Below are positions 1 to 64,000 of a stretch of DNA of 64,000 nucleotides, piece after piece. A program made the translations under genes and the position numbers. The notes beneath the pieces were generated by a model. That model was not told the origin of the DNA and searched no databases. It saw nothing but the letters and a program-made list of their open reading frames with translations. Source of the stretch: Bacteroidota bacterium (lineage in GTDB: Bacteria; Bacteroidota; Bacteroidia; Sphingobacteriales; Sphingobacteriaceae); NCBI GenBank assembly GCA_026224775.1, contig JAMFRP010000013.1:186001-250000 (forward strand), read 5' to 3'. The first letter of the stretch is position 1, and each line of letters starts with the position of its first letter.

Positions 1-2
1 GA

Positions 3-1031
3 AAGATGCTTTTGTGGATTTATACCGGTGTGATTTTATCATCAGCCGTGATGCATACGGTTACGCTAAAAAGCATAGACCCCTATTTACATGCTGGCTG
101 GATAGTGCCAATAATAGATGGCATGATATTTTGCAACGGCGTAGCGCGTGCATTTTTTGGCCCGGCAACCTTTACCGTATACGCCCACAGTATCCCGAAG
201 GAACTTTATCCTAATGGCACTACCTGGACTACCTCCACCAAGCGCTTAGCCTACATATTAGGCCCGGCTACCGGAGGCCTGGTGTACGGCTTCGCCGGTA
301 TAACAGCAGCGTTTTACGTGATCTTGTTTTTTGTGGTGGTTGCACTGATACTTGTTTTTTTCATGAAAGAGTATCCGGCAGTATTCAAACCGAAGGAAAA
401 CATTTGGTTCAGCCTGGGTGAAGGTGTAAGGTTTGTATTTAAAACCAAGATGATGCTGGGTGCCATGAGCCTGGATCTGTTCTCGGTATTTTTTGGTGGC
501 GTAGTTGCTTTATTACCGGCTTTTGCCAATACATTGCTAAAAGTGGGCCCCGAAGGACTGGGTATTATGCGTGCAGTATTCTCTACCGGATCGATAGTAA
601 CCCTGCTGATTATGTCAAAGTATTCACCAATGAACAGGCCGTGGCGCAATTTATTGATCGCTGTTACAGGTTTTGGTATCTCTATTATTTGCTTCGGGCT
701 TTCGCGAAATTTTTACCTTACTTTATTTTTCCTGTTTGCTCAGGGTTCATTCGATAGCATTAGCGTGATTATCCGTGGCAGTATAATGCAATTACTCACC
801 CCCGACCAAATGAGGGGCAGGGTATCGGCAGTAAGTTCTATGTTTATCGGTTCATCAAATGAACTCGGTGACTTTGAATCCGGCACGGCAGCAAGTATTC
901 TGGGCCTGGTACCGGCTGTAATTTTCGGCGGATGCGTCACGCTGACGGTAGTAACCGTCACCTATTTCAAAACCAAAAACATGCTACCGCTGTCAATGGA
1001 AGATATTCACAGTTCTGATATAGCCGCCTAA
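3..1031 (+). CDS. MFS transporter (5' truncated by the window edge)
   Basis: Reading frame is open to the left edge; multiple hydrophobic TM segments; MFS-like C-terminal half with 'LTPDQMRGRVSAVSSMFIGSSNELGDFESG'. Confidence 0.8.
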   Translation, partial: KMLLWIYTGVILSSAVMHTVTLKSIDPYLHAGWIVPIIDGMIFCNGVARAFFGPATFTVYAHSIPKELYPNGTTWTTSTKRLAYILGPATGGLVYGFAGITAAFYVILFFVVVALILVFFMKEYPAVFKPKENIWFSLGEGVRFVFKTKMMLGAMSLDLFSVFFGGVVALLPAFANTLLKVGPEGLGIMRAVFSTGSIVTLLIMSKYSPMNRPWRNLLIAVTGFGISIICFGLSRNFYLTLFFLFAQGSFDSISVIIRGSIMQLLTPDQMRGRVSAVSSMFIGSSNELGDFESGTAASILGLVPAVIFGGCVTLTVVTVTYFKTKNMLPLSMEDIHSSDIAA

Positions 1032-1204
1032 AACTATTTGTTTTTATGTTCTGATACTGGATCTCTTGGAATACCACCTTTCAGCCTGTGGTCGGTGTTT
1101 TCACCGCAGATGTTCAGAAGAATAAAAAAGGAAGCATCGGCCTTGTGTGATTCCGACCATGGGGTGGGGACAATGTAACTTAGTTAATGGGGAATAATTC
1201 TTTA

Positions 1205-1362
1205 CCCTCTTTCCAGCTTACCGGAGAGAGGGTCGAACAGCGCAGCGCATTCGGGGTGAGTCGACTGTTCGCCAGTTATTTGCGCCAATGTCGCTCGTAT
1301 ACTCAACTCACCCGGTCTTTGCTTCGCTCGACCACCCTCTCTTTTGCAAGCAAAAAAGAGGG
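1205..1362. repeat. Degenerate long palindromic intergenic element (MITE/REP-like)
   Basis: 'gagagggtcgaacagcgcagc...ggggtgagtcgac' is imperfectly mirrored by 'tactcaactcacccggtctttgcttcgctcgaccaccctctc'; outer arms ccctctttcc.../...aaaaaagaggg. Confidence 0.6.
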
Positions 1363-1382
1363 AATTAAAACGACAATGTAAA

Positions 1383-1456
1383 CTTCCGAACACCTATGGT
1401 GTTTTCACCGCATCATAAAAATGGCCTGATCAGCATGAAAAAGCAGTTTTTTTCAA
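1383..1456. repeat. Dispersed intergenic repeat, copy downstream of the serine hydrolase gene
   Basis: cttccgaacacctatggtgttttcaccgcatcataaaaatggcctgatcagcatgaaaaagcag matches 2926..2998. Confidence 0.65.
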
Positions 1457-1487
1457 CTATCAATTTCGAATTTGCAATTTGATCCCA

Positions 1488-2813
1488 TTAGTTGACTTTA
1501 GTAAAAAGATAGGTAACTCCTCCCTGATTTAAAGAGAAATTATTTTTAGCTGGGTCAAATTGTACGGTAATGTTGGCATAAGTAAACTTATCACCTCCTT
1601 TAGCTTCCAGCGGAAATGCCATCTGACCAGTGGCTTGCGCAAACAGCGCTGTATTGTTTTTAGTAATAGCAATCTTTAAAGGTATTTGGGTACTGGAATA
1701 TTTACCGACATATTTATCGAGGTCGGTCGTAGTTAGTGTAATTGTTTTAAATTCAGGAATTGTAAACGGCTTGCTAAAATAGATGCTTAACGCCCCTGTG
1801 ATTATATCAGTAGTTGAATATCGCACCCCGTTAGAAGTATAAGCTATCGCTAACTTCTCTTGCGGAAAATAAATAAGCCAACTAGAGAATCCGTCGATGC
1901 CTCCGCTGTGCCCATAACCTTTTTTGTCATAAAACGGAATCGTGATCATGGCCATACCATAGTTGTCTTTCATCGTTTTCATCAACTCTAAACTAGCCTG
2001 GCTAATGAGTTTTCCTGCAAAGAGCGCATTTATAAATTTAACTAAGTCAGTCGGTGTAGATACAATAGCACCGGCACCGCCCGGAATACTCATATCCGTT
2101 TCGGGCATTTGCGTCCATTGCCCTGTATATTTGTAGGAGTATGCTTCGTTTTTGGCTGGGTTGGCTTTAGTACCGTAATAAGTGTCTGCCAAGCCAATTT
2201 TGGAAGTGACGCGTTTTTTCAATTCTTCGGCATAGGTTTTACCGGTTAATTTCTCAATAATATAACCCAGCAACACAAAATTTGTATTGCTGTATTCGGC
2301 CTTTGCGTCCGGTTCGAAATCGGGTTTCTGCCGGGCAAAGATGGCAGTCATTTCAGCTTCTGACTTAGGGGTGGCCATATAAGTGGTATAAAGCGAGTCA
2401 CTTGTAAAGTTATGAAGGCCGCTGCGGTGATCAAGCATTTCTACTATGGTGATCTTTTGGGCATTAGGGAGTTGTGGGAAATAAGTAGCCAATGGTGTTT
2501 CAATGCTAAGCTTACCTTCATCAATCAGCTGAAAGATCATAACCGCAGTAAACATCTTACTGATAGAGCCTATCCGGTATTCAGTTTTAATTGTCGCTGG
2601 TGTTTTTAACCCTTCATTTAGCTGGCTGTAACCGATGGCGTTTTGGTAAACTACCACGCCATTGGAAGCTATGGCGATACTACCCATGTTTTGGTCATGC
2701 GTGTTCAGCGCGACAAAAAAGCTGTCTAACTTGGCTTTGTTGAAGCTTTGAGCATGGGTGCAACTTTGTAAAATAAGGAGCAAGAATAAAAAGTTGGCTA
2801 TTTTTTGAATCAT
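1488..2813 (-). CDS. Serine hydrolase, beta-lactamase / class C family lipoprotein
   Basis: Lipobox-like LLILQSC; SxxK motif 'GSISKMF'; YxN motif 'YSNTNF'; 'HSGGIDGFSS' near the C-terminus. Confidence 0.85.
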   Translation of the reverse strand: MIQKIANFLFLLLILQSCTHAQSFNKAKLDSFFVALNTHDQNMGSIAIASNGVVVYQNAIGYSQLNEGLKTPATIKTEYRIGSISKMFTAVMIFQLIDEGKLSIETPLATYFPQLPNAQKITIVEMLDHRSGLHNFTSDSLYTTYMATPKSEAEMTAIFARQKPDFEPDAKAEYSNTNFVLLGYIIEKLTGKTYAEELKKRVTSKIGLADTYYGTKANPAKNEAYSYKYTGQWTQMPETDMSIPGGAGAIVSTPTDLVKFINALFAGKLISQASLELMKTMKDNYGMAMITIPFYDKKGYGHSGGIDGFSSWLIYFPQEKLAIAYTSNGVRYSTTDIITGALSIYFSKPFTIPEFKTITLTTTDLDKYVGKYSSTQIPLKIAITKNNTALFAQATGQMAFPLEAKGGDKFTYANITVQFDPAKNNFSLNQGGVTYLFTKVN

Positions 2814-2925
2814 TGCGTTAGTGTTTAGAAGATAAAGTTATGATTTAATTATATGATAGACCCTATCTACGGTTAGATGCCGCCCCGAGGCGGAAATCGC
2901 ACAAGGCCGATACTTCCTTTTTGCT

Positions 2926-2998
2926 CTTCCGAACAATTATAGTGTTTCGCCGCAGCATAAAAAGACCTGATCGGCATGAAAAAGCAGTCGTTTTTCAA
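2926..2998. repeat. Dispersed intergenic repeat, copy upstream of the serine hydrolase gene
   Basis: cttccgaacaattatagtgtttcgccgcagcataaaaagacctgatcggcatgaaaaagcag, direct-repeat partner of 1383..1456. Confidence 0.65.
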
Positions 2999-3281
2999 TG
3001 AATAATACATAATTTTCACTCAAAAACTATCAATAAACAGGTAAAAACAAACTTTTTTAGGTCGATTTTAGCACTAAAATCGCCGTTTTTAGACTAAAAA
3101 ATGGTTTAAAAGCAATCTAAAAACCGTGTTTTCGATACCATTTAGGGTGTTTTTGGAGTGTTTTTTGTACCAAGTGTACCAGGTGTTCCACTTGTACTGT
3201 AGTGGTACAACAGTACAGCTAACAAACAAGTGATCCAAAGCATACAACTTACGCAGCATTTTTTAGACGATATGTAGTGTA

Positions 3282-4313
3282 TTAAAGTGACGCCCTCTTA
3301 TTATAATAAAAAGGGGCCTCAATTTTCGAGTTTGATTGGTTCAGAATCATATTTGCCGTAACCTTTCCCATATATTGGAAGTCGGTTGATATGGTTGTTA
3401 TACCGTTTAACAGAATTTTTTTAATTGGTGTCTCATTGTATGAGATAACCCCAATGTCTGAGCCCGCCTGCAACCTCGTGGTTGTTAGTTGTTCCAGCAA
3501 TTTCACCAAATCATCTTCCATCAAAACAATATAAACATCTCCTTTTTCCAGTAAATTGTTTTCTATTTCGTTGATAACATCATGCGAAAAACCATATTGC
3601 TGGCAAAATTTTTGGAAACCATAGATAATCTCTTTGGGAAAGTAACTCCTTAACGGAAAAATGAGTTTCAGCTTTTCATATTTACTCAACTCATTTACAG
3701 CCTGCTCAAGCGCGTGATAAATATCTTTTTCAAAATTCTCATAAACAGCGCCATAGTCGCCCGCTAAACCTGGAATCAGTTTATCTAATAGCAAAAGCTT
3801 TTCCTTTGGGATGGTATCAATAATTTCATAATTACGTTCATCCATGCAAAAAAAATGCGGCATGATAACGTAATGGGTATAATTATCTCTTTGATTTAAA
3901 AGTAACTTTTTAAACAAATGCCAGTCATTGTTATAGATATAAAAGTCAACTTTAACATCTATACCTAATGTTGAAACCAAAGAATCATAAATTATTTTTT
4001 TACTGGCACTCAACTTATTAAACAAAAGAAACACTTTTAATTTCTGCTTAAATTCGGTACTACTGATATAGTAACCCTTCCCGGGAGTGGAAGCGATCAC
4101 TCCCATATTTTTCAGGTGGCGGTATCCTTTTTCGACCGTATCCCGGCCAATATTGAATTGAAAGCTTATTTTATTTATTGATGGTAAGACAGCATTTTTT
4201 TTAGCTGCACCAATTTCAACAGACCTTATAATTGAGTTGGCCAGTTGTAAATACTTCGGCATCGACGAGTACTCGTTAACGTCAATGTGTTCTAAAAGTG
4301 AATTCTGCTTCAT
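3282..4313 (-). CDS. GntR family transcriptional regulator with C-terminal periplasmic-binding-protein-like effector domain
   Basis: N-terminal wHTH 'LPSINKISFQFNIGRDTVEKGYRHLKNMGVI'; long LacI-like C-terminal domain; paralog of 19715..20755. Confidence 0.85.
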   Translation of the reverse strand: MKQNSLLEHIDVNEYSSMPKYLQLANSIIRSVEIGAAKKNAVLPSINKISFQFNIGRDTVEKGYRHLKNMGVIASTPGKGYYISSTEFKQKLKVFLLFNKLSASKKIIYDSLVSTLGIDVKVDFYIYNNDWHLFKKLLLNQRDNYTHYVIMPHFFCMDERNYEIIDTIPKEKLLLLDKLIPGLAGDYGAVYENFEKDIYHALEQAVNELSKYEKLKLIFPLRSYFPKEIIYGFQKFCQQYGFSHDVINEIENNLLEKGDVYIVLMEDDLVKLLEQLTTTRLQAGSDIGVISYNETPIKKILLNGITTISTDFQYMGKVTANMILNQSNSKIEAPFYYNKRASL

Positions 4314-4417
4314 TAACTGTTCAATAGCAAGTACGATAAATCATTATTCTGAGCACCGGTTAGCGCACATATGAAAACAAAATCAGTGCATTCTAACCTG
4401 CCGTGCTCTTAACCTGT

Positions 4418-6562
4418 TCAAAACATCCGTTGTAAGTTTTCCCATTTAACCTTCCATTTTCCATTTTTAGGAAAACCAGGGTTAGTGGTTTTGCAGCCAT
4501 CCCATCCTGCACACATCAGCGCCACCGCCGTTAGCAGCCCACCATTTCCAGGAAGATAAACGCGTAATCGTGCATCTTGATAATTATGGCCGTTTGGCAG
4601 GTAGGTATTGGTCTGAATGGGCATAAAAAGCGCGTCAATAGCCTTGTCAGGCAAACCAAGCCGTGTTGCTGCCATTGCAGTCATCGGAAAATCCCACCCC
4701 CAGGTATCCTTCCAGTCCCAGGTTTTCCATATCAGGTCAAATGTCTTTTTCATTACTGCAATATTCAGCCTTTTATTATAGGGCAACATGCCATAAGCAG
4801 CAAGTACTGAAGGATGGTCGGATTCGAGACGTGGGATGCTATAACAGTCCGGTGAACTTTCAGTGGTAAGGTATACGCCATCTTTTTGCGGCAATGCAGA
4901 AAGTTTCTTTAATACCACAGCGTATTTTTTATTCGGGGCAAGCCCGAGTCTTTTTCTCCATTGCTGTGCCGTGGATAAAGCCCAATACCAGTACTGTAGT
5001 TCATAAGTGGGGTTATAAGTATCTTCCGGATTATATCGCTCCTGTGCTGCAATAACACCTTTGCCTAAAACGTAACGGTCATGCGCTTTATCGAAGAACG
5101 GAAACGATGCCATAAAATCGGCAGTTGCAAATACGAGGTCTTTATAACGATTTAAAACTGCCCGGTTATAGTGCGTACGATATACCGCTTCTGCGAATGT
5201 TATCAAATGCGGCTCTTGCCAAATCAGAAAAGCGCCGACAGATGAAGGGCTTTCGTTTCCATCCGGATCGGTCATTTTCTGCCATCGCGCGCCTTTATAA
5301 CCCTGTCTTTGGGCAATTTCTTCAGCTTTGGCTTTTACATGAAAATACCAGTTCATGCTTCTTTCCAGTAATTCCGGCCTTCCCCATAAAGCAAATTGAA
5401 GGCTGTGCCAATAGTGCATTTCAAGGTGAGGTTTGCCATACCAGCTATTGTAGGTAAGCCCAGTTTCCTGGGGAGGGTAATCGCCGGCCTCCTGAATCCG
5501 AAGCAAATATTGCGAAAGTACAATCCGCCGCTCCAGTTCATTTGCCCGCGGATCGGTGCTGCCTGAAAAATCTATGGCTCCTCCATTACTCCAAAATTTT
5601 GACCATTGTTCCCTGTTGTCTAACTGGGTAGCGGTAAAATCCGGCATGGCCAACTGTAAGTTTTTGGCTGTGTACAAACAGCTGAACTGGAAGTGATCGC
5701 TGTCAGAACCCGGTATAAGTAGAAACTGATGTACAGCAATAGTGCGAATTGAAGCGTTACCTTTCCAACCAAATTTAACGTAATACCTGCATGTGTCTAA
5801 CTGGTGATAAACAAGAGCGCCGTTGTTTGACATTTTTATGATACCGGAAGAATGTTTTTCCGGACTTTCCCAATCATCGCCATAGTCTGCAAATTCATTA
5901 GTGGGGTATGGAAATCTCAAAATAACTTTCAAGCGTCCTTTTTTGAGTAAGGCCGATCTGACATCAACCGCTACAAGGTCCATTTGCTGGTGAACATCCG
6001 TCCGTACATCAACGGCATTACCTTCTACAGTAAAATGGCTTCTGATTTCTCCTGTCCACAGGTCAAGTGTCTGTTGAATATCTTTAATATCTTCAATAGT
6101 TGCAACTGAGCCATTGTTTTTAATAATTTCAAAGCCAAGGCCTCCCAGTTGTAACCGGTGTACATTTTGCCGGAACCAGTCAGATGCATCTTTATTACGT
6201 TCCGGCGAATGCCATTGAACAGCGTATGTGCCGCTACGGCTATTAAATTTATATTTTTTTAAGGTCTCTTCAAATTTATACCCTGCCGTATCCCTAAAGC
6301 TGTGCCATCCCCATTGAGATTGTGTCCCTAAAGGGATTCCTTTATCGTAATGTTCCGGGAAACTTTGTAATCCGGTTACATCAACCGTAAATGCGAAACG
6401 GCCATTACCCAACGACAGGGCAGATAGAGAGTCGGTTGAGTTTACAATAACATTATGCCGTTCTACCACTGCCTTACGGTCAATTTTATTTTGTGCAATT
6501 GCCGGAACAATGAATAAAATGTTGCAGAGGAGCAGCGCAAATTTTTGAAAGAATACTCTCAT
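4418..6562 (-). CDS. Six-hairpin (alpha/alpha)6-type glycoside hydrolase, family uncertain (GH65/GH95-like)
   Basis: Signal peptide; N-terminal 'SLGNGRFAFTVDVTGLQSFPEHY'; helical domain with 'GKPHLEMHYWHSLQFALWGRPELLERSMNWY' and 'GYKGARWQKMTDPDGNESPS'; PUL context. Confidence 0.6.
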   Translation of the reverse strand: MRVFFQKFALLLCNILFIVPAIAQNKIDRKAVVERHNVIVNSTDSLSALSLGNGRFAFTVDVTGLQSFPEHYDKGIPLGTQSQWGWHSFRDTAGYKFEETLKKYKFNSRSGTYAVQWHSPERNKDASDWFRQNVHRLQLGGLGFEIIKNNGSVATIEDIKDIQQTLDLWTGEIRSHFTVEGNAVDVRTDVHQQMDLVAVDVRSALLKKGRLKVILRFPYPTNEFADYGDDWESPEKHSSGIIKMSNNGALVYHQLDTCRYYVKFGWKGNASIRTIAVHQFLLIPGSDSDHFQFSCLYTAKNLQLAMPDFTATQLDNREQWSKFWSNGGAIDFSGSTDPRANELERRIVLSQYLLRIQEAGDYPPQETGLTYNSWYGKPHLEMHYWHSLQFALWGRPELLERSMNWYFHVKAKAEEIAQRQGYKGARWQKMTDPDGNESPSSVGAFLIWQEPHLITFAEAVYRTHYNRAVLNRYKDLVFATADFMASFPFFDKAHDRYVLGKGVIAAQERYNPEDTYNPTYELQYWYWALSTAQQWRKRLGLAPNKKYAVVLKKLSALPQKDGVYLTTESSPDCYSIPRLESDHPSVLAAYGMLPYNKRLNIAVMKKTFDLIWKTWDWKDTWGWDFPMTAMAATRLGLPDKAIDALFMPIQTNTYLPNGHNYQDARLRVYLPGNGGLLTAVALMCAGWDGCKTTNPGFPKNGKWKVKWENLQRMF

Positions 6563-6726
6563 TGATCGATTTAATTTTTTTTAGTTATTTAAGGAGATGT
6601 GCTGTGCCTCTTCCCTATTTTTTAAAAACCAGATTAGTTTGTTTCCCTGAAAAGATATCTGCAGCCAAACGACCCACATTTTTACAGAAAGAAAGACCAT
6701 AACGATATACTAAAGAAGGACAATAT

Positions 6727-8157
6727 TTATTTAGCATTCCCTTCCGTTGGTACCTGAAGTTTGGAATTATCGGTGGTAGAGATAACAACATTATTCCATT
6801 GCCAGTTATTTGCAAATTCAATGTCGCCTGCTGTCGCGGCCGCAATGGTAATATTATTAAAATGAAAATTATCTAATCCCGACTGATCCAGCCCGATTGC
6901 GTTAATCGCTTTTTTGGCTCCTGTCACTTTAACATTATCTACATATACATCTTTAAAGTGCGGAATTCCACGCTCTACCGGTTCTACTTTAGTGAGCATC
7001 TTTTTCCAGTGTGGCGGAATATTGTCCATGGTATATCCTTCAGGTAGTTTTGAGTAACTGTAGCTTGGATTCCAGTTCATTGTGAATTGAAACGCGGTAC
7101 CAACGCCATTCATCACAACGTTCTGAAAATGGATATCTTCAATGGTGCCCCCCCTTGTTGTAGCCGATTTGATATTTAATCCGTTACCAGTCCCATTGCT
7201 TTCGAGATCTGTTGCCAGCACATGCCTTATACCGCCGGAAGTTTCACTCCCTAAAGTCAACAATCCCCCGCCTTTTCGAGCGATGCATTTGCGAATCAAA
7301 ATATATTCAGTAGGCTTATTTACGCGTAAACCATCCCAATCGCGCCCCGCTTTCAAACAGAAATCGTCATCATTGCAGTCGATATCACAGTTCTGCACAA
7401 GTATATAGGTAGACGAATCTATATCAATGCCGTCCGTGCTCGGGCCATGTCCGTCAATATTATTACGTACAGTAATACCGTCAACGGTAACCTGGCTTGA
7501 GTACAATAACTGCACCGTCCAAAAACCTGCCTGTTGCAGGGTTACCTGCCTAATGGTAATATCGCTTGAATTGGATACCAGTAATGTGCGTGGCCGCTTG
7601 GCGTCATAATCCACAATCCACCGCAAACCTTTTGGATCATATTCCTTACGCATATTCCAGTATTTATCCCAAAACACTTTCCCCTGCGCGTTAATTAATC
7701 CATTACCACTCACTGCCGCATTTTTTTGGCCGATGATATTGATTAGTGCAGCTGGCCAACGCATTTCAATGCCTGCAACACGTGTATCGATTTCCGGATA
7801 ATCGCCCAGATTCTGACTGCCTAAAATCTCAACGTTTTTAGGTACATCCAGCACAACCCCGCTTTTTATAAAAATCGATCCCGTAAGATATTTACCGGGT
7901 TTAAACGTTACCACACCACCACCGGCGGCGAAACACTTGTCTATTGCTTTTTGTATGGCGCCGGTGGCTAAAGTTTTACCATCATTGGCTGCACCAAATT
8001 CATTTACTTCAATTGTTCTTTTTTCTGAAGGATAAGTTTTTGCGCCAACCTTATTAACCCATGAGGGTTCATCCGCTTTAGCAATTGAAACTACCAACCA
8101 AATAAATACAGGTAATAATCGGAATTTTATCATTTTATTATATACGTTATGATGCAT
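6727..8157 (-). CDS. Glycoside hydrolase family 28 (polygalacturonase / exo-rhamnogalacturonase type)
   Basis: Right-handed beta-helix; 'NIDGHGPSTDGIDIDSS', 'NCDIDCNDDDFCLKAGRD', 'GSETSGGIRHV' resemble GH28 active-site motifs. Confidence 0.88.
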   Translation of the reverse strand: MHHNVYNKMIKFRLLPVFIWLVVSIAKADEPSWVNKVGAKTYPSEKRTIEVNEFGAANDGKTLATGAIQKAIDKCFAAGGGVVTFKPGKYLTGSIFIKSGVVLDVPKNVEILGSQNLGDYPEIDTRVAGIEMRWPAALINIIGQKNAAVSGNGLINAQGKVFWDKYWNMRKEYDPKGLRWIVDYDAKRPRTLLVSNSSDITIRQVTLQQAGFWTVQLLYSSQVTVDGITVRNNIDGHGPSTDGIDIDSSTYILVQNCDIDCNDDDFCLKAGRDWDGLRVNKPTEYILIRKCIARKGGGLLTLGSETSGGIRHVLATDLESNGTGNGLNIKSATTRGGTIEDIHFQNVVMNGVGTAFQFTMNWNPSYSYSKLPEGYTMDNIPPHWKKMLTKVEPVERGIPHFKDVYVDNVKVTGAKKAINAIGLDQSGLDNFHFNNITIAAATAGDIEFANNWQWNNVVISTTDNSKLQVPTEGNAK

Positions 8158-8227
8158 TAAATCCTAAATAAACATATTGAAGAAAGAAGCGAGCAGAGAA
8201 AAATATTCCGCCCACTTCTATTTATAA

Positions 8228-10039
8228 TTAATATGCTGGTTGCTGTTCTCCTTTTAAACCCGGGTCAACATCAATAATGGTTTGTGCTATTGGTAATATT
8301 TCTGACTTATCCTTTTGTAAGCCACGGAATAAACCGGTAACCAGCGCGGCATTAGCACTTAAAACACCTTGTGAATTCAATATTGAACCATTGTACATAT
8401 TTACCACTACGTAACCCGCTTTAACATAATTGGTTGAATCGGTTGGTGTCATGGTAGCGAATCCGGTGTAAGGAATTGCTACTACCGGGTCAGGGTAACC
8501 TGTGGCAATTGTTCTTTTGTAAATTCTGTATTTATCGATGTTAGCATAGGCATTCACATGATTAGCCATATCTATCAGGTTCTGTTTTGTTTGCGTAAGT
8601 GTTTCAAACATTATGCCCCAACGTTCAAGGTCGTAACGGCGCAATGACTCAAAACCAAATTCAAGCTTGCGCTCCAAAATAATAGCATTGCGGAAACCCT
8701 GGTAATTAGTTGGCGTTGTACCTATCAATGCTGCATTACCACCAAAAGCACGGGTGCGTACTTGTTGAAAGGCATTTGTCGCATCGCTTGTCGGTCCGTT
8801 ATTTAATTCGTTTAGCGCTTCTGCATACATTAGTAATATATCAGAATAACGAAGCTCAACCCAATCGATATTACGTTTATTAACTGCAACGCCTCCTGAA
8901 GTACCCCAGTTACCCCTGTACTTGCCAATGGTATTGCCTGAATAGGTATTCATATCATGCCCATTGTCGGAATTAACGCCATAATTGCATATGGTTACGT
9001 CGCGGCGGGTATCGCCAGGTGCAAAGTCATAATAATAAGTTGGTGTTGCAGCCATAGCAGGCTGGCTCTTACCAAAAATACAACTTGGGTGCATATAAAT
9101 ACCATTAGTATAACCTACAGCTGCACCATTGTCATTGGCACCCCATTGGCCAAACTCAAGCATTGACTCATTATCGTAAAGCCCCTGATCCACATCTTGC
9201 CATACAGTTGCATAATTTGGTAACAGATTGTTCTCTCCACGCTGTATTACTTGCTGGCAAGCATCTGTTGCTATTTGATATAGCGCTTTGATACGAGTAG
9301 GATCAGAGCGTTGAGCAATTACCAGTGATGATTGTGCATACGTTTTCAGATCCCAACGCAGGGAATACCCTGCTGCATACAGGCACATGCGGGCCAAAAT
9401 CCCCAAAGCGGATTGTTTGGTAAAGCGCTCAGGAGTAGGCACCATGCCGGTACTTTTCCACGGTAATAAGGCTACTGCCGTTTGCAGGTCTGCAATACAA
9501 CCGTCATAAATTACGTCACGGCTGGTTCTTGATGAGGAGAATTGGCCGGTTACCGTTGCTGATTGGGTGCTATAAGGTACATCGCCAAAAATACGGATCA
9601 ATGTCAAATAATCGTTCGCGCGGATGGCGTAAGCCTCACCCAGCAGCATATTTAGCCTTGACTGATCAGCCGCGGCCACCGTCATTCCTTTAATACCTGC
9701 AATTGCTAAATTGGCATGTTCAATACTTGCATACATGGCCGTATAGGTATTGGTTGGGACTAAAGTGGGGTCAAGTACATAGTTACTAACCTCGTTCTTA
9801 CTGTTGGTTGGCGATTCTGTTGACATACACTCGTCGGTTCCCATACCAAATTGATAATACTCTTCCGTATCAAAGGTTTGAGCGTAACAGCCCACTACTG
9901 CTTCTTCTGCACGGGTTATATTTTCGAAAACAGTTTCGTTATCATACAATGTTGCTGAAGGTTTCGCCAAAAACTTTTTGCAAGAATTAAGTGATATGGA
10001 GATAACTGTTATTGATGTTAATATTAATATCTTTTTCAT
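8228..10039 (-). CDS. RagB/SusD family nutrient uptake outer membrane lipoprotein
   Basis: Lipobox 'SLNSCKKFL'; SusD-type C-terminus 'NAIILERKLEFGFESLRRYDLERWG'; directly downstream of SusC. Confidence 0.92.
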   Translation of the reverse strand: MKKILILTSITVISISLNSCKKFLAKPSATLYDNETVFENITRAEEAVVGCYAQTFDTEEYYQFGMGTDECMSTESPTNSKNEVSNYVLDPTLVPTNTYTAMYASIEHANLAIAGIKGMTVAAADQSRLNMLLGEAYAIRANDYLTLIRIFGDVPYSTQSATVTGQFSSSRTSRDVIYDGCIADLQTAVALLPWKSTGMVPTPERFTKQSALGILARMCLYAAGYSLRWDLKTYAQSSLVIAQRSDPTRIKALYQIATDACQQVIQRGENNLLPNYATVWQDVDQGLYDNESMLEFGQWGANDNGAAVGYTNGIYMHPSCIFGKSQPAMAATPTYYYDFAPGDTRRDVTICNYGVNSDNGHDMNTYSGNTIGKYRGNWGTSGGVAVNKRNIDWVELRYSDILLMYAEALNELNNGPTSDATNAFQQVRTRAFGGNAALIGTTPTNYQGFRNAIILERKLEFGFESLRRYDLERWGIMFETLTQTKQNLIDMANHVNAYANIDKYRIYKRTIATGYPDPVVAIPYTGFATMTPTDSTNYVKAGYVVVNMYNGSILNSQGVLSANAALVTGLFRGLQKDKSEILPIAQTIIDVDPGLKGEQQPAY

Positions 10040-10058
10040 GACTTTTTAAATAACTGAT

Positions 10059-13000
10059 TTAAAATGTAACATTTAGACCAAAGACAACACTCTTTACTCG
10101 CGGATAGGCCGAATCGTCAATACCAGGTTGCAGAAGCGTAGAAGATGACGAAGTGGCCGAAACTTCAGGGTCATACCCTTTATAACCGGTAAAGGTGTAC
10201 ACGTTATCAAGCGTGCAGTAAAGACGGGCCCTTTTCATCTTTATTTTATTTGCCCATCTTGCAGGAAGCGTATATCCTAATGTTATAGTGCTTAAACGCA
10301 GGTAACTTCCATTCTGAAGATAATAGTTATTGGCATCGCTGATCGCAATAACGTTATCCGGGCTCAAACTCCAAAGTTGATTTGGATTGCTCTGGTTTGG
10401 ATTCAGCTGGGCAAGGCGGCTTAAATTAGTAGTTACCTGGCCAGTGTTAGGATCAATTAAAGTATACCGGCCATTCATTGCACTAAGTACATTTTCATTT
10501 GGCAAATAAGGGCCCATAAAGCGCTGCGCGTTCATGTTAAATATTTTGTTGCCGTATGAAAAATCAACAAATATGGTGCAATCAAAACCCTTATAATTAA
10601 ACGTATTGGTCATACCACCGGTAAATTTCGGTTCTGCACTTCCAATAGTTGTACGGTCTGCAGTAGACCATACCGGGGTACCATTAGCGTCGGTTTGTCC
10701 TGCTATTGTTTTGTACATGATATCGCCTGGTTTAACGTTTGCTGGGTTAACAGATTTTGCATACGGAACGCCCGGTTTAAGTGTGTAAGTACCATTTGCA
10801 TTCTGTGTAAAGTCGCTGGTAGTGTAAACACCCGCGTATTGGTATCCGTAAAACTGCCCCAGCGGCTGTCCCGTTTTTATTAAAAAGTCTATCCTGCTAC
10901 CATAGTCGCTTATAAAAGAAGAAGCACCACCATTACCATATATCTGTAAAACTTTGGAACGGTTGAAGGACATGTTATAGCTGGTTTTCCAACGAAAATC
11001 ACCACTGTTGATGTTATTGCTTGTAAGGACAAATTCTAAACCTTTATTTGCAATGGCGCCAATATTCTGGTATTGGTTTGTATAGCCGGATGCTGGATTA
11101 AGCTGATTATCTATCAGTAAGTTGTCTGACTTGTTATTGTAAACATCAACCGTTAGGTTAAAACGTCCTTTTAGCAGTCCAATATCCAAACCGATATTTG
11201 TAGATGCGGTTTTTTCCCATTTAACATTTGGATTTCCTGCTGTATTGCCTGGAACCAATGTATTAAAATAATTATTATTTATGGCATAAGTACTTGCACC
11301 ATAACCAGTTGTATAACGATAAGCACCAATATTATCGTTACCTGCGGTACCATAACCAACACGCAGTTTCATGTCGCTGATAACAGACTGATTTTTCATA
11401 AAATCTTCATCAGAGATACGCCATGCACCAGCTACAGACGGGAAATACCCCCATTTGTTATCCGGTCCAAAATTACTGGAACCATCAGCCCTTAATGTTA
11501 CATTAAGAATGTACTTGTCTTTATAATTATAGGACGCACGCCCAAAGAATGAAGCCAGCGAATTGTAGCTTAAGCCAGAACCATAAGTATTTTTTGCACC
11601 TCCGGTAGCTTCGCCAACATTATTAAGTCCAAAGTTATCGCCCGGAAAAACATAATAGGTGTTGTTAAGATTTTGCGATTGAGAGTAATCGGTTTCCTGA
11701 CCCACCAATACAGTAATACCGTGATTATGGAAGTTGTGATTCCAGTTCAGCGTATTTGTAATCTGCCAGGTAAAGTTTTCACTGGTGTTTTCGGAACCAT
11801 AAGGGCCGCCATCGTTTCTGGCTGTTATAGTTTGCCCAGAGTCAAAGTAGTCAGCCCTGGTCTGATCCCAGGTGTAACTGCCTAAACTGTGAAATTTAAA
11901 ATCTTTGGTAATTGCCCATTCCACACCACCATTAACTGTGAACAGACGATCAAAAGTAGTTTGGGTGATCGAATTGTTCATAATAGTTGGGTTATAAATA
12001 TCATACTGAGAATTCAATGCCTGGAAGTTTTGGCTTACATCTGTATTGATAAGTTGCTGATCGGTAAACTTTACACCACCTGTAGGCGGCTGCAACAGTG
12101 TTTCCTTTAATGTACCACCCAGTGAGCCCCCCCCATCTACACGTGTATCCTGAAAGCTGGTATTGAAATCTATATGCAGATTTTTATAAACTTCATGGTT
12201 CAATTTTAAGCGCACACCGTTACGCAGATAATTATGTTTGGAAAGTATCCCGTCTTCCTCTGTATTGTTATAGCTAATCAGCATTAAGGTTTTATCTGTA
12301 CCGCTGGAAATACTAAAATTATGGTTCATGCTGGGCGCTGTGCTACCGAAAACCAGTTTTTGCCAGTCGATTCCCGGCTTATTGTACGTGCTGTTAATAT
12401 AACTGTAAGCCGAACTGCCAAAGGTTGGTGAGGTTACATCACCACCAAAGTAAGAGGCCCATTGAGATTGGATCCCCTGAAGGGTTTGTAACTCATATTG
12501 ATACTTGGTGTAATCAAGCTCATTCATCATTGGCAGTGTTTTGCCCAGGGTTTCAAAACCATAGTAGCCATTATATGAAATTTCCGTTTTGCCGGATTTG
12601 GCAGATTTTGTTGTGATAAGAATTACACCATTTGAACCACGCGCACCATAAATTGATGTGGCCGAAGCATCCTTCAATATATCGATGGTCGCAATATCAT
12701 TGATATCTATCACGCGAAGAGCATCCTGCATTTGAAATCCGTCAACAATGTACAGCGGATCACCACCTTGTGTTATACTACTACCGCCGCGTATAACTAT
12801 GTTACTGGCAGCACCCGGTGCTCCGCTCTGAGTAATTACACTTACGCCTGCCGCTTTACCGGTTAGTGCCTGCGCCGCTGTAGTAACAGGTGCAAGTTCC
12901 AGGTCCTGCGCACTTACCGACACGGAAGCCCCCGTAACATCTTTACGTTTAACAGTAGCATAACCAATGGCCACCACCTCATCCAGGTTGTTCGATACGG

Positions 13001-13292
13001 CTTCCATTTGTACATTTAATACCAGGTTATCGGGCACCGGTAACGCTACGGTTTTGTAACCAACAGAGCTAAAGGCCAATATGACGGGACCTGTTGCAGG
13101 GAGTTTAAGGATGTACTTACCATTGGCATCCGTTTGGGTGCCAATGGGGCCGCCTTTTATACGTACGGTTGTACCTGGCAGGGGGCCAAGCCCCTTTTCG
13201 GTTACGGTTCCTGTAACCGTCCTGGTTTGTGCATTGCCTATACCAGGCAAACAGGCCAGAATTACAATAATTAATAGATAAAGATTCCTCAT
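10059..13292 (-). CDS. SusC/RagA family TonB-linked outer membrane protein
   Basis: CarboxypepD_reg-like N-terminus 'VTGTVTEKGLGPLPGTTVRIKG'; plug 'VIRGGSSITQGGDPLYIVDGFQ'; beta-barrel ending in aromatic 'VFGLNVTF'. Confidence 0.95.
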   Translation of the reverse strand: MRNLYLLIIVILACLPGIGNAQTRTVTGTVTEKGLGPLPGTTVRIKGGPIGTQTDANGKYILKLPATGPVILAFSSVGYKTVALPVPDNLVLNVQMEAVSNNLDEVVAIGYATVKRKDVTGASVSVSAQDLELAPVTTAAQALTGKAAGVSVITQSGAPGAASNIVIRGGSSITQGGDPLYIVDGFQMQDALRVIDINDIATIDILKDASATSIYGARGSNGVILITTKSAKSGKTEISYNGYYGFETLGKTLPMMNELDYTKYQYELQTLQGIQSQWASYFGGDVTSPTFGSSAYSYINSTYNKPGIDWQKLVFGSTAPSMNHNFSISSGTDKTLMLISYNNTEEDGILSKHNYLRNGVRLKLNHEVYKNLHIDFNTSFQDTRVDGGGSLGGTLKETLLQPPTGGVKFTDQQLINTDVSQNFQALNSQYDIYNPTIMNNSITQTTFDRLFTVNGGVEWAITKDFKFHSLGSYTWDQTRADYFDSGQTITARNDGGPYGSENTSENFTWQITNTLNWNHNFHNHGITVLVGQETDYSQSQNLNNTYYVFPGDNFGLNNVGEATGGAKNTYGSGLSYNSLASFFGRASYNYKDKYILNVTLRADGSSNFGPDNKWGYFPSVAGAWRISDEDFMKNQSVISDMKLRVGYGTAGNDNIGAYRYTTGYGASTYAINNNYFNTLVPGNTAGNPNVKWEKTASTNIGLDIGLLKGRFNLTVDVYNNKSDNLLIDNQLNPASGYTNQYQNIGAIANKGLEFVLTSNNINSGDFRWKTSYNMSFNRSKVLQIYGNGGASSFISDYGSRIDFLIKTGQPLGQFYGYQYAGVYTTSDFTQNANGTYTLKPGVPYAKSVNPANVKPGDIMYKTIAGQTDANGTPVWSTADRTTIGSAEPKFTGGMTNTFNYKGFDCTIFVDFSYGNKIFNMNAQRFMGPYLPNENVLSAMNGRYTLIDPNTGQVTTNLSRLAQLNPNQSNPNQLWSLSPDNVIAISDANNYYLQNGSYLRLSTITLGYTLPARWANKIKMKRARLYCTLDNVYTFTGYKGYDPEVSATSSSSTLLQPGIDDSAYPRVKSVVFGLNVTF

Positions 13293-13430
13293 AAAAATAA
13301 ATTAATTGGTTAAGGATTATGGAAGTGCTGGTTAGGCAATTCCGGGTACATTTACTTTTCGGATATTATATTGGGATAATCATTGGCCACCTGCAACCAT
13401 GCACGGGAACCTGTATCTCCCTTCGGACAA

Positions 13431-14681
13431 TCACATTTTTATAAGACTGTTTAAATAAATCTCAAGGTTACTATAACCACTCGTGTTTACAGTTCGCGCG
13501 TCAGCAGGATCATTGGGATTGAGATGGTTGGCAATTTCCCAACTGTCAGGCACGCCGTCTCCATCCTGATCTTTCAGTTTGGTGTGTCCCTCAGTCACCT
13601 CTGGCTGACCACCAGCTTCAGCCACACTGTTAATGATCTTACCGGTTTTACCCAAGCTGGTTACATAGCTCAGAATGCGGATATCTATCGCATCCCGGTT
13701 TAACGAAGCGCCAGCTTGCGCGATCACTATTTGATAAGCATCTTCAGGCGTACCTATCTTTACATCGTTTGCTGTGAGCAAGGTTGGCTGGCTAAGCAGC
13801 GTGGCTTTTTCTTTTACAAAGTCTTCGGTAGTAATGGCGCGGCCATTCAGGATTCCGTCCTTATTCATGTCCACCATATTATCGTGTTGGTAAACGTGGT
13901 CAGTAGCCGTAAACATGGCCAAAAAATTATTACTTGAATTTGGTCCTGCTATAAAATAGTTTCCTGCAATATCCTGGTAATGGTCTTCAGCCGAGTGTCC
14001 TCCTACCAAACCGCTCGCTCCCCAGTTATATATAACATTGTTTACATACTCAATCTTCGCCTTAGCTTTCGGATTGCGGCTCTGGTTGTCAGCCCATAAA
14101 CAGTGATGTATGGTAACAAAACGTGGGTTCTCAATCAATGCGCCAAACCGTTGCGGGTTTATACCGTCGGCCACCAAGCAATATTGCAGGGTTATATTGG
14201 TGCTGTTTTTTATGTGAAGATTATCCCAGCGCCCCCACTCGATCGAAACATGGTCCAGTATCAATTTATCAAGACTATCCGCTACTACAACACAGCCTCC
14301 CCGCGGCATGTTATCGCTGCCCCGAAAACGCATGTAACGAACAATACTGTTGTTGCTAAAAGAAACACTATTGCCATAAACGGTAATACCGCCACCCGGC
14401 GCCGTTTGTCCGGCAATGGTAATATCAGGTGCAACTTTTATCTTTTCGTTTATTTTAATCACGCCAGAAACATCAAAGATGACGGTGCGCTTGGGCTGAC
14501 TAACAGCATCACGAAAAGAACCGTTGCCAGAATCATTGAGATTGGTTACTTTATAAACGCTACCACCACGACCACCAGAGGCAAACCGGCCGAAACCCTC
14601 TGCCCCCGGAAAGGATAACTGCTGGCCAAAAGCGGCAAATGAAAAGAAAGAAATAAATGATAATAAATAAATGTGCTTCAT
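13431..14681 (-). CDS. Pectate lyase (PL1-like)
   Basis: 'LSFPGAEGFGRFASGGRGGSVYKVTNLNDSGNGSFRDAV' N-terminus; beta-helix; 'DGDGVPDSWEIANHLNPND' C-terminal segment. Confidence 0.85.
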   Translation of the reverse strand: MKHIYLLSFISFFSFAAFGQQLSFPGAEGFGRFASGGRGGSVYKVTNLNDSGNGSFRDAVSQPKRTVIFDVSGVIKINEKIKVAPDITIAGQTAPGGGITVYGNSVSFSNNSIVRYMRFRGSDNMPRGGCVVVADSLDKLILDHVSIEWGRWDNLHIKNSTNITLQYCLVADGINPQRFGALIENPRFVTIHHCLWADNQSRNPKAKAKIEYVNNVIYNWGASGLVGGHSAEDHYQDIAGNYFIAGPNSSNNFLAMFTATDHVYQHDNMVDMNKDGILNGRAITTEDFVKEKATLLSQPTLLTANDVKIGTPEDAYQIVIAQAGASLNRDAIDIRILSYVTSLGKTGKIINSVAEAGGQPEVTEGHTKLKDQDGDGVPDSWEIANHLNPNDPADARTVNTSGYSNLEIYLNSLIKM

Positions 14682-15026
14682 AAATCAATAGTTACTCGTG
14701 ATTTGAAAAAATAGAATGTGCTTATAACTTGTCAAAAAAAATTGATCAAGTTTTATGCTGGCGCGCGGGGTACAGGCATACCAATGGCATATGCCTGATA
14801 AAAAGGGAAATAGTATTTCCTCATAATTACTTAGTTAATTGGTTTATAAAAGATTGTATCAGGTTCCACCAGCGCGGTACCTGAATCATAATTGGTTAAG
14901 AGCAAACCTAATTAAAAAGAGAAAACAGGGGTTTCAAAAATTGACGAAAAGCTTTCATTTTTTGGCGAAAAACATCGATTTCACCTCAAAAAATTCACTT
15001 TTTGACTAACCCTGGCTATTGTAAGA

Positions 15027-18000
15027 TTACACGGTTGTTTCTTTTATTTTTTTTAAATATGCAGAGGGTGATAATTTATATTTCTCCTTGAAGCAAGTAC
15101 TGAAATAAGCCAGGCTATTAAATCCGGCCATATAACCGGCCTCTGAAATGGTGTACATACCGGTATCAAGCAATTGCTTACTACGTTTGATCCGCAATTC
15201 ACGGACAAATTCGACAGGGCTTAAAGAAGTAAGACTTTTCAGCTTTTTATAAAAGGTGGTTCTGCCCATACCAATGCCAGCCGCTACTTCATCAATATTA
15301 AAATTCGGATCAGTCATTTTATCTTCTACAAGCTTAATAACGTCCTTCAAAAATTCTTCATCCTTTGATGTTGTGATTAAATTTTCCGGTTCATAAGTAA
15401 AACCGGTCTTCTCAGCTATACCAGCAATTTTTTCAAATAATCGCTTTCTTGATTTGAGTAAATTATCAATTGAAGCAATCAGCACCTCATTATTGAATGG
15501 CTTAGTCATATAGATATCTGCTCCATATTTCAGACCCTCAATACGGCTTTCAACTGATGACTTTGCGGTAAGCAATATCACCGGAACATGGCTGGTAAGC
15601 GAATCATTTTTTAGCTCATCCAGCATCTGTATACCGTCCATTCGCGGCATTAATACATCACTGATAATAAGATCGGGGAATGATGCTCTCGCCATTGCCA
15701 ATCCTTCCAATCCATCCTGAGCAATTTGAATACGATAGTTGTTAGCGAGTTTCATGCTAAGGAACGATCTTAGGTCGGGGCTATCTTCCACAATTAATAC
15801 TAATGGAACCGATGTTGAATGGTTAGCTTTAATATCCAAAAATGAACTATCAAATTCATTGGCATCAGGATGAACGTAGTTGGGGATACCTGTTGCATGA
15901 GCATACATCAGCTCTTCCTGATTATAATGCGAATATCCCGGTTTAAGTGTTAAAATAAGCGTTAAACCGCCATATTCGTTTAGTTCGGCATGTAAACTGC
16001 CCTTGTGACTCAACGCTAAACCTTTAGCCAATGCAAGGCCAATACCGGTTCCTTTCAGGTGATTCTCTTTATTATAATTATCTTCGTGATATATTTCGAA
16101 TATCTCTTTTAATTTTTCAGGTGGCACTCCTCTACCGTGGTCAACTATTCTTACCTCAACAGCGATTGCAGAAGCAGTGATGTCAACATGCACAGGTTTT
16201 CCTGACGGCGAAAACTTAAAGGCATTTGAGAGCAGGTTATATAGTATAATTTCAAGTTTTTCCTCATCAAACCAAGCCTTTATTACCGGATGGTTGCTGC
16301 AAACATCGAATAAAATGTTTTTTTCCGCGGCAATTGTTGCAAAACAATCACCCACATTATGAGCAAGCGCTACCACATCACTTTCCGTTATTTTTAACTG
16401 TATTTTCCCGCTTTGTACCTTCCTAAAGTCGAGTAACTGGTTAGTAAAACGCATCATCCGGCTTACATTGCGATTGATTACTTTAAAATATTGCTCGTTT
16501 TTTTCTGATAACCCTTCAACCTCAGCCAGTTCCTGCAAAGGGCCTGCAATAAGTGTTAACGGTGTTCGCAGTTCGTGAGAAACGTTGGTAAAAAAAGCCA
16601 GTTTAATCTCCGTCAGTTTGCGTTCTATCTGTACTTTATTCCGGAGCCTGATCATCGTTACTATGATATTCCTGGCTATCAAACCGATGATGATTGCCAG
16701 TATAACATAAGATATCTTAGCCCATATGGTTAAGTAATACGGTGGTTTAACAATAATCTGAAGGCTCTTTTCAGGTTGATTGCTAAAAAGCTCGGCATTA
16801 ACGCCTTTAACATAAAAAGTATAGGTGCCCGGCGGGATATTTGTGTAAGTTGCTTTTTGCTGATCGTTAACGTTATGCCAATCGGTGTCAAAACCAGCCA
16901 ATTTGTAAGAATAGGCAGCCTCCTTCTCGGCACGATAATCGAGCACCGCGTAATCTATACTAATTACATTTTGATCATGGTTTAACGTAAGCGTCGGTGT
17001 TTCATTTATGGCATATTTTAAAGGTGAATGCTCATCCCCTGGCAACACTTCTTTGTAATACAGTTGCAAATGCGTTAGTGCCATGTTTGCGTTTAATTTC
17101 CTGTGGGTAATATCCTGTGGTTTAAACGCGATATATCCGGTAGTGCACCCAAAGTATATATTTCCGTCATTGGCAGTGAAACAGGTTGATTCTGAAAACT
17201 GTGCATCCGGCAGCCCGTCGAACGAATCATAATTTTGAAATGACTGGCTTAAGGGATTAAATTTTGACAACCCGCCTGCAGTTGCTATCCAAAGATTACC
17301 GTCTTGATCACCGGTTAAACTCAGGACGACATCATTTGATAAGCCATTATCCACAGTATAGGATTTAAATCTCACCTTGTTAATATCACCATTCGGTATA
17401 GTGGCAAGATCCAAACCACCCCCAAAAGTTCCTATCCACATACGCCCCTTATGATCCATATAAATATGCTGTACACTATTGTTGGACAGGCTATATAGAT
17501 CACCAGGCTTTTTTTGATAAAAGATAAATCGAAAACTTCCATTTATATCATCATTAACTATCAGCAATCCTGAATTGGTGGCAGCCCATATATTGCCGCT
17601 ATTGTCTTCGCAAAGATATCTTACCCCTTTTGCCCAATTGTATGGATAGTTATGAAAAGTGTTATTGTAGTTATTGAAAACAACAGTATTCCCGGATTGG
17701 GTAAGAAGGTTAAGGCCCCCTCCCAAAGTCGCGATCCATATCCTGTGTTTATGGTCCTCAATAACAGAATAAACATCGTCATTACTCAGGCTGTTTATAT
17801 CATTAACATTATGCCTGAAATTTTGAAGAATATAACTTTTTTTTGTTTTGTCTTTCGGAGTAGCTTTAAACAACCCGTTTCCTTTTGTTGCCAGCCAGAT
17901 ATTGCCACGGGTATCCTCCAGAAGATCGTAAACATTCCCAATCTGATTGCCACCACCGGCAAAAACGTTCACCCGTTTTGTATGATCGAATACATATAAT

Positions 18001-19424
18001 CCACCCGCCTTCGTACAAGCCCATAGCCGCCCCTCATGATCTTTCATCATCGCCCTCACCTCATTCGCAGATCTGTTACCGGAATTTGCTGTTAAGGATG
18101 TCTGTTTAAACTTATCACCTAACGAAATTATTTTATTAACACCACCGTCTTTTCCGCTTACCCATATAACTCCCCTTTTGTCAATGTAAAAGTAATTGAC
18201 AACATTTGAGAACTTTTGTTCGGAGCTGTTAGGTTTATCAAACAGATATTCAATCTTGTCATCAACATCATTATAATACCCGAAACCACCCCCTTTCATG
18301 CTTACCCATACAGTTCCTCCCGGATCGGTTTCCACTTTAAACTGACGGCTTGTGCTGGAAAAATCACGCTGTTGCTCATAATACTTCCAGGTTTTTGTTT
18401 GCCGGTTATATCTAACAACACCATTTTCTTTAGGTTCAATCCATATATTACCACTCTTGTCTTCCGTTGCAGACAAGTAAGCGTTGTTAGCGCTCTCCGG
18501 TATCAGCTCTGTTTTTAGCAGGGCAGTATCGAAAAAATAAACACCTTTTCCTTCTGTAGATATGTACAGGATCCCATTTTGTGATTTGCAAATATCATTT
18601 AGGCGAGCATTTGTAACAGGGATTGTGATTATTGTACGGCTGGTATAATCAAACTTCAAAAGCCGTCCGTCCTGCGTGCCAAAATACAAACACCGTCCGG
18701 CCATCGTTTCACTGGAGAATCCGCATGTTGGAAAAAGCCGTTCAGTCGCCACATCGTTGGTAAATGATGGAACGTTTTCGCTACCACCCTTTTTAAGGCA
18801 GCTTATACCTTTATCGGTTCCCACCCATATCCGGTTACTGGGGTCAAATCCAATAAAGTTTACGAAGTCGCCCTTTAAGCTTTCAGAACCAACTTTGCTT
18901 GAACTGAAATATACTACGCCAGGATGACCGTGACTATCAGTATAAGCATAATACATGCCCTGATTTTTGGTAAGTAGCCAAACGCCGTTAACAGGATCGA
19001 CAATTACCCGATCTATTATTACATGGGTTGGAAATAATTTTTTATTTGTGCTATCAGCGATAGCACAAAAACGCTCCGTTTTTTTATCAAAGTGGCATAT
19101 CTGGTAATCAAATGTTTGAATCCATAAATAACCTTTCTGATCTTCTACAATATAACGGATCTTATTGGTTTTTAATGGTGAGCGGTCGCCTGGCCGACTT
19201 TTGTACACCACGAAATTGTGCCCGTCAAAACGATTGATGCCATCAAAGGTGCCAAACCACATAAACCCCTCGCGATCACGCATTATACATAAGACGCCGT
19301 TATGTGATAATCCGTCCTTTGTTGAGTAATGTACAACGTTGAATTTATGCTGTGCATGAGCTTGCCTGCAAAAAAGTGAAAGCAATAAAGAACCTGTTAG
19401 AATGGTCAATAGTCTTATGCTCAT
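15027..19424 (-). CDS. Hybrid two-component system sensor/response regulator (HTCS), one-protein PUL regulator
   Basis: Two-component-regulator beta-propeller repeats ('DREGFMWFGTFDGINRFDG'), Y_Y_Y domain, HisKA 'FFTNVSHELRTPLTLI', HATPase 'GTGIGLALAKGL', REC 'DVLMPRMDGIQML', C-terminal AraC HTH. Confidence 0.95.
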   Translation of the reverse strand: MSIRLLTILTGSLLLSLFCRQAHAQHKFNVVHYSTKDGLSHNGVLCIMRDREGFMWFGTFDGINRFDGHNFVVYKSRPGDRSPLKTNKIRYIVEDQKGYLWIQTFDYQICHFDKKTERFCAIADSTNKKLFPTHVIIDRVIVDPVNGVWLLTKNQGMYYAYTDSHGHPGVVYFSSSKVGSESLKGDFVNFIGFDPSNRIWVGTDKGISCLKKGGSENVPSFTNDVATERLFPTCGFSSETMAGRCLYFGTQDGRLLKFDYTSRTIITIPVTNARLNDICKSQNGILYISTEGKGVYFFDTALLKTELIPESANNAYLSATEDKSGNIWIEPKENGVVRYNRQTKTWKYYEQQRDFSSTSRQFKVETDPGGTVWVSMKGGGFGYYNDVDDKIEYLFDKPNSSEQKFSNVVNYFYIDKRGVIWVSGKDGGVNKIISLGDKFKQTSLTANSGNRSANEVRAMMKDHEGRLWACTKAGGLYVFDHTKRVNVFAGGGNQIGNVYDLLEDTRGNIWLATKGNGLFKATPKDKTKKSYILQNFRHNVNDINSLSNDDVYSVIEDHKHRIWIATLGGGLNLLTQSGNTVVFNNYNNTFHNYPYNWAKGVRYLCEDNSGNIWAATNSGLLIVNDDINGSFRFIFYQKKPGDLYSLSNNSVQHIYMDHKGRMWIGTFGGGLDLATIPNGDINKVRFKSYTVDNGLSNDVVLSLTGDQDGNLWIATAGGLSKFNPLSQSFQNYDSFDGLPDAQFSESTCFTANDGNIYFGCTTGYIAFKPQDITHRKLNANMALTHLQLYYKEVLPGDEHSPLKYAINETPTLTLNHDQNVISIDYAVLDYRAEKEAAYSYKLAGFDTDWHNVNDQQKATYTNIPPGTYTFYVKGVNAELFSNQPEKSLQIIVKPPYYLTIWAKISYVILAIIIGLIARNIIVTMIRLRNKVQIERKLTEIKLAFFTNVSHELRTPLTLIAGPLQELAEVEGLSEKNEQYFKVINRNVSRMMRFTNQLLDFRKVQSGKIQLKITESDVVALAHNVGDCFATIAAEKNILFDVCSNHPVIKAWFDEEKLEIILYNLLSNAFKFSPSGKPVHVDITASAIAVEVRIVDHGRGVPPEKLKEIFEIYHEDNYNKENHLKGTGIGLALAKGLALSHKGSLHAELNEYGGLTLILTLKPGYSHYNQEELMYAHATGIPNYVHPDANEFDSSFLDIKANHSTSVPLVLIVEDSPDLRSFLSMKLANNYRIQIAQDGLEGLAMARASFPDLIISDVLMPRMDGIQMLDELKNDSLTSHVPVILLTAKSSVESRIEGLKYGADIYMTKPFNNEVLIASIDNLLKSRKRLFEKIAGIAEKTGFTYEPENLITTSKDEEFLKDVIKLVEDKMTDPNFNIDEVAAGIGMGRTTFYKKLKSLTSLSPVEFVRELRIKRSKQLLDTGMYTISEAGYMAGFNSLAYFSTCFKEKYKLSPSAYLKKIKETTV

Positions 19425-19714
19425 TTTTTTTTCCTCATATTGATAAAACTGACTGACATCAGCTCATCCGTGCTCAGCGCCTGGACATAACTGACTTTGC
19501 AAAATAAAATGGTTTACAGTTAATAGCGATTAAACGTCGCAATGGTACTGCAATTTAGTAAAAAACCGCTTGTATAGCTATCCTGAAGTATCCCGATAAT
19601 TAAAAATCCGAAAAAATATATGCGTGAAATTTATTTAAACAAATTAATGTATGCCTGCCAGCGGCATACTATCTTAACAAGATAAACGGGGCTAAAAGAT
19701 TCTTTAATTCGCGT

Positions 19715-20755
19715 TTACAGTGAGGCACGTTTAATGTAGTAAAAAGGATTTTCAATATGCTCTTTTGAGTTAGTCATCACCATATTTGCAGCAGTACTAC
19801 CCATAAATTTAAAATCCGTAGAAATTGTAGCAATACCGTGAAGTAGAATTTTTTTAAGGCGGGTTTCGTTGTATGATATAACGCCCACATCCTTACCAAG
19901 CACAAGCTCCATAGCAGTAACCCGTTCAAGCAAAGTCACCAGGTCATCTTCCAACAAGTTGATAAACACTTCACCCTTACTAATCGGCGCGGAAGCTGCA
20001 TCATTTAAAACCTGATGATTAAATGCGTATTGACGGCAAAACAACTCGAAACCTTTAATTATTTGTACAGGATAATAGCTCTTATCGGGAAAAATAAGTT
20101 TAATGGTGTGGTAGTTGCTTAGTTGTTCCCTGGCCTGGTTAAGTGCATGATAGATGTCTTTTTCAAAGTTTTCATATACGGCAGCGTATTCTCCGTTTAG
20201 CCCGGATACTTTTTTGTCGATCAGGATCAGTTTATCCTTCGGGATAGTATTGAGCAGTTCAATAATGCTGTGTTCGTTTTCCTCCCCTTCAATAAAATGC
20301 GGAATAATCACATAATGCGAATAATCATCCCTGCGCTCAAGGAGCAGCCTTTTAAAGAGTTTAAAATCGTTATTGTAAACATAAAAATCAATGGCAGCAT
20401 CATTACCCAGCGCATCTGCAAAGGCATCGTAAATAATTTTTTTATGCGCGCTAAGCTTGTTAAACAACAGAAAAATTCTGAGCTTCTGTATAAAGTTGAT
20501 ATTAGTAATAAAATATCCCCTGCCGGGTACCGAACTAATCAAACCGAGTTTCTTAAGATGCCGGTAACCTTTTTCGGCCGTGTCGCGGGAAATATCCAAA
20601 TGGTAGCTCAATTCATTAATTGACGGCAGAAGATAATTTGCAGCTATCTTTCCGGCTTCAACTGCCTGCACGATGCTATTTACCAATTGCAGATATTTTG
20701 GCGTAGCGGCATATTCATCAATAGAAATAAAATCAAAAAATAATTCGGATTTCAT
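19715..20755 (-). CDS. GntR family transcriptional regulator, paralog of 3282..4313
   Basis: 'LPSINELSYHLDISRDTAEKGYRHLKKLGLISSVPGRGYFI'; closely similar throughout to the first copy, including the C-terminal '(Y/N)KRASL'. Confidence 0.85.
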   Translation of the reverse strand: MKSELFFDFISIDEYAATPKYLQLVNSIVQAVEAGKIAANYLLPSINELSYHLDISRDTAEKGYRHLKKLGLISSVPGRGYFITNINFIQKLRIFLLFNKLSAHKKIIYDAFADALGNDAAIDFYVYNNDFKLFKRLLLERRDDYSHYVIIPHFIEGEENEHSIIELLNTIPKDKLILIDKKVSGLNGEYAAVYENFEKDIYHALNQAREQLSNYHTIKLIFPDKSYYPVQIIKGFELFCRQYAFNHQVLNDAASAPISKGEVFINLLEDDLVTLLERVTAMELVLGKDVGVISYNETRLKKILLHGIATISTDFKFMGSTAANMVMTNSKEHIENPFYYIKRASL

Positions 20756-20870
20756 CGGGCTGAAGTAATTACCTGGCTAATTTATATTATAAAATCAAAT
20801 CATCGCTAATCTATTGTCAGCAATTAATATTTCACCGATGACTGTTCCTGAAACCGGTTAAGATTTAAGC

Positions 20871-22022
20871 CTATTTGGCCAACCTGTAAACTTCGCTTCC
20901 CGCCAGTAAAAAGCATCCTAATCCATAATCTTCAAAATCAGGAATTTTATCATAACCTAATGGCTGGCCATCCTTAGGCTCCTTTCCAGTCCCCTGCACA
21001 TATCCCAGCATTCCATCAGGATGCAGACAATCGTTTACCAAAGCATTCCAGGCCTTAGCAACTACGGGGTGGTATGTCTTTTCATCCAATATCTTATGAT
21101 TAATACCCCAGGCTATACCGTAGGTAAACAATGCGGTGCCCGTCAGTTCCTTACCTCCAAAATGCGTGGAGTCCATTAAACTCACATTCCAGAATCCATC
21201 CCTCCGTTGTAGCGGAATCAGTGCAGCAATCATTTCTTTATAGGTTTGCAAATATTCCGCTCTGTGGGGGCCATCCTCCGGCATGGTTTTCAATACTTTC
21301 ACCAAAGCGGCCAATACCCACCCGTTTCCCCTCGCCCAGTAACAGCTAGCCCCGTTCGGTTCTTTATATGGCGGAACAAAGTCCTTATCCCTCCACCACA
21401 AATGTTCCGTTTTGTTGTACAAGCCGTTACCACCATGTACATTTTTAGTGTAATTGTAAATATCGAACATTTTTTCATAGTAGCGGTTATCGTTAGTTAT
21501 GGCCCCCAACTTTGCGAAAACCGGCATTGCCATTTGCAACGCATCCACCCAATTCCAGTCGTCTTTTTTATCGCTGTTAACCATCAGATCAATACATTCC
21601 TTAATGCCATTCAGCCTTTCCGGTTTCTTATCAAGAACATAAAGGTCAAGATACGTTTGGCTGCAACACTGATTATCAGCGTTTCTGGTATTGGGCTTAT
21701 CGCGGGGTTGCCATTGGTGCTTTTCCGACCAATCAACCGCGTAATTATAGAATCCCTGTTTCGGATCTATCTTGTAAAGGCTCATTAGCCCTTCGTAATA
21801 AACGGCCCGCGTCCACAGATTACTGGTGCGCGTTATGCCCTTTACCGTTACACCCAGCCCCGGATCAGGCCATTTCTTCATAAAGTAATCGTTGGCCAAT
21901 TCCATTGCCTTCAAAATTTTGCGGTGTCCTGGTAGCTTTTGCTGCGCAAGCCCGGTAAGCGTTATACCCGAGACGCAGGCAACAGTTAGTATTAGTGCTG
22001 TTAAATATTTTAGCTTCATCAT
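20871..22022 (-). CDS. Glycoside hydrolase family 105 (unsaturated rhamnogalacturonyl / glucuronyl hydrolase)
   Basis: (alpha/alpha)6 fold signatures 'DNQCCSQTYLDLY', 'WWRDKDFVPPYKEPNGASCYWARGNGWVLAALVKVL'. Confidence 0.88.
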   Translation of the reverse strand: MMKLKYLTALILTVACVSGITLTGLAQQKLPGHRKILKAMELANDYFMKKWPDPGLGVTVKGITRTSNLWTRAVYYEGLMSLYKIDPKQGFYNYAVDWSEKHQWQPRDKPNTRNADNQCCSQTYLDLYVLDKKPERLNGIKECIDLMVNSDKKDDWNWVDALQMAMPVFAKLGAITNDNRYYEKMFDIYNYTKNVHGGNGLYNKTEHLWWRDKDFVPPYKEPNGASCYWARGNGWVLAALVKVLKTMPEDGPHRAEYLQTYKEMIAALIPLQRRDGFWNVSLMDSTHFGGKELTGTALFTYGIAWGINHKILDEKTYHPVVAKAWNALVNDCLHPDGMLGYVQGTGKEPKDGQPLGYDKIPDFEDYGLGCFLLAGSEVYRLAK

Positions 22023-22029
22023 TGATCGA

Positions 22030-24870
22030 TCATGGGTTTAGTTTTAACAAAGGAACCAGTTCTACCAAACCTTCAATTCCTGAAGGTTTCGGATTCCATT
22101 TAGCAGCGGTGAATAATCCGTCCGGCCCACGGTTTTCAGGAAAATGCGCCGGAAAGTTTGTATTGTAAAATACCTTATAAGGGATATTTTCCCTATCCAT
22201 TTGGATGATTCTGTTAGCCATCAAATTAGCTACACGAACTTCAAGTTTGTTTTGCGCAAGTAAAGATGAAACGGGAATATTAACGGTATATACAGGCCCC
22301 AGTAATGTGGCCAGCTTTTTGCCATTCAGGAACACATCGGCGTTCTCGTGCACTTTTTGAAACCGGAGCTGCCATGCCGCCGCGGTACCTTTGGGTTTTG
22401 CAAAAACAATATTATAACTCGCCGTTCCCGAAAAGAACTTATATACATCCCCGCCAAACCCGGTCCATGATTTGAGGTCTTCCGTTTGAACCGGAGGTGG
22501 TAATACCGAACCGCCATCTATAAAATGTATTTTCCATTGTCCTGTAACAGGTACTGCTGCACCGCCAACCTTGTAATAGGTGTAAGCTGTACCAGCAATC
22601 GCAACTGGCGAAGCGCTCAAAAGGCAACTCTCGCCCTGATGCAATTGAAGATATACTTTTGTTCCTGCCTTAATTTTTCGGATAGCAGCAAGGCCTGCCT
22701 TTTGGTTCATCGGATCGTAAACTGCTACTGAAGCTGCACCTGTATTAATTGTTACCCAACCATCAAAGTCTTTATCACCATTATTGGCAATGAAATAAAG
22801 TGTTTTGGTTCCTATTTTCCGCCTTAAAAACGCTAATCCATTATCCGTTAACGCTTCCCGCCTGATTTTTCCTGCGGATAGTAACTGATCGATATCATCG
22901 CCAATCATCACAGTACCTTTGCCTACGCTGGCCACTTTTACACCATTACTTTTGTCAATAAAGTTCAAGGACGAAACGAGTTGCTTAAATTTTGCTTCAC
23001 GGTCCTGCAAATTACCTAAACCCGGAACTTCTGATGGAAGCTTCTTATAAACAAGCACATTGGCCCCGCTTTTTGCAAGTGCAATTAGCTTATCGAGCGT
23101 AGCAAGATCAATAACCTTGCAAGCAGGCAATACAATTGTTTTATAGTGGCGATCACCTTCTGTAACCAGATCATTGCCTGACAATTTTATTTGCTGTATC
23201 TGTTTGTCAGAAATGAAATCAAAGGTATAACCCTTTTCCAGCATTTTTGAAGAAGTTTCCTCAAAACCGGTGCCTTTGAAATCCGGTTTCATACCATCAT
23301 AATGCTTTAGCAGCGAACGGCCAGGTTCAGAAAAGCTGTCGTACAATGGATAATAGATTAAAACATCATTATCAGAAATCCCCTGTTGCAAGAATGATTG
23401 GCAACGAGCAATATAGTTGTTCAGCGTTGGGAAATCATGCCAGAAGGGATTGGTTGGCGAAAAATGGACTGCGGCATAAAATAACCAGCCGGGCCAGGCT
23501 GCGCCTTGCGGCGAGTAGGCAATTCCGTGGTAAAAAATGTGGTTTACACCGCCAATAAAATACTTATCAATTGCCTGTTTAACGTCGCCTAATGAGGAGA
23601 GGAAGTGATCATTTAACCATGTCGCCGATTCAGACGAAGCCAGCGACTTGCCCATTACATCGGCAGCCGAAGTCGCAAATTTAAATCGCAGGATCTCGGT
23701 TCCCTCTGTTTCCGGAATATCAACGGCCGCGTACAGATCGAGAATATTGGCAGGAGAACCATGCGACTGGTTTCGGATTAGTTTACGTTGCGCACGTCCC
23801 CAGGCATGCCAGGGGCGCGTAAAGTTATCCAGCAACAGTTCCGATATCGTTTCCCTGTAGTCGGTTATTACCCGTTTGTTGGTTTCTTCGTCACTTTTAC
23901 CCAACAGCGCGGGTAAAAAGTTTCGCAAGTCATAGCCTCGGCGTTTCTGAAACTCGTCAAAAAACTCCGGGGTAGTGTTGGCCTGCCCACGGGCATCGTC
24001 CACTTCATAGGAATCGTTGAAGTATGCACGGATACCGCTTACATCATAGCTTTTAAATGCCCCATCAAAGCGGTGCAAGTAATCCTCAATGGCCTTTTTT
24101 GAAAAATGATCAATAGCATATCCTTCCCCCTCCGGCGCTGCCCTTTCCACCATTTTGCCATGCCAACCCTGGAACATAGCATACAACTGCCAGTCACTTC
24201 CCGGAGGGGCTGTCCAGTGCAGCTTATCGTCTGCGCCAACTTTATCCGTTAGATTAATAGCATGGCCATTATTATCATAGGCCATCAGCACTTTCAGCGG
24301 GATTTTTTTTTCAAACCGAACCTGGTCTAATGCCATCAGCTGCAGATTTTTATTCGCGCTTACAGGCTCGATAAGTTGTGTAATAGGTACTTCCTGGCCG
24401 TCTGCCCTTACCAATGGCTGCTGAGTGAACACTACGGAGTCGGTCAGTTCAGTCCCACCCTTAATTTCAAAAGTTTTCCAGAACATTTCCTTGCTGGCAT
24501 CTTCACTGGTTACCCAGGGGCCGCCAAATGGCCACCCAGTGGCATTTGCCATGTCAATGCCCATATTAAGGCGTTTGGCTTCATTTAGCGTAAACTGAAA
24601 CATATTCATCCACTCCGGTGATAAATATGGGATAAACTCGTTTTCATGACCTTTTACGCCATAAATCGGTGTCACTTCCAAACCGCCGATACCGGCTTTT
24701 TGGTATTCACTCATATTCCAGGAAAGATCCTTCTTATTTACAGCGCTACCTTCCCACCACCAGCGTGCCCATGGTTTATTGAGTGTGGTTATTTTGGGCC
24801 AGGTTATCTGGGCAAACGACAGCTGATAACTCATGCAAAGTGCTAAAACAACGAATATTTTTGATGACAT
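22030..24870 (-). CDS. Alpha-L-rhamnosidase-like glycosyl hydrolase (GH106 type)
   Basis: 'KPWARWWWEGSAVNKKDLSWNMSEYQKAGIGGLEVTPIYG' N-terminus and C-terminal beta-sandwich; start set at MSSKIFVVLALCMSYQLSFAQ, the signal peptide, instead of the longer ORF start. Confidence 0.85.
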   Translation of the reverse strand: MSSKIFVVLALCMSYQLSFAQITWPKITTLNKPWARWWWEGSAVNKKDLSWNMSEYQKAGIGGLEVTPIYGVKGHENEFIPYLSPEWMNMFQFTLNEAKRLNMGIDMANATGWPFGGPWVTSEDASKEMFWKTFEIKGGTELTDSVVFTQQPLVRADGQEVPITQLIEPVSANKNLQLMALDQVRFEKKIPLKVLMAYDNNGHAINLTDKVGADDKLHWTAPPGSDWQLYAMFQGWHGKMVERAAPEGEGYAIDHFSKKAIEDYLHRFDGAFKSYDVSGIRAYFNDSYEVDDARGQANTTPEFFDEFQKRRGYDLRNFLPALLGKSDEETNKRVITDYRETISELLLDNFTRPWHAWGRAQRKLIRNQSHGSPANILDLYAAVDIPETEGTEILRFKFATSAADVMGKSLASSESATWLNDHFLSSLGDVKQAIDKYFIGGVNHIFYHGIAYSPQGAAWPGWLFYAAVHFSPTNPFWHDFPTLNNYIARCQSFLQQGISDNDVLIYYPLYDSFSEPGRSLLKHYDGMKPDFKGTGFEETSSKMLEKGYTFDFISDKQIQQIKLSGNDLVTEGDRHYKTIVLPACKVIDLATLDKLIALAKSGANVLVYKKLPSEVPGLGNLQDREAKFKQLVSSLNFIDKSNGVKVASVGKGTVMIGDDIDQLLSAGKIRREALTDNGLAFLRRKIGTKTLYFIANNGDKDFDGWVTINTGAASVAVYDPMNQKAGLAAIRKIKAGTKVYLQLHQGESCLLSASPVAIAGTAYTYYKVGGAAVPVTGQWKIHFIDGGSVLPPPVQTEDLKSWTGFGGDVYKFFSGTASYNIVFAKPKGTAAAWQLRFQKVHENADVFLNGKKLATLLGPVYTVNIPVSSLLAQNKLEVRVANLMANRIIQMDRENIPYKVFYNTNFPAHFPENRGPDGLFTAAKWNPKPSGIEGLVELVPLLKLNP

Positions 24871-24892
24871 AAATAGTATATTAACTGTAAAG

Positions 24893-26110
24893 TTAGTGTT
24901 TGGTAATTTCAACCGCATATATTTGCTCACTCCCTTCAAAGTTTGCACGAAAGATGATCCACTTCTCATCCGGCGAAAAATGAACATTAGGCTCCAGTTT
25001 ATAATGATGATTTTTCATATTGACCAACTTTTCGGATACAAAATGATCACCTTCCGGGTGGAACAGATAAATCCACATACCATCAGGGGCCTTAGCTACC
25101 TGCTTAGGATCCCCCCCATCGCCTGCAAATAAATTTTCAGCTTTGTTTACGTTGAAATGGATCGACCACTCATTGCGCTGCATTTGATATACCCGGTCTT
25201 CTTTCCCTGTCCGCATATTAATACCTGCCAAAAAGAAGGTTTGGCCTTTGGGTTTTTGCAGATCAAACCACTCATGGCGGCCACGTGGCGAAAAAAATTC
25301 ATGGCCGGCAATTTCATTCACCATGGTACGTTTATGCATCAGCTTTGCCTCTCCTGTTTGTATATTGATGTTCCATATGCGATCATTCTTTTCCCAGGGT
25401 CCTTCATGGCAAAATGATAGCAGATTTGGATCGGTAGGCGAAAAAAGAAGATGATTAGTCCATTCATTTTCCCGGTGTATTTCTTTCATTTCCCTTGTTT
25501 TGGTATTGATCACGTAAAGGATATGTTCTATGTGCGCATCATAAATACGGTTAAAATAATCATGTTTTTCGGGATATTGTGTATAGATCTCGCGTTCCTG
25601 GTCGCCGGTTGCCTTTACACATGCCAAATAAGTACCGTCGGCGTTTACCGTACCTACACGTCCGTTAAACCCTGCAGGGAAAGTGTAGATAAATCTTGTG
25701 CTATGGGTATCTGCATTTACGGCAAAAACACTATCGCCGCACTGGTAAAATGCTTCGCGCGTTTTGGCGCAAACCATCTCACCTGATACATGATGACGGT
25801 TGGTTAGCTGCGTACTCTTCATAGTGCTGAGATTCATCACAAAAAGCTGCGTTCCAGCATCGGTGCTCCCATAAAAAACCATCATATCACCTTCACCTTT
25901 TGACGGCAGAAAGCAGGGATTATTGAAGTAAAAACTGCTGTTAGTGCCTTCACGGCGCGACAAGCGTATCAGTTTATGGCCTGTATCTTTATCAATCCAC
26001 TCCAGCGGCATAAGTTTGCCTCCTGTTTCCATTACTTCCTGAGCTTTAACCTTACTACTTATACACCAGGGCAACAATGTAAGGGCTATTAAATAGAATT
26101 TCTTTCTCAT
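24893..26110 (-). CDS. Oligogalacturonate lyase (PL22-like)
   Basis: 'DKDTGHKLIRLSRREGTNSSFYFNNPCF', 'GHEFFSPRGRHEWFDLQKPKGQ'; beta-propeller style protein; pectin PUL context. Confidence 0.82.
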   Translation of the reverse strand: MRKKFYLIALTLLPWCISSKVKAQEVMETGGKLMPLEWIDKDTGHKLIRLSRREGTNSSFYFNNPCFLPSKGEGDMMVFYGSTDAGTQLFVMNLSTMKSTQLTNRHHVSGEMVCAKTREAFYQCGDSVFAVNADTHSTRFIYTFPAGFNGRVGTVNADGTYLACVKATGDQEREIYTQYPEKHDYFNRIYDAHIEHILYVINTKTREMKEIHRENEWTNHLLFSPTDPNLLSFCHEGPWEKNDRIWNINIQTGEAKLMHKRTMVNEIAGHEFFSPRGRHEWFDLQKPKGQTFFLAGINMRTGKEDRVYQMQRNEWSIHFNVNKAENLFAGDGGDPKQVAKAPDGMWIYLFHPEGDHFVSEKLVNMKNHHYKLEPNVHFSPDEKWIIFRANFEGSEQIYAVEITKH

Positions 26111-26275
26111 ATACAGTCGGTTTTTGTTTAATTGATTAGTTAAATTTCAATTACTATATCCGTCAAAATTGCAAACGGAACCATGAAGGTTATCCGTGCC
26201 TTTTAAAACCAGGCATAGCATAATGCATCGGAATTAGTGTTTAATTGGTATGCTGATAAAATTAAAACACAAAAC

Positions 26276-26356
26276 GTTTTCGCCTATCCTGCACTGTCCT
26301 GTACCCGGTATTATTGAAGTGGGACGGATACAGGACAGTGCAGGATAGGCGAAAAC
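26276..26356. repeat. Near-perfect 32-bp inverted repeat with 17-nt spacer
   Basis: Left arm gttttcgcctatcctgcactgtcctgtacccg; right arm cggatacaggacagtgcaggataggcgaaaac; one mismatch in 32 bp. Confidence 0.95.
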
Positions 26357-26425
26357 CGTTGTTGAGCGTATATTTGATGTATTAGCTTCCTGATAACTAA
26401 AATATAAACCATCTATATCCTGCCA

Positions 26426-28222
26426 GTGAAATCTATTCATAAAATTCAACAATTGCTCAGCTGCTGCCTGCTGAGCCTGATGCTTTGCTTTTTGACCAAT
26501 TGCAAATCGCAAAAGCTATTATCATCACAAGGCTTTGCCAAAAAAGGTGGGAGTTTGCCCGTTCTTGAACTGCCTCCACCTGCGCCAATGCCAAAAATCC
26601 CCGACCCGCTGCCGATTAATTCGGTAGCACTTGGCGACACAGCAGGCGTTAAGGCAGTTAAAATGGATTTCCCTATGGCATCAGGGCCGTTTCAACCTAC
26701 CTGGAAATCTATCGGCGAAAATTATCAGGAAAGTGCCATTGGCTGGTTACGCGAAGCTAAGTTTGGCATCTGGGTACACTTCGGGCCGCAGTCTGCCGGT
26801 ATGAGCGGCGATTGGTTTGCCCGTAAAATGTATATTAAAGGTACAACCGCTTATGAAAATCACCTCAAAAAATACGGCTCCCCGGTAGATTCGGGCTACA
26901 AAGAAGTGCTTCGCGACTGGAATCCCAGGAAACTCGATCCTGAGAAATATGTTAAACTTTACCATCGTATCGGCGCAAGATTCCTGCTTATACAAGGTGT
27001 CCATCATGACAATTTTGATTTGTGGAATTCAAAATACCAACCCTGGAATGCTGTGAACATCGGCCCGCATAAAGACTTGCTTGCTTTGTGGGCAAAAGCG
27101 GCAAAGAAAGAAGGTATGCATTTTGGTATCGCCTTTCATCACGAATATAGCTGGTGGTGGTTTCAATCCGCATTCCGCACCGATAGCGCCGGCAGAATGT
27201 TTGATGGCCGCCTTACGTTAGCGGATGGCAAGGGCAAATGGTGGGAAGGCTATGATCCGAAGTTGCTTTACGGCATTAACTTAAGGGAGTATAAAGGTAT
27301 AGACGAGTTTCAATATCGCCCGGACGAAGGTATTTTCACCAGGCATCTCGATTATGCAAAATGGTACGCAGACCGTTGGGCCTTGCGGATATTGGATGCG
27401 GTTAATAAATACGATCCCGATTTCATTTATACCGATGGCGACAGTTCTCAGCCATTTAGTGGATGGAGAACGGGTACGGGCTTCAAATCCGACGCCGATG
27501 AACGCATGATCGCGTCTTACTTTAACCTCGAATTGGCACGTCATGGCAAGCAGGATGTATTTAGTATCACCAAGTTTTTTCCTGCCGGGCAAAAAGGAAT
27601 TGTGACGACGTTTGAGGGTCGTTACCCCCATACAATTAAAACAGATCAGCCATGGCTAGGCGAGAATGCTGTTGGTGACTGGTTTTATAGGCCTGATATT
27701 ATCTACGATGCACGATTTGTGATCCATTGCCTTTTAGAGTATGTGTGCAGAGACGGTGCTTACGCGGTGAACATACCGATCAGGCCGGATGGTTCACTGG
27801 AACCGGCTTGTATAAAAATGCTTAATGCCATTGGAGATTGGATGAAGGTGAACGGCAGCGCCATCTACGGCAGTAAAGCATGGGTTAAAGAAGGTGAAGG
27901 GAAAGATGGGAAAATCCATATGATACCTGCCGGTAGTTTGAGCGCTAAGCAAGCTGCATTTCGATACGAACCTGAAGATATTCGTTTTACGGTAGGTAAA
28001 GACGGCAAATTGAATGTATTTACGATGATGGTTCCTCCATCAGGTTCAAAAATCACCGTACATTCTTTAAAAAAGGGCGGGGATTATGATAAACCTATTT
28101 CGTCTATAAAACTGCTGGGGTACAATGGAAATATCCAGTGGTCACAAACCGAAGATGGATTGATCATCACTCTTCCTGCTATGGATAAATTTAAAACGGC
28201 CCTCTGTTTTTCGATCAACTAA
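26426..28222 (+). CDS. Alpha-L-fucosidase-like glycoside hydrolase (GH29 type), lipoprotein
   Basis: Lipobox-like 'LCFLTNC'; 'WLREAKFGIWVHFGPQSAGMSGDWFARKMY', 'RFLLIQGVHHDNFDLWNSKYQPWNAVNIGPHKDLLALW', C-terminal beta domain. Confidence 0.82.
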   Translation: MKSIHKIQQLLSCCLLSLMLCFLTNCKSQKLLSSQGFAKKGGSLPVLELPPPAPMPKIPDPLPINSVALGDTAGVKAVKMDFPMASGPFQPTWKSIGENYQESAIGWLREAKFGIWVHFGPQSAGMSGDWFARKMYIKGTTAYENHLKKYGSPVDSGYKEVLRDWNPRKLDPEKYVKLYHRIGARFLLIQGVHHDNFDLWNSKYQPWNAVNIGPHKDLLALWAKAAKKEGMHFGIAFHHEYSWWWFQSAFRTDSAGRMFDGRLTLADGKGKWWEGYDPKLLYGINLREYKGIDEFQYRPDEGIFTRHLDYAKWYADRWALRILDAVNKYDPDFIYTDGDSSQPFSGWRTGTGFKSDADERMIASYFNLELARHGKQDVFSITKFFPAGQKGIVTTFEGRYPHTIKTDQPWLGENAVGDWFYRPDIIYDARFVIHCLLEYVCRDGAYAVNIPIRPDGSLEPACIKMLNAIGDWMKVNGSAIYGSKAWVKEGEGKDGKIHMIPAGSLSAKQAAFRYEPEDIRFTVGKDGKLNVFTMMVPPSGSKITVHSLKKGGDYDKPISSIKLLGYNGNIQWSQTEDGLIITLPAMDKFKTALCFSIN

Positions 28223-28305
28223 TTGCTGATAACAAAAATTATTTTTAGCAACTTTCTATCGCCCTGGTGATACACGACATAATTTACATTAATCAAACCC
28301 AACAA

Positions 28306-28337
28306 AAAAGCCTCTCTATTTACATAGAAAGGCTTTT
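28306..28337. terminator. Bidirectional intrinsic terminator between the GH29 gene and tRNA-Arg
   Basis: aaaagcctctctat-ttaca-tagaaaggctttt hairpin with A/T flanks on both sides. Confidence 0.75.
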
Positions 28338-28341
28338 GTTG

Positions 28342-28415
28342 TGATCCCATCAGGATTCGAACCTGAGACCTACTGATTAGAAATCAGTTGCTCTATCCAG
28401 CTGAGCTATGGGACC
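28342..28415 (-). tRNA. tRNA-Arg (anticodon TCT)
   Basis: Reverse complement ggtcccatagctcagctggatagagcaactgatttctaatcagtaggtctcaggttcgaatcctgatgggatca folds as a cloverleaf; anticodon loop tttctaa; T-loop ttcgaat. Confidence 0.97.
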
Positions 28416-28500
28416 CCGCAATAATTTGCAGCTGCAAAGATGCAAATTTCTTGCAAAAAAGTAAATTTTAAATACAGGTTGTTAATTAACAGGTTATAAA

Positions 28501-29352
28501 CTACTTATCTGTCTTTTTGCCTTCGACTACCCAAAACAAACTATTTATAATAAGCTTATCTTCTATTGTATTATCTAAAGTATGCGATAATTCTTTATTG
28601 GTATGGTGATCGTAGTCCATATCGTTATGGCCCATGTTCATGTATACCATTTTGTAGTTTTTATTAGTCCATACAACCGGGTAATAGCCGCTATGCCATA
28701 TTTCGCTTTGCTTTGGGCCAGTACCCAGCGGGAAACTGGTTGAATCAATGGATAACAATATAGTAATATCAGGATTGGCGCGCAGGTCCTTTTCCCAGCG
28801 GTACCATTCATTGGGCTGTGATTTCCATAGCGTTGGCAGGCCCTTGGTAACCGGATGACGCGGATCTTCGACCCTTAAAATTGCTAACGTAGGGTGCCAG
28901 GTATTACTCACATATTGCCCCGAGCCTAAAAACATATTATGATACCAGTCCCAATTCGCCGGAACATCAGATGGGGTTAGCGCGAACGCCGAGAAGTGAA
29001 AACCGATCCAACCGCCGCCATTTTCCATATATTTTTGGAATGCGGCGCGTGCTGCCGGGTCTTCGGGGCGGGTATCTAAGAATATTACTGCCTGGTAATG
29101 TGAAAGGAACTCCGCATTCATATTGCCCCAGTTTGAGGTGGAATCATAGGCGAAATTGTATTTCTCCGCCATCTTAGGGAACCACCTATTGGCCTCATGC
29201 ACAAAACTGATGTGCGCCAGATCATTTTTGCCGGTATAAAAGGCTATTACATGAAATTTTGGCTTTTTGCTCTGTGCCTTAACGCTTGTAAAAGCAACCA
29301 ATAACAGGCAAAGGCTTACTAATAATCTATTTATTTTTTTAGATGACAACAT
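28501..29352 (-). CDS. ThuA-like domain-containing secreted protein
   Basis: Signal peptide; 'FHVIAFYTGKNDLAHISFVHEANRWFPKMAEKYNF', 'NGGGWIGFHFSAF', 'VWTNKNYKMVYMNMGHNDMDY'. Confidence 0.8.
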   Translation of the reverse strand: MLSSKKINRLLVSLCLLLVAFTSVKAQSKKPKFHVIAFYTGKNDLAHISFVHEANRWFPKMAEKYNFAYDSTSNWGNMNAEFLSHYQAVIFLDTRPEDPAARAAFQKYMENGGGWIGFHFSAFALTPSDVPANWDWYHNMFLGSGQYVSNTWHPTLAILRVEDPRHPVTKGLPTLWKSQPNEWYRWEKDLRANPDITILLSIDSTSFPLGTGPKQSEIWHSGYYPVVWTNKNYKMVYMNMGHNDMDYDHHTNKELSHTLDNTIEDKLIINSLFWVVEGKKTDK

Positions 29353-29830
29353 AATTACAGGTAATGGTTTATGGAAGTAAATATAGAACTTATATAGCTC
29401 AATCTGTTTTTAACCAACCCTGCAAATACCCTACAGCAATGGTAAACTAAAAAATATATTAAAGCATCGCGATGAAAAATAAACCAATTGATAATTTATT
29501 TCATTCAACCCAAACAACTGATATTATATTTTGTCATAACTAAACAATTTCCGTTTGCTTAGGCTTAAAATATCAAGCCAAATACATATAATTGTATTTT
29601 AATAAAAACTGATCTGTACTAGTAAAACCAATTGTGAGCTATCTGAAAATCGATTTTGCAAATTGATGTTTGTTTTTCAATAGCGATAATGTTGTTTTAA
29701 GTAACAATTTTATTGCTGATACCTATTACAAATATTTTTTTAGCCCCAATTTTTAATTTTAATAATACAAAGTGTTCTTTTTACAATAAGTAAATCATAC
29801 TTTTAACCGATTTTTTTAAAAACATAATTT

Positions 29831-30691
29831 ATGATCATAATTGCTGACGGTGGCTCAACTAAAACAAATTGGTGTTTGGTTACCGAGGAGGGGAAAAAAG
29901 TTTATTTTAATACAGAGGGTTATAACCCATATTTCTCAGACGAAGAGTATATCATCCAGTCGCTAAAGGAAAACCTACCTACAGACCTGGATTTAACCGC
30001 CATAACGGAAGTAAATTATTACGGCGCCGGATGTTCAACTGCTGATAAGCGCCAGATTGTTGAAAATGCAATGCAGGCTGTTTTCACCCATTCAAAAATT
30101 AATGTGGGTCATGATTTACTTGCTGCCGCAAGAGCATTATTAGGTAATACCGAAGGTTTTGCCGCTATTTTAGGTACAGGCACCAACACTTGTATTTATG
30201 ATGGAAAAGATGTAGCCAGCAATATTGATTCGGGTGCTTACATTTTAGGTGATGAAGGAAGCGGTTGTTATATCGGTAAAAAATTATTAACCGATTATAT
30301 CCGTGGTTATATGCCTGAGGCTGTTCGTAAAAACTTTTGGGATACCTTTCAGCTTACACCTGATGATATAAATGAGCGTGTTTATACTCAGCCACGTGCA
30401 AACCGTTTTTGCGCAAGCTTCAGCAAATTTGTTTATGATAACATTGTAAACATCGAATATTCAAGAAACATCGTTCGCACATCGTTCGAAGATTTCTTCC
30501 GTAACCTGGTAACACATTACCCTGACTATCAAAAATACACTTTTAACTGTATCGGTTCTGTAGGCTACAATTTCCGCAATGTGCTGGAAGAAGTTGCTAC
30601 CGAAAACGGTATGACCGTAGGCCGCATCATCCGCTCACCTATAGATGATTTGGTTAAATATCACTTAGAACTTGCTCCGTCGCATTCGTAG
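29831..30691 (+). CDS. BadF/BadG/BcrA/BcrD ATPase family (N-acetylglucosamine kinase-like)
   Basis: Phosphate-1 motif 'IIIADGGSTKTNW'; 'GHDLLAAARALLG'; 'AAILGTGTNTCIYDG'; 'AYILGDEGSGCYIGKKLL'. Confidence 0.88.
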   Translation: MIIIADGGSTKTNWCLVTEEGKKVYFNTEGYNPYFSDEEYIIQSLKENLPTDLDLTAITEVNYYGAGCSTADKRQIVENAMQAVFTHSKINVGHDLLAAARALLGNTEGFAAILGTGTNTCIYDGKDVASNIDSGAYILGDEGSGCYIGKKLLTDYIRGYMPEAVRKNFWDTFQLTPDDINERVYTQPRANRFCASFSKFVYDNIVNIEYSRNIVRTSFEDFFRNLVTHYPDYQKYTFNCIGSVGYNFRNVLEEVATENGMTVGRIIRSPIDDLVKYHLELAPSHS

Positions 30692-30697
30692 TTAGTT

Positions 30698-30819
30698 AAC
30701 TAGAGGTTAGAGCCTGGAGATTAGTTCTCATGAAAAGAGCGATGGGTTTTATCCATCGCTCTTTTTATTATCAATATTCAAGGCCTAATCTCTAATCTCC
30801 AGCCTCTAATCTCTAACTA
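30698..30819. repeat. Long imperfect intergenic inverted repeat of degenerate 'agattagag' units, enclosing a terminator
   Basis: Left aactagaggttagagcctggagattag; right ctaatctctaatctccagcctctaatctctaactag. Confidence 0.7.
30733..30766. terminator. Bidirectional intrinsic terminator between convergent genes
   Basis: aaaagagcgatgg-gtttta-tccatcgctcttttt. Confidence 0.85.
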
Positions 30820-31502
30820 GAGATCTCATTCTGAAATATCTTAGCATACTTGCGCCTATCAAACTTATACAACTTGGCTGCGCGGTACGATACACCTTTT
30901 TGTTTCTCGGCCAGCTCCTTTAAAAAGCCATAACTCAACATCTTTTTACGGAAGTTACGTTTGTCGAGTTTTTTGTCCAGCACCGCCTCGTACAATAGTT
31001 GTAGTTGGGTAAGCGTAAATTTCTCAGGCAATAGCTCAAACGCAATTGGCTCATAATTTAATTTAGCACGTATTTTTTTAAATGCGCGGTTAAATATAAT
31101 GGTATGATCAAAAGCTAACTTAGGCAGCTCGTTAACCGGGTGCCAGAAAGCCTTGCTGGCATATTGCGTTACCGGGTTTAATTCTTTTTGGCCGGTGATA
31201 CGTATCAGCGCGAAATAGCCGATAGAAACCACCCTGCCCTGCGGATGACGGTTAACATCACCAAAAGTGTGAAATTGTCTTATAGATATATCGCGAAGAC
31301 CGGTAAGCTCATACAATATGCGCTCCGCGGCATCGTCAATGCTTTCATCGTGCTCAACAATATAGCCTGGCAATGCATAACTATCTTTAAAAGGTTCTTC
31401 GTTACGCTCAATCAATAAAACCTTAAGCACTCCGGCATCAAAACCAAAAATCACGCAATCAATAGAAAATACGGAGTCGAAATGAGGAAGTTGTAAGTCC
31501 AA
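30813..31502 (-). CDS. NUDIX-domain transcriptional regulator (NrtR/AraR-like: NUDIX fold plus C-terminal winged helix)
   Basis: 'DCVIFGFDAGVLKVLLIERNEEPFKDSYALPGYIVEHDESIDDAAERILYELTGL' and wHTH 'LPEKFTLTQLQLLYEAVLDKKLDKRNFRKKML'. The tracked ORF runs to 31724 and overlaps pfkA; a shorter start (e.g. TTG at 31502) is more plausible but uncertain. Confidence 0.8.
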   Translation of the reverse strand: MDLQLPHFDSVFSIDCVIFGFDAGVLKVLLIERNEEPFKDSYALPGYIVEHDESIDDAAERILYELTGLRDISIRQFHTFGDVNRHPQGRVVSIGYFALIRITGQKELNPVTQYASKAFWHPVNELPKLAFDHTIIFNRAFKKIRAKLNYEPIAFELLPEKFTLTQLQLLYEAVLDKKLDKRNFRKKMLSYGFLKELAEKQKGVSYRAAKLYKFDRRKYAKIFQNEISS

Positions 31503-31574
31503 AAGCTGTAAATTTTTAAATAAAATTAAATATATAGGGATATTTTCTAATCCAAAAATAAAATAAAATTTAAT

Positions 31575-31591
31575 TGTGTAATTTATACACA
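31575..31591. promoter_or_regulatory. Candidate operator palindrome upstream of pfkA
   Basis: TGTGTA-attta-TACACA perfect inverted repeat, 32 bp before the pfkA ATG. Confidence 0.45.
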
Positions 31592-31623
31592 CTATCTTCG
31601 TCTTTATAATTGGTTTTGTAAAG

Positions 31624-32610
31624 ATGCATAAAATTTCAAAACTTGCGGTTCTCACTTCCGGCGGCGACGCCCCCGGCATGAACCCTTGTATACGAGCAGT
31701 AGTAAGAACAGCCATATATAACAATCTTGAGGTTGTTGGGGTAAGGCAGGGTTATAAAGGACTTATTGAAAACGATATGTACGATATGGCTCCACGTTCA
31801 GTAAGTAATATACTTAGCCTGGGCGGTACCATATTAAAAACAGCCCGTTGTTTAGAGTTTCGTACCGATGAAGGTATGGAAACCGCTTATCAAAATATAA
31901 AAGCCCAGGGCATTGATGCCATAGTTGTTATTGGCGGCGATGGTACTTTTACAGGAGCCTTACGCTTCTCCAGGAAATATCCTGACATAGCGGTAATGGG
32001 TGTTCCCGGTACTATTGATAATGATTTGTGCGGAACAACCTACACCCTTGGTTTTGATACCGCTACCAATACCGTTATTGAGGCGATAGATAAAATACGT
32101 GATACAGCCGATGCGCATGATCGTTTGTTCTTTATTGAAGTGATGGGTCGTGATTCAGGCGCGATAGCGCTGCGGGCGGGCATTTCCTGCGGAGCAGAAG
32201 CCATTTTACTACCTGAGAAAGAAACTGCCATCAGCGAGTTGATTGACGGTTTAAAAACAGGACACCTCAACAAAAAATCATCAAGCATTGTAATTGTTGC
32301 CGAAGGCGATAAAAATGGTGGTGTTTATGATATTGCCAAACGTGTTGAGCAGGAAGTAAAGCACTACGATATTAAAGTTACCATATTAGGTCACCTGCAA
32401 CGTGGCGGTAGCCCATCAAGCTTCGATCGTATTTTGGGTAGTAGACTTGGTTTTGCGGCGGTAAATGCCTTAATTGCGGGCGAAACACAAAAAATGGTGG
32501 GTTTAGAGGCCAACCACATAGTACTAACCAGTTTAGAAAAAGCATTGAACCAGCAGGAATTCAGGCTGGAATCGGACCTGTTACAAATGGCCGATATATT
32601 ATCGATATAA
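31624..32610 (+). CDS. pfkA: 6-phosphofructokinase
   Basis: 'LTSGGDAPGMNPCIRAVVR', 'VIGGDGTFTGA', 'GVPGTIDNDLCGTTYTLGFDTA', 'LGHLQRGGSPSSFDR'. Confidence 0.96.
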   Translation: MHKISKLAVLTSGGDAPGMNPCIRAVVRTAIYNNLEVVGVRQGYKGLIENDMYDMAPRSVSNILSLGGTILKTARCLEFRTDEGMETAYQNIKAQGIDAIVVIGGDGTFTGALRFSRKYPDIAVMGVPGTIDNDLCGTTYTLGFDTATNTVIEAIDKIRDTADAHDRLFFIEVMGRDSGAIALRAGISCGAEAILLPEKETAISELIDGLKTGHLNKKSSSIVIVAEGDKNGGVYDIAKRVEQEVKHYDIKVTILGHLQRGGSPSSFDRILGSRLGFAAVNALIAGETQKMVGLEANHIVLTSLEKALNQQEFRLESDLLQMADILSI

Positions 32611-33459
32611 ATGATTGCAGTTGTATATAGCGGATCACACTACGCGCATTGGCGTTTGGCTGATAAAGGCAGAACTATCGCTTCCTTTAAAACCAATGGC
32701 ATCAATCCCTATTTTAATGATGAAAAATTCATTGTGCAACTGCTGAATAAGAACATTAACCTAATTCATCACGCTGAAGAAATAAAACGCATCTATTTTT
32801 TTGGCGCGGGCGCTTCAACGGCTGATTTGAAACAGGTGATCCAAAATGCGTTTTCAAACTTTTTTAAAAACGGGAAAGTTAGTGTTGATCACGATATTAT
32901 GGCTGCTGCTATTGCCTGTTGTAAAAACACACCCGGCATTGTAAGTATTTGCGGCAGCGGATCAAACGCGGCGTGGTATGATGGCCGCAAAGTTAAGCCA
33001 AACAATTATGGTTTGGGTTATATCCTGGCTGATGAAGGATCGGGCAACTGGCTAGGCCGGGAACTGATAAAAGGTTTTATGAATGAAACGCTGCCCGTGC
33101 CACTGCGCAAAAAATTTGTGCACAAGTATGACGCGGATCGCAGTAATCTTTTAGAGAAGGTTTATCGCCAAAAACAACCGGCTTTATTCCTGAGCTCGTT
33201 CAACGATTTTTATCTGGAAAACCGGGAGGACGTTTATCTACAAAATGTAATAAAAAAAGGATTTAGCAAGCTAATAAACACATATTTGTTACCTTTACAT
33301 AAGCAATATCCCGAAGCTGCTGTCCACTTTGCAGGCTCAGTTGCAGCCAACTTTCAGGATCACCTTATAGAGGTTGCCACCGAATCAAAATTAACCATCG
33401 GAAACATAATTAAAGAACCTATAAATAATTTACTAACGTACTATTCTAACAAAAATTAA
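32611..33459 (+). CDS. BadF/NAGK-family protein, paralog of 29831..30691, with degenerate phosphate-binding motif
   Basis: 'NGINPYFNDEKFIVQLL', 'VDHDIMAAAIACC', 'VSICGSGSNAAWYDG', 'LGYILADEGSGNWLGRELI'; the N-terminus reads VVYSGSHYAHW where the paralog has IADGGSTKTNW. Confidence 0.85.
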   Translation: MIAVVYSGSHYAHWRLADKGRTIASFKTNGINPYFNDEKFIVQLLNKNINLIHHAEEIKRIYFFGAGASTADLKQVIQNAFSNFFKNGKVSVDHDIMAAAIACCKNTPGIVSICGSGSNAAWYDGRKVKPNNYGLGYILADEGSGNWLGRELIKGFMNETLPVPLRKKFVHKYDADRSNLLEKVYRQKQPALFLSSFNDFYLENREDVYLQNVIKKGFSKLINTYLLPLHKQYPEAAVHFAGSVAANFQDHLIEVATESKLTIGNIIKEPINNLLTYYSNKN

Positions 33460-34461
<1,002 letters not shown>

Positions 34462-34483
34462 TCTTAACTTAAAAATATATTAG

Positions 34484-34518
34484 AAAGTCTTGTGGAGTAA
34501 TCCATGGGACTTTTTTTT
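34484..34518 (+). terminator. Intrinsic terminator downstream of gap
   Basis: aaagtcttgtgga-gtaa-tccatgggacttttttt. Confidence 0.65.
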
Positions 34519-34829
34519 ATCCGTGTAAAATCCCGAATAAATAGTGATTTTATGTTTAACTACTAACTGCTCGGTAACTCAATCCTAAATAGGATAAGGA
34601 CCGATATTTTTCAGGATAACTATAGGTACTATAGGTAAACAACAAAGAAAAAGCGTTCTTTGTGACTGATATTAAAACAATGAACCACAATACCTTATTA
34701 ATCCATCACTTTTTGTCAAGTGCATTAACCCTAACTTGACTAAAATCAGAACATTGCCAATGAACTTATTTACTACGGCTCTATTACCGCTTAATTCTTT
34801 AACAACCCATTGACGGGTTTACTAAATAC

Positions 34830-36731
34830 ATGAAATTCAGGTACGATATTAATGCTTTAAGAGCAATTGCCGTTATTGGAGTAATTCTTTTTCATTTTAA
34901 AATCCCTTATTTTAATGGTGGTTTTGCAGGAGTTGATGTATTTTTTGTGATATCTGGTTATCTCATTACCCGAATCATTATAAATTCGTTAGAGAAACAA
35001 AATTTCTCGTTCCTGGAATTTTATGTAAAGAGAATAAAAAGAATAGTACCTGCGCTACTTGTACTTATTACGGTAATTACTTTATTAGGATTTTTCGTTT
35101 ATTTCCCGAAGGATTACATGACAAATGAAAGAAGTGCCGCATCGTCGTTGTTGTTTGTATCTAACTTTTTGTATTGGAGAACTACAAATTATTTTGTTCA
35201 AAGCACCGACAATATTCTTATACATACATGGTCATTATCTGTTGAGTGGCAATTTTACTTAGTTTATCCTTTTTTTTTATATCTCTCAAGAAATTTCCTG
35301 AAAAGCAAAAAGAAATACTTTCTTTCTTTTTGCTTAGTAACTGCGATAATATTTTTAGGTTCTGATGTATACTGTATATATCATTATAATCCTGCATTTT
35401 ATTTGCTCCCAAGCAGATCATGGGAAATGATGATTGGTGGAGTGGCATTTCTATCAGAGGGTTTTATTAACAACTTAAAATACAAAAAAGCCATTGCCTA
35501 CCTGGGTTATAGCTTGATATTGCTTAGCTTTTTATTCATTAATAGTGATATGTTATGGCCCGGTGTATATACATTATTACCTGTATTGGCAACCTTTTGT
35601 GTTATAGTAGCAAACTTTAATGATTTTAAGCTTTTAAAGCACAAAGCCATACAATTTACAGGAGTAATTTCTTACTCCTTATATCTATGGCACTGGCCTT
35701 TATATGTTTTCGCTATATATATTGGAACACAAATGAATGCGATTAACATCATATTTATAATATTATTAGCTTTTTTATTGGCCTCAGTTTCTTATCAATA
35801 TATAGAATCAATTAAGTTGGATAATAAAAGAATGAAACTTTTGGGGGTTTTAATGGCATTGGTTGTAGCTGGAACTATCACCATGAGTTTTATTGACATT
35901 AATCATATAATGTTTAAACCAAAAGCATTAAAAATTGCAAATTATGAAGCAGATCATGTATCACAAATAAACAAGCAGTTTAGAACGGATGTTTGTTTTA
36001 TACTAGTTGAAACAAAATTTAAAGTTTTTGATAAATCAGATTGCTTAGCTATACAGTTAAAGAAGAAAAACATTTTACTTTTAGGAGACAGCCATGCTGC
36101 AGATCTGTATGGATCACTACAAAGCTTTCTGGAAAAGAAAAATATTAATTTAATTCAAGCAACAGTTCCTGGATGTTACCCAATTTCAACACCAGAAGGA
36201 TCAGCAGCTTGCCAGGATTTGATGAATTATATGTATAACGATTATCTAAAACAAAATTCAAATAAACTTGACGGAGTTATTATAAGTTGTAATTGGGCTA
36301 CTCACATAACCGGCAATAACGATAAAGATTGGGTACTATTAAAACGCACCATTAACTATTTTGCCCAAAGAAAGATTAAAATTATTATAATAGGCCAAAA
36401 TGAAACTTATGACATTTCATACCCTGTTATAAAAGCAAAAGAAATACAATACAATATCAATATTCGCCAGCAATATATATCTGCACTCGCATACAAAATA
36501 AATGTATTCTTAAAAAAGAATTTAAATCAATATATAGATATTTATAACGCAACTTCAATACCACCATTATCGCCTGATGGCGCACCTTACTTATTAGATG
36601 GAGATCACTTTACAACGTATGGCGCTGATATAACCGTTCAAAAAATATTTAGTGATCCATTAGGAGTTAAGTTTATAAATTCAATAACTAATGCGAATCA
36701 AGGGTTAAAATATAGTATGCCTGCAAAGTGA
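34830..36731 (+). CDS. Acyltransferase 3 / OafA-YrhL-like membrane protein with C-terminal SGNH domain
   Basis: 'YDINALRAIAVIGVILFHFKIPYFNGGFAGVDVFFVISGYLIT', 'WSLSVEWQFYLVYPF', SGNH motif 'LLLGDSHAADLYG'. Confidence 0.9.
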   Translation: MKFRYDINALRAIAVIGVILFHFKIPYFNGGFAGVDVFFVISGYLITRIIINSLEKQNFSFLEFYVKRIKRIVPALLVLITVITLLGFFVYFPKDYMTNERSAASSLLFVSNFLYWRTTNYFVQSTDNILIHTWSLSVEWQFYLVYPFFLYLSRNFLKSKKKYFLSFCLVTAIIFLGSDVYCIYHYNPAFYLLPSRSWEMMIGGVAFLSEGFINNLKYKKAIAYLGYSLILLSFLFINSDMLWPGVYTLLPVLATFCVIVANFNDFKLLKHKAIQFTGVISYSLYLWHWPLYVFAIYIGTQMNAINIIFIILLAFLLASVSYQYIESIKLDNKRMKLLGVLMALVVAGTITMSFIDINHIMFKPKALKIANYEADHVSQINKQFRTDVCFILVETKFKVFDKSDCLAIQLKKKNILLLGDSHAADLYGSLQSFLEKKNINLIQATVPGCYPISTPEGSAACQDLMNYMYNDYLKQNSNKLDGVIISCNWATHITGNNDKDWVLLKRTINYFAQRKIKIIIIGQNETYDISYPVIKAKEIQYNINIRQQYISALAYKINVFLKKNLNQYIDIYNATSIPPLSPDGAPYLLDGDHFTTYGADITVQKIFSDPLGVKFINSITNANQGLKYSMPAK

Positions 36732-36754
36732 CATAAGTTAAAAACTCACAAAAT

Positions 36755-36784
36755 CCCATTGCCTGTGAGGACACAGGCAATGGG
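36755..36784. repeat. Perfect 13-bp inverted repeat
   Basis: cccattgcctgtg-agga-cacaggcaatggg. Confidence 0.9.
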
Positions 36785-36939
36785 AAGAAAATAATCTTAA
36801 CTAAGATAATTGAAAGAGCTTTTCGGATAACCGGAGGGTTATTTTTTTGCTTATTATAGTCTGTTTTCAATACGGATGCAAGCACCTGACGGATAATCAG
36901 GAAATATGCAGAGATACAATAAAATCAGCATATTTGTAT

Positions 36940-37548
36940 ATGGATGCTGCTACCGCACTTATTATATACAGGACATATCTTGAAAGATATGTAACCTTCA
37001 GTACAGAAGAATGGGAAGCATTCACCCAGCATGTAACCTTTACCAAGCTAAAAAAGAAACAGCATTTTGCTACCGCCGATACGGTTTGCGATAAGTTTGG
37101 CTTTTTAGTTTCGGGCTCTGTTCGCTATTATCACATCATTAATGGCGAGGATATCACCAGCTATTTTAGTTTCGAACAAGAGTTTACAAGTTCCTACAAA
37201 AGCTTCCTGACCCGAACACCAACCATAACTTACATACAGGCATTGGAAGAAACCCGGCTGATCAACATTAGTTATGATGCATTCCAGCAAATGTTAGCTA
37301 ACCCCATTTTAGCACATAAAATGGAGCGTTTCGGCAGGTTAGTAGCTGAGCATTATTTATGCTGCTATGAAGACAGGGTAGCATCATTCATCACCCAATC
37401 GCCGGAAGAACGCTACTTACAACTACTACAAACAGGCAGAGATATTTTACAGCGAATGCCGCAACATTACATCGCGCATTTTTTGGGTATCACCCCAGTT
37501 TCGCTATCCCGTATCCGTAAACGTATTTTGGAACCGGTTATAAAATAA
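36940..37548 (+). CDS. Crp/Fnr family transcriptional regulator
   Basis: cNMP-binding-like 'KKKQHFATADTVCDKFGFLVSGSVRYYHI', C-terminal HTH 'IAHFLGITPVSLSRIRKRI'. Start chosen at MDAATALIIYR within the longer ORF. Confidence 0.85.
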   Translation: MDAATALIIYRTYLERYVTFSTEEWEAFTQHVTFTKLKKKQHFATADTVCDKFGFLVSGSVRYYHIINGEDITSYFSFEQEFTSSYKSFLTRTPTITYIQALEETRLINISYDAFQQMLANPILAHKMERFGRLVAEHYLCCYEDRVASFITQSPEERYLQLLQTGRDILQRMPQHYIAHFLGITPVSLSRIRKRILEPVIK

Positions 37549-37630
37549 CTCATCCTCAATTTCTTATCTTTTGTTAACGTTTTGAGCGCCAAAACCATGA
37601 TAACTTTGTTATAACAAAAACGAAGAAATC

Positions 37631-38560
37631 ATGCACACTATATTAGGGGCCGGCGGGCCAGTAGCAAACGCACTTACCCAGGAGTTATTAAACCATAACG
37701 AAACTATCAGGCTGGTTAGTCGCAAACCGGTTAATACAACAGGCAAAAACATCAGCTGGCAAAAAGCTGATCTGCTAAATTATAACGAGATTTTGGAAGC
37801 CACCAAAGGATCAACTGTAATTTACTTATGTGCCGGGTTGGTATACGACGTTAAAATATGGCGGCAGCAATGGCCTATTATTATGCAAAATGTTATTAAT
37901 GCCACCAAGGCAGCCAATGCCCGGTTGATATTTTTTGATAACGTTTACATGTATGGTTTGGTTGATGGACCAATGACCGAGGAAACACCGTACAATCCTG
38001 TCAGTGAAAAAGGTAAAGTGCGTGTGAAAATCGCCGACCAGCTAATGGCTGAGGTTAAAGCAGGGAAAATACAAGCCAGCATTTTGCGCGCTGCGGATTT
38101 TTACGGCACCGACTCTAAAAATAGTTCTTTTGATATGATGGTTCTGGATAAATACGCCCAAAAGCAAAGCGCCCAATGGGTAGGCGATCCAAAAGTTAAG
38201 CACAACTTTACTTACATTCCTGATGCTGGCAAAGCGATGTACCTGTTAGGTCAGAATCCGCAAAGCGATAACCAGATATGGCACGCCCCTACCGCTAAGA
38301 CACTTACCGGGAAAGAATTTATTGAGCTGGCTGCAAACATCTACCATGCAAAACCAAAATTTATGCGGATTAATAAGTTTATGCTGTGGATATTCGGGTT
38401 GTTTAATAAGCTTGTTGCTGGTGTGGTGGAAATGTACTACCAGTACGATCATGATTATAATTTCAACTCGGATAAGTTTGAGAATGCCTTTAATTTTAAA
38501 CCGACAAGTTATGAGGATGGGATAAAGCATATGTCGCAAACCTTATATAAAAGCAAATAA
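37631..38560 (+). CDS. NAD-dependent epimerase/dehydratase (atypical SDR)
   Basis: 'HTILGAGGPVANALTQELL' Rossmann glycine motif; 'RLIFFDNVYMYGLVDGPMTEETPYNP'. Confidence 0.85.
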   Translation: MHTILGAGGPVANALTQELLNHNETIRLVSRKPVNTTGKNISWQKADLLNYNEILEATKGSTVIYLCAGLVYDVKIWRQQWPIIMQNVINATKAANARLIFFDNVYMYGLVDGPMTEETPYNPVSEKGKVRVKIADQLMAEVKAGKIQASILRAADFYGTDSKNSSFDMMVLDKYAQKQSAQWVGDPKVKHNFTYIPDAGKAMYLLGQNPQSDNQIWHAPTAKTLTGKEFIELAANIYHAKPKFMRINKFMLWIFGLFNKLVAGVVEMYYQYDHDYNFNSDKFENAFNFKPTSYEDGIKHMSQTLYKSK

Positions 38561-38604
38561 TGGTTGTCTGTGAGGACGCAGGTATTTGGAAGATTACTTA
38601 ACTC

Positions 38605-38704
38605 TCTCCCTTGGGAGGGGTGCGCTTGAAATGAGCAGTGGCGGGGAGGGGTTTTACGCTTGGTTGTCGGTCAAACCCCTCCCTCCACCCTCCCAAGGGA
38701 GGGA
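38605..38704. repeat. Nested palindromic intergenic element (MITE/REP-like)
   Basis: tctcccttgggaggggtg ... cggggaggggttt ... aaacccctccctcc ... caccctcccaagggaggga. Confidence 0.7.
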
Positions 38705-38845
38705 ATCGCACCAGCCATCACCTTTTGATAATATTCCAAACATCCATGTTATCCTCACAAACAACAACACAGTGTAAAATCTGATTATCGTATTTGGCGC
38801 TTGGTCATTAATCTGCATATTTGCACATCTGCATATTATAAAACC

Positions 38846-40546
38846 ATGATCCACAAAAAAACAAGAACATATATACCTGCCGACCTTGAAATGAACTGGG
38901 AGGCACTAGAACCACTTTTTAAAGAACTTTGCGATCGCCCTATTGATTCTGCTGAAGAATTAGAAAATTGGTTAAAGGACCGCAGCGAACTGGAAGCCGC
39001 TATTGAGGAAGATTTTGCCTGGCGCTATATCCGAATGACTTGCGATACCGCTAACGAAGAACTGCTGGAAAAATTCCAATATTTCGCTACCGAGATCGAA
39101 TCGAAAATCGCGCCTTATAGTAATGATCTGAATAAAAAACTGGTTAGTAGTCAATATCTTGATGAACTTGACAAAGAAAAATTCTTCATCTACTTGCGTG
39201 GAGTAAAAAAGTCCTTGGAATTGTTCAGGGAAGAAAATATTCCTATTCAAACTGAGATTCAGGTTGAGCAACAGAAATACCAGGGCATAAGTGGTGCATT
39301 ATCTGTTGAAATTGACGGCAAGGAATATACTTTAGAGCAGGCAGCCGTATTTTTAAAAGGTACCGACCGCGCTAAAAGACAGGAAGTTTGGGAAAAGATA
39401 ACTTTCCGTCGCTTACAGGATAAAGACAAACTGAATGAACTATTTGATCACCTGCGTGAACTAAGGCATAAAGTGGCCTTGAATGCAGGTTTCGAAAATT
39501 TCAGGGATTACATGTTCCAGGCATTGGGTAGATTTGATTATACCCCGCAGGATTGCTATGCTTTCCACGAAGCAATTGAAAAAGAAATTGTACCAATATT
39601 AAGAGAACAGGCTAACAATCGTAAAGCCGCTTTAGGGTTGGATATGCTTCGCCCATGGGATATGGATGTTGATGTATCGGGCAAACCAGCTTTAAAACCA
39701 TTTAATGGTGGCGCGGAACTGATCGATAAATCAATCCAATGTTTCCGGAATATCAACAGCTATTTAGGTGAACGTTTGGAGATCATGAAGGATAACGGTT
39801 TATTTGATGTAGAGAGCCGCAAAGGCAAAGCACCAGGTGGTTATAACTACCCATTGTCTGAAACCGGCGCGCCTTTCATTTTCATGAACTCGGCAAATAC
39901 TTTCCGTGATCTGACTACGATGGTTCACGAAGGTGGCCACGCGGTTCATACCTTTTTAACTGCTGATCTTGAACTGAATGATTTTAAACATTGCCCATCC
40001 GAAGTAGCGGAATTAGCATCCATGAGCATGGAGCTGATCTCAATGGATAACTGGAATGTTTATTTTGATAACGAAGAAGATTTAAAACGCGCCAAACGCG
40101 ATCAGCTTTTTGATGTATTAAAAACATTGCCATGGGTAGCCGTGGTTGATCAGTTTCAACACTGGATATACACCAACCCAAGCCATACTGATGCCGAACG
40201 TACCGAAGCATGGATACAGATATACGAACCATTCGGCGCAGGTTTTGCAGATTGGAGCGGTTTGGAAGAAGCCGAAGCTAATCTTTGGCAAAAACAACTA
40301 CATATTTTCGAGGTACCATTTTATTACATCGAATATGGCATGGCCCAATTAGGCGCTATCGCGGTTTGGAAAAACTACAAGGAAAATCCCGAAAAAGGTT
40401 TACAACAATATTTAGACGCCTTAAAATTGGGCTACACCAAAACAATCAAAGAAATTTATGAAACCGCGGGTATCAAATTTGATTTCAGCGCAGGTTATGT
40501 GAAGGAACTGGCTGAATTTGTAAAAGGCGAAATGGATAAATTATAA
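38846..40546 (+). CDS. M3 family oligoendopeptidase
   Basis: Zinc motif 'MVHEGGHAVHTFLT' (HExxH type), 'NTFRDLTT'; start chosen at MIHKKTRTYIP. Confidence 0.92.
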   Translation: MIHKKTRTYIPADLEMNWEALEPLFKELCDRPIDSAEELENWLKDRSELEAAIEEDFAWRYIRMTCDTANEELLEKFQYFATEIESKIAPYSNDLNKKLVSSQYLDELDKEKFFIYLRGVKKSLELFREENIPIQTEIQVEQQKYQGISGALSVEIDGKEYTLEQAAVFLKGTDRAKRQEVWEKITFRRLQDKDKLNELFDHLRELRHKVALNAGFENFRDYMFQALGRFDYTPQDCYAFHEAIEKEIVPILREQANNRKAALGLDMLRPWDMDVDVSGKPALKPFNGGAELIDKSIQCFRNINSYLGERLEIMKDNGLFDVESRKGKAPGGYNYPLSETGAPFIFMNSANTFRDLTTMVHEGGHAVHTFLTADLELNDFKHCPSEVAELASMSMELISMDNWNVYFDNEEDLKRAKRDQLFDVLKTLPWVAVVDQFQHWIYTNPSHTDAERTEAWIQIYEPFGAGFADWSGLEEAEANLWQKQLHIFEVPFYYIEYGMAQLGAIAVWKNYKENPEKGLQQYLDALKLGYTKTIKEIYETAGIKFDFSAGYVKELAEFVKGEMDKL

Positions 40547-40548
40547 TT

Positions 40549-40580
40549 AAAAATACCTCCCCAATCGGGGAGGTATTTTT
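40549..40580. terminator. Perfect bidirectional intrinsic terminator
   Basis: aaaaatacctcccc-aatc-ggggaggtattttt. Confidence 0.92.
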
Positions 40581-40636
40581 AATCTTCGGCTAAATAGATT
40601 AAAACATAATTTCACTTTATAGGTAGTATAATTATA

Positions 40637-40762
40637 ATGGGATCATTATTCGGAATATCAGAAATACTAATCTATATAGGCGGCACTATAATCATAGTGG
40701 TTACCATATATATGGCTATCAGCCGCAAGAAGAAGTATGATGATGAGGATATAACTGATTAA
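40637..40762 (+). CDS. Small single-TM membrane protein (41 aa), absent from the supplied ORF track
   Basis: Direct translation MGSLFGISEILIYIGGTIIIVVTIYMAISRKKKYDDEDITD*: hydrophobic helix followed by a KKK/DDED tail. Confidence 0.55.
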   Translation: MGSLFGISEILIYIGGTIIIVVTIYMAISRKKKYDDEDITD

Positions 40763-40823
40763 GTTTATCTACTCTTTGTCATTGCAAGTGTGGCAATCCC
40801 CAACATTACAAATGTAAAACTAT

Positions 40824-40903
40824 GTCATTGCGAGGTACGAAGCAATCGCACGGAGGCAAAGCGGTTTTGCAAAGTTCGCGATTGCTTCGTTCCTCGCAAT
40901 GAC
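40824..40903. repeat. REP-like palindrome (arm type B/B)
   Basis: gtcattgcgaggtacgaagcaatcgc ... gcgattgcttcgttcctcgcaatgac. Confidence 0.9.
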
Positions 40904-40957
40904 AAAAAGATTTAAGACTTACAAAGTTTTGAAAACTTCGTAAGTCTATTATATAGA

Positions 40958-41617
40958 TTAACCTTTGTTAATCAACCCTCTATTCCACTTAGCTGATTTT
41001 AAAAACTGCATATTAGCCAGCCAGGTTATTAAACATACAGTCGTTATCGTACCAATTACTGATCCTGCTGTAACATCTTCAAAAAAATGTTCGCTTAGGT
41101 ACATACGCGAGTAACCCACGCACATCGCCAATATCAATAGTGGTAATCCCCAGAATTTATTTTTTGCCCAGTAAGTAAAAAGCACAGCAGTTGTAAAAGC
41201 GCTTACCGTATGGCCTGATGGAAAACTATGCAGCCTCAACATCTCCACTCCTTTTACAAAATGAATATGCGCTAATTGGTTCTGGAAATATAATGTCGGC
41301 CGCGGAGAATCAAAAATATGCTTTACTACCTGTGCGGTAAGTGCTGTTACTGTATTTATCAATAACAGTAAAAAAGCCTTCGCATAACTAAACATTACTA
41401 ATATCAACGATAAAACTACTACCGTCCAAAAGTTACCCAGATCGGTTAAATATGGTGCGATAAAATCGCCCAATGGAAAATTACGGCTATTCACCGCGAA
41501 GTATATTTGCTCGCGCGAAAACAGGATCTTTATCAACAAACACAGCATTAACACTAGCAAATAAGGAATAAAAAACACCCTTATTTTAAACAATACATCT
41601 TTTATGCTTATATTCAT
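40958..41617 (-). CDS. PAP2-superfamily phosphatase
   Basis: 'SPRPTLYF', 'HSFPSGHTVSAFT', 'YSRMYLSEHFFEDVTAG'. Confidence 0.9.
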   Translation of the reverse strand: MNISIKDVLFKIRVFFIPYLLVLMLCLLIKILFSREQIYFAVNSRNFPLGDFIAPYLTDLGNFWTVVVLSLILVMFSYAKAFLLLLINTVTALTAQVVKHIFDSPRPTLYFQNQLAHIHFVKGVEMLRLHSFPSGHTVSAFTTAVLFTYWAKNKFWGLPLLILAMCVGYSRMYLSEHFFEDVTAGSVIGTITTVCLITWLANMQFLKSAKWNRGLINKG

Positions 41618-41697
41618 GGGTGCAAATTAAGCATATACTTATTGCCTGCAAAAAAATGATTATGTTTGAATCCATTGACCGACCCCATATTTAATTT

Positions 41698-43593
41698 ATG
41701 TCGAATAGTATATTCCGTAAAAAATCTATCAATAAAATCATGGCCGATGTGGCCAGCGGCCTTAGCGACAGCGAACATTCAGGCAATCACCTTACCAGAG
41801 CACTTAACGTAAAAGACCTTACCCTGATGGGTATAGCGGCCGTAGTTGGGGCGGGTATTTTCTCTACTATTGGCGAAGCCTCCTTTCAGGGCGGGCCGGG
41901 TGTTACCATATTATTTGTAATTACAGCCGTTACCTGCGGGTTTTCAGCACTTTGTTATGCCGAATTCGCTTCGCGGATACCGGTTGCGGGCAGCGCTTAT
42001 ACCTATGCTTATGCTTCTTTTGGCGAGTTAATCGCCTGGATCATCGGCTGGGATCTGTTAATGGAATATGCCATCGGTAACATAGCAGTAGCCATATCCT
42101 GGAGTACCTATTTTGTAAATTTACTGGAGCTTTGTCATATCCATATGCCACGGTACCTGATAATGGATTACTTTTCTGCATTTACGGCGCATGAGCAAAT
42201 AGTAAAGTTAAATGCAAGCCATAATTTAGCAGGTATTACTGATGCTATTAAAGAAGGTGCATTAGCCTGGGATTCCGCACCGGGGATTGGCGGTTTTAGG
42301 TTAATAGCAAATACCCCTGCCCTACTTATTGTCATCATCATTACCTACCTGGTTTATATTGGTATACGCGAAACTAAAAGAGCAACCAATGGCATGGTTA
42401 TATTAAAAATAGCCATTGTATTAGCCGTTATCGCTATTGGATTTTTCTATATAACGCCTGCCAACTGGCACCCTTTTATGCCGAATGGTTTTAGTGGGGT
42501 GATGAAGGGTGTTTCGGGTGTGTTCTTTGCTTATATTGGGTTTGATGCCATATCTACCACGGCAGAAGAATGCGAAAACCCACAACGTGATCTGCCGCGC
42601 GGGATGATCTACTCATTGATTATTTGTACGGTATTATATATACTAATTGCGCTTGTATTAACCGGCATGGTCAATTACAAAGACCTTGCCGTTGGTGACC
42701 CATTGGCATTTGTATTTAACAAAGTTCATTTACCCGGTATTGGTGGTGTTATTTCATTTAGCGCGGTTATAGCAACCGCGAGTGTATTATTGATCTTCCA
42801 GCTTGGTCAGCCTCGTATATGGATGAGCATGAGCCGTGATGGCTTGTTGCCAAAGGTATTTTCACGCATCCACCCTAAATTCCATACACCATCATTCGCC
42901 ACTATTGTTACCGGTTTTGTGGTTGCAGTACCTGCATTGTTCATGAACCTTACCGAAGTAACTGATTTAACCAGTATAGGCACCTTGTTTGCATTCGTGT
43001 TGGTTTGCGGTGGTGTACTGCTTATCCCGCGCGAAGCGGCGGTAGCAGGTAAATTTCATCTGCCATACATTAACGCGAAATTCATAGCCCCGGTGCTGTT
43101 TATTATTGGCACCATATTTTTCTGGAAACCGATGATCGCTTTATTTTCAGGAGAGAACGCGCATGAAAATTTCCCGTTCTTCCTGTTTATCATCCTGTCG
43201 GCTGCACTTACGGTAATGGCATTTATTAAAAACCTATCACTAATACCTGTTCTAGGCCTTTTAAGCTGTTTTTATTTAATGACACAGCTCGGCTACGATA
43301 ATTGGATCCGTTTCCTTGGGTGGCTGGTTATTGGCCTTGTGATATACGTTAGCTATGGTTACACACACAGCTCATTAGGTAAAACAGCATCGCCTGCGCA
43401 TAAATCATCATTATGGTTTGGTTTGGTTGGCGGTATATTATCTGTTATAGCCGTTAGTGTTTTAATGCCAGACCATAGCGCTTTAGTTTTAATATTAGAT
43501 GGAATTGTAGCAGGATGCTTAGGCTTTTTGGCAGTGTATCTAATCGTATCATCTTACTTCCTGGTAGCAAAAAAGGGTAAACCCACCACATGA
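41698..43593 (+). CDS. APC-family amino acid permease (cationic amino acid transporter type)
   Basis: 'LTLMGIAAVVGAGIFSTIGEAS', 'FFAYIGFDAISTTAEECENPQRDLPRGMI'; many TM segments. Confidence 0.92.
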   Translation: MSNSIFRKKSINKIMADVASGLSDSEHSGNHLTRALNVKDLTLMGIAAVVGAGIFSTIGEASFQGGPGVTILFVITAVTCGFSALCYAEFASRIPVAGSAYTYAYASFGELIAWIIGWDLLMEYAIGNIAVAISWSTYFVNLLELCHIHMPRYLIMDYFSAFTAHEQIVKLNASHNLAGITDAIKEGALAWDSAPGIGGFRLIANTPALLIVIIITYLVYIGIRETKRATNGMVILKIAIVLAVIAIGFFYITPANWHPFMPNGFSGVMKGVSGVFFAYIGFDAISTTAEECENPQRDLPRGMIYSLIICTVLYILIALVLTGMVNYKDLAVGDPLAFVFNKVHLPGIGGVISFSAVIATASVLLIFQLGQPRIWMSMSRDGLLPKVFSRIHPKFHTPSFATIVTGFVVAVPALFMNLTEVTDLTSIGTLFAFVLVCGGVLLIPREAAVAGKFHLPYINAKFIAPVLFIIGTIFFWKPMIALFSGENAHENFPFFLFIILSAALTVMAFIKNLSLIPVLGLLSCFYLMTQLGYDNWIRFLGWLVIGLVIYVSYGYTHSSLGKTASPAHKSSLWFGLVGGILSVIAVSVLMPDHSALVLILDGIVAGCLGFLAVYLIVSSYFLVAKKGKPTT

Positions 43594-43844
43594 ATACAGT
43601 AGCGATAATAGGTTATTTAGCAGCCTTCGGCACAACGGTTTCATTTTTACCGCAGGCTGTTAAAACTATTCGTACTAAAGATACCTCGGGAATATCATTA
43701 CCAATGTACTGCTTTTTTACAGCAGGCACTTTATTATGGCTGATCTATGGTATAATGGAACCCAGTTTACCGGTAGCAGTAGCTAATGCCATAACACTTA
43801 TTTTTGCTACCACGATCCTGATCTATAAAATAAAATACAAATAA
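43590..43844 (+). CDS. SemiSWEET / PQ-loop family transporter
   Basis: 84 aa, three TM segments, 'SFLPQAVKTIRTKDTSGISLPMYCFFTAGTLLWLIYGI'; overlaps the upstream permease by ATGA. Confidence 0.88.
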   Translation: MNTVAIIGYLAAFGTTVSFLPQAVKTIRTKDTSGISLPMYCFFTAGTLLWLIYGIMEPSLPVAVANAITLIFATTILIYKIKYK

Positions 43845-43983
43845 TTGTATTTCTGATTGGATGATTCCGGTTATAAATGGATTTCAGAATAAACCCTAAT
43901 GTCATTTCGACGAGGACCGAGGAGAAATCCTCTACACCTTTCATGCGAACCTTAGAAGCTGTTTAAGAATGATCCAAACTATC

Positions 43984-44067
43984 GTCATTGCGAGCGAAGC
44001 GTGGCAATCCCCTACTTACAGAGCGGTTCTGCATAGCTTGGGATTGCCACGCTTCGCTCGCAATGAC
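43984..44067. repeat. REP-like palindrome (arm type A/A)
   Basis: gtcattgcgagcgaagcgtggcaatcccc ... gggattgccacgcttcgctcgcaatgac; differs from 53090..53173 at two positions. Confidence 0.95.
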
Positions 44068-44098
44068 GTTTTGTTTATATCAAAACATTGGATCATTT

Positions 44099-44932
44099 TT
44101 AAAACTGCGCGGCAAATGAAAGGCCCGGTGTGCCGTTTTGGTAGGTAGGCATAACCATGGTACTCTTGCCATTTTTGCCTTTATGTGTAAGCTTGTTGCG
44201 TAAATATGGATAAACCAGGTAAGCCGCTTTGGTTGATAACACACCAAAACCGGCACCGGCTACTACATCGCTAAACCAATGATCACGATTATACATTCGG
44301 AAAATACCGGTTGTAACAGCTACAGAATAGCCGATGACTGTATATATGGGCGATTTTTCAGAATATTCCTGTGCCAGGAACTCCGCACCCATAAAAGCTA
44401 CAGAAGTGTGCCCGGAAGGGAACGATAAATAATCAGATTTATTAGGACGAAGCCTGTGTGTTGTATATTTAGTTACATATCCTGTTACACCTAAAAATGC
44501 TCCAGAGAGCCCAAGTAATGCCGTACGATCTATAAAAGTATTTTTACCTTCAACACCAATCAGATCGAGGCCGTAAACCATTACAATTGGTGTTACTAAA
44601 AAATAACTTTCTGCTTTTGAGCTGAATGTTGGATTTGTTTTTTGGATTTCGCCCTCTATATAGTAATCTACACGACGTATCGGATGTATAAAGAATGACG
44701 ATACCCCATATACAATAGCTACACCGGGGGGAATAAGCGACAGCGGATTACTATGCAGTTTCTTAACCGTATCTGGAGCTGTGAAAAGATCTTTCTTAAC
44801 GGTATCAGCAATATTTTTTTTGGCGGTGTCGGGTGTTGAAACCTGGGCACTTGCCTCCAATGAAACAAAGCAAAGCAAGGCGAGTAGTATCTTTTTCAAG
44901 GTAGTGTATAGATTATAATTACTAATATCCAA
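44099..44932 (-). CDS. PAP2-superfamily phosphatase (exported)
   Basis: 'HRLRPNKSDYLSFPSGHTSVAFMGAEF', 'FRMYNRDHWFSDVVAGAGFG'. Confidence 0.88.
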   Translation of the reverse strand: MDISNYNLYTTLKKILLALLCFVSLEASAQVSTPDTAKKNIADTVKKDLFTAPDTVKKLHSNPLSLIPPGVAIVYGVSSFFIHPIRRVDYYIEGEIQKTNPTFSSKAESYFLVTPIVMVYGLDLIGVEGKNTFIDRTALLGLSGAFLGVTGYVTKYTTHRLRPNKSDYLSFPSGHTSVAFMGAEFLAQEYSEKSPIYTVIGYSVAVTTGIFRMYNRDHWFSDVVAGAGFGVLSTKAAYLVYPYLRNKLTHKGKNGKSTMVMPTYQNGTPGLSFAAQF

Positions 44933-44990
44933 CTACAATCTGTAGCAAATCTGAACTTGTTAACATTAATTTAACATTAACGATATTAAA

Positions 44991-46934
44991 TTACTTAATT
45001 CTATCAAGTTCAACAGTTTCCGGAGCGGCAAGCATCAATGGTACTTTTTCAACAGTAACAAAGCTTAAATCCAAACCGAAGCCACGTTCTTCAGATAAAC
45101 TAACCTTTTTAAGGTATACATAATAGGCCATAATGAAGCGTTCATAAAGCGACAGATTATGCGACCTGGAGATCACTTTTTCTATCACCACAAAACGAAA
45201 ATCACCAACTATTTTATGTTTGTTAAGGGATGTGTATTTGCTGGTAATATCAACCTCGCCATTTTTCACCAATTCTTCAACCACTTTTCTAAAAAGCAGG
45301 TTTATTTGCTGCTCAACCCTAAAACCAAGTTTAAAATCGATTCGGATCAGTTTATTCGGCACTAAAAAGTCAACCTCGTACTCGCGTTTATAAGGTTCAT
45401 CAACCACATCAACGTGTACCAGCCAATAAACATCGGCACGTTTAGGTTGTTTTTGGAGGATGGAGTAGATGATCTTCGATTCAATTTCCGAATCAAAATT
45501 AGCGCTGGTTAAATAAACCAGTTGTGAGGCATATTTGGGTACACTTTCATCATCGCTTAATTCTTTTATAATGCTGAAATAGTCTTCTATCTCAATAAAC
45601 TTAACGTAACGATTACGGATCTTGCGCGCGGTATGCCATGTCCACATTACCGAGAAAAGTACCGTACCAACACTCAGCGTAAACCAGCCACCGTGTATAA
45701 ACTTAACCAGGTTACCGGATAGGAATGTAGTTTCGATAACCAGGTAAACAACAAGGAAAATAGTGATAATATAATCCGGATACTTTTTCTTTTTAAGAAA
45801 TTTAGATACCAGTATGGTAGTCATCAGCATGGCTACGGTAATACTTAAACCGTAAGCGGCGGTCATGGCGTCGGATGTTTTGAATAGCAATACCACACCA
45901 ATACAACCGGCACAAAGCAACCAGTTAACACTCGGCACATATAATTGACCCTTTTGCTCAGACGGATAATTTATCTTCACCTTTGGCCATAAATTAAGCC
46001 TTACAGCTTCGGCTATCAGCGTAAATGAGCCGGATATTAACGCCTGGCTGGCAATAATAGTAGCAACAGTGGCAATACCAATGCCGAATATCAGGAACCA
46101 TTGCGGCATAATGGCATAAAATGGATTAAACTTATCCATATCAATCACTTTACCGTTGTGTTGCATCAGCCATACGGTTTGGCCTAAATAATTTAATATA
46201 AGGCAGGTTTTTACGTAGATCCAGCTGATGCGGATGTTTGATCGCCCGCAGTGGCCCAAATCAGAATATAAAGCCTCAGCACCTGTTGTACACAAGAAAA
46301 CCGCTCCTAAAATGATGAATGCATGTGAATCAGTAACCAATAGCTTGATGCCATAGTATGGGTTCAATGCTTTAAATACTGTAGGATCCTGTATAATAAA
46401 TGCCAGGCCTAAAACGCCCATCATACTAAACCAAATAAACATGATCGGCCCAAAAGCCTTACCTACCAGCGATGTACCAAACTGCTGTATAAAAAACAAC
46501 GCTGTAATTATTACAATAACAATTGACATGGTTGGTATATGCGGATAAATGGGTTTTAGCCCTTCAATGGCTGATGAGATGGAGATTGGTGGTGTAATGA
46601 TACCATCGGCCAAAAGCGCGCAACCGCCAACTACTGCCGGTATTACCAGCCATCGCGCCCTGCGCCTAACCAGCGAAAACAAAGAGAATATGCCACCCTC
46701 GCCTTTATTATCTGCCTGTAAGGTTATTACAACATATTTTAAGGTGGTTTGGAGGGTTAACGTCCAGATAATAAGTGAAACACCACCCAGTGCCAGCGTA
46801 TCGTTAATAGTTTGGTGGCCAACAATAGCCTTAAAAACATATAAAGGTGAAGTACCTATATCGCCATAAATTATTCCTAAACTTATTAATAAACCTGCGA
46901 AAGTTAATTTTTGTAGATCTTTATGATTTGACAC
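44991..46934 (-). CDS. kup: KUP/HAK/KT family potassium transporter
   Basis: 'GIIYGDIGTSPLYVFKAIVG', 'GEGGIFSLFSLVRRR', 'TGAEALYSDLGHCGRSNIRISW'. Confidence 0.95.
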   Translation of the reverse strand: MSNHKDLQKLTFAGLLISLGIIYGDIGTSPLYVFKAIVGHQTINDTLALGGVSLIIWTLTLQTTLKYVVITLQADNKGEGGIFSLFSLVRRRARWLVIPAVVGGCALLADGIITPPISISSAIEGLKPIYPHIPTMSIVIVIITALFFIQQFGTSLVGKAFGPIMFIWFSMMGVLGLAFIIQDPTVFKALNPYYGIKLLVTDSHAFIILGAVFLCTTGAEALYSDLGHCGRSNIRISWIYVKTCLILNYLGQTVWLMQHNGKVIDMDKFNPFYAIMPQWFLIFGIGIATVATIIASQALISGSFTLIAEAVRLNLWPKVKINYPSEQKGQLYVPSVNWLLCAGCIGVVLLFKTSDAMTAAYGLSITVAMLMTTILVSKFLKKKKYPDYIITIFLVVYLVIETTFLSGNLVKFIHGGWFTLSVGTVLFSVMWTWHTARKIRNRYVKFIEIEDYFSIIKELSDDESVPKYASQLVYLTSANFDSEIESKIIYSILQKQPKRADVYWLVHVDVVDEPYKREYEVDFLVPNKLIRIDFKLGFRVEQQINLLFRKVVEELVKNGEVDITSKYTSLNKHKIVGDFRFVVIEKVISRSHNLSLYERFIMAYYVYLKKVSLSEERGFGLDLSFVTVEKVPLMLAAPETVELDRIK

Positions 46935-47097
46935 TGATATGTTTTTAAAGATGCAAAAATATTATTTTTTTTCACTAACACCCTTTTTGATTGCATTTGC
47001 GTATAACTTAATAACATTTACGAAACACATGTGTGTTAAATTTTGTTAAAAAAGAAATTTTGCGCAATTGTTTATAAAATCATGCGCGCTTTATTTA

Positions 47098-47105
47098 TAC
47101 TTTTG
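47098..47105 (+). promoter_or_regulatory. Bacteroidota -7 promoter element (TAnnTTTG)
   Basis: TACTTTTG, 18 bp before the start of the T9SS-domain gene; no clear -33 element identified. Confidence 0.4.
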
Positions 47106-47123
47106 CAGCAATATTAATAAAGG

Positions 47124-47621
47124 ATGAGGCGAATCTATACTAAATACTATTCATGGAAAATATGTATCGCAATTGCGTTATTCATGAATTTCGCCTTTGC
47201 TTACGGTGGGCCAGTTATTAAAGATACCATTTATCTGCATAGTAAAAAAGTAAAAGCCAAGCAATCATACCTTAAAAATGGTTTACCATTCTCATTGCCT
47301 CCGGTTAAGCCTGGTGTTACCTCTTACGTTAAATTCACAGTTAATCACCAGGATGATAAGCTACTAAGCGACGTAGAAGTATACCCAAACCCTGCTACCG
47401 ACCAAATCAATTTAAAATACGTTGTTTCCAGAAACACCAATGTAAGCATCAAAATAATGGATGTTTTGGGCAACGATCTGCTTAATGTGTTTCAACAAAG
47501 GGTTGATCTTGGCGAACAAAAGTTTTCTTATTCCATCAGTAACAAATTGAGCCGTGGCTTTTATTTTGTTAAGATAGTAGCCGGTACCGAGTCGGTTATT
47601 AAAAGGATTAGCATCCTTTAG
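47124..47621 (+). CDS. Type IX secretion system C-terminal sorting domain protein
   Basis: Signal peptide; C-terminal 'VEVYPNPATDQINLKYVVSRNTNVSIKIMDVLG...GFYFVKIVAGTESVIKRISIL'. Confidence 0.85.
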   Translation: MRRIYTKYYSWKICIAIALFMNFAFAYGGPVIKDTIYLHSKKVKAKQSYLKNGLPFSLPPVKPGVTSYVKFTVNHQDDKLLSDVEVYPNPATDQINLKYVVSRNTNVSIKIMDVLGNDLLNVFQQRVDLGEQKFSYSISNKLSRGFYFVKIVAGTESVIKRISIL

Positions 47622-47723
47622 TTATTGGTTAGATTGAGTTGATTAAGTGAGTAAGTTAGTCACATTCATGAAATTTCCTAATCAACCATTCCCCCAATCA
47701 ACAAAATCAACTAATTTTACCGC

Positions 47724-48335
47724 ATGAAAATCATCGCTATTGGTCGCAATTACGCGGAACATGCAAAAGAACTGAATAACCCTGTACCTACCGTCCCGGT
47801 TATTTTTATGAAACCGGATACCGCGCTTTTAAAAGATAACAAGCCTTTTTACCACCCTGAATTTTCGCAGGATGTACATCACGAGATAGAACTGGTATTG
47901 AAAGTTTGTAAAGAAGGCAAACACATTAGCGAGAAATTTGCAGGCAATTATTTTGATGAGATTGGCCTCGGCATTGATTTTACCGCACGCGATATCCAGA
48001 ACAAGCATAAAGAAAGAGGGCTGCCCTGGGAACTGGCTAAATCATTCGATGGCTCCGCTCCTGTTAGCACATTTATACCTAAAGCAGATTTTGAAGACTT
48101 GTACAATATTGACTTCAAGCTGGATATAAACGGCGAAACCCGGCAAATTGGTAATACTAAGGATCTGATCTTTTCTTTTGAGCGCATTATTGCCTTTGTA
48201 TCGCAATACATTACCTTAAAAAAAGGCGATCTGATTTTCACCGGAACACCGGAAGGCGTTAGCAAAGTTAGCGTTGGCGACCACCTGGAGGGTTACCTTT
48301 CAGGCAATAAATTACTTAACTTTTATGTTAAGTAA
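47724..48335 (+). CDS. Fumarylacetoacetate hydrolase family protein
   Basis: 'KIIAIGRNYAEHAKELNN', 'IFMKPDTALL', 'HHEIELVLKVCKEGKHI', 'GDLIFTGTPEGVSKV'. Confidence 0.92.
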   Translation: MKIIAIGRNYAEHAKELNNPVPTVPVIFMKPDTALLKDNKPFYHPEFSQDVHHEIELVLKVCKEGKHISEKFAGNYFDEIGLGIDFTARDIQNKHKERGLPWELAKSFDGSAPVSTFIPKADFEDLYNIDFKLDINGETRQIGNTKDLIFSFERIIAFVSQYITLKKGDLIFTGTPEGVSKVSVGDHLEGYLSGNKLLNFYVK

Positions 48336-48337
48336 GC

Positions 48338-50062
48338 ATGTTTAAAAAGTTACTGGCGTCTACCCTACTAGTTATTAGTTTTGGATTTACTGCTTTTGCA
48401 CAGGATATTGTGCAAACCCGCCAATACCCAAAAGATTATTTTCGTTACCCGCTTGATCTGCCGCCGAGTACGGCTGGCTCATTCGGCGAGTTAAGACCCA
48501 ACCATTTCCATGCAGGGCTCGACTTCAGGACCAACCAGCGTGATGGTTACCCCGTACATGCAGCTGCTGATGGATTTGTATCCCGCTTAAAAGTGCAGTT
48601 TGGTGGCTTTGGTAACGCGGTATATATTACGCATCCCAACGGTTTTACTACCGTATATGGTCACCTGCAAAGCTTTAGTCCTGAGCTGGCTAAACTCGTA
48701 CATGATTATCAAATACAACAAAAAAATGACTTGGTGGATTTTAACCTGCTACCCATGCAGATACCGGTAACTAAAGGGCAGGTAATCGCCTTATCGGGTC
48801 ATACGGGCGCAGTAGCTGGGCCGCATGTGCATTTTGAGATACGCGATACCCAAACCGAACAAACTATAAACCCACAACTATTTGGCTTAACAGTTCGTGA
48901 TGATATTCCGCCTGTATTGGGTACAGCCTGTGTGTATCGTTTCAACGACGGACCATTCAACGAAAAAACCCAACGCCAACTTTTGGGTGTGGTAGGTGCT
49001 ACGGGGCATTACAGATTGGCTAATCCCGCGGTTATTGATGTAAGCGGCAATACCGGTTTCGGCATTACGGCTTATGATATGAACAATACTTCGGCTAACC
49101 ACAATGGTGTTTATTCCATCGAACTTAAGGTAGATGGCAAAACGGTATTTACCTTCTCTGTCGAACGTTTCGCTTTCGATCAAACACATGCTATAAACGC
49201 TTTGATTGATTACCCTGAATTTTTAGAGTCTGGCCGTTTTATTCAAAAATGCTTTGTGCTTCCGGGAAGCAGGATCACACTTTATCCGCAATCCATCAAT
49301 CGCGGAGTGGTTACTTTTAGTGATGATTCCTTGCATGATGTGCAATATGTAGTTAGGGATATAGCGGGAAATACATCAACCCTCAACCTAAAGGTAAGAT
49401 CGCACAGCAAAACCATACACCCGGTTGAGTTATTTAAAATGCCGGGCACGTTTTTCCCTTACGATAAAGACAATCAGTTTAGCAACGATAAGGTTAAGGT
49501 TAATATACCTGTTGGTAATTTATACGATAGTATGAATTTCACCTTTGCCGATCTCCCTAAAAGGCCGGGCGCATATTCGGATACCTACCAGTTAGGCGAC
49601 CGCTTCGACCCGATAAATGACACTTACGACCTTTGGATAAAACCCGACAGCACCGCACCCGGCTGGCGTGCCGATAAAGCCATTATTGTAAATGTGGATG
49701 GCGACTGCATCGTGGGTAATTATGAAGATGGTTATGTAAAAGCTAAAGCAAAAGGTTTTGGCAGCTATTATGTGAAGTTAGATACCGAAGCGCCTTACAT
49801 CCACCCAATAAATATTACTGATGGTGCTAACATGGCCGCTAAACACGCCATTTTTGTTAAAATAGGTGATAATTTATCAGGCATTAAAAACTATTATGGC
49901 TATATCGATGGGCAATGGGTGTTAATGTATTGGGATTTTAAAACCAAGGTATTAAGTTATACTTTTGATGATACCATTGCACACGGCAAACATACTTTTA
50001 AGTTAGATGTTACTGACCAGAAAGATAATACAGCTACATTTAAAGCAGATTTTTACAAATAA
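48338..50062 (+). CDS. M23 family metallopeptidase (LytM-type)
   Basis: 'ELRPNHFHAGLDFRTNQRDGYPVHAAADGFVSRLKV', 'GHTGAVAGPHVHFEIRD'. Confidence 0.92.
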   Translation: MFKKLLASTLLVISFGFTAFAQDIVQTRQYPKDYFRYPLDLPPSTAGSFGELRPNHFHAGLDFRTNQRDGYPVHAAADGFVSRLKVQFGGFGNAVYITHPNGFTTVYGHLQSFSPELAKLVHDYQIQQKNDLVDFNLLPMQIPVTKGQVIALSGHTGAVAGPHVHFEIRDTQTEQTINPQLFGLTVRDDIPPVLGTACVYRFNDGPFNEKTQRQLLGVVGATGHYRLANPAVIDVSGNTGFGITAYDMNNTSANHNGVYSIELKVDGKTVFTFSVERFAFDQTHAINALIDYPEFLESGRFIQKCFVLPGSRITLYPQSINRGVVTFSDDSLHDVQYVVRDIAGNTSTLNLKVRSHSKTIHPVELFKMPGTFFPYDKDNQFSNDKVKVNIPVGNLYDSMNFTFADLPKRPGAYSDTYQLGDRFDPINDTYDLWIKPDSTAPGWRADKAIIVNVDGDCIVGNYEDGYVKAKAKGFGSYYVKLDTEAPYIHPINITDGANMAAKHAIFVKIGDNLSGIKNYYGYIDGQWVLMYWDFKTKVLSYTFDDTIAHGKHTFKLDVTDQKDNTATFKADFYK

Positions 50063-50064
50063 CC

Positions 50065-50523
50065 ATGGCAACACTTAAAGCAGGCGACAAAGCCCCGGAT
50101 TTCACCTCGAAAGATCAAAACGGCGAAGAAGTTTCATTGGCAAACTTTAAAGGCAAAACCGTGATATTATATTTCTACCCAAAAGATGACACCCCTGGTT
50201 GTACTGCCGAGGCTTGTGATTTCAGGGATAACTATCAGTCGTTAATTGGTAAAGGTTATGAGGTGATTGGTGTGAGTACCGATGACTCCAAATCGCACAA
50301 AAAATTTGAAACCAAATACAGTCTGCCCTTCCCGCTTATCGCTGATGAGGATAAAAGTATTAATGAGGCCTACGGCGTTTGGGCAGAGAAAAACAATTAC
50401 GGCAAAAAATATATGGGTACCGTCCGTACTACTTTTATTATTGACGCTGACGGGATCATAAAACAAGTGATTGAGAAGGTGGATACCAAGAATGCATCGC
50501 AACAGGTGCTGGATTTGGTATAA
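50065..50523 (+). CDS. bcp: Thioredoxin-dependent thiol peroxidase (peroxiredoxin BCP)
   Basis: 'KAPDFTSKDQNGEEVSLANFKGKTVILYFYPKDDTPGCTAEACDFRD'. Confidence 0.95.
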   Translation: MATLKAGDKAPDFTSKDQNGEEVSLANFKGKTVILYFYPKDDTPGCTAEACDFRDNYQSLIGKGYEVIGVSTDDSKSHKKFETKYSLPFPLIADEDKSINEAYGVWAEKNNYGKKYMGTVRTTFIIDADGIIKQVIEKVDTKNASQQVLDLV

Positions 50524-50542
50524 GCTTATTCTACTCCCTTTT

Positions 50543-50625
50543 GTCATTCTGAGCGGAGCGAAGAATCTATCGATAGGCTCACCGTATGCAGATTAGCGGA
50601 TAGATGCTTCGTTCCTCAGCATGAC
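50543..50625. repeat. REP-like palindrome, hybrid arms (C / B-like)
   Basis: gtcattctgagcggagcgaagaatct ... gatgcttcgttcctcagcatgac. Confidence 0.8.
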
Positions 50626-50736
50626 AAGTTGTTTAGTGGTGCGATGAAAACACCGACCAGAAGCTAAATGCCTTTCGTTTTCCTTCCATTGCTTGTATCC
50701 TTACAGGCAACGGGAGTAATTGGTGCTATCCTTGTT

Positions 50737-50824
50737 GTCATTCTGAGCGGAGCGAAGAATCTTCTAAAACCTGCAATACGTACTTTGCAAATCAAAGAAG
50801 ATTCTTCGCTCCGCTCAGAATGAC
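50737..50824. repeat. REP-like palindrome (arm type C/C)
   Basis: gtcattctgagcggagcgaagaatctt ... aagattcttcgctccgctcagaatgac. Confidence 0.92.
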
Positions 50825-51028
50825 AAGCCAAAAGTGAAAATATCAAAATAATACTCATTCAGATTGTGGTCGATGTTTTCACAGCACCATTATACATAAT
50901 CACAAAAGTAATACGCACTATATTCGTGTAATATAAAATAATACTTATTTTCGTGCGAATAGTTTGAGTATCAGGCTGACCTCTATAAATAAAAAGGCTT
51001 GATACTTGTTTTAATATAAATTAAATAT

Positions 51029-51586
51029 ATGTCGGTACAGGTTGTTGAGGATGCAGAGATTTTAAGCAAGTTTCAGGATGAGAAAACCCGGAATGAGGCT
51101 TTTAACCTGCTGCTGAAGAAATACCAGCAAAAAATTTACTGGCACATCCGCCGTATGGTGATAGATCATGATGATGCCGATGATATTGCACAGGATGTAT
51201 TTGTGAAGGTTTGGAAAAACCTGCCAACTTTTCGTGCTGATGCGCAATTGTATACCTGGATGTACCGCATCGCCACTAATGAATGCATTACTTTCCTGAA
51301 CAAGAAAAAAGCGAAAAATAATGTTTCTCTGGATGATGTGGACTCTACGCTTGGCGATACATTAGCGGCATCAAGTTATTTTGATGGCGATAAGGCGCAG
51401 CGTAAATTACAGGAAGCACTGCTTACCCTGCCCGATAAACAACGCCTGGTATTTAACATGAAATATTATGAGGATATGAAGTATGAGGAGATATCCGATG
51501 TTGTGGGGACAAGTGTTGGTGCATTAAAGGCATCTTTTCACCTCGCGGTAAAAAAAATAGAAACTTTCTTATTATCAAAAGATTAA
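51029..51586 (+). CDS. RNA polymerase sigma factor, ECF subfamily
   Basis: 'DADDIAQDVFVKVWKNLPTFR', 'LYTWMYRIATNECITFLNKKK', 'LLTLPDKQRLVFNMKYYEDMKYEEISDVVGTSVGALKASFHLAVKKIE'. Confidence 0.95.
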   Translation: MSVQVVEDAEILSKFQDEKTRNEAFNLLLKKYQQKIYWHIRRMVIDHDDADDIAQDVFVKVWKNLPTFRADAQLYTWMYRIATNECITFLNKKKAKNNVSLDDVDSTLGDTLAASSYFDGDKAQRKLQEALLTLPDKQRLVFNMKYYEDMKYEEISDVVGTSVGALKASFHLAVKKIETFLLSKD

Positions 51587-51637
51587 TTTAAAAAAAGTGA
51601 TTAAACCTTTTCATCAAAATTTCATCAAACACTCGAT

Positions 51638-52540
51638 ATGAAAAGCGAAAGTGGAAATAGAGAATGGCTGGATGAATTCATGTCACTTAAACTGGTTAAT
51701 CCCCTGAACCCGTTTACTGTGCCACCAGGCTATTTTGATGAATCGGAACAACAGATCATCTCGGCAGTTAAGCTGGATGAGCTAAAGTCCGGTAAGGGTT
51801 TTACTGTGCCTGAAAATTACTTTGACGAGTTAAGCAATAATATACAAAGCCGCATCAATTTAGAGGAATTAAAATCCAAAGAGGACTTTATCGTACCTCA
51901 AAATTATTTTGATGAATTAAGCAGCAATATACAAAGCCGTATTAACTTGGAGGAGTTTAGGTCGGAAGATGAATTTACCGTACCTCAAAATTACTTCGAC
52001 GAGTTAAGCAGTAACATACAAAGCAGGATAAATATTGAGGCTTACGTAAATAATGATGCCCACGGCCATGCTGTACCCGAAGACTATTTTAACGCCTTTG
52101 AGCAACAAATAAACGCGCGTATCCTGATTGAAGAAACCGTTAGCGAAGAAAGCTTTAGTGTGCCTGCCGATTATTTTGACAAGCTTAACGATGCCATATT
52201 AAACAAAACGGTTAAGCAGGATGTAGTTAAGCGCAAAGGAATAGTTAGGCGAATGTATGCTACCAATACATTCAAATACGCGGCGGCAGCTTGTTTTGCA
52301 GTGTTTGTAGGTACAGGTTTATTGTTAAGCAGATTGTCAACACCGGCAGATGACCATAACAGTTCATTTTTGCACAAGCAATTGTCTACCGTTTCAACAA
52401 GCGATATTCAAAGTTACCTGCAGGATGATGTTGACGCGAATGATACACAACATACCGTTATTGATGAAAATACGCCGGTTAATACCAACAGTTTAACCAA
52501 CGCATTACAGGGTAACGCTGATGATGATACCAACAATTAA
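51638..52540 (+). CDS. Putative anti-sigma-type membrane protein with six tandem ~29-aa VPxxYFDxL repeats
   Basis: Repeats FTVPPGYFDE.., FTVPENYFDELSNNIQSRINLEELKS, FIVPQNYFDELSSNIQSRINLEEFRS, FTVPQNYFDELSSNIQSRINIEA, HAVPEDYFNAF.., FSVPADYFDKL..; one TM 'YAAAACFAVFVGTGLLL'; directly downstream of the ECF sigma gene. Confidence 0.75.
   Translation: MKSESGNREWLDEFMSLKLVNPLNPFTVPPGYFDESEQQIISAVKLDELKSGKGFTVPENYFDELSNNIQSRINLEELKSKEDFIVPQNYFDELSSNIQSRINLEEFRSEDEFTVPQNYFDELSSNIQSRINIEAYVNNDAHGHAVPEDYFNAFEQQINARILIEETVSEESFSVPADYFDKLNDAILNKTVKQDVVKRKGIVRRMYATNTFKYAAAACFAVFVGTGLLLSRLSTPADDHNSSFLHKQLSTVSTSDIQSYLQDDVDANDTQHTVIDENTPVNTNSLTNALQGNADDDTNN
51713..52240 (+). repeat. In-frame tandem repeat array (about 87 bp unit, 6 units) inside 51638..52540
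   Basis: Unit length 29 aa for most copies; units 2-4 are highly similar in both protein and DNA sequence. Confidence 0.9.
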
Positions 52541-52542
52541 TA

Positions 52543-53034
52543 ATGACTAAATTAGCAAAGCATATATTTTTTCTTTTTTTCGTACTATGCGTTGGTAATG
52601 CGTTTGGACAAAGGGGGCCGTATAGAATAGGGCCTCCAAGACCGTCCTATTATAATAGGCCACCAAATAACCAAAACCCGGAACGACGGGTAGAGAATGT
52701 TAAAGTAAATTATTTACGCACAAGGCTAAATTTATCGCAGGAACAAGCCTCTAAGTTCTTTCCCTTGTACCAGGAATATCAGCAGGAGCTTTTTAATGTG
52801 AGAAAATTAAAAAGACAAAATAACTTAAATGCCGCTGATGGCCAGGAGCAGGTGAATAAAGAATTGATGTACGAGAACGAGATCGTTCAGATAAAAATAA
52901 AATTCAATAACGCTTTTCTTAAGGTGCTCACACCTGATAAAGTTAGCGAGCTGTATAAAAGCGAACGCGAGTTTAATGACGAGCTGGTAAGGCAATTGTC
53001 AGAGCGTAATAATCGTCCCGGTCCTCCGCAATAG
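52543..53034 (+). CDS. Secreted Spy/CnrX-like (LTxxQ-type) helical protein
   Basis: Signal peptide 'LAKHIFFLFFVLCVGNAFGQ'; 'YLRTRLNLSQEQASKFFPLYQEYQQELFNVRKLK', charged helical C-terminus. Confidence 0.65.
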   Translation: MTKLAKHIFFLFFVLCVGNAFGQRGPYRIGPPRPSYYNRPPNNQNPERRVENVKVNYLRTRLNLSQEQASKFFPLYQEYQQELFNVRKLKRQNNLNAADGQEQVNKELMYENEIVQIKIKFNNAFLKVLTPDKVSELYKSEREFNDELVRQLSERNNRPGPPQ

Positions 53035-53089
53035 GCTGCCTCCTATTTTAACGTTAATACATTGAACTAAGAATAAATAATGAACTATA

Positions 53090-53173
53090 GTCATTGCGAG
53101 CGAAGCGTGGCAATCCCCTACTTACAGAGCGGCTCTGCATAGTTTGGGATTGCCACGCTTCGCTCGCAATGAC
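53090..53173. repeat. REP-like palindrome (arm type A/A)
   Basis: 84 bp, nearly identical to 43984..44067. Confidence 0.95.
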
Positions 53174-53235
53174 GTTTTGTTTTTATATAAAAATAAGATG
53201 CAATCGTTTTTAGACAGCTTCTTAGGATTTTGGCT

Positions 53236-53243
53236 TACTTTTG
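53236..53243 (+). promoter_or_regulatory. Bacteroidota -7 promoter element (TAnnTTTG)
   Basis: TACTTTTG ending 4 bp before ATG 53248. Confidence 0.45.
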
Positions 53244-53247
53244 TGCC

Positions 53248-54435
53248 ATGCCAACGTTACGTCAACTTTTTTTAGCCAACAACGCTCAAACTACTGATTT
53301 TCCACTCCTGCTTGAATTTGAACGGGCAGAAGGTGTTTATATGTACAATAGCGAAGGGAAGGCTTATATCGACCTTATTTCGGGCATTGGCGTGAGCAAC
53401 CTGGGGCATAGCAATCCTAAAGTTATCGAGGCGATCAAACAACAAGTTGATAAATACATGCACCTGATGGTTTATGGCGAGTATGTGCAAACCCCGCAAG
53501 TCAAATTCGCTGAGAAGCTAATATCGGTATTCCCCAAAAATCTGCAATCTGTATACTTTACCAACTCAGGCACTGAGGCTGTTGAAGGCGCATTAAAACT
53601 GGCCAAACGTTTTACGGGCAGGCATCAAATCATCGCTTGTCATAATTCTTATCATGGCAGTACGCATGGCGCTTTAAGCGTTATGGGTAACGAGGAATAT
53701 AAACAGGCATATCGCCCCCTATTACCGGGCGTTAATTTCATCCGGTTTAATAATGCTGACGACCTGAGCCAGATCACCGAAGAAACTGCCTGTGTTATTA
53801 TAGAAACCGTACAGGGAGAAGCTGGAATACGTGTGCCTGATATTGCGTATATGCAAGCCCTGCGTGCTAAATGTACAGAAACAGGTACTTTATTAATATT
53901 AGACGAGATACAAGCCGCTTTTGGCCGTACAGGTAAATTATTTGGCTTTGAGCATTTCGGGATAGTACCCGATATTTTATTACTTGCCAAGGCGCTTGGC
54001 GGCGGCATGCCTGTGGGCGCTTTCGCGGCATCGCATAACATCATGTCGGCGCTAAAGGAAAATCCCATCCTGGGGCATATTACTACGTTTGGCGGGCACC
54101 CGGTGTGCTGCGCGGCAGGGTTGGCTGCGCTGGAGGTTTTGTTAGATGAAAAACTTTGCGATCAGGTTGCGGAAAAAGAAACACTTATCCGGTCGTTATT
54201 AGTTCATCCATCTATCAAACAAATTCGCGGCAAGGGACTGATGCTAGCGGCTGAACTGGAAAGCTTCGATCTGAACAAAAAAATAATTGACCGTTGTATT
54301 GAGCATGGTGTAATTGTAGACTGGTTTTTACATTGCAGCAATGCCATGCGCATAGCCCCACCATTGATCATCACGCATGACGAAATCAGGAAAGCATGTG
54401 AAGTGATATTGGAAGCAGTAGAATTCTATAGCTAA
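53248..54435 (+). CDS. Class III pyridoxal-phosphate aminotransferase (acetylornithine / aspartate aminotransferase family)
   Basis: 'GVSNLGHSNPKVIEAIKQQ', 'VYFTNSGTEAVEGALKLAKRFTGR', 'LLILDEIQAAFGRTGKLFGFEHFGIVPDILLLAKALGGGMPVGAF'. Confidence 0.93.
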   Translation: MPTLRQLFLANNAQTTDFPLLLEFERAEGVYMYNSEGKAYIDLISGIGVSNLGHSNPKVIEAIKQQVDKYMHLMVYGEYVQTPQVKFAEKLISVFPKNLQSVYFTNSGTEAVEGALKLAKRFTGRHQIIACHNSYHGSTHGALSVMGNEEYKQAYRPLLPGVNFIRFNNADDLSQITEETACVIIETVQGEAGIRVPDIAYMQALRAKCTETGTLLILDEIQAAFGRTGKLFGFEHFGIVPDILLLAKALGGGMPVGAFAASHNIMSALKENPILGHITTFGGHPVCCAAGLAALEVLLDEKLCDQVAEKETLIRSLLVHPSIKQIRGKGLMLAAELESFDLNKKIIDRCIEHGVIVDWFLHCSNAMRIAPPLIITHDEIRKACEVILEAVEFYS

Positions 54436-55112
54436 AAGTCCAGCGGCCCCAGCCTGCGCATATTTTTCAGGATCAGGTACTGACGGTGATGCACATAGCT
54501 GCTCGGGTTAGTCGGCGACCATTTTAACGGGTCTGGAAAAATAGAGGCAATTGCAGCGGCTTCGTGCTTATCTAAATCCTTAGCATCTTTGTGGTAGTAG
54601 GTTTGTGCGGCGGCTTCAACACCATACACACCATCCCCCATTTCTATCTCGTTCAGGTAAACCTCCATGATGCGTTTCTTGCTCCAGAATATTTCTTCCA
54701 GAATAGTAAAATAGGCTTCGAAGCCTTTACGGATATATGACCTGCCCGGCCACAGAAAAACATTTTTTGCTGTTTGCTGCGATATGGTACTTCCGCCTAT
54801 CAATTTATGGCTGTGGCTATTTTTATCGATGGCTTTCTCCATCGCCTTAAAATCAAACCCGAAATGATCCAGGAAACGCTGGTCTTCCGCAGCAACGGCA
54901 GCACGTTTCATGGGATCGGAAATATCATCGAAATTCACCCATTTTTTGTTTATTTTCCAGTCTTTACCATCTGATTTGCGTTCAAAACCGCGCTCAATCA
55001 TCAATAAAGTAACAGGCGGATTTATGAAACGGTATAACAACACCCACAAAATGGTGATGCCGAAGAAAAAGATCACGAAAAGTTTAAGAAAACGGAGGAT
55101 AAGTTTTAGCAT
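54432..55112 (-). CDS. mtgA: Monofunctional biosynthetic peptidoglycan transglycosylase
   Basis: GT51 motifs 'AAVAAEDQRFLDHFGFDFKAMEKAI', 'GGSTISQQTAKNVFLWPGRSYIRKGFEAYFT', 'KRIMEVYLNEIEMGDGVYGVEAAA'. Confidence 0.95.
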   Translation of the reverse strand: MLKLILRFLKLFVIFFFGITILWVLLYRFINPPVTLLMIERGFERKSDGKDWKINKKWVNFDDISDPMKRAAVAAEDQRFLDHFGFDFKAMEKAIDKNSHSHKLIGGSTISQQTAKNVFLWPGRSYIRKGFEAYFTILEEIFWSKKRIMEVYLNEIEMGDGVYGVEAAAQTYYHKDAKDLDKHEAAAIASIFPDPLKWSPTNPSSYVHHRQYLILKNMRRLGPLDF

Positions 55113-55195
55113 ATCGCCAGCAAAAATAAGAGTATTTCGTTATGCGGGATGTTTGATTTTAGAATTATTTTTTTGTGGCGATATAGAAATAGAGC

Positions 55196-55277
55196 GTCAT
55201 TGCGAGGAACGAAGCAATCTCTACGTAGGCAAGGCGGCCAATGCCCAGTTCGCGATTGCTTCGTTCCTCGCAATGAC
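55196..55277. repeat. REP-like palindrome (arm type B/B)
   Basis: gtcattgcgaggaacgaagcaatct ... gcgattgcttcgttcctcgcaatgac. Confidence 0.9.
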
Positions 55278-55300
55278 AAACTTTTAAATTTGCAAAGTTG

Positions 55301-55329
55301 GGGATTGCCACGCTATCGCTCGCAATGAC
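55301..55329. repeat. Solo REP half-site (arm type A)
   Basis: gggattgccacgctatcgctcgcaatgac with no partner arm. Confidence 0.7.
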
Positions 55330-55362
55330 GATAGTTTTATTATCTTCAAACAGTTTCTGAGG

Positions 55363-55971
55363 CTATTTATACTTCCACATTCGTGATTTACCTTCGATTA
55401 GCCAATCAATGGTAGTATCCAGTCGTTTTTGGCGAGTGGTATCAGTTTTGGCTTCAATTATCCATTCCAGGTATTCCTTTTTATGCGAATAGCTGAATTT
55501 TTCAAATGTTTCTTTGGCTTTCGGGTGCTCATTCAGTAATGCTTCAAAGTAATCAGGAACAACCAATTCTTTCTTTTCGGCAGGTGCTTTTTTAACGACC
55601 GGAGCTTTCTTTCCTGATTCATTGTTTTTCATTGCCTGTAATACAAAATGGATGATGGTTTCATCGGAGGGAAGATCGTCGATTATAATTATTCTACCGA
55701 AGCTACCTGCGGCGGCCTCCCCTATTTTTAACAATCCTTGCGGGTCGTCAAGTAATGATGCTTTCCAAAAACCAAATGCGCAATGCTGTTTAAAAGCGGC
55801 CATCTGGCAAATTGATCCTTTATATTCAAAAAAGGGCATGCCCCATTTTATGGTTTCGGTAATTAATGGCGAAGCCGAATGGACCACCTCGCGAATGTGA
55901 TTAAGTATGGGTTTTGCAAATGGCGCGGCCTTTTGGATATAGTCGTGTACATCCACATTATATTGTTCCAT
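55363..55971 (-). CDS. DUF1801 / YdeI (OmpD-associated) family protein
   Basis: 'VVHSASPLITETIKWGMPFFEYKGSICQMAAFKQHCAFGFWK', 'VPDYFEALLNEHPKAKETFEKFSYSHKKEYLEWIIEAKTDTTRQKRLDTTIDWL'. Confidence 0.88.
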   Translation of the reverse strand: MEQYNVDVHDYIQKAAPFAKPILNHIREVVHSASPLITETIKWGMPFFEYKGSICQMAAFKQHCAFGFWKASLLDDPQGLLKIGEAAAGSFGRIIIIDDLPSDETIIHFVLQAMKNNESGKKAPVVKKAPAEKKELVVPDYFEALLNEHPKAKETFEKFSYSHKKEYLEWIIEAKTDTTRQKRLDTTIDWLIEGKSRMWKYK

Positions 55972-56018
55972 AATTAAAGTTAGCGTTTTTTGAGAAAAAA
56001 AAGACGATCGAAAAGATT

Positions 56019-56097
56019 GTCATTAAGGAACGAAGTAATCACGAACTTTGCTTAGCCGCTCTGTATAGCATGCGATTGCTTCGTTCCTCGCAATGAC
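56019..56097. repeat. REP-like palindrome (degenerate B/B)
   Basis: gtcattaaggaacgaagtaatcacg ... gcgattgcttcgttcctcgcaatgac. Confidence 0.85.
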
Positions 56098-56110
56098 AGT
56101 GGGGATTAAT

Positions 56111-56920
56111 TTAGTTCACTTTGAACACAAACACTACAGTGCCTTCCTGGGTATCGGGTGCGGAATCAAGCGCGTTAATTTTGGCGTTTCTAACCGCGTT
56201 CTCGCATTTCTGGATCAGGTCATAGTCCGTCATGGTGGTACCACGGCCAGATTGGGCATAAATAACGTTGCCGTTTTTATCTACATGTATATCAATAACA
56301 ATCTTTCCAGTTCTCCGCTTTTCATCAGTAACCGTTGGGCGGGTTACAAAGCTGCGCTGTGTCAGGTTTAGGTTACCGCCATTGCCTGATCCTGTACCAT
56401 TGTAGTTATTGGTTAGCGTACTGCCTGTAGGCTTGCCCTGGTTGCCGGGAGTATTGGTAGTACCATCGCCCGAGCCTGTGCCGTTGTTAGTTTTGCCTTT
56501 GTAAAGCGCGTTTTGGTTAACCACGGGTTTGGATACTGTTTTAGTGGCCTGGGTTGCTACGGTATTACTTGGCTTTTTACTGTTTGTAGTTACCGCGGGG
56601 GCATCCTCGTTATTTTGCGTGACTATTTTTTTGTCGCTGTTATCAACCTGTGTTTTTTGCTCGGTAGGTGGCGCAGGGGTTGCTTTAGTTGGCAGTGTAT
56701 GATTGGCCTTCTCGGCTACTGAGGGTTGATCCACGCTCATATAATCGCTTCCCATACCGGCATCCGTTGTCCCATAGTTAACCAGGATGCCGCCTGTGCC
56801 TTCATCGGGCTTTGGCGGCGGAGTGAATACCATAAAATAACACATAGCCATTAGTGCAACCAGGATAATACCTGTTGCTAAAAATGCTTTGGGATAGTTA
56901 TTTTCTTCTCTGTATTCCAT
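56111..56920 (-). CDS. TonB/TolA-like energy transducer
   Basis: Single N-terminal TM, P/T/N-rich linker, C-terminal 'GKIVIDIHVDKNGNVIYAQSGRGTTMTDYDLIQKCENAVRNAKIN'. Confidence 0.8.
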   Translation of the reverse strand: MEYREENNYPKAFLATGIILVALMAMCYFMVFTPPPKPDEGTGGILVNYGTTDAGMGSDYMSVDQPSVAEKANHTLPTKATPAPPTEQKTQVDNSDKKIVTQNNEDAPAVTTNSKKPSNTVATQATKTVSKPVVNQNALYKGKTNNGTGSGDGTTNTPGNQGKPTGSTLTNNYNGTGSGNGGNLNLTQRSFVTRPTVTDEKRRTGKIVIDIHVDKNGNVIYAQSGRGTTMTDYDLIQKCENAVRNAKINALDSAPDTQEGTVVFVFKVN

Positions 56921-56930
56921 TGGTTGGTAA

Positions 56931-56994
56931 ATGGTGAGAGTGAGCGGTGAGTGGTCGCCTAACTAATTAACTACTCACCATTCACTACTCACTA
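56931..56994. repeat. Intergenic inverted repeat of degenerate 'ggtgagt' units
   Basis: atggtgagagtgagcggtgagtggt ... actactcaccattcactactcact. Confidence 0.65.
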
Positions 56995-56998
56995 ATCG

Positions 56999-57397
56999 CT
57001 ATTTCGGTTCTGTTGCCAGTACCAGTTTTATATTCATTTTTTGTGCCACATCCATTACCTGCACCGCGTTTTGTATAGCTACTGTTTTATCAACATATAA
57101 CACAATGGTTAAATCAGCATCGGGTGTTTTAAATGCTGATATTGCTGATTGCAGGTCATCAACGCTTACTTGCTTTTTGTCAACATAGTATTTCAGATCA
57201 CCTGTGATTGACACATTGATGGTCTTTTTAGATTCTGACTGGCTTGTTGACGATTTGGGCAGCGTTAGTTTAATAACGTTAGGATTGGTTATTGTTGACG
57301 CGATGAGAAAAAACAACAGCAGGAAGAACATAATATCGTTCATCGCTGAGGTTTGTACTTCGGCAGCAATCCTTTTTTTCCTGTTACTTAAATTCAT
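56999..57397 (-). CDS. exbD: ExbD/TolR biopolymer transporter
   Basis: 'NDIMFFLLLFFLIASTITNPNVIKLTLPKS'; overlaps the exbB stop (ATGA). Confidence 0.92.
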   Translation of the reverse strand: MNLSNRKKRIAAEVQTSAMNDIMFFLLLFFLIASTITNPNVIKLTLPKSSTSQSESKKTINVSITGDLKYYVDKKQVSVDDLQSAISAFKTPDADLTIVLYVDKTVAIQNAVQVMDVAQKMNIKLVLATEPK

Positions 57398-58104
57398 TTG
57401 CTTGGCTCCTCTAACAGGTCAATAAATTCAATGGCGTCAGTCTCTAATTTTAAGATTACCTTATCAACCATCATATTTAAAATGTGATAGAATATATAGG
57501 CAACCATCCCCACAAACAAACCCGCGGCGGCCGTTACCATCTTCACATACAAACCACCGGATATAACACCAATGCTCAGGTTACCTGATTGGGCGATGTC
57601 ATAAAATATTTTGATTACACCATAAATAGTACCCAAAAAGCCGAACATCGGGGCAATACCAGCAATAATACCCAGTATGCCGATATTCTTGTCGAGCTTG
57701 GCAACTTCCAGTTTGCCTATATTTTCAATAGCGCCCTCAATATCTTTTATCGGCCTGCCTATCCTCAACAAACCTTTTTGCAACATACGGCCAAGCGGCG
57801 AGTTACTGTTTCTGCAGATAGCGATGGCCGATTCTAAATTACCGGTATGTATGCTTGAGCGTACCTGCATTAACAGGTTAGCGTCGCTTTTTGAAGCTTT
57901 GCGGATGGTGAAATATCGTTCAAAAAATATAACCAAACCTAAAACTGCCAAAATACCAATAGGTATCATGATGACGCCACCCTTAACCAATAAATCGCCG
58001 AAACGAAGGGTATCACCCGTTGTGGCCCCGCCGGTTTGTGAAAGATTCTTTACTGTGTCTGCTATCTTGTGCGCGGTATCTGTTACCTGTAGTAATAAAC
58101 TCAT
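57394..58104 (-). CDS. exbB: MotA/TolQ/ExbB proton channel family protein
   Basis: 'PIGILAVLGLVIFFERYFTIRKA', 'LGIIAGIAPMFGFLGTIYGVIKIFYDIA', 'KMVTAAAGLFVGMVAYIFYHIL'. Confidence 0.93.
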   Translation of the reverse strand: MSLLLQVTDTAHKIADTVKNLSQTGGATTGDTLRFGDLLVKGGVIMIPIGILAVLGLVIFFERYFTIRKASKSDANLLMQVRSSIHTGNLESAIAICRNSNSPLGRMLQKGLLRIGRPIKDIEGAIENIGKLEVAKLDKNIGILGIIAGIAPMFGFLGTIYGVIKIFYDIAQSGNLSIGVISGGLYVKMVTAAAGLFVGMVAYIFYHILNMMVDKVILKLETDAIEFIDLLEEPSK

Positions 58105-59228
58105 TATTGTTTTGGATTGTATGGTTGTATACTCATTCTATTTGCCCCAATTTGCCCGGTTTTTACTATCGCATGCATGTGATTAACTGCATCATCAGCT
58201 GTAAAATAGGTACCTAAGGTCACTTTGAACAATTTGCCGGGGGCATTTTTAACTATTCTGGCATCAAAGCCGAGATTTTTATAAACTACGATCGTTCTGT
58301 TCGCCTCGTTTATTGTTTTAAAAGCGCCGCCTAATATTTCATACCTAACTCTGGAAAAAGTATCAATTGGCGCTGCCGTATTAACTGGAGCTGCTGTATT
58401 AACGCTCGCTGCTTTTGCTGTAGTATCAGTCGTTACCTTTTTCGTACCGCTTGCTGTTGAATCCGCTTTAATAAGCGGAGCTACTGTTTTTGTGGTATCA
58501 TGTTTTACCGGTGCTTTTAATATAATTGGTGCGGGGTGTTGCGCGCCAATTAGCCTGTCATATACAGTCGGGTTAAATTTATACAATGCAAATACACCGA
58601 TTATACCTAACAGAACAACTGCCGTTATGATTATCCATATCCAGTTATTGTTTTTCTCTTCTACCTCTTCGTCTGAATATCCTCTGCCATTAAATATAAA
58701 CTCTTCTTCCTGCGAAACCGTTGGTTCTGCGGTTTGCTCCTGTGCGGGAGATTCACCTATTGGAGCGGTTGGTTCAGGGCGTGGCATTTCTTTTTCCAGT
58801 TGTTCCCGGAATGAGGTACCGCCCAATTTGCTGATCGCTACCGGTTGATAACCGTAATATGCCGGATCAACAGGTAAAACTTCGGCGGGTTTAAAATGCA
58901 ATTTAGTATCCTCAAAATGTAACGTACCTAAATCGGCCAGGGGTACTTCCTTAACTATAGCTTCCTGTCTTAAATTATCAATAAATTTAGCGGTGAAGTA
59001 TTTTGATGATGCCAGCGAAATTCTCTTTTTTTCGGCTATATATTGCAATAGCACATCATCATCATGGTATTGCTCGTCGAATTGTATTTTACTGGTTGGC
59101 GGATAGAATTTGCCTTGCGTATTATCATAATAGCCATCAACTTTTAACTGCGCAAAGTAACCAAGGCCAGGTACATTTACCTCGCCATTTTGCATTAACA
59201 GTTCACTTAAATAATAGGCTACATCCAT
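58104..59228 (-). CDS. SPOR domain-containing protein with N-terminal HU-CCDC81-like region
   Basis: N-terminus 'DVAYYLSELLMQNGEVNVPGLGYFAQLKVDGYY'; TM 'WIWIIITAVVLLGIIGVFALY'; SPOR-like 'RVRYEILGGAFKTINEANRTIVVYKNLGFDARIVKNAPGKLFKVTLGTYFTADDAV'. Confidence 0.85.
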   Translation of the reverse strand: MDVAYYLSELLMQNGEVNVPGLGYFAQLKVDGYYDNTQGKFYPPTSKIQFDEQYHDDDVLLQYIAEKKRISLASSKYFTAKFIDNLRQEAIVKEVPLADLGTLHFEDTKLHFKPAEVLPVDPAYYGYQPVAISKLGGTSFREQLEKEMPRPEPTAPIGESPAQEQTAEPTVSQEEEFIFNGRGYSDEEVEEKNNNWIWIIITAVVLLGIIGVFALYKFNPTVYDRLIGAQHPAPIILKAPVKHDTTKTVAPLIKADSTASGTKKVTTDTTAKAASVNTAAPVNTAAPIDTFSRVRYEILGGAFKTINEANRTIVVYKNLGFDARIVKNAPGKLFKVTLGTYFTADDAVNHMHAIVKTGQIGANRMSIQPYNPKQ

Positions 59229-59284
59229 TTTGCTAAAAGTAAACTTAATTATAAAATTTACAAAGTTTGTTTAAAATGACTATC

Positions 59285-59366
59285 GTCATTGCGAGCGATA
59301 GCGTGGCAATCCCTAATATACAGAGCAGCTCTGTAAGTAGGGGATTGCTTCGTACCTCGCAATGAC
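59285..59366. repeat. REP-like palindrome, hybrid arms (A left / B right)
   Basis: gtcattgcgagcgatagcgtggcaatccc ... gggattgcttcgtacctcgcaatgac; central cagagcagctctg palindrome. Confidence 0.9.
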
Positions 59367-59418
59367 GCTTTGTTTTTGGGTTTATATAAAACAACATGGA
59401 ATTATTTAAAAACACTTT

Positions 59419-61263
59419 TTAAAAAGCAAAACCAACTCCGCCGAATATATTAAACCCATAATCAGGGTAATATAACCAGCTTGCATTTGACCGATCTAAG
59501 ATGTTATTTGCTTTTACAAAAATGCTGATCTTATCGGTAGCCTTATAATTAACACCACCACTTAAATCAACAAAAGAGCCAATTGTGGTTGGTGGAAATG
59601 TGCTTCTGAGCGTTAAAGCATCAGCATAAGGAATATCGTAAGTTGTTCCGCGTAATAATAACGAACCTGTAATATCAACTTTACGATTAATATGGATGGC
59701 GGTACCTGCGGTTAATTTAAACTTAGGTAAGTTCCAGGCTTGTGCCTGTTGTGCCATCTGGTAGTCTTTAAATTCTACACGGCCAAATACATCCACATCG
59801 TCGGATGCTTTGTAGTCCAGTTCACCGGTAAAGCCGTTAATACGCGAGTCGCCATTATCATAAATAACAGCAAATTTATTACCACCCGGACCAAAATTGC
59901 TTACCATTAACGGCATATATTTAACGCTATTACGGAAAATAAAGGCCTTAAAGCTAAGCCCCGGCGCTAATGTTCCCTTTAAACCAGCACTCAGGTCCAG
60001 TTTGTCGACCGAATTTTTGATGTCGATATTTTGACCGATAAACGGGTTAACGGTTGAGAAATCCAATAAAGTAGATTTATTTACATCACCTTTGGCTTCA
60101 ACAAATAAGCGTACATATTTTGGTATAACCTGTAATTCCAATTTAGCTGCCGGGAATATGTAGAAGTTACTGCTAAAGCCAAACTGATCAACAATGTTTA
60201 CACCTGCATCTATCTTATACATATCACCCTGAAATTTGATATATGGATTTACGCGCAATAAGCTATTGTTGTAATTATATAAGCTATCTTTTTGTGTAGT
60301 AAGATCTAACGAACCTGCTACACCTGCATAAAACTGTTTAACAGTTTCGTTTAAAAAGCCTGATAACACCACATTGCTTTCGCGGGCATCATAAGCATCG
60401 CTATAGGTGTAACCTTTAAGTTTTAGGGCGTAAGTAAAATCATTAGGCACATCAGCAAAGTTTTTTGCCAGGTCGCCTTCAGCACTTAGTATGCTGAAAT
60501 GTTGTTTACCCGGGGTAACTTCGGTTGATGGGTCTGCCTGATCATAGCCATAAAAATAATTGCTATTGTATTTATAGTCGATACGGCCGTTAAGCGAATT
60601 GGTTGCGCCTATGCTTTTTCCAAATATGCCAACCTCGTTTGTACTTTCATTTTGTTTATTAAGGCTACCCTGCTCGGCAAGGTGTTTAATATAACCACCA
60701 GCCTGTAAACCCTGATCGGGCCCGGTGCTGAAATAACCTTCGCCGTAAGTGGTTTTTAAGTTCCCCAAACCAACCTGTATAAAGTTGTTTGTTGGAATAG
60801 AATCCTGCTGGGCTGGCATTTTCATGGCATCTAACTGGCGGATGTCGCTATTTTGCTCTAATCTTATATCCAGCGGCGTATAAGTTAAAGGTGCTTTATA
60901 AGGTGTTGCATCTTCCAAATCCGGGTTACGTCTTATTTTTACCGCATCGGCCAAAACCGGTTTGTAATCGGTAGTAACTACAATCTCCTCTGATAGGCTA
61001 TTGCTGTTCTTATTAGGATTGTTCCCTCCTGATTTAGTTGTATCCGCAGATGAATTTGTTTTAGCTACAGCATCGCCAATCTTTTTCGCATCTGATTTTT
61101 GGGTAGATGCGGTTTTCGCAGCCTTTTTTGCAGGCTTTTTAGCAACAGTTTTAGCAGCAGCTTTTTTAGTCTTAGTCTTGGGCTTGGTTTGCGCATTTGC
61201 CGGGACAAAGTATAGCAGCGCAATTAAGGTAAGCAGCGTATATATTATATGGCGTAGTTTCAT
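59419..61263 (-). CDS. Outer-membrane beta-barrel (TonB-dependent-receptor-like, no evident plug) protein
   Basis: Signal peptide MKLRHIIYTLLTLIALLYFVPANAQ (internal start preferred over the ORF start at 61305); K/A-rich linker; barrel strands; C-terminus 'FGGVGFAF'. Confidence 0.8.
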   Translation of the reverse strand: MKLRHIIYTLLTLIALLYFVPANAQTKPKTKTKKAAAKTVAKKPAKKAAKTASTQKSDAKKIGDAVAKTNSSADTTKSGGNNPNKNSNSLSEEIVVTTDYKPVLADAVKIRRNPDLEDATPYKAPLTYTPLDIRLEQNSDIRQLDAMKMPAQQDSIPTNNFIQVGLGNLKTTYGEGYFSTGPDQGLQAGGYIKHLAEQGSLNKQNESTNEVGIFGKSIGATNSLNGRIDYKYNSNYFYGYDQADPSTEVTPGKQHFSILSAEGDLAKNFADVPNDFTYALKLKGYTYSDAYDARESNVVLSGFLNETVKQFYAGVAGSLDLTTQKDSLYNYNNSLLRVNPYIKFQGDMYKIDAGVNIVDQFGFSSNFYIFPAAKLELQVIPKYVRLFVEAKGDVNKSTLLDFSTVNPFIGQNIDIKNSVDKLDLSAGLKGTLAPGLSFKAFIFRNSVKYMPLMVSNFGPGGNKFAVIYDNGDSRINGFTGELDYKASDDVDVFGRVEFKDYQMAQQAQAWNLPKFKLTAGTAIHINRKVDITGSLLLRGTTYDIPYADALTLRSTFPPTTIGSFVDLSGGVNYKATDKISIFVKANNILDRSNASWLYYPDYGFNIFGGVGFAF

Positions 61264-61294
61264 TGCTTGTCTCGTGTTTGTGGTCATCATCCTG

Positions 61295-64000
61295 TTAATT
61301 ACCATTGCCTGCAGGTTTAGTAGTTGTAGTATCCGGTTTAACGCTTTGTGTAGTATCTGGCGCTGCTACAGGCGGTTCGTAAGTTTTACCACTTAACGTA
61401 GCCAGCTTTTGCTTAGCGGTTGGTAATATATCGTCGTTACCTTTGTAGTTATCAATTATACTTTGCAGCGTAGCTTTTGCCTGGAAGTTATCTTTTAACC
61501 CAGTATAATCATCAGCCAATAAAATATAAGTTTTAGCTATCCAGTAATCATAGTTAGGGAAATCCTTAGCCAGATCGAAACATGTTTTTTGTGATGTTTT
61601 GTATCGATGTTTCAGGTAATCAATATAAGCTACGTTATATTTTGCCTCGGCAGCGGCAACCGTTTTGGTATTGCTTATGGTATAATCAAATTCGTTAATA
61701 GCACGGGTGGTATCACCTTTTGCTAAGTAAGCCTGACCAGCATATAAGCCTGTTTTGAATTTATCTTCCTGTGATGATTTATCATTTGCACGTACCTGTT
61801 TCACATAATTAAGCGCTTCATCGGCCATGCCCATTTGGGCGTAGCAAAGAAGTAGGTTATTTATAGCGAAGGTATAATCCTCTTTATACTCGGAGTTTAT
61901 CTCCAGCTTTTTCAAGAACACAACCGCGTCATTATATTTTTGCTGCGCGATATAAAGCTTAGCCATACTGATGAGTGATTTCTCGGTATAAGTGCTTGTC
62001 CAGTCGTTTAATATTACGTTGTAATCATTTACGGCATCGGCAGGTTTACCCAGGGCAACCAAACTTTCGGCCCTAATGAACCTTCCCTGTTTGTTGTAGA
62101 TAGGTTTGGTTGGGAACTTATCAAAATAAGCATTTACCGCATTTACGGTACCATTCCAATCGCCGCGCAGGTACAGGTTATTCGCGGCGGTGAACATAAT
62201 ATCTTCCTGTTCGGCGCTGGTGTAGTTGCCTATAGGTGTGGTGGCCGCATAGGTTATAAAAGTTTGCGCGTCGCCTTTATCGGTATATATTTTCTGGATC
62301 TGTTTCAGTGATTGCTTAGCCTCGTCAGTCGAAGAATAATCCGCGATTACTTTTTTGAATGACTCAACAGCCAGATCATCATTACCGGCGTTATAATCTA
62401 TTAATCCAATTGTAGCCAATGCCCGTGGCACATAGCTGCTATGCGGATATTTAGCGATCATAGCCTCCAGATCAGTTTTTGCGGTCGGACCATCGTTTTT
62501 AAGGAAATAAGCATAGGCTATTTCAAAAGATGCATCGTCGGCATAATCGGAGTTAGGGAAGCGGTTGAGCACTTCGGTAAGGGTGGCTATCTTATTATCT
62601 TGAGATCCTTGCAAACCTTGTATTATACCGCGTTGAAATAAGGCGTAATCTTCGCTTGAGTTATGCTTAGCTATGATCTTATCATAATATGTCAAGGCAT
62701 CGTTATAGCTTTTCAATACAAAATAACTGTCGGCCAGGCGTGCTATCGCATCGTTAGTAGTGGCGGTATCTTTTTCGTCGCCTGCTAAAAACTTCTGGAA
62801 GTAAGTAGCTGCCGTTCTGTATTTTTCGCCGCCAAATGCAGCATAAGCCAAAGCATAATTGGCGTAGTTGTGAACATCGGTTTCCCTTGACTCCGGCATA
62901 TCTAAAAATTGCTGGAAAGTCTCAACCGACTCATCATATTTACGCACCTCGTACATCGCCTCGGCCATCCAGTAAGTGGTTAAAGCTGCAATTTTTGAAT
63001 CTTCGGGGAATTTTAATGAGCGAAGAAATATGCCTATCGCGTTTTCAAATGCCCTTTCATTATAAAACTGCAATCCACGGTAGTAAGTAACCTTTTGATA
63101 GGCTATACGCGCGCTTTCTGATTTGTTTTGTATCGGCTCCAAAATATCAACCGCTTCGGCGTAGTTGTGGGAGTTTAGTAACTCTTCGCCTAATAATATT
63201 TTAACCTCTTCGGTACGGGTTGCGCGTGGATAGTTTTTTAGGTATTTGCGGGTAGCGTTAAGCGCCTCTAAATTAAAATCAAGCTCGTAAGATAGTTTGG
63301 CGTATTGATAAAGCGCATCCTCCTGTAATTTATAATCGAAATTTAACTTTGATGCACCAAGGAACGCGTTACGGGCGCTTTGCTTGTTACCCATTTTCAG
63401 GAAAACATCGCCCAGGGTATAATCACCGCTTTGGCTGTAGATGTCGTCGTGATCAACCAGTTTTTCCAGTTCGATAGCTGCTTTGGCATTGTTGCCAACC
63501 TTGTAATAAGTATAACCAATTTCGTAGCTATCCTGTGTACTTTGGGTTTTACCCTGATCTTCATCCTGAAAACGGCTGAAATAATTAACCGCTTTATCGT
63601 AATCGGCCTTAGCAAAATAGGATGAACCTACGATACGCAACATTTCGGTTTCGTGCTGCTGGTGCGTGGTATTCAGGATTGGGATAGCGTAGGCAAGTAC
63701 ATCATCATAACGTTTATCTAAAAAGTAAACCGCGGTGATGTAGTATGGATAGCTGTCCTCGTATTTTTTAGAATTCTTTAATTTTTCAAAGTTTACTAAT
63801 GCTAAATGGTAGTCTTTATTTAAATAAGAAATATAAGCGAAATAATAAGTAGCGTCTTCAGTATATTTTGAATGGTGGTTTTTCACCTCAGCAAAAAGCT
63901 CCTGCGCATTTTTGTAATCGTTTATGGAGAAATACGCATAGCCTTTTAAAAACTTGTACTCGGTATTTTCGCTACCGCTTAACTCTCCTGCTTGTACCTT
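61295..64000 (-). CDS. Tetratricopeptide repeat protein (5' truncated by the window edge)
   Basis: TPR-like helices throughout; the ORF-track start is a GTG, and the frame continues upstream to the window edge as ...KVQAGELSGSENTEYKFLKGYAYFSINDYKNAQELFAEVKNHHSKY. Confidence 0.88.
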   Translation of the reverse strand, partial: KVQAGELSGSENTEYKFLKGYAYFSINDYKNAQELFAEVKNHHSKYTEDATYYFAYISYLNKDYHLALVNFEKLKNSKKYEDSYPYYITAVYFLDKRYDDVLAYAIPILNTTHQQHETEMLRIVGSSYFAKADYDKAVNYFSRFQDEDQGKTQSTQDSYEIGYTYYKVGNNAKAAIELEKLVDHDDIYSQSGDYTLGDVFLKMGNKQSARNAFLGASKLNFDYKLQEDALYQYAKLSYELDFNLEALNATRKYLKNYPRATRTEEVKILLGEELLNSHNYAEAVDILEPIQNKSESARIAYQKVTYYRGLQFYNERAFENAIGIFLRSLKFPEDSKIAALTTYWMAEAMYEVRKYDESVETFQQFLDMPESRETDVHNYANYALAYAAFGGEKYRTAATYFQKFLAGDEKDTATTNDAIARLADSYFVLKSYNDALTYYDKIIAKHNSSEDYALFQRGIIQGLQGSQDNKIATLTEVLNRFPNSDYADDASFEIAYAYFLKNDGPTAKTDLEAMIAKYPHSSYVPRALATIGLIDYNAGNDDLAVESFKKVIADYSSTDEAKQSLKQIQKIYTDKGDAQTFITYAATTPIGNYTSAEQEDIMFTAANNLYLRGDWNGTVNAVNAYFDKFPTKPIYNKQGRFIRAESLVALGKPADAVNDYNVILNDWTSTYTEKSLISMAKLYIAQQKYNDAVVFLKKLEINSEYKEDYTFAINNLLLCYAQMGMADEALNYVKQVRANDKSSQEDKFKTGLYAGQAYLAKGDTTRAINEFDYTISNTKTVAAAEAKYNVAYIDYLKHRYKTSQKTCFDLAKDFPNYDYWIAKTYILLADDYTGLKDNFQAKATLQSIIDNYKGNDDILPTAKQKLATLSGKTYEPPVAAPDTTQSVKPDTTTTKPAGNGN

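Follow-up and report, generated by a model that had tools for sequence, protein, structure and literature searches.

The locus raises two linked questions: what a 300-aa single-span membrane protein (51638..52540) with six VPxxYF units at 51713-52240 does between the gene for an ECF sigma factor and that for a Spy-like protein, and what its repeats contribute. We addressed them by computational analysis of the window, meaning the entire 64,000-nt stretch of DNA under study, and of related genomes. The protein is probably a membrane-anchored anti-sigma factor for the upstream ECF sigma factor, built on an amplified, uncatalogued unit and expressed from a predicted feedback promoter; an envelope signal would make it release sigma. 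The features concerned are as follows.

51029..51586, + strand: ECF sigma factor, 185 aa, with sigma-70 regions 2 and 4 (Pfam, TIGR02937).
51601..51628, + strand: predicted sigma-dependent internal promoter, TTAAACC (-35), 16-nt spacer, ATCAA (-10), 9 nt ahead of the anti-sigma start codon (motif conservation).
51638..52540, + strand: putative membrane-bound anti-sigma factor, 300 aa, with a six-unit cytoplasmic array (no Pfam or NCBIfam family; orthologs in the genus).
51638..51712, + strand: N-terminal segment xxEWLxxYxSLKQVNxxN (best-conserved part in amino acids; low synonymous divergence in the first codons).
51713..51799, + strand: unit 1, 'NPFTVPxGYF' type (sequence, unit-type comparison).
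51800..51886, + strand: unit 2, internal type (sequence).
51887..51973, + strand: unit 3, internal type (sequence).
51974..52066, + strand: unit 4, internal type (sequence).
52067..52153, + strand: unit 5, internal, diverged (sequence).
52154..52240, + strand: unit 6, last type, membrane-proximal, LNxxILNKTV (sequence, unit-type comparison).
52274..52330, + strand: transmembrane (TM) helix with KRKGIVRR in front (sequence; helix modelled at fused residues 414-435, low confidence).
52331..52537, + strand: predicted periplasmic tail, ~69 aa, LHKQLS..DIQSYLQ (conserved in the ortholog alignment).
52543..53034, + strand: secreted Spy/CpxP-like (Metal_resist) protein, 163 aa (PF13801 and conserved partner).

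The sigma gene product matched Pfam Sigma70_r2 (E 2.4e-17) and Sigma70_r4_2 (E 3.8e-14) and also scored above the cut-off for TIGR02937 (sigma70-ECF). A gap of 51 nt separates it from the anti-sigma gene, which is in the same frame, and the Spy-like gene starts 2 nt after the anti-sigma gene; the PF13801 match of the Spy-like protein was weak (E 9.2e-4), under Pfam's own cut-off. From sequence and alignment, the repeat protein is predicted to comprise a cytoplasmic N-terminal part, a single TM helix and a periplasmic part, a layout that fits a membrane anti-sigma factor; the cytoplasmic placement of its N-terminus is predicted by the positive-inside rule from the KRKGIVRR preceding the helix. 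The genome itself holds one locus of this type. Downstream of the operon lies an aminotransferase gene (53230-54435); a distantly related member of the class (L232) also has this gene close to its one-unit operon, which suggests old synteny. An intergenic palindromic element of ~80 bp, with CATTGCGAGCGAAGCGTGGCAATC arms ~32 bp apart, occurs at 53092-53171 and 43986-44065, and 110 copies of the arm were counted in the genome at two mismatches or fewer.

The initial annotation had proposed six tandem units, and both their number and their coordinates proved exact. The V residues of the units fall at aa 28, 57, 86, 115, 146 and 175, giving spacings of 29, 29, 29, 31 and 29, and each unit of 29-31 aa follows the pattern FxVPxxYFxxLxxxIxxRI. 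When the protein was shuffled 20,000 times, one VP..YF appeared in 22 shuffles and two in none, which excludes a chance origin of the array. Tandem Repeats Finder called units 2-4 alone, as an 87-nt array with 79% matches and a score of 289. These three units had been described as nearly identical in DNA and recently duplicated, a description that does not hold: pairwise, 58-63 of 84 nt are identical (69-75%), and each pair differs by 6-10 synonymous and 7-9 nonsynonymous codon changes. This level of identity, together with the many synonymous changes, indicates that the units are old. No Pfam or NCBIfam model and no solved structure was found to cover the VPxxYF unit in searches of Pfam, NCBIfam and PDB sequences.

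The reading of the protein as an anti-sigma factor, also voiced in the initial annotation, has good support from context, namely a sigma gene upstream, a predicted cytoplasmic N-terminus, one TM helix, a Spy gene downstream and the class-wide recurrence of this arrangement. Gene order and the knockout of an operon of the same architecture together suggest the function (PMC13114119). Deletion of cirZ, which lies between the sigma gene cirY and spy in Phocaeicola vulgatus, derepresses both of these neighbours and two genes further downstream (PMC13114119). This CirY/CirZ-Spy system belongs to the same class and shares with the window the order of ECF sigma factor, anti-sigma factor and Spy, a likeness drawn from architecture and not from the CirZ sequence; unlike the window, it is described in the available part of the account without a VPxxYF unit, repeats or an internal promoter (PMC13114119). 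Other Phocaeicola species carry a one-unit protein, and both Bacteroidaceae sigma/anti-sigma/Spy groups have one unit (VPxGYF or VPEGFF).

Several better-known systems share part of this design. CnrH/CnrY/CnrX of Cupriavidus metallidurans (class II) likewise combines an ECF sigma factor, a small single-TM anti-sigma factor and a periplasmic partner, and CnrY wraps around sigma with a short cytoplasmic stretch of helix (PMC7406223). Sequence similarity of the window protein to any solved anti-sigma chain was undetectable, and profiles A1 and A2 searched against PDB sequences matched no anti-sigma chain, CnrY included. CnrY is not known to form an array. Escherichia coli sigmaE/RseA with Spy/CpxP shares the envelope logic of the window operon, but the class I anti-sigma domain of RseA is absent from the window protein by Pfam; the class I domain more broadly (RseA, RskA, zinc type) gave no Pfam or NCBIfam match above cut-off. 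EcfO/Reo and Das/Dma of Bacteroides are, as here, Bacteroidota-specific membrane anti-sigma factors, yet they carry a C-terminal beta-barrel in the outer membrane (PMC9308784, PMC13088901), whereas the window protein has only ~69 residues after its TM helix. The candidate model NF052375, with weak matches to two relatives (E ~0.016), was dropped as a different family, and a defence library gave no match.

The anti-sigma family is widespread and apparently absent from the curated family libraries searched. Orthologs were present in 138 of 150 genomes of the host genus (116/118 among good ones), and the order of sigma, repeat protein and Spy-like gene was kept in all 110 genus loci examined. Beyond the genus, a profile built from 18 orthologs matched 294/301 family genomes and 130/296 class genomes; the 82 readable family and class loci had sigma upstream in 80 cases and Spy downstream in 79. 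Within Bacteroidaceae, the sigma factor was found in 39 of 41 genomes, and the anti-sigma proteins of the main group (104-144 aa) have one unit; such single-unit proteins are made of the N-terminal segment and one unit only. Among named Bacteroidaceae records (P. massiliensis, P. coprophilus, B. fragilis, B. xylanisolvens and others), 74 readable loci carried the unit in 67 cases and the promoter motif in 71; the 80 named loci include none from P. vulgatus. A second, paralogous sigma/anti-sigma/Spy operon was observed at four Bacteroidaceae loci (L273, L274, L275, L276), with an MPYxVPEGFF-like sequence in place of VPEGYF and a sigma/anti-sigma gap too short to house an intergenic promoter.

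The gap between sigma and anti-sigma contained TTAAACC-N16-ATC[TA]A at 180 of 206 testable loci (genus 109/110, family and class 45/68, Bacteroidaceae main group 25/27, other 1/1), against a shuffling expectation of about two in all. The spacer was 16 nt with one exception among the cases listed, and outside the genus the TAA stop codon of sigma usually opens the -35 element. The E. coli sigmaE promoter is GGAACTT-N16-GTCTAA, and we take the AAACC-N16-[AG]TC[TA] motif to resemble it. A scan of the window's own genome allowing one mismatch or none returned 15 motif sites, versus 2 with a reversed control; of the 14 further sites, 8 sit 9-38 nt ahead of genes whose products appear by eye to be exported, including lipoproteins, a beta-barrel and a DUF1573-like protein. 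The exact motif lies mostly at the sigma/anti-sigma/Spy operon in relatives of the genus. The conserved position of this predicted promoter between sigma and anti-sigma implies feedback, and it is presumably active and recognised by the upstream sigma factor. In the host genus 9 nt separate the predicted -10 element from the ATG, so that the anti-sigma mRNA may have almost no leader. A search of the available literature found no paper on tandem anti-sigma units or on a TTAAACC-N16-ATC[TA]A promoter.

Since sigma and anti-sigma share a frame across their short gap, the two were folded as a single chain in which the sigma stop codon TAA was artificially translated as Ser. Mean pLDDT was 47 and pTM 0.21 for the window chain, and 75.9 and 0.31 for the one-unit Bacteroidaceae chain L242; each unit was modelled as a helix, and docking on sigma is unreadable at these pTM values. 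Foldseek matched the L242 model best to sigma factor chains.

Counted with a unit HMM on 110 genus proteins, the array has 4 units in 15 proteins, 5 in 21, 6 in 54, 7 in 18 and 8 in 2. Outside the genus the number is mainly 1-7, with 2-3 in intermediate lineages and one in distant relatives, named Bacteroides and Phocaeicola among them; one unit is probably the ancestral state. The invariant copy number that the initial annotation listed as counting against its proposal was not observed: the number ranges from 4 to 8 in the genus and from 1 to 8 in the class. The sigma-gene tree requires at least 26 copy-number changes, and some cases with 4-7 units come from single-contig genomes, which makes assembly errors unlikely. 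Identity among internal units is higher within a gene (66.5%) than between species (60.7%), and first and last units hold their own types, as tandem turnover predicts; the array therefore appears to change by tandem turnover over species time. By identity, the first unit resembled single units only slightly more (0.357 vs 0.323), and HMM scores showed no such preference. Its conservation within clades means that copy number may be nearly neutral.

The units are nevertheless constrained in sequence. The core P..[YF][FY] is intact in 408 of 411 internal units, 110/110 first units and 110/110 last units, and dN/dS is 0.10 for internal units and 0.08 for last units; linkers give 0.20, the TM helix 0.07 and sigma 0.027. 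The first unit reaches 0.25, but with a depressed dS (0.21) and a low dN (0.053). Amino-acid change is twice as high in linkers (dN 0.127) as in units (0.065), and dN is lowest in the N-terminal segment (0.035). Purifying selection acts on every unit type, and the core, intact in almost all units with dN/dS near 0.1, indicates that each unit is kept for its sequence and is not a mere spacer. In the first codons of the anti-sigma gene (51638-51790), pS was 0-0.065 at codons 2-16 versus ~0.43 in internal units; an RNA element behind this low synonymous divergence was unsupported (fold z-score -1.34, no Rfam match).

The likeliest role of the array, to which we give slightly less than even confidence, is that every unit is able to hold sigma, with copy number setting capacity or avidity. 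A competing explanation, somewhat unlikely in our judgement, is that sigma binding falls to one module only, either the N-terminal segment with unit 1 or the last unit, and that the remaining units make the protein a hub by contacting something else (further sigma factors, RNA polymerase, the membrane or a protease adaptor). The three kinds of unit (first, internal and last) are indeed distinct and conserved, the N-terminal segment is the part with the lowest dN, and single-unit proteins consist of precisely this segment and a unit; the FxVPxxYFxxL core common to all types is nonetheless the simplest sign of one shared ligand, and single-unit proteins manage with one unit. A role of the array as spacer or flexible arm, with copy number drifting neutrally by unequal exchange and sequence hardly important, is improbable: the spread of 4-8 copies across species and the homogenisation of internal units within genes would fit such drift, but nearly all units retain the core and the linkers change faster than the units.

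The initial annotation had further suggested a fast, phase-variable rheostat in which repeat number shifts by slipped recombination within populations, a proposal that we regard as very improbable, since, although copy number does vary and one relative (L034) has two units 98% identical in DNA, it differed in 0/11 pairs of species representatives at <5% sigma divergence and in 1/35 at 5-10%, a stability between close species at odds with fast change, and units 2-4 of the window have diverged as described above. The difference between very close relatives that marks phase-variable contingency loci was not seen among these species representatives. The two L034 units are units 3 and 4 of an eight-unit array and represent a recent tandem duplication.

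On the preferred reading, the unit, in which an amphipathic helix comes after a short FxVPxxYF stretch, would serve as a sigma-holding module that is single in distant relatives and tandemly amplified to 4-8 copies in the host genus. In the unstressed cell the cytoplasmic array would hold sigma at the membrane, and an envelope signal, relayed by the periplasmic tail together with the Spy-like partner, would free it. Freed sigma would then transcribe anti-sigma and Spy from the sigmaE-like promoter, coupling negative feedback to repair, and would probably also transcribe other envelope genes. In its broadest form, which we advance tentatively, the proposal describes a Bacteroidia-wide anti-sigma class whose 29-31-aa sigma-binding unit, in 1-8 copies, makes a polyvalent sigma sponge that is tuned over evolutionary time and governed by a feedback promoter on the sigma stop codon.

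One study reports that only 6% of Bacteroidetes ECF sigma factors adjoin a class I anti-sigma domain, versus 32% over all phyla (PMC7406223), and the way in which this phylum holds its sigma factors is therefore largely open. For one widespread envelope-stress sigma factor, gut Bacteroides included, the VPxxYF unit offers a candidate answer. The natural series of 1, 2, 3 and 4-8 units supplies ready variants for asking if a sigma switch can be tuned by valency, while a readable regulon comes with the stop-codon promoter.
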